Shown here in pieces: positions 1 through 13,581 of a stretch of DNA of 13,581 nt. The notes under the pieces were generated by a model that saw only the letters and a list, made by a program, of their open reading frames with translations, was not told where the DNA came from and searched no databases. Every line of letters begins with the position of its first letter. Within the stretch, counting starts at the first letter, position 1. This DNA is from an uncultured Curtobacterium sp. GTDB lineage: Bacteria; Actinomycetota; Actinomycetes; Actinomycetales; Microbacteriaceae. The position numbers and the translations under genes are program-made. The stretch is taken from positions 1-13,581 of the forward strand of contig CAJYIG010000085.1 of NCBI GenBank assembly GCA_913774725.1. The letters are read 5' to 3'.

Positions 1-654
1 CACGACCTCGACGTCGTGCACGCCCTCGCCGGTGCGTACACCAGCCGGGTCGTCGGGATGGGGTCGCTCTCCGTGTACGGCGACGTCACCGACCGGCGCG
101 ACCGCAGCGACGAGCTCATGACCGACTGGTTCTCGTTCGACAACTGGCCGCCCGCCGAGCAGACCGGCCTCAACCCCGTCGTCGACGTCGAGGACGTCTC
201 GATGGTGATGATGACGCTCGAGAACGGCGTGCAGGCGAGCTACGAGCAGTGCCACTTCACGCCCGACTACTGGCGGAACTACACCGTGATCGGAACCCAC
301 GGCCGCCTCGAGAACGTCGGGGACACCGGCGGCGGGGTCGTCAAGGTGTGGAACCGCCGCCGCAACTGGGACGTCGCCGGTGACGTCGAGTACCCGATCG
401 ACGGCGTCGAGGACGGCCACGCCGACGCCGACCTCCTCACCATGACCGAGTTCCTCCGCTCCGTCGCCCTCGGCGAGCCGACGACCCTGTCCCCGATCGC
501 GGCTCGCGCCGCGGTCGCCGCGGGAGCGCTCGCGACGCGTTCCCTGCGGAACGGCTCCGTCCCGCTCGACGTGCCGCCCCTCCCCGAAGCCACCATCCGT
601 CACTTCACGGCCGCAGCCGGCCACGACGACCCCTCCGGAAGGAACACCCGATGA
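1..654 (+). CDS. Gfo/Idh/MocA-family oxidoreductase, C-terminal part (5' truncated by window)
   Basis: The reading frame is open from base 1 and gives 217 residues before TGA. The N-terminal NAD(P)-binding Rossmann domain lies outside the window. The visible part starts at HDLD, matching the conserved His/Asp region of the C-terminal alpha/beta substrate domain of this family. It continues through a beta-sheet-rich stretch (VEDVSMVMMTLENGVQASYE, about residues 63-82) and IGTHGRLEN (about 93-101), which are typical of the family. These enzymes oxidise or reduce sugars and cyclitols in the cytoplasm using NAD(P). The stop overlaps the start of the binding-protein gene (ATGA, 651-654), so the two are probably translationally coupled and act on the same imported compound. 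The substrate cannot be deduced. The family is fairly certain; the exact enzyme is unknown. Confidence 0.88.
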   Translation, partial: HDLDVVHALAGAYTSRVVGMGSLSVYGDVTDRRDRSDELMTDWFSFDNWPPAEQTGLNPVVDVEDVSMVMMTLENGVQASYEQCHFTPDYWRNYTVIGTHGRLENVGDTGGGVVKVWNRRRNWDVAGDVEYPIDGVEDGHADADLLTMTEFLRSVALGEPTTLSPIAARAAVAAGALATRSLRNGSVPLDVPPLPEATIRHFTAAAGHDDPSGRNTR

Positions 655-1964
655 CCCTCCCCTCCCCCCGTCACGGCCGCGGTCGCAGCCGTGCCCTGCT
701 CGGTCTCGCTGCCGCGGTCAGCGCCGTCGCCCTCCTCGCGGGGTGCAGCAGCGCGTCGTCCGCCGGTTCCGACTCCGGGACGGGCACGGTCGCGAAGGAC
801 ACGAAGGCCGACCTGACCTACGCCGTCTGGGACCAGAACCAGGTCGACGCGATCAAGGCGAACATCAAGGGCTTCAACGAGGAGTACCCGGACATCCGGG
901 TCAACGTGGACGTGACGCCCTTCGCCAACTACTTCACGAAGCTGCAGACGCAGGGTTCCAGCAACACGCTGCCCGACCTGTTCTGGATGAACGGCCCGAA
1001 CTTCCAGCTCTACGCGGCCAACGGCAAGCTCGCGCCGATCACCGGCGCGGTGGAGTCGGGCGCGATCGATCCGTCGAAGTACTCGAAGGCGCTCGACGAC
1101 CTGTACACCTACGACGGGACGCAGTACGGCGTGCCGAAGGACTTCGACACCATCGGCGTCTGGGTGAACAAGGCGCTGTTCGAGAAGGCCGGCATGCCGC
1201 TGCCGTCGAAGGACTGGACCTGGCAGGACTTCCAGGACACCGCCGCCGAACTGTCGCAGAAGCTGAAGAGCGACGGCGCGTACGGCGCCGCCGGCGGCAT
1301 GGACGGCCAGACCACCTACTACGACACGATCTTCCAGGCCGGCGGGTCCGTGGTCGACGACGGGAAGTCGGAGTACGACACGAAGGCCGCGCAGGAGGGC
1401 ATCCGGTTCTGGACCGACCTGATCGGCTCCGGCGCTTCGCCGTCGATCAAGCAGCTGACCGACACCACGGCGGACCAGTGGTTCACCTCCGGCAAGCTCG
1501 CGATGTACCAGGGCGGGAGCTGGTTCCGGTCGGCGCTCATCGGCACCGACCTGGAGCAGGACGTCGTCGTCTACCCGCTGCCGAAGGGCAAGGAGCAGGC
1601 GACCGTGATCCACGGTGTCTCGAACGTCGTCGCCGAGGGGTCGAAGAACAAGGCGGCCGCCCAGGCGCTGCAGGCGTACCTGGCGAGCAAGCCGGCCCAG
1701 CAGCAGCAGGGTGACATGGGCGCGGTCATCCCGGCCTACGAGGGAACGCAGGACGCCTTCACGAAGACGATGCCCGACGCGGACCTGCAGGTCTTCCTCG
1801 ACGCGGTCGACTACGCGAAGCCGCTCCCGGTGTCGAAGAACACCGCCGCGTGGAACACCCTCGAGACGAACCTCCTGCCGAGCGCCTTCGACGGGTCGCG
1901 ACCCGTCGACCAGGTGACGGCGCAGCTGGCGGAGGAGATGGACGCCGCGCTCGCCAAGGAGTGA
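651..1964 (+). CDS. Carbohydrate ABC transporter substrate-binding lipoprotein (CUT1 type)
   Basis: A 437-residue extracellular solute-binding protein of the family-1 (MalE-like) class. A basic n-region and a hydrophobic stretch end in the lipobox LLAGC with the lipidated Cys at residue 32, followed by a Ser/Gly/Thr-rich linker. The mature part shows hallmarks of sugar-binding proteins: a DLTYAVWDQNQ start, LPDLFWMNG near 105, and the YGVPKDFDTIGVWVNKALFEKAGMP region near 160-180. The start ATG has GGAAGGA at 637-643, 7 nt upstream, and overlaps the preceding oxidoreductase stop. It sits outside the membrane and delivers sugar to the two permeases that follow after a 107-bp gap containing a hairpin. 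No ATPase gene is linked; actinobacterial CUT1 importers usually borrow a shared MsiK/UgpC-like ATPase. The ligand is unknown. Confidence 0.95.
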   Translation: MTLPSPRHGRGRSRALLGLAAAVSAVALLAGCSSASSAGSDSGTGTVAKDTKADLTYAVWDQNQVDAIKANIKGFNEEYPDIRVNVDVTPFANYFTKLQTQGSSNTLPDLFWMNGPNFQLYAANGKLAPITGAVESGAIDPSKYSKALDDLYTYDGTQYGVPKDFDTIGVWVNKALFEKAGMPLPSKDWTWQDFQDTAAELSQKLKSDGAYGAAGGMDGQTTYYDTIFQAGGSVVDDGKSEYDTKAAQEGIRFWTDLIGSGASPSIKQLTDTTADQWFTSGKLAMYQGGSWFRSALIGTDLEQDVVVYPLPKGKEQATVIHGVSNVVAEGSKNKAAAQALQAYLASKPAQQQQGDMGAVIPAYEGTQDAFTKTMPDADLQVFLDAVDYAKPLPVSKNTAAWNTLETNLLPSAFDGSRPVDQVTAQLAEEMDAALAKE

Positions 1965-1970
1965 CCGTCA

Positions 1971-2004
1971 CGCCGATCGGTGGGGTCCGCCCGGCCGATC
2001 GGCG
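1971..2004 (+). other. Intra-operon stem-loop between binding-protein and permease genes
   Basis: CGCCGATCGG at 1971-1980 and CCGATCGGCG at 1995-2004 form a perfect 10-bp inverted repeat around a 14-nt loop. Each arm contains the self-complementary octamer CCGATCGG, and the two octamers are 22 bp apart, about two helical turns. The stem starts 6 nt after the binding-protein stop codon. Known precedent (malE-malF and many importers) suggests an mRNA-stabilising or partial-termination hairpin that keeps binding protein in excess over permeases. A paired operator is the alternative. There is no T-tract. Confidence 0.6.
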
Positions 2005-2058
2005 CCGTCCGTCCCACCGGACACCCGCACCCGCACCCCTCGATCCGCCCGCCCGGCG

Positions 2059-2064
2059 TAGGAG
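2059..2064 (+). promoter_or_regulatory. Ribosome binding site that decides the first permease start
   Basis: TAGGAG lies 7 nt before the ATG at 2072. The frame is open further upstream (to 1850), but that part overlaps the binding-protein gene and encodes low-complexity Arg/Pro sequence. This site therefore fixes the start at 2072. Confidence 0.75.
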
Positions 2065-2071
2065 CGACCCG

Positions 2072-3025
2072 ATGACCACCACCACCCGGCAGACGAGGGC
2101 GACCCGCCCGCCGTCCCGACCCCACCACGACGAGCGGCCCAGGCCGATCCGCGCTCCCCGCACCGACGGCATCTGGCCGTGGCTGTTCGTGCTCCCGCTG
2201 CTGATCGGCGTCGGCACGTTCTTCATCTGGCCGATCCTGCAGACCTTCTGGTACTCGTTAACGAGCTGGGGTGTGTTCGGCGGCGCCACCTTCACCGGGC
2301 TCGCGAACTACACCCGCCTGCTGTCCGATCCGCAGCTGTACCAGTCGCTCGTCAACACGATCGTCTACACGGTGATCGTCCTGCTCGGCATCCCGATCGC
2401 GGTCTGGCTCGCGAGCCTGCTCAACACCCCGGGGCTGCGGTTCGCCCAGTTCTACCGGGTGCTCTTCTTCCTGCCCTACGTGGCGATGCCCGCCGCGATC
2501 GCCCTGGTCTGGCGCATCATGTTCAACGGCGACTTCGGCATCGTGAACTGGTTCCTCGGACGCTTCGGCATCGACGGCCCGTACTGGATCTCGACCCCGG
2601 GCTTCGCGCTCGTCGCGGTGTCGCTCGTCGGCCTGTGGTCCTCGCTCGGCTTCTCGATGATCATCCTCGGCGCGGGGCTCAAGGACATCCCGCCCGAGCT
2701 GTACGAGGCCGCCGAGCTCGACGGCGCGAGCCGCTGGCGCCAGTTCCGCTCGCTCACCGTGCCGCTGCTGACGCCGAGCATCTTCTTCGTGCTCGTGGTC
2801 ACCACGATCTCGAGCTTCCAGCTGTTCGACCTGCTCTACGCCATCCTCGGCTCCACCAACCCGGTCATCCCGAAGACGATGTCGCTCGTCTTCTACTTCT
2901 ACAACGCCGGGTTCATCGACAACGACAAGGGCTTCGCGGCTGCGATCGCGATGGTGATCTTCGTGCTCATCGGCATCATCACCGTCGTGCAGTTCCGGGT
3001 CCAGCGGAAGTGGGTCCAGTCATGA
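2072..3025 (+). CDS. Sugar ABC transporter permease 1 (MalF-like, CUT1)
   Basis: A 317-residue inner-membrane permease. A basic, Pro-rich cytoplasmic N-terminus of about 33 residues precedes the first membrane segment (WPWLFVLPLLIGVGTFFIW, about 35-53). Further hydrophobic segments follow near 93-117, 127-150, 178-200, 235-258 and 288-308, giving the six-helix core. The EAA loop that docks on the ATPase is clear: YEAAELDGASRWRQF at about 211-225, then VPLLTPSI. It pairs with the next gene, which overlaps it by ATGA (3022-3025), to form the channel for the binding protein upstream. One oddity is a TTA leucine codon at 2258-2260 (Leu63) inside a 12-bp perfect palindrome; TTA is very rare in DNA this G+C-rich. 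Confidence 0.95.
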   Translation: MTTTTRQTRATRPPSRPHHDERPRPIRAPRTDGIWPWLFVLPLLIGVGTFFIWPILQTFWYSLTSWGVFGGATFTGLANYTRLLSDPQLYQSLVNTIVYTVIVLLGIPIAVWLASLLNTPGLRFAQFYRVLFFLPYVAMPAAIALVWRIMFNGDFGIVNWFLGRFGIDGPYWISTPGFALVAVSLVGLWSSLGFSMIILGAGLKDIPPELYEAAELDGASRWRQFRSLTVPLLTPSIFFVLVVTTISSFQLFDLLYAILGSTNPVIPKTMSLVFYFYNAGFIDNDKGFAAAIAMVIFVLIGIITVVQFRVQRKWVQS

Positions 3026-3930
3026 CCGGCACCATCGACGCACGCGGCAGCAGGGTCGCGGCCGCCACGAGGGCGGCAGATCGCACCCGCGCGCAGACCG
3101 CGGCTCGTCCCGGTCGCCGCGGCGGCAGTCACTGGTGGATCCACGTGGTGCTCGGCATCGGCGGGTTCGTCATGGCGTTCCCGTTCCTGTGGCAGATCGT
3201 GATGGCGCTGTCCACGAACGCGCAGGTCACCTCGCCGACTCCGACCTTCTGGCCGGGCGAGCTGCAGTGGGGGAACTTCGCCCGGGTCTTCGAGCGGCTC
3301 CCCTTCCTCGACCAGCTGGCGACCTCGATCTGGGTGACCCTGATCCGCACCCTGGCGCAGATCGTGCTGTGCACCCTGGCGGGCTACGCGTTCGCCCGCA
3401 TGCGGTTCCGCGGACGCGCGGTCATCCTCGGCATCGTGCTGTCGATCCTGCTGGTGCCGTCGCAGGTCTACCTCATCTCGCAGTACCAGATCGTGCAGGG
3501 CCTCGGGTGGCTGGACACCCTGGCCGGCATCGTCGCGCCCGGGCTGTTCAGCGCGTTCGGCACGTTCCTGATGCGGACGGCGTTCCTGAACATGCCCGCC
3601 GAACTCGAGGAAGCCGCACGCATGGACGGCGCGAACCCCTTCCAGACCTTCTGGCGGATCATGCTGCCGCTCGCGCGCCCGTCGATCAGCGTGCTCGCGA
3701 TCACGACGGTGCTCTGGTCGTGGAACGAGCTGCTCTGGCCGCTGGTGGTGTCCACCCGTGCAGAGGACATGCCGCTCGCCGCCGGGCTCGCGACGCTCTC
3801 CAGCGACCGCACCATCGACTACCCGCTGCTCATGGCGGCGAGCCTGATGGCGATGGCACCCGTCCTGGTCCTGTTCATCGTGCTGCAGCGGCGGGTGATC
3901 GACGGACTCGCGTCCTCCGGCCTGAAGTGA
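3022..3930 (+). CDS. Sugar ABC transporter permease 2 (MalG-like, CUT1)
   Basis: A 302-residue permease whose ATG overlaps the stop of permease 1. A charged N-terminus of about 36 residues precedes the first helix (WWIHVVLGIGGFVMAFPFLWQIVMAL, about 38-63). Other segments lie near 103-123, 134-153, 166-186, 221-241 and 268-288. The EAA loop is present: ELEEAARMDGANPFQTF at about 194-210, followed by MLPLARPS. The C-terminal ending DGLASSGLK is the usual end of MalG-type CUT1 permeases. It is the last gene of the left operon, and a strong hairpin begins 25 nt after its stop. The substrate is unknown but must match that of the linked binding protein and probably that of the oxidoreductase. Confidence 0.95.
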   Translation: MTGTIDARGSRVAAATRAADRTRAQTAARPGRRGGSHWWIHVVLGIGGFVMAFPFLWQIVMALSTNAQVTSPTPTFWPGELQWGNFARVFERLPFLDQLATSIWVTLIRTLAQIVLCTLAGYAFARMRFRGRAVILGIVLSILLVPSQVYLISQYQIVQGLGWLDTLAGIVAPGLFSAFGTFLMRTAFLNMPAELEEAARMDGANPFQTFWRIMLPLARPSISVLAITTVLWSWNELLWPLVVSTRAEDMPLAAGLATLSSDRTIDYPLLMAASLMAMAPVLVLFIVLQRRVIDGLASSGLK

Positions 3931-3955
3931 GCGGGCGGCCGCGACGGCCACCGGA

Positions 3956-3988
3956 CGAAGCGCCCCTCGGGATCCGAGGGGCGCTTCG
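3956..3988. terminator. Strong terminator-like hairpin after the left operon
   Basis: A perfect 15-bp inverted repeat (arms 3956-3970 and 3974-3988) closes a 3-nt GAT loop. The stem is G+C-rich with no mismatch on either strand. It begins 25 nt past the permease 2 stop. No T-run follows, as is common for intrinsic terminators of high-GC actinobacteria. Because the stem is perfect on both strands it could also stop leftward transcripts that pass the repeat cluster at 4012-4153. Confidence 0.8.
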
Positions 3989-4011
3989 CCGTTCCCGACG
4001 GAGCGTCCGGA

Positions 4012-4153
4012 CGGGAGGCACGGTGCCGGACCGCCCCGCGCCTCCGGACCGGCGGTACGCACGACGGGAGGCACGGTGCCGGACCGCCCCGCGCCTCCAG
4101 ACCGCCGACGCGAACGACAGGAGGCACGGTGCCGTGGGCACCGCGCCTCCTGT
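4012..4153. repeat. Three tandem 53-bp hairpin repeats between convergent operons
   Basis: Units begin at 4012, 4065 and 4118, an exact 53-bp period. The first 34 bases of units 1 and 2 are identical. Unit 3 keeps the outer arms (GGAGGC ... GCCTCC) and the GGAGGCACGGTGCC left half but has a changed centre. Each unit folds into a hairpin closed by GGAGGC/GCCTCC. Together with the terminator at 3956-3988 it fills the 238-bp gap between the two converging operons. I see no coding sense here: frames across it are Arg/Pro-rich and merely repeat. It resembles REP/BIME-type extragenic palindromes in layout, which is an analogy only. Confidence 0.85.
4117..4153 (-). terminator. Terminator-like hairpin after the leftward operon (third repeat unit)
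   Basis: Arms 4117-4133 and 4137-4153 pair over 17 positions around a GTG loop. On the + strand one pair is an A-C mismatch (4126/4144). On the - strand transcript the same position becomes a U-G wobble, so the helix is continuous only in RNA from the leftward operon. It starts 15 nt beyond the stop of that operon's last gene. This strand asymmetry supports a role as the 3' end of the leftward transcript. Confidence 0.72.
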
Positions 4154-4168
4154 GAGCTGCGTCCCGCT

Positions 4169-5071
4169 TCAGCCCTTCAGGCCGGCCGACGCCATCGTCG
4201 CGACGAACTGCTTCTGCGCCACCAGGAACAGCAGGATGAGCGGCAGGGTCGCGACCACGTTGCCGGCCATCAGCAGCGACCAGTCGGTCCGGCGCGCCCC
4301 CTGGAAGTTGGTCAGACCGAGCTGCAGGGTGAACGAGTCCGCGTCGTTGATCGCGACGAGCGGCCAGACCAGGTCGTTCCATGACCCGAGCAGGGTGAAG
4401 ATCGCGAGCGTCGCGAGCGCCGGACGCGCGAGCGGCAGGACGATCCGGAAGAAGACCTGCAGGCGGGTGCAGCCGTCGATCTGACCGGCCTCCTCGAGCT
4501 CGGCGGGCAGGGACAGGAAGAACTGCCGCATCAGGAAGATGCCGAACGCGGACGCGAGCCAGGGCACGATCGCCGCACCGAGGCTGTCCACGAGGTGCAG
4601 CCGAGCGAACATCACGTAGGTCGGGATCATCAGGAGCTGCGAGGGGATCATGATCGTTGCGAGGATCGCCAGGAACCCGAACGTCCGGCCAGGGAACCGC
4701 AGCCGCGCGAAGCCGTAGCCGGCCAGCGAGCAGAGGACGAGGTGCGAGACGATCGCCGACGCGGACACGATGACCGTGTTGAGGAGCCAGTGCAGGATGT
4801 CCGACTCCGCGAACAGGCGCGTGTAGCCCGACAGGGTGAACTGCGTCGGCAGGAACGACGGCGGGAACCTGTTGATCTCCGACGCCGGCTCGAGCGAGGT
4901 GAGGAACATCTCGACGAACGGCAGCAGGAACAGGAGCGCCACCGGGGCCAGCAGGAGGTGCCACGGGCTGAACGGCAACCGGCGTCGGCGACGGGGCGCG
5001 GTGCGCGCGGCGGGAGCCGCGACGGCGGCCGACCGGTTCGGGGTCTCGAGTACGCGGGTCTCGACGGTCAT
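4169..5071 (-). CDS. Sugar ABC transporter permease 2 (MalG-like) of the alpha-galactoside operon
   Basis: A 300-residue permease. The frame is open far upstream, but the ATG at 5071 follows AAGGAAGG (5086-5079) by 7 nt and overlaps the stop of the preceding permease (ATGA), so this start is chosen. A basic N-terminus (RTAPRRRRRLPFSPWH) precedes the first helix at about 37-60. Other segments lie near 95-120, 132-153, 162-183, 217-240 and 265-285. The EAA loop is ELEEAGQIDGCTRLQVFF (about 191-208) then LPLARPA; Gly replaces the second Ala of EAA, a mild variant. The C-terminus ATMASAGLKG is typical for the family. It is the last gene of the GH4-binding protein-permease-permease operon. The likely cargo is an alpha-galactoside, inferred only from the GH4 neighbour. 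Confidence 0.95.
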   Translation of the reverse strand: MTVETRVLETPNRSAAVAAPAARTAPRRRRRLPFSPWHLLLAPVALLFLLPFVEMFLTSLEPASEINRFPPSFLPTQFTLSGYTRLFAESDILHWLLNTVIVSASAIVSHLVLCSLAGYGFARLRFPGRTFGFLAILATIMIPSQLLMIPTYVMFARLHLVDSLGAAIVPWLASAFGIFLMRQFFLSLPAELEEAGQIDGCTRLQVFFRIVLPLARPALATLAIFTLLGSWNDLVWPLVAINDADSFTLQLGLTNFQGARRTDWSLLMAGNVVATLPLILLFLVAQKQFVATMASAGLKG

Positions 5072-6018
5072 CGTGACGCCTTCCTTCCGGCTCGGCGCTG
5101 CACGACCGTGACGATCACGGTCGCGGTGAGGGTGACGAAGAACATGCCGTAGGCGATGGCCGACCCGTAGCCGAACTGCAGGTTCTGGAAGGCCGTCTTC
5201 CACAGGTAGTAGACGATCGTCTGTGTGGCGTCGAGCGGTCCGCCTCGGGTGGTCGCGTAGACGAGGTCGAAGAGCTGCACGGCCTGCAGGGTCTGGTAGA
5301 TCCCGACGAACGCCGTGACCGGTGCCAGCTGTGGCCACACCACGCGCCAGAACGTCTGCCAGTTGTTCGCACCGTCGATGCGCGCTGCCTCGAGCACGTC
5401 GCCCGGGACGTCCTGCAGCGCTGCGAGGTAGATGACGGTCGTGAAGGCCGCCTGCCCCCACAGGGACATGATGACGATCACCACCATCGCCTCGGAGCGG
5501 TCCTCGAGCCAGCCCTGCGGCGGGACGTGCAGCACGCGGAGGACGTTGTTGACGACGCCGAACTGCGGGCTGAACAGGTAGGTGGTCAGGATGCCGGTCG
5601 CGGCGGCGGACGCCACGAACGGCACGAAGATCGCCGTTCGGTACAGCCCGATGAACCGGATGCGTCGGTTCAGGGCGACGGCCAGGGCGAGCCCGAGCAG
5701 CAGGGACGCGGGGACGAACAGCACCGTGTACAGCAGGGTGTGCACGGCAGCCGCGAGCGCACTCGCGTCGGTCGCCAGGTCCTGGTAGTTCTCGATGCCG
5801 GCGAACGACGGCGGGCTGAAGCCGTCCCAACGCTGGAACGAGAGCACGAGCGCCCAGACGCCGGGGAAGATCGTGAGGCCGAGCACGACCGCCAGGGCCG
5901 GGGCGACGAAGCCCCAGCCGGCGAGGCCCTCGCGGGCGGCTGCGGGCCGGCGTCGGCGCCCGGGTCGCGGCGCCTCGGTGTCGGTGGTCGGACGGGTGCG
6001 GAGTGCGGGAGTGGTCAC
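5068..6018 (-). CDS. Sugar ABC transporter permease 1 (MalF-like) of the alpha-galactoside operon
   Basis: A 316-residue permease starting at GTG (6018). Its ribosome site AGGAGG (6029-6024), 5 nt upstream, overlaps the TAG stop of the binding-protein gene. The N-terminus is Arg/Pro-rich (RPGRRRRP). The first helix is at about 33-60 (GWGFVAPALAVVLGLTIFPG) and others fall near 91-116, 127-148, 177-200, 233-255 and 284-307. The EAA loop reads LEAARIDGANNWQTFWRVVWPQLAP at about 209-233. In the second half, QAVQLFDLVYATTRGGP matches the conserved MalF-type region. Its stop overlaps the next permease start by 4 bp. It forms the channel together with that permease, and no ATPase is encoded nearby. 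Confidence 0.95.
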   Translation of the reverse strand: MTTPALRTRPTTDTEAPRPGRRRRPAAAREGLAGWGFVAPALAVVLGLTIFPGVWALVLSFQRWDGFSPPSFAGIENYQDLATDASALAAAVHTLLYTVLFVPASLLLGLALAVALNRRIRFIGLYRTAIFVPFVASAAATGILTTYLFSPQFGVVNNVLRVLHVPPQGWLEDRSEAMVVIVIMSLWGQAAFTTVIYLAALQDVPGDVLEAARIDGANNWQTFWRVVWPQLAPVTAFVGIYQTLQAVQLFDLVYATTRGGPLDATQTIVYYLWKTAFQNLQFGYGSAIAYGMFFVTLTATVIVTVVQRRAGRKASR

Positions 6019-6027
6019 GGGGGCCTC

Positions 6028-7374
6028 CTAGCCCTGACGCAGTGCCTTGTCGGCGGCGACGGTCGCCTGCCGGAGCGCCTCGGCCGGTTCGCCCTCGCCC
6101 TGCAGCACGCGGGACACCGCGTCGCCGAAGGCCTCGGACAGGCCGTTGTAGCCGGGCAGGGTCGGACGGACCTGCTTCGCGTTCGCGGAGTTCGCCTGGA
6201 TGACGTCGAGTCCGGGCAGGGCTGCGACCTGCTTCCGGAAGGCCGGGCTGTCGGCCTCGCTCGACCGCAGCGGCAGGTTGCCGACCGCGACGTTGAACCG
6301 TTCGTCCTGCTCGGGCGCGGTCAGCCACTTCGTGAAGTCCTTCGCCCAGTACGCGCGGTTCACGTCGTGGTTGTCGAACAGGGTCCAGAGGTCGGGTCCG
6401 GACACCGTCTGGTGGTCGCCGTCCGTCCCCGGGAGCCGCACGACGCCGTACGACGTCCCGGCGGTCTTCAGGGCGGAGAGCTCCCACGGGCCGGAGGTGA
6501 TCATGCCGACGCGGTCGCTCTCGAACAGCTGCGCGAACTTGGTGTCCGTCTGGTCGAGGTAGACGCTCCGGTCGGTGACGGCCATGGACCGCATGAACGA
6601 CAGGGCGTCGACGCCGGCCGCCGAGTCGAACGCAGCGTGCTCGCCGTCCTCGGACAGGATCGAGCCGCCGTTCTGCCAGAGGTGCGGCCACATCTGCCAG
6701 GTGGTCTCCTCGCTGCCGGACACCGAGTAGCCGTAGCCGAAGGTCTGGCTGTCCCGGTCCGTCAAGGCCTTCGCGGCGCGACGGAAGTCCGACCAGTCCC
6801 AGTCCGCCGTCGGGTACGGCTCGCCGGCGGCGTCGAAGACCGTCTTGTTGTAGAAGAGCGAGATGTTGTCGACGACCGCGGGGAAGCCGATCACCTTCCG
6901 CCCGGTCGGCTGCGCGGTCCCGCGGGCCGCCGGGGAGAACTCGTCCCAGTGGGTGTCCGGGTCCTCGGCCTCGGCGCGCAGGTCGAGCGTCCGTCCGGAG
7001 CGCTCGAGCTGGCTCGCCCAGGACCCGAAGGTGTACGAGATGTCGGGTGAGTCGTTCCCGGCGAACGAGGCCGCGAGCTTCTGGAGCAGCTCGTCGGTCG
7101 ACGACGCCCCGGAGGACATGTCGATCGTCACGTTCGGGTGTGCGTCCTCGTACTCGTCGACGAGCCCCTGCAGGAGCTTCGCCGCCTCGTCGCTCTGGCC
7201 CGACCACATGGTGAGGCGGACGGGCGCCGCGGTGTCGAGGACGGTGGCACCCTGCGGGGCGCAGCCGGTGAGGACCGTGGCGGCGACCGCGATCGCGACG
7301 GCGAGCGCCGTGCGGGCGGTGCGGCGTCGGGCGGTGCGGGTGCTGCTGCTGGCGCGTGTCCTGGTGCGTGTCAC
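6028..7374 (-). CDS. Carbohydrate ABC transporter substrate-binding lipoprotein (CUT1), probable alpha-galactoside binder
   Basis: A 448-residue family-1 solute-binding protein. The GTG start at 7374 has AAGGAG (7386-7381) 6 nt upstream. A long Thr/Arg-rich n-region (TRTRTRASSSTRTARRRTART) leads into a hydrophobic core and the lipobox VLTGC with Cys at residue 38. The mature domain has LTMWSGQSDEAAKLLQGLVDEYEDAHPNV, the PDISYTFGSW region, and VIGFPAVVDNISLFYNKTVFDAAGEPYP, which is characteristic of sugar binders. It follows the GH4 gene by 47 bp and precedes permease 1 by 9 bp. This order suggests that it captures the oligosaccharide which the cytoplasmic GH4 enzyme then splits. It is only distantly similar to the left-arm binding protein, so the two importers probably have different ligands. 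Confidence 0.95.
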   Translation of the reverse strand: MTRTRTRASSSTRTARRRTARTALAVAIAVAATVLTGCAPQGATVLDTAAPVRLTMWSGQSDEAAKLLQGLVDEYEDAHPNVTIDMSSGASSTDELLQKLAASFAGNDSPDISYTFGSWASQLERSGRTLDLRAEAEDPDTHWDEFSPAARGTAQPTGRKVIGFPAVVDNISLFYNKTVFDAAGEPYPTADWDWSDFRRAAKALTDRDSQTFGYGYSVSGSEETTWQMWPHLWQNGGSILSEDGEHAAFDSAAGVDALSFMRSMAVTDRSVYLDQTDTKFAQLFESDRVGMITSGPWELSALKTAGTSYGVVRLPGTDGDHQTVSGPDLWTLFDNHDVNRAYWAKDFTKWLTAPEQDERFNVAVGNLPLRSSEADSPAFRKQVAALPGLDVIQANSANAKQVRPTLPGYNGLSEAFGDAVSRVLQGEGEPAEALRQATVAADKALRQG

Positions 7375-7421
7375 TGCGGACTCCTTCGTCGTCAGTGGTG
7401 CGTCGTCGGCGGTCGGCCGGG

Positions 7422-8738
7422 TCAGATCCCGCGAGCGGGGATCGTCGCGCGCAGCGGTTCCGGAAGCAGGTCACCGTGCGCGACCACGAGGTCGTTGCAC
7501 AGCTCCCAGATCTGCTCGGGCGTGAGCGTCGAGGACGCGTTCGGGTCCATGAGCACCGCCTGCCGGACCGCGACGGGGTCACCGGTCCGCGCGGCGTGCA
7601 CCGTGAGCTCGTTCACGGAGATGTACGGCCGGTTCAGCGCCGCGGCCTGCACGGGGAGCGCACCCATCGGGATCGGTGCGATGCCGCCGGCGCCGACCGT
7701 GGTCGGGACCTCGACGACGCACCCGTCCGGCAGGTTGTCGATCAGCCCGGCGTTGGACACGTTCGCGTGGATCTCGCGCTCGGTACCGGTCACCAGTGAG
7801 TGGATGACCTGCGGGGCGTACTCCGATGCGCCCTCCTCGAGCTGCACGGGCCGACCGGCCGCCAGGTCACGCTCGGCCGCCTCGAACTCCGCGACGTTGT
7901 CCTCGGAGATGCCGATGTACTCGAGCGGACGCAGGCGGAACCGGTCGACCTGTTCCGGCGAGCGGAGGAACCACGACAGGTACTCGGACGAGTGCTCGCT
8001 CGTCTCCGTCGGGTAGAAGCCGATCCGCTTGAACATCTCCACCCGGACCCGGCGTTCGAGTTCGGGGTCCTGCCGGATGCGCTCGCGGAGCCGGGGGTAG
8101 AGGTCCTCGCCCTCGTGCGTCCACTCGAGCAGCCACGACTGGTGGTTGACGCCCGCCGCGCGGAACCGGGTCTGCTCGACGTCGAGGCCGACGAGCTCGG
8201 CGAGGTCGTGCGCCGTCCAGTAGACGCTGTGGCAGAGCCCGAGCGCGGTGATGTCCGGCGCGACGGTGTTCGCCCACCAGATGTTCATCGCCATCGGGTT
8301 CGTGTAGTTGAGCAGGACCGCGTCCGGGGCGACCTCGCGCATGTCCGCGGTCAGCTCGGTGAGGAACGGGAAGGTCCGGAGCGCCCGGAACACGCCGCCG
8401 ACACCGGTGGTGTCGCCGATCGTCTGGTGCAGGCCGTACCGCTCCGGGATCTCGAGGTCGGTCCGGGTCGCCGCGATCCCGCCGATCTGCACCATGTCGA
8501 CGACGAAGTCGGCGTCGGCCAGGGCACGACGGCGGTCGGTCGTCGCGGTGACGGTGACCGGACGCCCGAGGCGCTCGCTCACCTGGCGGGCGGTGGCCTC
8601 GGCGACGGCGAGGCGACGCTCGTCGACGTCGAACAGCCGGAGGTCCAGGTCGGGGAGGTCGTCGTAGCGCAGCAGGTCGGCGAGCAGCTGTCGGGTGAAG
8701 ACGACGCTGCCGGCGCCGACGAACACGATGCGGGTCAC
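7422..8738 (-). CDS. melA: GH4 alpha-galactosidase (MelA-type, NAD+/Mn2+-dependent)
   Basis: A 438-residue enzyme, close to the E. coli MelA length (about 450). Family 4 hydrolases split the glycosidic bond in the cytoplasm by a redox-elimination route using NAD+ and a divalent metal. The NAD-binding motif VGAGSVVF is at 7-14. Further family marks are YGLHQTIGDTTGVGGVFRALRT (101-122), NYTNPMAMN (144-152), the metal-ligand motif CHSV (169-172), AGVNHQ with the second metal His (195-200), TSEHSSEY (246-253) and DGLIDNLP-like AGLIDNLPDGC (330-340). CHSV and overall similarity to MelA favour alpha-galactosidase over the 6-phospho-glucosidase or alpha-glucuronidase branches. There is no signal peptide. 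The start is GTG at 8738. It is first in its operon and feeds from the linked importer. Confidence 0.93.
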   Translation of the reverse strand: MTRIVFVGAGSVVFTRQLLADLLRYDDLPDLDLRLFDVDERRLAVAEATARQVSERLGRPVTVTATTDRRRALADADFVVDMVQIGGIAATRTDLEIPERYGLHQTIGDTTGVGGVFRALRTFPFLTELTADMREVAPDAVLLNYTNPMAMNIWWANTVAPDITALGLCHSVYWTAHDLAELVGLDVEQTRFRAAGVNHQSWLLEWTHEGEDLYPRLRERIRQDPELERRVRVEMFKRIGFYPTETSEHSSEYLSWFLRSPEQVDRFRLRPLEYIGISEDNVAEFEAAERDLAAGRPVQLEEGASEYAPQVIHSLVTGTEREIHANVSNAGLIDNLPDGCVVEVPTTVGAGGIAPIPMGALPVQAAALNRPYISVNELTVHAARTGDPVAVRQAVLMDPNASSTLTPEQIWELCNDLVVAHGDLLPEPLRATIPARGI

Positions 8739-8962
8739 GGGAAGCCCTTCGTTCGGGGTACCGCCGAGGGTCGGCGGACGGAACCACCTGCGGTGGCAGA
8801 AGGCACGGAGGGGTGGGAGGGCGCGCTTCCCGACACGGTTCCCTGCGGTGCGCGGCCTCGACGGGGTTCGCCGGCCGGGCCCCACGGTAGGGGGCACTGG
8901 CGACGACCACCACGCGACCTGGTGAACCGCGCAGGACGGATGCGCGTTCGGACGTCGGCCAC
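8739..8962 (-). promoter_or_regulatory. 224-bp leader/promoter gap upstream of the GH4 operon
   Basis: No gene is seen here. The GH4 leader contains two small perfect stem-loops: CCGCCGA/TCGGCGG (8761-8777, 3-nt loop) and CCACC/GGTGG (8784-8796, 3-nt loop). Next to the repressor stop, CGCGCA/TGCGCG (8929-8947) is a weak 6-bp hairpin that could end or pause the repressor transcript. TACCGT on the - strand (within 8882-8887) is a possible -10 box without a convincing -35. No copy of the TGATCG-type half-site found near 9770-9820 was noticed, so control may come by read-through from the repressor promoter or by another factor. Confidence 0.35.
8745..8750 (-). promoter_or_regulatory. Ribosome binding site that decides the GH4 start
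   Basis: GAAGGG (read 8750 to 8745) lies 6 nt before the GTG at 8738. The frame is open upstream to 8897, but that part is low-complexity and has no GH4 similarity, whereas TRIVFVGAGS begins exactly at this GTG, as in MelA. Confidence 0.75.
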
Positions 8963-9751
8963 TCAGGCGATGAGGACCTCGACCCCCGCCGCGGCGATCT
9001 GCTCAAGCGCCTCCCGTGGGGCGTGCTCGTCGGTCACCAGGACGGACACGTCCCCGATGTCGGCCATCCGTGCCATCGTCTGCCGTCCGACCTTCGACCC
9101 GTCGCACACGACGACCACCCGGTCAGCGTGCGTCACCATCACGCCGTTCGTCCGCGCCTCGGTGTCGTCGTGCGTCGTGACGCCGCCGGCGGCGCTGATG
9201 CCGTCGGTGCCGAGGAAGGCCGTCGTCACCTTGAACGCGGAGAACGCCGCCTCGGCCAGGGGTCCGACCGCCTCGAGCGAGGTCGCGCGGAGCGTCCCAC
9301 CGGTCAGGATCGTCTTCACCCGGGGGCTGCGCGAGACCTCCAGCGCGATCGTGACGGCGTTCGTGATCACGGTGAGGCCGTTCCGGTCGCCGAGTGCCCG
9401 GACGACCTCCATCGTCGTGGTCCCGCCGCTGACCGCGACGGCCTGGCGTCCGGACGGCAGGAGTCGTGCGGCGAGCCGACCGACCGCGCGCTTGGCGGCG
9501 TCGGCCTCGGACGCCCGCATCACGACCGGCAACTCGGGGAGCACGCCGACGGCCTCGACCCGGCCGTAGCTGCGACGGACGAGTCCACGCGCCTCGAGCT
9601 CGCTGAGGTCGCGCCGGACCGTGGCCGCGGAGACACCGCAGGCGCGGATGAGCTCGTCCGTCGTCGTCGAGCCCTGCTCGCGCACCCGCTCGAGGATGTC
9701 CCGCATGCGGTCCCGCCGCTTGCGGCCGACGTCCGGAGAGTCGTTGTCCAT
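8963..9751 (-). CDS. DeoR-family transcriptional regulator of the sugar island
   Basis: A 262-residue protein from the ATG at 9751. The N-terminal DeoR helix-turn-helix covers about 14-65: RRDRMRDILERVREQG, then TTTDELIRACGVSAATVRRDLSELEARGLVRRSYG. The C-terminal DeoRC effector domain has VSGGTTTMEVVRAL (107-120), TGGTLR (150-155), GTDGIS (181-186) and CDGSK (216-220), the sugar-phosphate-binding fold typical of these repressors. A longer form from ATG 9778 (271 aa) is possible but its start codon lies inside the proposed operator half-site (9770-9777 and adjacent) and has no ribosome site, so the shorter form is preferred. It is divergent from the gatZ operon and upstream of the GH4 operon on the same strand. 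The effector is probably a sugar phosphate such as tagatose-6-phosphate (inference). Confidence 0.93.
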   Translation of the reverse strand: MDNDSPDVGRKRRDRMRDILERVREQGSTTTDELIRACGVSAATVRRDLSELEARGLVRRSYGRVEAVGVLPELPVVMRASEADAAKRAVGRLAARLLPSGRQAVAVSGGTTTMEVVRALGDRNGLTVITNAVTIALEVSRSPRVKTILTGGTLRATSLEAVGPLAEAAFSAFKVTTAFLGTDGISAAGGVTTHDDTEARTNGVMVTHADRVVVVCDGSKVGRQTMARMADIGDVSVLVTDEHAPREALEQIAAAGVEVLIA

Positions 9752-9769
9752 GGACCCATCATGCGCCAG

Positions 9770-9826
9770 AACGATCATTGCGAATGACCGGAGTGATCGT
9801 TACGGCAGCGGAACTGATCGGTCGTT
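9770..9826. promoter_or_regulatory. Probable operator cluster of the DeoR-type regulator in the divergent gap
   Basis: AACGATCA (9770-9777) and TGATCGTT (9794-9801) are a perfect 8-bp inverted repeat with a 16-bp spacer. A similar direct half-site, TGACCG, is at 9785-9790, and TGATCGGTCGTT is at 9815-9826. The TGA steps are 9 and 21 bp, so sites fall partly on the same helical face. The cluster lies just upstream of the repressor start (9751) and upstream of gatZ (9910), the expected place for a repressor controlling both. No clear -35/-10 pair could be assigned on either strand. Confidence 0.6.
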
Positions 9827-9842
9827 GCCGACACTGAGACCG

Positions 9843-9868
9843 GACGCGGCGCCGGACGGTGCCGCGTC
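9843..9868 (+). other. Leader hairpin upstream of gatZ
   Basis: Arms 9843-9853 and 9858-9868 form an 11-bp stem with a single G-U wobble (9851/9860) and a GGAC tetraloop. It ends 41 nt before the gatZ start codon and 30 nt before its ribosome site. It has no following T-run. It could be an attenuator, an mRNA-stabilising 5' structure, or part of the regulatory DNA. No known riboswitch core is recognised. Confidence 0.5.
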
Positions 9869-9898
9869 GGCAGCGCCGCCGACCGCGGCGCACGCACC

Positions 9899-9903
9899 AG
9901 GAG
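9899..9903 (+). promoter_or_regulatory. Ribosome binding site that decides the gatZ start
   Basis: AGGAG lies 6 nt before the GTG at 9910. The frame is open upstream to an ATG at 9859, but the intervening residues (RRQRRRPRRTHQENH) are Arg-rich and unlike GatZ/KbaZ, and that ATG lies inside the leader hairpin. Confidence 0.8.
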
Positions 9904-9909
9904 AACCAC

Positions 9910-11238
9910 GTGAACCCCATCACTGCGCTCGTCGCTCGCCACCGTGCCGGATCCGGTGAGGGCATGTACTCGGTCTGCTCGGCGAACCCCTACGTGCTGC
10001 GGGCCTCGATGCGCCAGGCGCTCGAGGACGACGCACCGCTGCTCGTCGAGGCGACCTCGAACCAGGTCGACCAGTTCGGCGGCTACACCGGCATGACGCC
10101 CGCGGCCTTCCGCGCGGCGGTGCTCGACCTCGCCAGTGCTGAAGGCTTCCCGGCCGACCGGTTGATCCTCGGCGGGGACCACCTCGGCCCGAACACGTGG
10201 CAGGACCGCCCGGCCGACGAGGCCATGCCGCTCGCCGTCGACCTCGTCCGCGCCTACGTCGCTGCCGGCTACACGAAGATCCACCTCGACTGCAGCATGC
10301 CGCTGCAGGGCGAGACCGCTCCGCTGACCGACGCCGTCGTCGCCGAGCGGGCCGCGGTGCTGCTCGCCGCCGCGGAGTCCGCCGCCACCGACGCCGGGAT
10401 CGACCGCGACGGCATCGTCTACGTCATCGGCACCGAGGTCCCGACCCCCGGCGGGGCGAAGGAGACGCTGCACGACCTCGTGCCGACCCCGGCGACGGCG
10501 GCGGTCGGCACGCTCGACGTGCACCGCGCCGCGTTCGCGCGCGCCGGGCTCGCCGACGTCTGGCCGCGCGTCGTCGCCCTCGTCGTGCAGCCCGCTGTGG
10601 AGTTCGACCACCTGCAGGTCATCGACTACGTCCCCGAGGCCACGGCCGCCCTGCAGGAGGTCATCGAGGCGACGCCCGGGCTCGTGTACGAGGCGCACTC
10701 GACCGACTACCAGACGCCCGAGGCGCTCCGTGCCCTGGTCGACGACCACTGGGCGGTGCTCAAGGTCGGTCCCGGCCTGACCTTCGGGCTCCGCGAGGCA
10801 CTGTTCGCCCTCGACGCCCTCGAGTCGGAGCTCGTGCCGGACGGCACCGCGACCGACCTGCGCGGCGTCGTCGAGCGCCGCATGCTCGCGGAGCCGGGTC
10901 GGTGGGAGCGCTACTACGAGGGCGACGAGCACGAGCAGCGCATCGCCCGCACCTACAGCTACAGCGACCGCATGCGCTACTACTGGCCGGACCCGGAGAT
11001 CACCGCCGCGACCGAGGCGCTCCTGCGGAGCCTCGACGAGGTCGGCCTCCCGCTGCCCCTGCTGAGCCAGCACCTGCCCCTGCAGTACGAGCGGGTCCGC
11101 GAGGGCCTGCTGCCGAACCGCGCCGAGGACATCGTGCTCGACCGGGTCCGCGACGTCCTGCGCCCGTACTCCGCAGCCGTCGCCCCGCGCGAGCGTGTCG
11201 ACGCGGCCGCCACCACCACCAGCAAGGAGTCCCTGTGA
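9910..11238 (+). CDS. GatZ/KbaZ-family protein (tagatose-bisphosphate aldolase subunit or tagatose-6-phosphate 4-epimerase)
   Basis: A 442-residue protein, slightly longer than E. coli GatZ/KbaZ (about 420). The N-terminus MNPITALVARHRAG...GMYSVCSANPYVL matches KbaZ closely. Conserved blocks are LLVEATSNQVDQFGGYTGM (44-62), LILGGDHLGPNTW (85-97), KIHLDCSM (123-130), IGTEVPTPGGA (173-183), YEAHSTDYQTP (260-270) and LKVGPGLTFGLREALFAL (284-301), a TIM-barrel fold with conserved His and Asp likely to bind metal. In E. coli this family is the non-catalytic partner of the GatY/KbaY aldolase. A family member in Agrobacterium has been described as a D-tagatose-6-phosphate 4-epimerase. No GatY-like gene is visible here, so the epimerase role is attractive. 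Its stop overlaps the agaS start (GTGA). Family membership is sure; the reaction is open. Confidence 0.92.
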   Translation: MNPITALVARHRAGSGEGMYSVCSANPYVLRASMRQALEDDAPLLVEATSNQVDQFGGYTGMTPAAFRAAVLDLASAEGFPADRLILGGDHLGPNTWQDRPADEAMPLAVDLVRAYVAAGYTKIHLDCSMPLQGETAPLTDAVVAERAAVLLAAAESAATDAGIDRDGIVYVIGTEVPTPGGAKETLHDLVPTPATAAVGTLDVHRAAFARAGLADVWPRVVALVVQPAVEFDHLQVIDYVPEATAALQEVIEATPGLVYEAHSTDYQTPEALRALVDDHWAVLKVGPGLTFGLREALFALDALESELVPDGTATDLRGVVERRMLAEPGRWERYYEGDEHEQRIARTYSYSDRMRYYWPDPEITAATEALLRSLDEVGLPLPLLSQHLPLQYERVREGLLPNRAEDIVLDRVRDVLRPYSAAVAPRERVDAAATTTSKESL

Positions 11239-12368
11239 CCACGACCGCCCCCGTCCGCGCCGACGAGACCGCGACCCACCGCGAGATCCTGCAGCAGCCG
11301 GAGAGCTGGCAGCGCCTCGTGGCGTCGCTCGACGACCGCCGTGCCGCGCTCGACGCCTTCCTGCAGCCGCTGCTCGCCAACCCGGACCTGCGCATCGTGC
11401 TCACCGGGGCCGGCACCTCGGCGTTCGTCGGGGACATCGCGAGCGTCGACCTGCGCCGGCACCTCGGCCGTCGCGTCGAGTCGATCGCCACGACCGACGT
11501 CGTCGCGGACCCGCACGGCTCGCTCGGCGAGGCGGGCCGGGTGCTCCTGGTCTCCTTCGCCCGCTCGGGCAACAGCCCGGAGAGCGTCGCGGCGACCCGC
11601 GTCGTCGACGACGTCGCACCCGGCGCGCACCACCTGGTCGTCACCTGCGACCCCGCCGGCGCCCTCGCCCGCGAGCACCGCGGGCAGGACCGGTCCTTCG
11701 TCCTCGACATGCCGGCCGAGACGAACGACACCGGCTTCGCCATGACGTCGAGCTTCTCCACGATGCTGCTGGCCGTGCTCCTGGCCTTCCGGCCGGAGCT
11801 CGCGTCCGGCACCGGCGCGCTGGTCGCGGCGGCACGGTCGATCGCCGGCCTGGAGGCTCGGATCGCGTCGCTCGCGGAGGGCACCGAACGCGTCGTCTAC
11901 CTGGGCAGCGGTGCGCTGCAGGGCCTGGCCCGCGAGTCCGCACTGAAGCTGCTCGAGCTCACCGCCGGCGAGGTCGTGTCGTTCTTCGACACCCCGCTCG
12001 GCTTCCGGCACGGGCCGAAGGCCGTCGCGGGTGCGCACACCCTGGTGGTCGTCTACGGCTCGTCCGACCCGTACACGGCGCGGTACGACGCGGACATCCT
12101 CCGCGAGCTCCGCGGGGACGGGGCCGTCCGGGTCGTCTCGGTCGGCTGCGACGCAGACGACGAGCGTTCCTTCCCGCTCGACGACCTGGCGGGTCTCGAC
12201 GACGCACTCCGCAGCGTGGCCCTGGTCGGCTTCGCGCAGCTCCTGGCGCTCGCCACGTCGGTCGCGCACGGGTGCACGCCGGACAACCCGTTCCCGGGCG
12301 GTTCGGTCAACCGCGTCGTGCAGGGCGTGACCATCCACGACCACCGCGACGGAGCCGCACGGCCATGA
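11235..12368 (+). CDS. agaS: AgaS-type SIS-domain sugar-phosphate deaminase/isomerase (galactosamine-6-phosphate)
   Basis: A 377-residue protein with two SIS sugar-phosphate-binding domains, very like E. coli AgaS along its length. SIS-1 shows IVLTGAGTSAFVGDI (54-68) and SFARSGNSPESVAA (107-120). The PAETNDTGFAMTSSFSTM block (160-177) follows. SIS-2 has VYLGSGALQGLARESALKLLELTAGE (221-246), FFDTPLGFRHGPK (250-262) and the C-terminal NRVVQGVTIH (359-368). AgaS converts galactosamine-6-phosphate to tagatose-6-phosphate plus ammonia in the cytoplasm. The start is GTG at 11235, with AAGGAG at 11224-11229. It overlaps both neighbours by 4 bp, indicating strict co-translation with the GatZ protein and the kinase. 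Alternative: action on another amino- or keto-sugar phosphate; the deaminase/isomerase class is secure. Confidence 0.93.
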   Translation: MTTTAPVRADETATHREILQQPESWQRLVASLDDRRAALDAFLQPLLANPDLRIVLTGAGTSAFVGDIASVDLRRHLGRRVESIATTDVVADPHGSLGEAGRVLLVSFARSGNSPESVAATRVVDDVAPGAHHLVVTCDPAGALAREHRGQDRSFVLDMPAETNDTGFAMTSSFSTMLLAVLLAFRPELASGTGALVAAARSIAGLEARIASLAEGTERVVYLGSGALQGLARESALKLLELTAGEVVSFFDTPLGFRHGPKAVAGAHTLVVVYGSSDPYTARYDADILRELRGDGAVRVVSVGCDADDERSFPLDDLAGLDDALRSVALVGFAQLLALATSVAHGCTPDNPFPGGSVNRVVQGVTIHDHRDGAARP

Positions 12369-13342
12369 CCGTCTTCCTCGGCATGGACGGCGGCGGCACC
12401 AAGACCGCGTTCCTGCTCACCGACGGCGAGGGCACCACGCTCGCCGAGTCGCGCCAGCCGACCTGTTCCTGGTTCGACGCCGGCACCGGACTCGTCGGCG
12501 ACGTCGTCCGGGCGGGCGTCGACGCGGTGACGGCGGCGGCCGTCATCACCCCGGCGGACATCACCTCCGCGTACTTCGGCATCCCCGGACACGGGGAGTC
12601 GAGTCGGGACACCCCCGTGCTCGACGCCCTCCCCGCCGCGGTGCTCGGACACGACCGGTACTCCTGCGGCAACGACATGCTCGGCGGCTGGGCCGGCTCC
12701 CTGGCCGGTCGGGACGGCGTGAACGTCATCGCCGGCACCGGTTCGATGGCCTACGGCGAGCGCGGCGGCACCGCCCACCGCGTCGGCGGCTGGAGCGAGG
12801 TCTTCGGCGACGAGGGCTCCGCGTACTGGGTCGCCGTGCAGGGGCTCAACGCGTTCTCGCGGATGGCGGACGGCCGGCTCCCCCGGGGCCCGCTGCACGC
12901 CCTCGTGCGTGAGCGGGTCGGGGTGACCGAGGACCTCGACCTGATCGGCCTCGTCCCCGGCGTCGGCGGCCGCGACGACCACCTTCGCCAGGTCGGCGAC
13001 CGTGCCGCCGACGCCGGGGACGAGGCCGCTGCCGACGTGCTGCACCGCGCCGCGACCGAACTCACCACCCTCGTCGTCACGACCGTCCGTGCGCTCGGCT
13101 TCCCCGCGGACGAGCCCGTACCCGTGTCTTACTCGGGCGGGCTCTTCCGGGCGCCGCGGCTCCGCGATGAGTTCGCCGCCGCCCTGCACGCGCAGGACGC
13201 GGCCCTCGAGCTCGTCGAGCCCCGCCACGACCCGACCGTCGGCAGCGTCCTGGTCGCGATGCGTCGGGCCGGGGCACCGATCCCCGAGCGGTTCGCGGCG
13301 GACGTGCTCGCGGCGACCAGCTCCAGCGCCGCCGCACGCTGA
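12365..13342 (+). CDS. BadF/BadG/BcrA/BcrD-type ATPase, probable amino-sugar (GlcNAc/GalNAc-type) kinase
   Basis: A 325-residue member of the ASKHA (actin/hexokinase) fold, in the branch that includes N-acetylglucosamine kinases. The phosphate-1 motif MDGGGTKTAF is at 7-16, YSCGNDMLGGWAGS with a likely catalytic Asp at 99-112, the phosphate-2 motif VIAGTGSMAYG at 121-131, GGWSEVFGDEGSAYWV at 141-156, and the adenosine-region motif VSYSGGLFR at 254-262. It would phosphorylate a free sugar, most likely an amino sugar, to the 6-phosphate for AgaS. This is needed because sugars enter by ABC transport rather than a PTS. The ATG at 12365 overlaps the agaS stop (ATGA). GalNAc, galactosamine and GlcNAc cannot be told apart from the sequence. 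A 46-bp gap follows before the GH36 gene. Confidence 0.88.
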   Translation: MTVFLGMDGGGTKTAFLLTDGEGTTLAESRQPTCSWFDAGTGLVGDVVRAGVDAVTAAAVITPADITSAYFGIPGHGESSRDTPVLDALPAAVLGHDRYSCGNDMLGGWAGSLAGRDGVNVIAGTGSMAYGERGGTAHRVGGWSEVFGDEGSAYWVAVQGLNAFSRMADGRLPRGPLHALVRERVGVTEDLDLIGLVPGVGGRDDHLRQVGDRAADAGDEAAADVLHRAATELTTLVVTTVRALGFPADEPVPVSYSGGLFRAPRLRDEFAAALHAQDAALELVEPRHDPTVGSVLVAMRRAGAPIPERFAADVLAATSSSAAAR

Positions 13343-13374
13343 CACCGCGCACCGACATCGCGTACCGACACCAC

Positions 13375-13380
13375 GAGGAG
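13375..13380 (+). promoter_or_regulatory. Ribosome binding site supporting a TTG start for the GH36 gene
   Basis: GAGGAG lies 8 nt before the TTG at 13389. The encoded protein begins MQFTFEFDGLRVPANVSG, a plausible N-terminal beta-sandwich start, and no ATG or GTG in that frame is nearby, so the rare TTG start is accepted. Confidence 0.65.
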
Positions 13381-13388
13381 CCCCGCAG

Positions 13389-13581
13389 TTGCAGTTCACG
13401 TTCGAGTTCGACGGCCTCCGGGTCCCCGCGAACGTCTCCGGAGCACCCCGTCGAACGGCGGACGGGTGGATCGTCCCGGCGGGTCCCGTCGCGCTGCTCC
13501 ACCCGTTCGGTGCCGCAGCCGAGTTCTACCGGCACGGCTGGAACTCGTGGAGCCCGAGCGGGTGGACGCGTGTCGACGGCG
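13389..13581 (+). CDS. GH36-type alpha-galactosidase, N-terminal fragment (3' truncated by window)
   Basis: The frame is open from TTG 13389 to the window end, giving 64 complete codons. The fragment is part of the N-terminal beta-sandwich domain. It contains AAEFYRHGWNSWSPSGWTRVDG (about 43-64), which fits the conserved WQSW-type motif (here HGWNSWSP) of family 36 alpha-galactosidases that comes before the catalytic barrel. The catalytic Asp residues are outside the window. There is no signal peptide at the visible start, so the enzyme is probably cytoplasmic. It follows the kinase by 46 bp on the same strand and is probably in the same operon. It would be a second alpha-galactosidase of unrelated fold next to the GH4 enzyme. 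Acting on GalNAc-terminated or other substrates is possible. Confidence 0.75.
   Translation, partial: MQFTFEFDGLRVPANVSGAPRRTADGWIVPAGPVALLHPFGAAAEFYRHGWNSWSPSGWTRVDG

Follow-up and report, generated by a model that had tools for sequence, protein, structure and literature searches.

A short route of galactosamine catabolism, in which a kinase, an AgaS-like protein and a GatZ/KbaZ-family epimerase would together yield fructose-6-phosphate, is very probably the best explanation of the three-gene operon described here, as judged from protein families and genome context. The BadF-type kinase would phosphorylate galactosamine to galactosamine-6-phosphate, and AgaS, by analogy with its family, would deaminate and isomerise this to tagatose-6-phosphate. 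GatZ would then epimerise tagatose-6-phosphate at C4, presumably by a metal-dependent retro-aldol/aldol mechanism, so that the carbon would reach glycolysis without a tagatose-6-phosphate kinase or a tagatose-bisphosphate aldolase. If GatZ is an epimerase, three genes are enough, with carbon entering at fructose-6-phosphate and nitrogen as ammonia. The window, the whole stretch of 13,581 nucleotides that was analysed, is the entire contig CAJYIG010000085.1, ending at position 13581, from an assembly that is 73% complete in 411 contigs. Its features are as follows.

651..3930, forward strand: one of two ABC sugar importers, with its binding protein and two permeases (PF01547, PF00528; permease matches below cut-off).
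4169..7374, reverse strand: ABC sugar importer, with binding protein at 6028-7374 (open reading frame only) and permeases at 5068-6018 and about 4169-5071 (UgpA/UgpE-like matches, below cut-off).
7422..8738, reverse strand: GH4 glycosidase, alpha-galactosidase-like (PF02056, PF11975, NF011657).
8963..9778, reverse strand: DeoR-family regulator, AgaR-like, divergent from gatZ (PF00455, PF08220).
9765..9806, no strand: inverted repeat from a repeat search, two 18-nt arms, 78% complementary, covering the start of the DeoR gene, possible operator.
9910..11238, forward strand: GatZ/KbaZ-family protein, candidate D-tagatose-6-phosphate 4-epimerase, 442 aa (PF08013, TIGR02810, active-site residues).
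11235..12368, forward strand: AgaS-like SIS-domain protein, predicted galactosamine-6-phosphate deaminase/isomerase, 377 aa (TIGR02815 below cut-off, SIS domain, 3c3j).
12365..13342, forward strand: BadF/NagK-type sugar kinase, putative galactosamine (or GalNAc) 6-kinase, 325 aa (PF01869, PDB matches).
13390..13581, forward strand: 5' end of a GH36 (melibiase-like) glycosidase gene, truncated where the contig stops (91% identity over 64 aa to L022:5619-7121).

The gatZ and agaS genes share the 4 bp GTGA (11235-11238), and the agaS and kinase genes share ATGA (12365-12368). The preliminary description had noted an overlapping operon with a full-length GatZ-type protein, and the gene calls, domains and 4 bp overlaps were all found. 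Its three genes with 4 bp overlaps are more precisely three genes joined by two overlaps, and the span it gave, 9910-12368, contains GatZ and AgaS but not the whole of the third gene, which extends to 13342. The gatZ gene starts with GTG at 9910, with AGGAGA upstream, stops at 11236-11238 and has a GC content by codon position of 0.76/0.48/0.96.

The GatZ protein scores over the cut-offs of PF08013 (602.4 bits, E 5e-181, cut-off 26.7) and TIGR02810 (610.4 bits, cut-off 568.8), and below those of the equivalog models for KbaZ (597.5 versus 707) and GatZ (490.5 versus 579). It is 55% identical to E. coli KbaZ and 49% identical to E. coli GatZ, and matches PDB 2fiq with E 1.2e-123. The active-site residues proposed for GatZ in PMC11907403 (C20, E44, D87, H88, E171, H257 and K279) correspond to C23, E47, D90, H91, E176, H263 and K285 in the window protein. 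All seven (C, E, D, H, E, H, K) are kept here and in all 91 aligned rows, although, being invariant in KbaY-bearing species as well, they cannot tell an epimerase-only protein from one with dual use.

Epimerase activity of E. coli GatZ and KbaZ was reported in 2025, with conversion of fructose-6-phosphate to tagatose-6-phosphate also without GatY or KbaY (PMC11907403). According to the same paper, tagatose production in E. coli is restored by gatZ or kbaZ and not by fbaA, gatY or kbaY, and tagatose is still formed with gatZ or kbaZ in a strain deleted for both gatY and kbaY. The paper also calls the E. coli activity low, proposes the retro-aldol/aldol mechanism of family members from modelling, describes the family as kin of class II aldolases and cites epimerases of Agrobacterium and Sinorhizobium. 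The suggestion that the window protein is a tagatose-6-phosphate 4-epimerase is supported by this family work, by the conserved active site and by the aldolase and LacD counts in congeners given below, which make it a good candidate for this activity. The idea that GatZ is instead a tagatose-6-phosphate kinase draws on the names given to the molecules in PDB entries 2fiq and 3txv, and on AgaZ being reported as such a kinase in a 2025 review (PMC12118421, citing Leyn et al. 2012). It is extremely improbable, since family members are reported to epimerise C4 and are described as related to class II aldolases (PMC11907403) and a Pfam scan of the window protein at E 0.001 matched no family except PF08013.

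The second protein scores 449.7 bits against TIGR02815, below the cut-off of 529.2, and is therefore named AgaS-like; the runner-up among the NCBIfam models reaches 61.4 bits. It is full-length, has a SIS domain, is 45% identical to E. coli AgaS and has 3c3j as its top PDB match (E 3e-94), and it may function as AgaS despite the score. The kinase is over the cut-off of PF01869 (136.7 bits, cut-off 31.5) and below that of the NagK equivalog model (56.8 bits, cut-off 370), and it has PDB matches to hexokinase and GlcNAc/MurNAc kinase structures.

The window had been described as lacking both an aldolase GatY/KbaY and a tagatose-6-phosphate kinase. This holds for matches to KbaY, GatY, FbaA, PfkB, FruK and PsuK by tblastn (E 1e-8), and for class II aldolase and PfkB-kinase domains in the subset of window open reading frames scanned with HMMs. 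As the window is a whole contig, this absence is weak evidence taken alone. The window genome is without even a glycolytic class II aldolase and has seven PfkB-family matches, and at 73% completeness its own absences mean little. Relatives were examined for this reason, and because the contig stops at 13581. A near-identical cluster is present in five genomes of the same genus (GatZ identity 89–96%), each time with a GH36 gene. In these five, a small set of queries from E. coli and Curtobacterium gave no aldolase or PfkB-type match by tblastn about 9 kb to each side of gatZ, although distant PfkB-type members could escape such a search. A gatY or kbaY gene with a kinase just downstream, named earlier as the case against the proposal, was looked for in these relatives and not found, and no LacC/1-PFK-subfamily kinase was matched within about 9 kb around gatZ in the congeners.

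Exactly one class II aldolase is present in six of the eight near-complete GatZ-bearing congeners, leaving no second one as a KbaY/GatY partner. In G023, the one scored, it is glycolytic and shares about 29% identity with KbaY and GatY. PF01791, searched in nine genus genomes, gave exactly one DeoC/LacD-family match in all nine, including the eight near-complete GatZ-bearing ones, and in G023, again the one scored, this is deoxyribose-phosphate aldolase. The other two congeners, G051 and G024, each carry a second class II aldolase at another place in the genome, that of G024 adjoined by a 1-PFK-type kinase. Together with the incomplete assembly, its 411 contigs and the contig end, this is what can be said for an aldolase and kinase of this strain lying on unsequenced DNA. 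Such an explanation is decidedly unlikely, given the five congener clusters in which the GH36 gene is seen and no aldolase or PfkB-type match is nearby. In addition, the second aldolases are 92% (G051 to G005) and 78% (G024 to G012) identical to those of genomes without GatZ, and so are not tied to GatZ.

The same counts bear on a classical route with borrowed enzymes, in which a general phosphofructokinase would act on tagatose-6-phosphate and the glycolytic class II aldolase, helped by GatZ, would cleave tagatose-1,6-bisphosphate. TIGR02810 is annotated as a non-catalytic aldolase subunit. According to earlier work cited in PMC11907403, overexpressed gatZ boosts the activity of tagatose-bisphosphate aldolase in E. 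coli, and the general kinase PfkB phosphorylates tagatose-6-phosphate there, which leaves room for a helper role of GatZ. FruK-type (LacC/1-PFK-subfamily) kinases over the cut-off are found away from the operon in six of nine genus genomes, PfkB-family genes are common, and no tagatose-6-phosphate kinase is annotated in the E. coli aga region. Borrowed enzymes are nevertheless unlikely in view of the six congeners without a second class II aldolase, the identity of about 29% between the G023 enzyme and KbaY or GatY, and the tagatose made by E. coli GatZ and KbaZ in the strain without gatY and kbaY (PMC11907403).

The missing tagatose-6-phosphate kinase is of less use to the epimerase proposal. 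None was found linked to the operon, but this proves little because the E. coli aga region has none annotated either, PfkB has been named for the step and PfkB-family kinases occur elsewhere in most genomes. Absence of LacC was rejected as general evidence, as 11 of 13 additional genomes also carry 1-PFK-subfamily kinases that exceed the cut-off. Support is drawn from it in G043 and G044 alone, which have no 1-PFK/LacC-subfamily kinase over the cut-off and count as one case because their GatZ proteins are near-copies of each other. The 1-PFK-subfamily kinase of G023, the only one examined, adjoins a PTS gene and a DeoR gene. Weak PfkB-superfamily matches (19–43 bits against the 216-bit LacC/FruK-subfamily cut-off) lie about 14–33 kb from gatZ in G023, G039, G040 and G051.

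A wider set of 43 related loci is made up of 34 out of 80 loci, the window and eight loci of the genus; left aside were 44 loci from proteobacteria and the duplicates L055 and L065. Of the 43, 42 have AgaS and 38 the kinase within 10 kb of GatZ. At 22 loci, mostly from Streptomycetaceae and Mycolicibacterium, the same distance takes in a class II aldolase gene, and the classical route is therefore possible there. Flanks are short in several loci (e.g. L043, L047, L079, L089, L105 and L117), where "none within 10 kb" has to be read as a lower bound. The compact three-gene pathway of the preliminary description is to this extent weaker than worded, as the cassette does not go without an aldolase everywhere. 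At least two class II aldolases are present in 40 of 53 GatZ genomes (counted in all of 54 but that of L043, and told apart by match length except for a few that were scored). Salinicola has the same cassette, and no class II aldolase was found in its genome, which is of unstated completeness. Among 12 Mycolicibacterium/Mycobacterium loci the aldolase gene is directly before GatZ in eight, about 1 kb away in one and not within 10 kb in three (L078, L088 and L109). Since the genomes of these three carry additional short class II aldolases, which in G481 and G487 sit about 2 kb away from a kinase of the 1-PFK type, they are not counted as aldolase-free.

In the GatZ tree (quick method, SH-aLRT only) the aldolase label requires 10 changes among 89 labelled rows, the two duplicates included. 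Labels follow a 7.5 kb cut between gene middles with unequal flanks, and L044, L067 and L090 are labelled "none" because their aldolase genes are beyond this cut. As known epimerases the tree includes E. coli GatZ and KbaZ, and none from Agrobacterium, Sinorhizobium or Caldilinea.

The neighbouring genes may indicate the source of the sugar. The GH4 protein is over the cut-off of NF011657 (547.2 bits, cut-off 486), and 20 of the 43 related loci have a GH4 gene no further than 10 kb from GatZ. The GH36 fragment of 64 aa matched no Pfam model alone; its relative L022:5619-7121 is a PF02065 protein matching PDB 6lcj (E 1e-103). Speculatively, alpha-linked galactosaminides or galactosides could be the source of the sugar, supplied through the GH4, GH36 and ABC genes. 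Use of GalNAc is unsupported, as the window shows no recognisable deacetylase. The divergent DeoR-family protein has AgaR as its top NCBIfam model (185.3 bits, below the cut-off of 260) and is probably the regulator of the operon; the inverted repeat is a weak operator candidate because it is kept only in near-identical relatives.

In Microbacterium L044 a GH114 polygalactosaminidase gene is divergent from gatZ. PF03537 (GH114) is present in 30 of 51 GatZ genomes, and was rejected as a clue to the substrate: it occurs in 62 of 66 same-genus genomes, namely 54 of 57 without GatZ and eight of nine with it. After this genus-wide control the GH114 clue is reduced to the Microbacterium neighbourhood only.

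Epimerase activity of the family is already known, while an aldolase-free galactosamine route looks new, no proposal of one having been found in the literature searched, mostly non-subscription papers. The aga pathway of review articles (PMC12118421, PMC5583593) includes both a tagatose-6-phosphate kinase and a tagatose-bisphosphate aldolase, and bacteria having only the kinase, AgaS and GatZ would be scored as incomplete as a result. If GatZ is an epimerase, the label "non-catalytic subunit" conceals an enzyme, and the aldolase-poor relatives are natural cases that separate GatZ from its supposed aldolase partner. It could tentatively be suggested that GatZ/KbaZ epimerisation is a general, perhaps the original, exit of bacterial galactosamine catabolism, that the tagatose-1,6-bisphosphate scheme does not give the full picture even in bacteria that have KbaY, and that the subunit label is wrong in kind.

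The E. coli GatZ and KbaZ proteins share with the window GatZ the family, 49% and 55% identity and all proposed active-site residues. E. coli kbaZ, like the window gatZ, is clustered with agaS and divergent from an agaR or agaR-like gene, but its cluster includes kbaY and PTS genes, in contrast to the kinase and ABC importers of the window, in which no aldolase was matched. The tagatose-6-phosphate 4-epimerase of Agrobacterium tumefaciens is reportedly a member of the GatZ family. It belongs to a galactitol pathway (Wichelecki et al. 2015, cited in PMC11907403) that, compared at the level of reactions, shares with the proposed window route the final step from tagatose-6-phosphate to fructose-6-phosphate. 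The source of tagatose-6-phosphate differs, being galactitol in A. tumefaciens and, in the proposal, galactosamine-6-phosphate via AgaS. The classical GalNAc/GalN (aga) pathway, as outlined in PMC12118421 and PMC5583593, has the amino-sugar phosphate and the AgaS step in common with the window, whereas its tagatose-6-phosphate kinase and tagatose-bisphosphate aldolase were not found with the window operon. The classical pathway exits at triose phosphates, while the route proposed here would exit at fructose-6-phosphate.

The window is a complete contig of 13581 bases, from an assembly of 2.5 Mb in 411 contigs that is 73% complete. It carries the following genes:

7422–8738, minus strand (opposite to gatZ): GH4 glycosidase gene, from profile matches
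8963–9778, minus strand (opposite to gatZ): DeoR regulator gene, from profile matches
opposite strand to gatZ: ABC importer genes, from ORFs and profile matches
9910–11238, plus strand: gatZ, from the ORF and profile matches
11235–12368, plus strand: agaS, from the ORF and a profile match
12365–13342, plus strand: BadF-type kinase gene, from the ORF and PF01869
starting near 13390, plus strand: GH36 glycosidase gene truncated by the contig end, from comparison with a relative

The overlaps are GTGA between gatZ and agaS and ATGA between agaS and the kinase gene, confirming the three-gene overlapping operon of the preliminary description. Its statement that the window lacks a tagatose-6-phosphate kinase and the GatYZ/KbaYZ aldolase also holds: neither tblastn nor the ORFs scanned with profiles gave a class II aldolase or a PfkB-type kinase.

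PF08013 and TIGR02810 both match the window GatZ above their cut-offs. The protein shares 55% identity with E. coli KbaZ and 49% with E. coli GatZ, and it matches the solved structure 2fiq. This structure and 3txv, also of the family, are both titled tagatose 6-phosphate kinase, at odds with the reported epimerase activity. AgaS, which converts GalN-6-P to tagatose-6-P (PMC12118421), is full-length here, with 3c3j as the nearest structure and 45% identity to E. coli AgaS; because it scores under its NCBIfam cut-off it is labelled AgaS-like. The kinase belongs to PF01869 and is remote from characterised GlcNAc kinases.

In E. coli, according to PMC11907403, fructose-6-P is turned into tagatose-6-P in vivo by GatZ and by KbaZ; a strain without gatY and kbaY still produces tagatose when it has gatZ or kbaZ, and production is not rescued by fbaA, gatY or kbaY. 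The activity is described there as low. The same paper proposes from models that H88, H257 and E171 hold Zn, that D87 is the base, and that C20, E44 and K279 mark the family. All seven are kept in the aligned window GatZ (C23, E47, D90, H91, E176, H263 and K285) and are present in all 91 aligned rows. This conservation fits GatZ as an epimerase. The alternative is a helper of the aldolase, and PMC11907403 cites earlier work in which gatZ increased tagatose-bisphosphate aldolase activity and PfkB phosphorylated tagatose-6-P in E. coli. As sequence marks, the residues do not separate the two roles, because species bearing KbaY keep them too.

The window's own assembly cannot settle the absence of the aldolase because even the glycolytic class II aldolase was not found there. 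PF08013 is present in 9 of 66 genus genomes by profile search. Among the eight near-complete GatZ-bearing ones, six have one class II aldolase and two have two. The single aldolase of G023 scored as the glycolytic type; in the other five genomes, match length and score were the only guide. G051 and G024 carry the second aldolases, which share 92% and 78% identity with counterparts in G005 and G012, respectively, genomes without GatZ. Each of the nine GatZ-bearing genomes has one DeoC/LacD-family match, that of G023, the one scored, being deoxyribose-phosphate aldolase. Kinases of the 1-PFK/LacC subfamily are above cut-off in six of the nine; none reaches it in G043, G044 or G000, the last holding a contig-end fragment. 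The G023 kinase gene is flanked by a DeoR gene and a PTS gene, and is therefore probably FruK. A gatY or kbaY with a kinase just downstream, named beforehand as evidence against the epimerase, was sought by tblastn in five congeners with a near-identical cluster, and no aldolase or PfkB-type match was found within about 9 kb each side of gatZ. Weak PfkB-superfamily matches lie about 14–33 kb from gatZ in four of these (G023, G039, G040 and G051), at 19–43 bits against a subfamily cut-off of 216.

The neighbourhood of GatZ was compared in 43 loci: the window, eight genus loci and 34 named loci. Within 10 kb of it, 42 loci hold AgaS, 38 the kinase, 25 an EamA transporter, 22 a class II aldolase, 20 (the window among them) GH4, 6 GH36 and 1 NagA. 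In G043 and G044, GatZ is in the same cluster, about 7 kb from AgaS and the kinase on the opposite strand. Chromobacterium has GatZ, AgaS and NagA without the BadF-type kinase. The aldolase gene follows EamA in 10 of 10 named Streptomycetaceae loci and directly precedes GatZ in 8 of 12 Mycolicibacterium/Mycobacterium loci. L048 (13554–14402), L052 (8066–8953), L044 (239–1084) and L036 carry members of one class II aldolase subgroup, these four being 51–57% identical to each other and 31–37% to KbaY/GatY. In Streptomyces and Mycolicibacterium the subgroup adjoins the cassette, with no kinase match nearby. The EamA-family transporter is about 320 aa long and comes after the kinase in those 25 of the 43 loci, among them L111 (12435–13400), L044, L025, L026, L078 and L121. 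It is a possible amino-sugar permease, and has no match in the window.

Among 53 GatZ-bearing whole genomes, 40 have at least two class II aldolases and 13 have at most one: six Curtobacterium, G000, Actinomadura, a Cellulomonas MAG, a Rubrobacteraceae MAG, Chromobacterium, Salinicola and G083. None was found in the Salinicola, G083 and G000 genomes. In MAGs and genomes of unstated completeness, genes may be absent by chance. The G083 locus (L161) has a more divergent GatZ (505 bits) adjoining PfkB kinase and GH4 genes, and given these neighbours is a different case from the window cassette. The tree places the window GatZ in a supported group made up of eight rows from Microbacteriaceae. It also shows three distinct GatZ lineages in Curtobacterium, in keeping with movement of the cassette between species. 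GatZ is rare in the class, being in 7 of 394 evenly sampled genomes, including one weak partial match and the window's own.

None of the window's genes was recognised as a deacetylase, and NagA is seldom near GatZ. Free galactosamine is therefore a likelier substrate than GalNAc, unless a NagA encoded farther away does the deacetylation. In Microbacterium oleivorans (L044:7245–8753), a GH114 endo-alpha-1,4-polygalactosaminidase gene is divergent from gatZ-agaS-kinase-EamA, which suggests polygalactosamine or fungal galactosaminogalactan as a food source there. As a general pointer to polygalactosamine GH114 is weakened, being present in 62 of 66 genus genomes with or without GatZ. The GH36 of the relative matches the galactosaminidase structure 9awt weakly (E 7.7e-6) and alpha-galactosidase at E 1.2e-103. 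The GH4 beside the cassette, in the window and other loci, might act on an alpha-galactosaminide, an activity that GH4 is not known to have.

The best explanation is that GatZ acts as a tagatose-6-P 4-epimerase, so that galactosamine would reach fructose-6-P without the aldolase or a tagatose-6-P kinase. The enzyme kind is already known: PMC11907403, from 2025, reports it for E. coli GatZ and KbaZ and cites a 2015 description of such an epimerase. Reviews continue to show the aga pathway passing through tagatose-1,6-bisphosphate (PMC12118421, PMC5583593). Since no description of an aldolase-free galactosamine route was recognised in the literature searched, it is this route, within that literature, that is rated as new.
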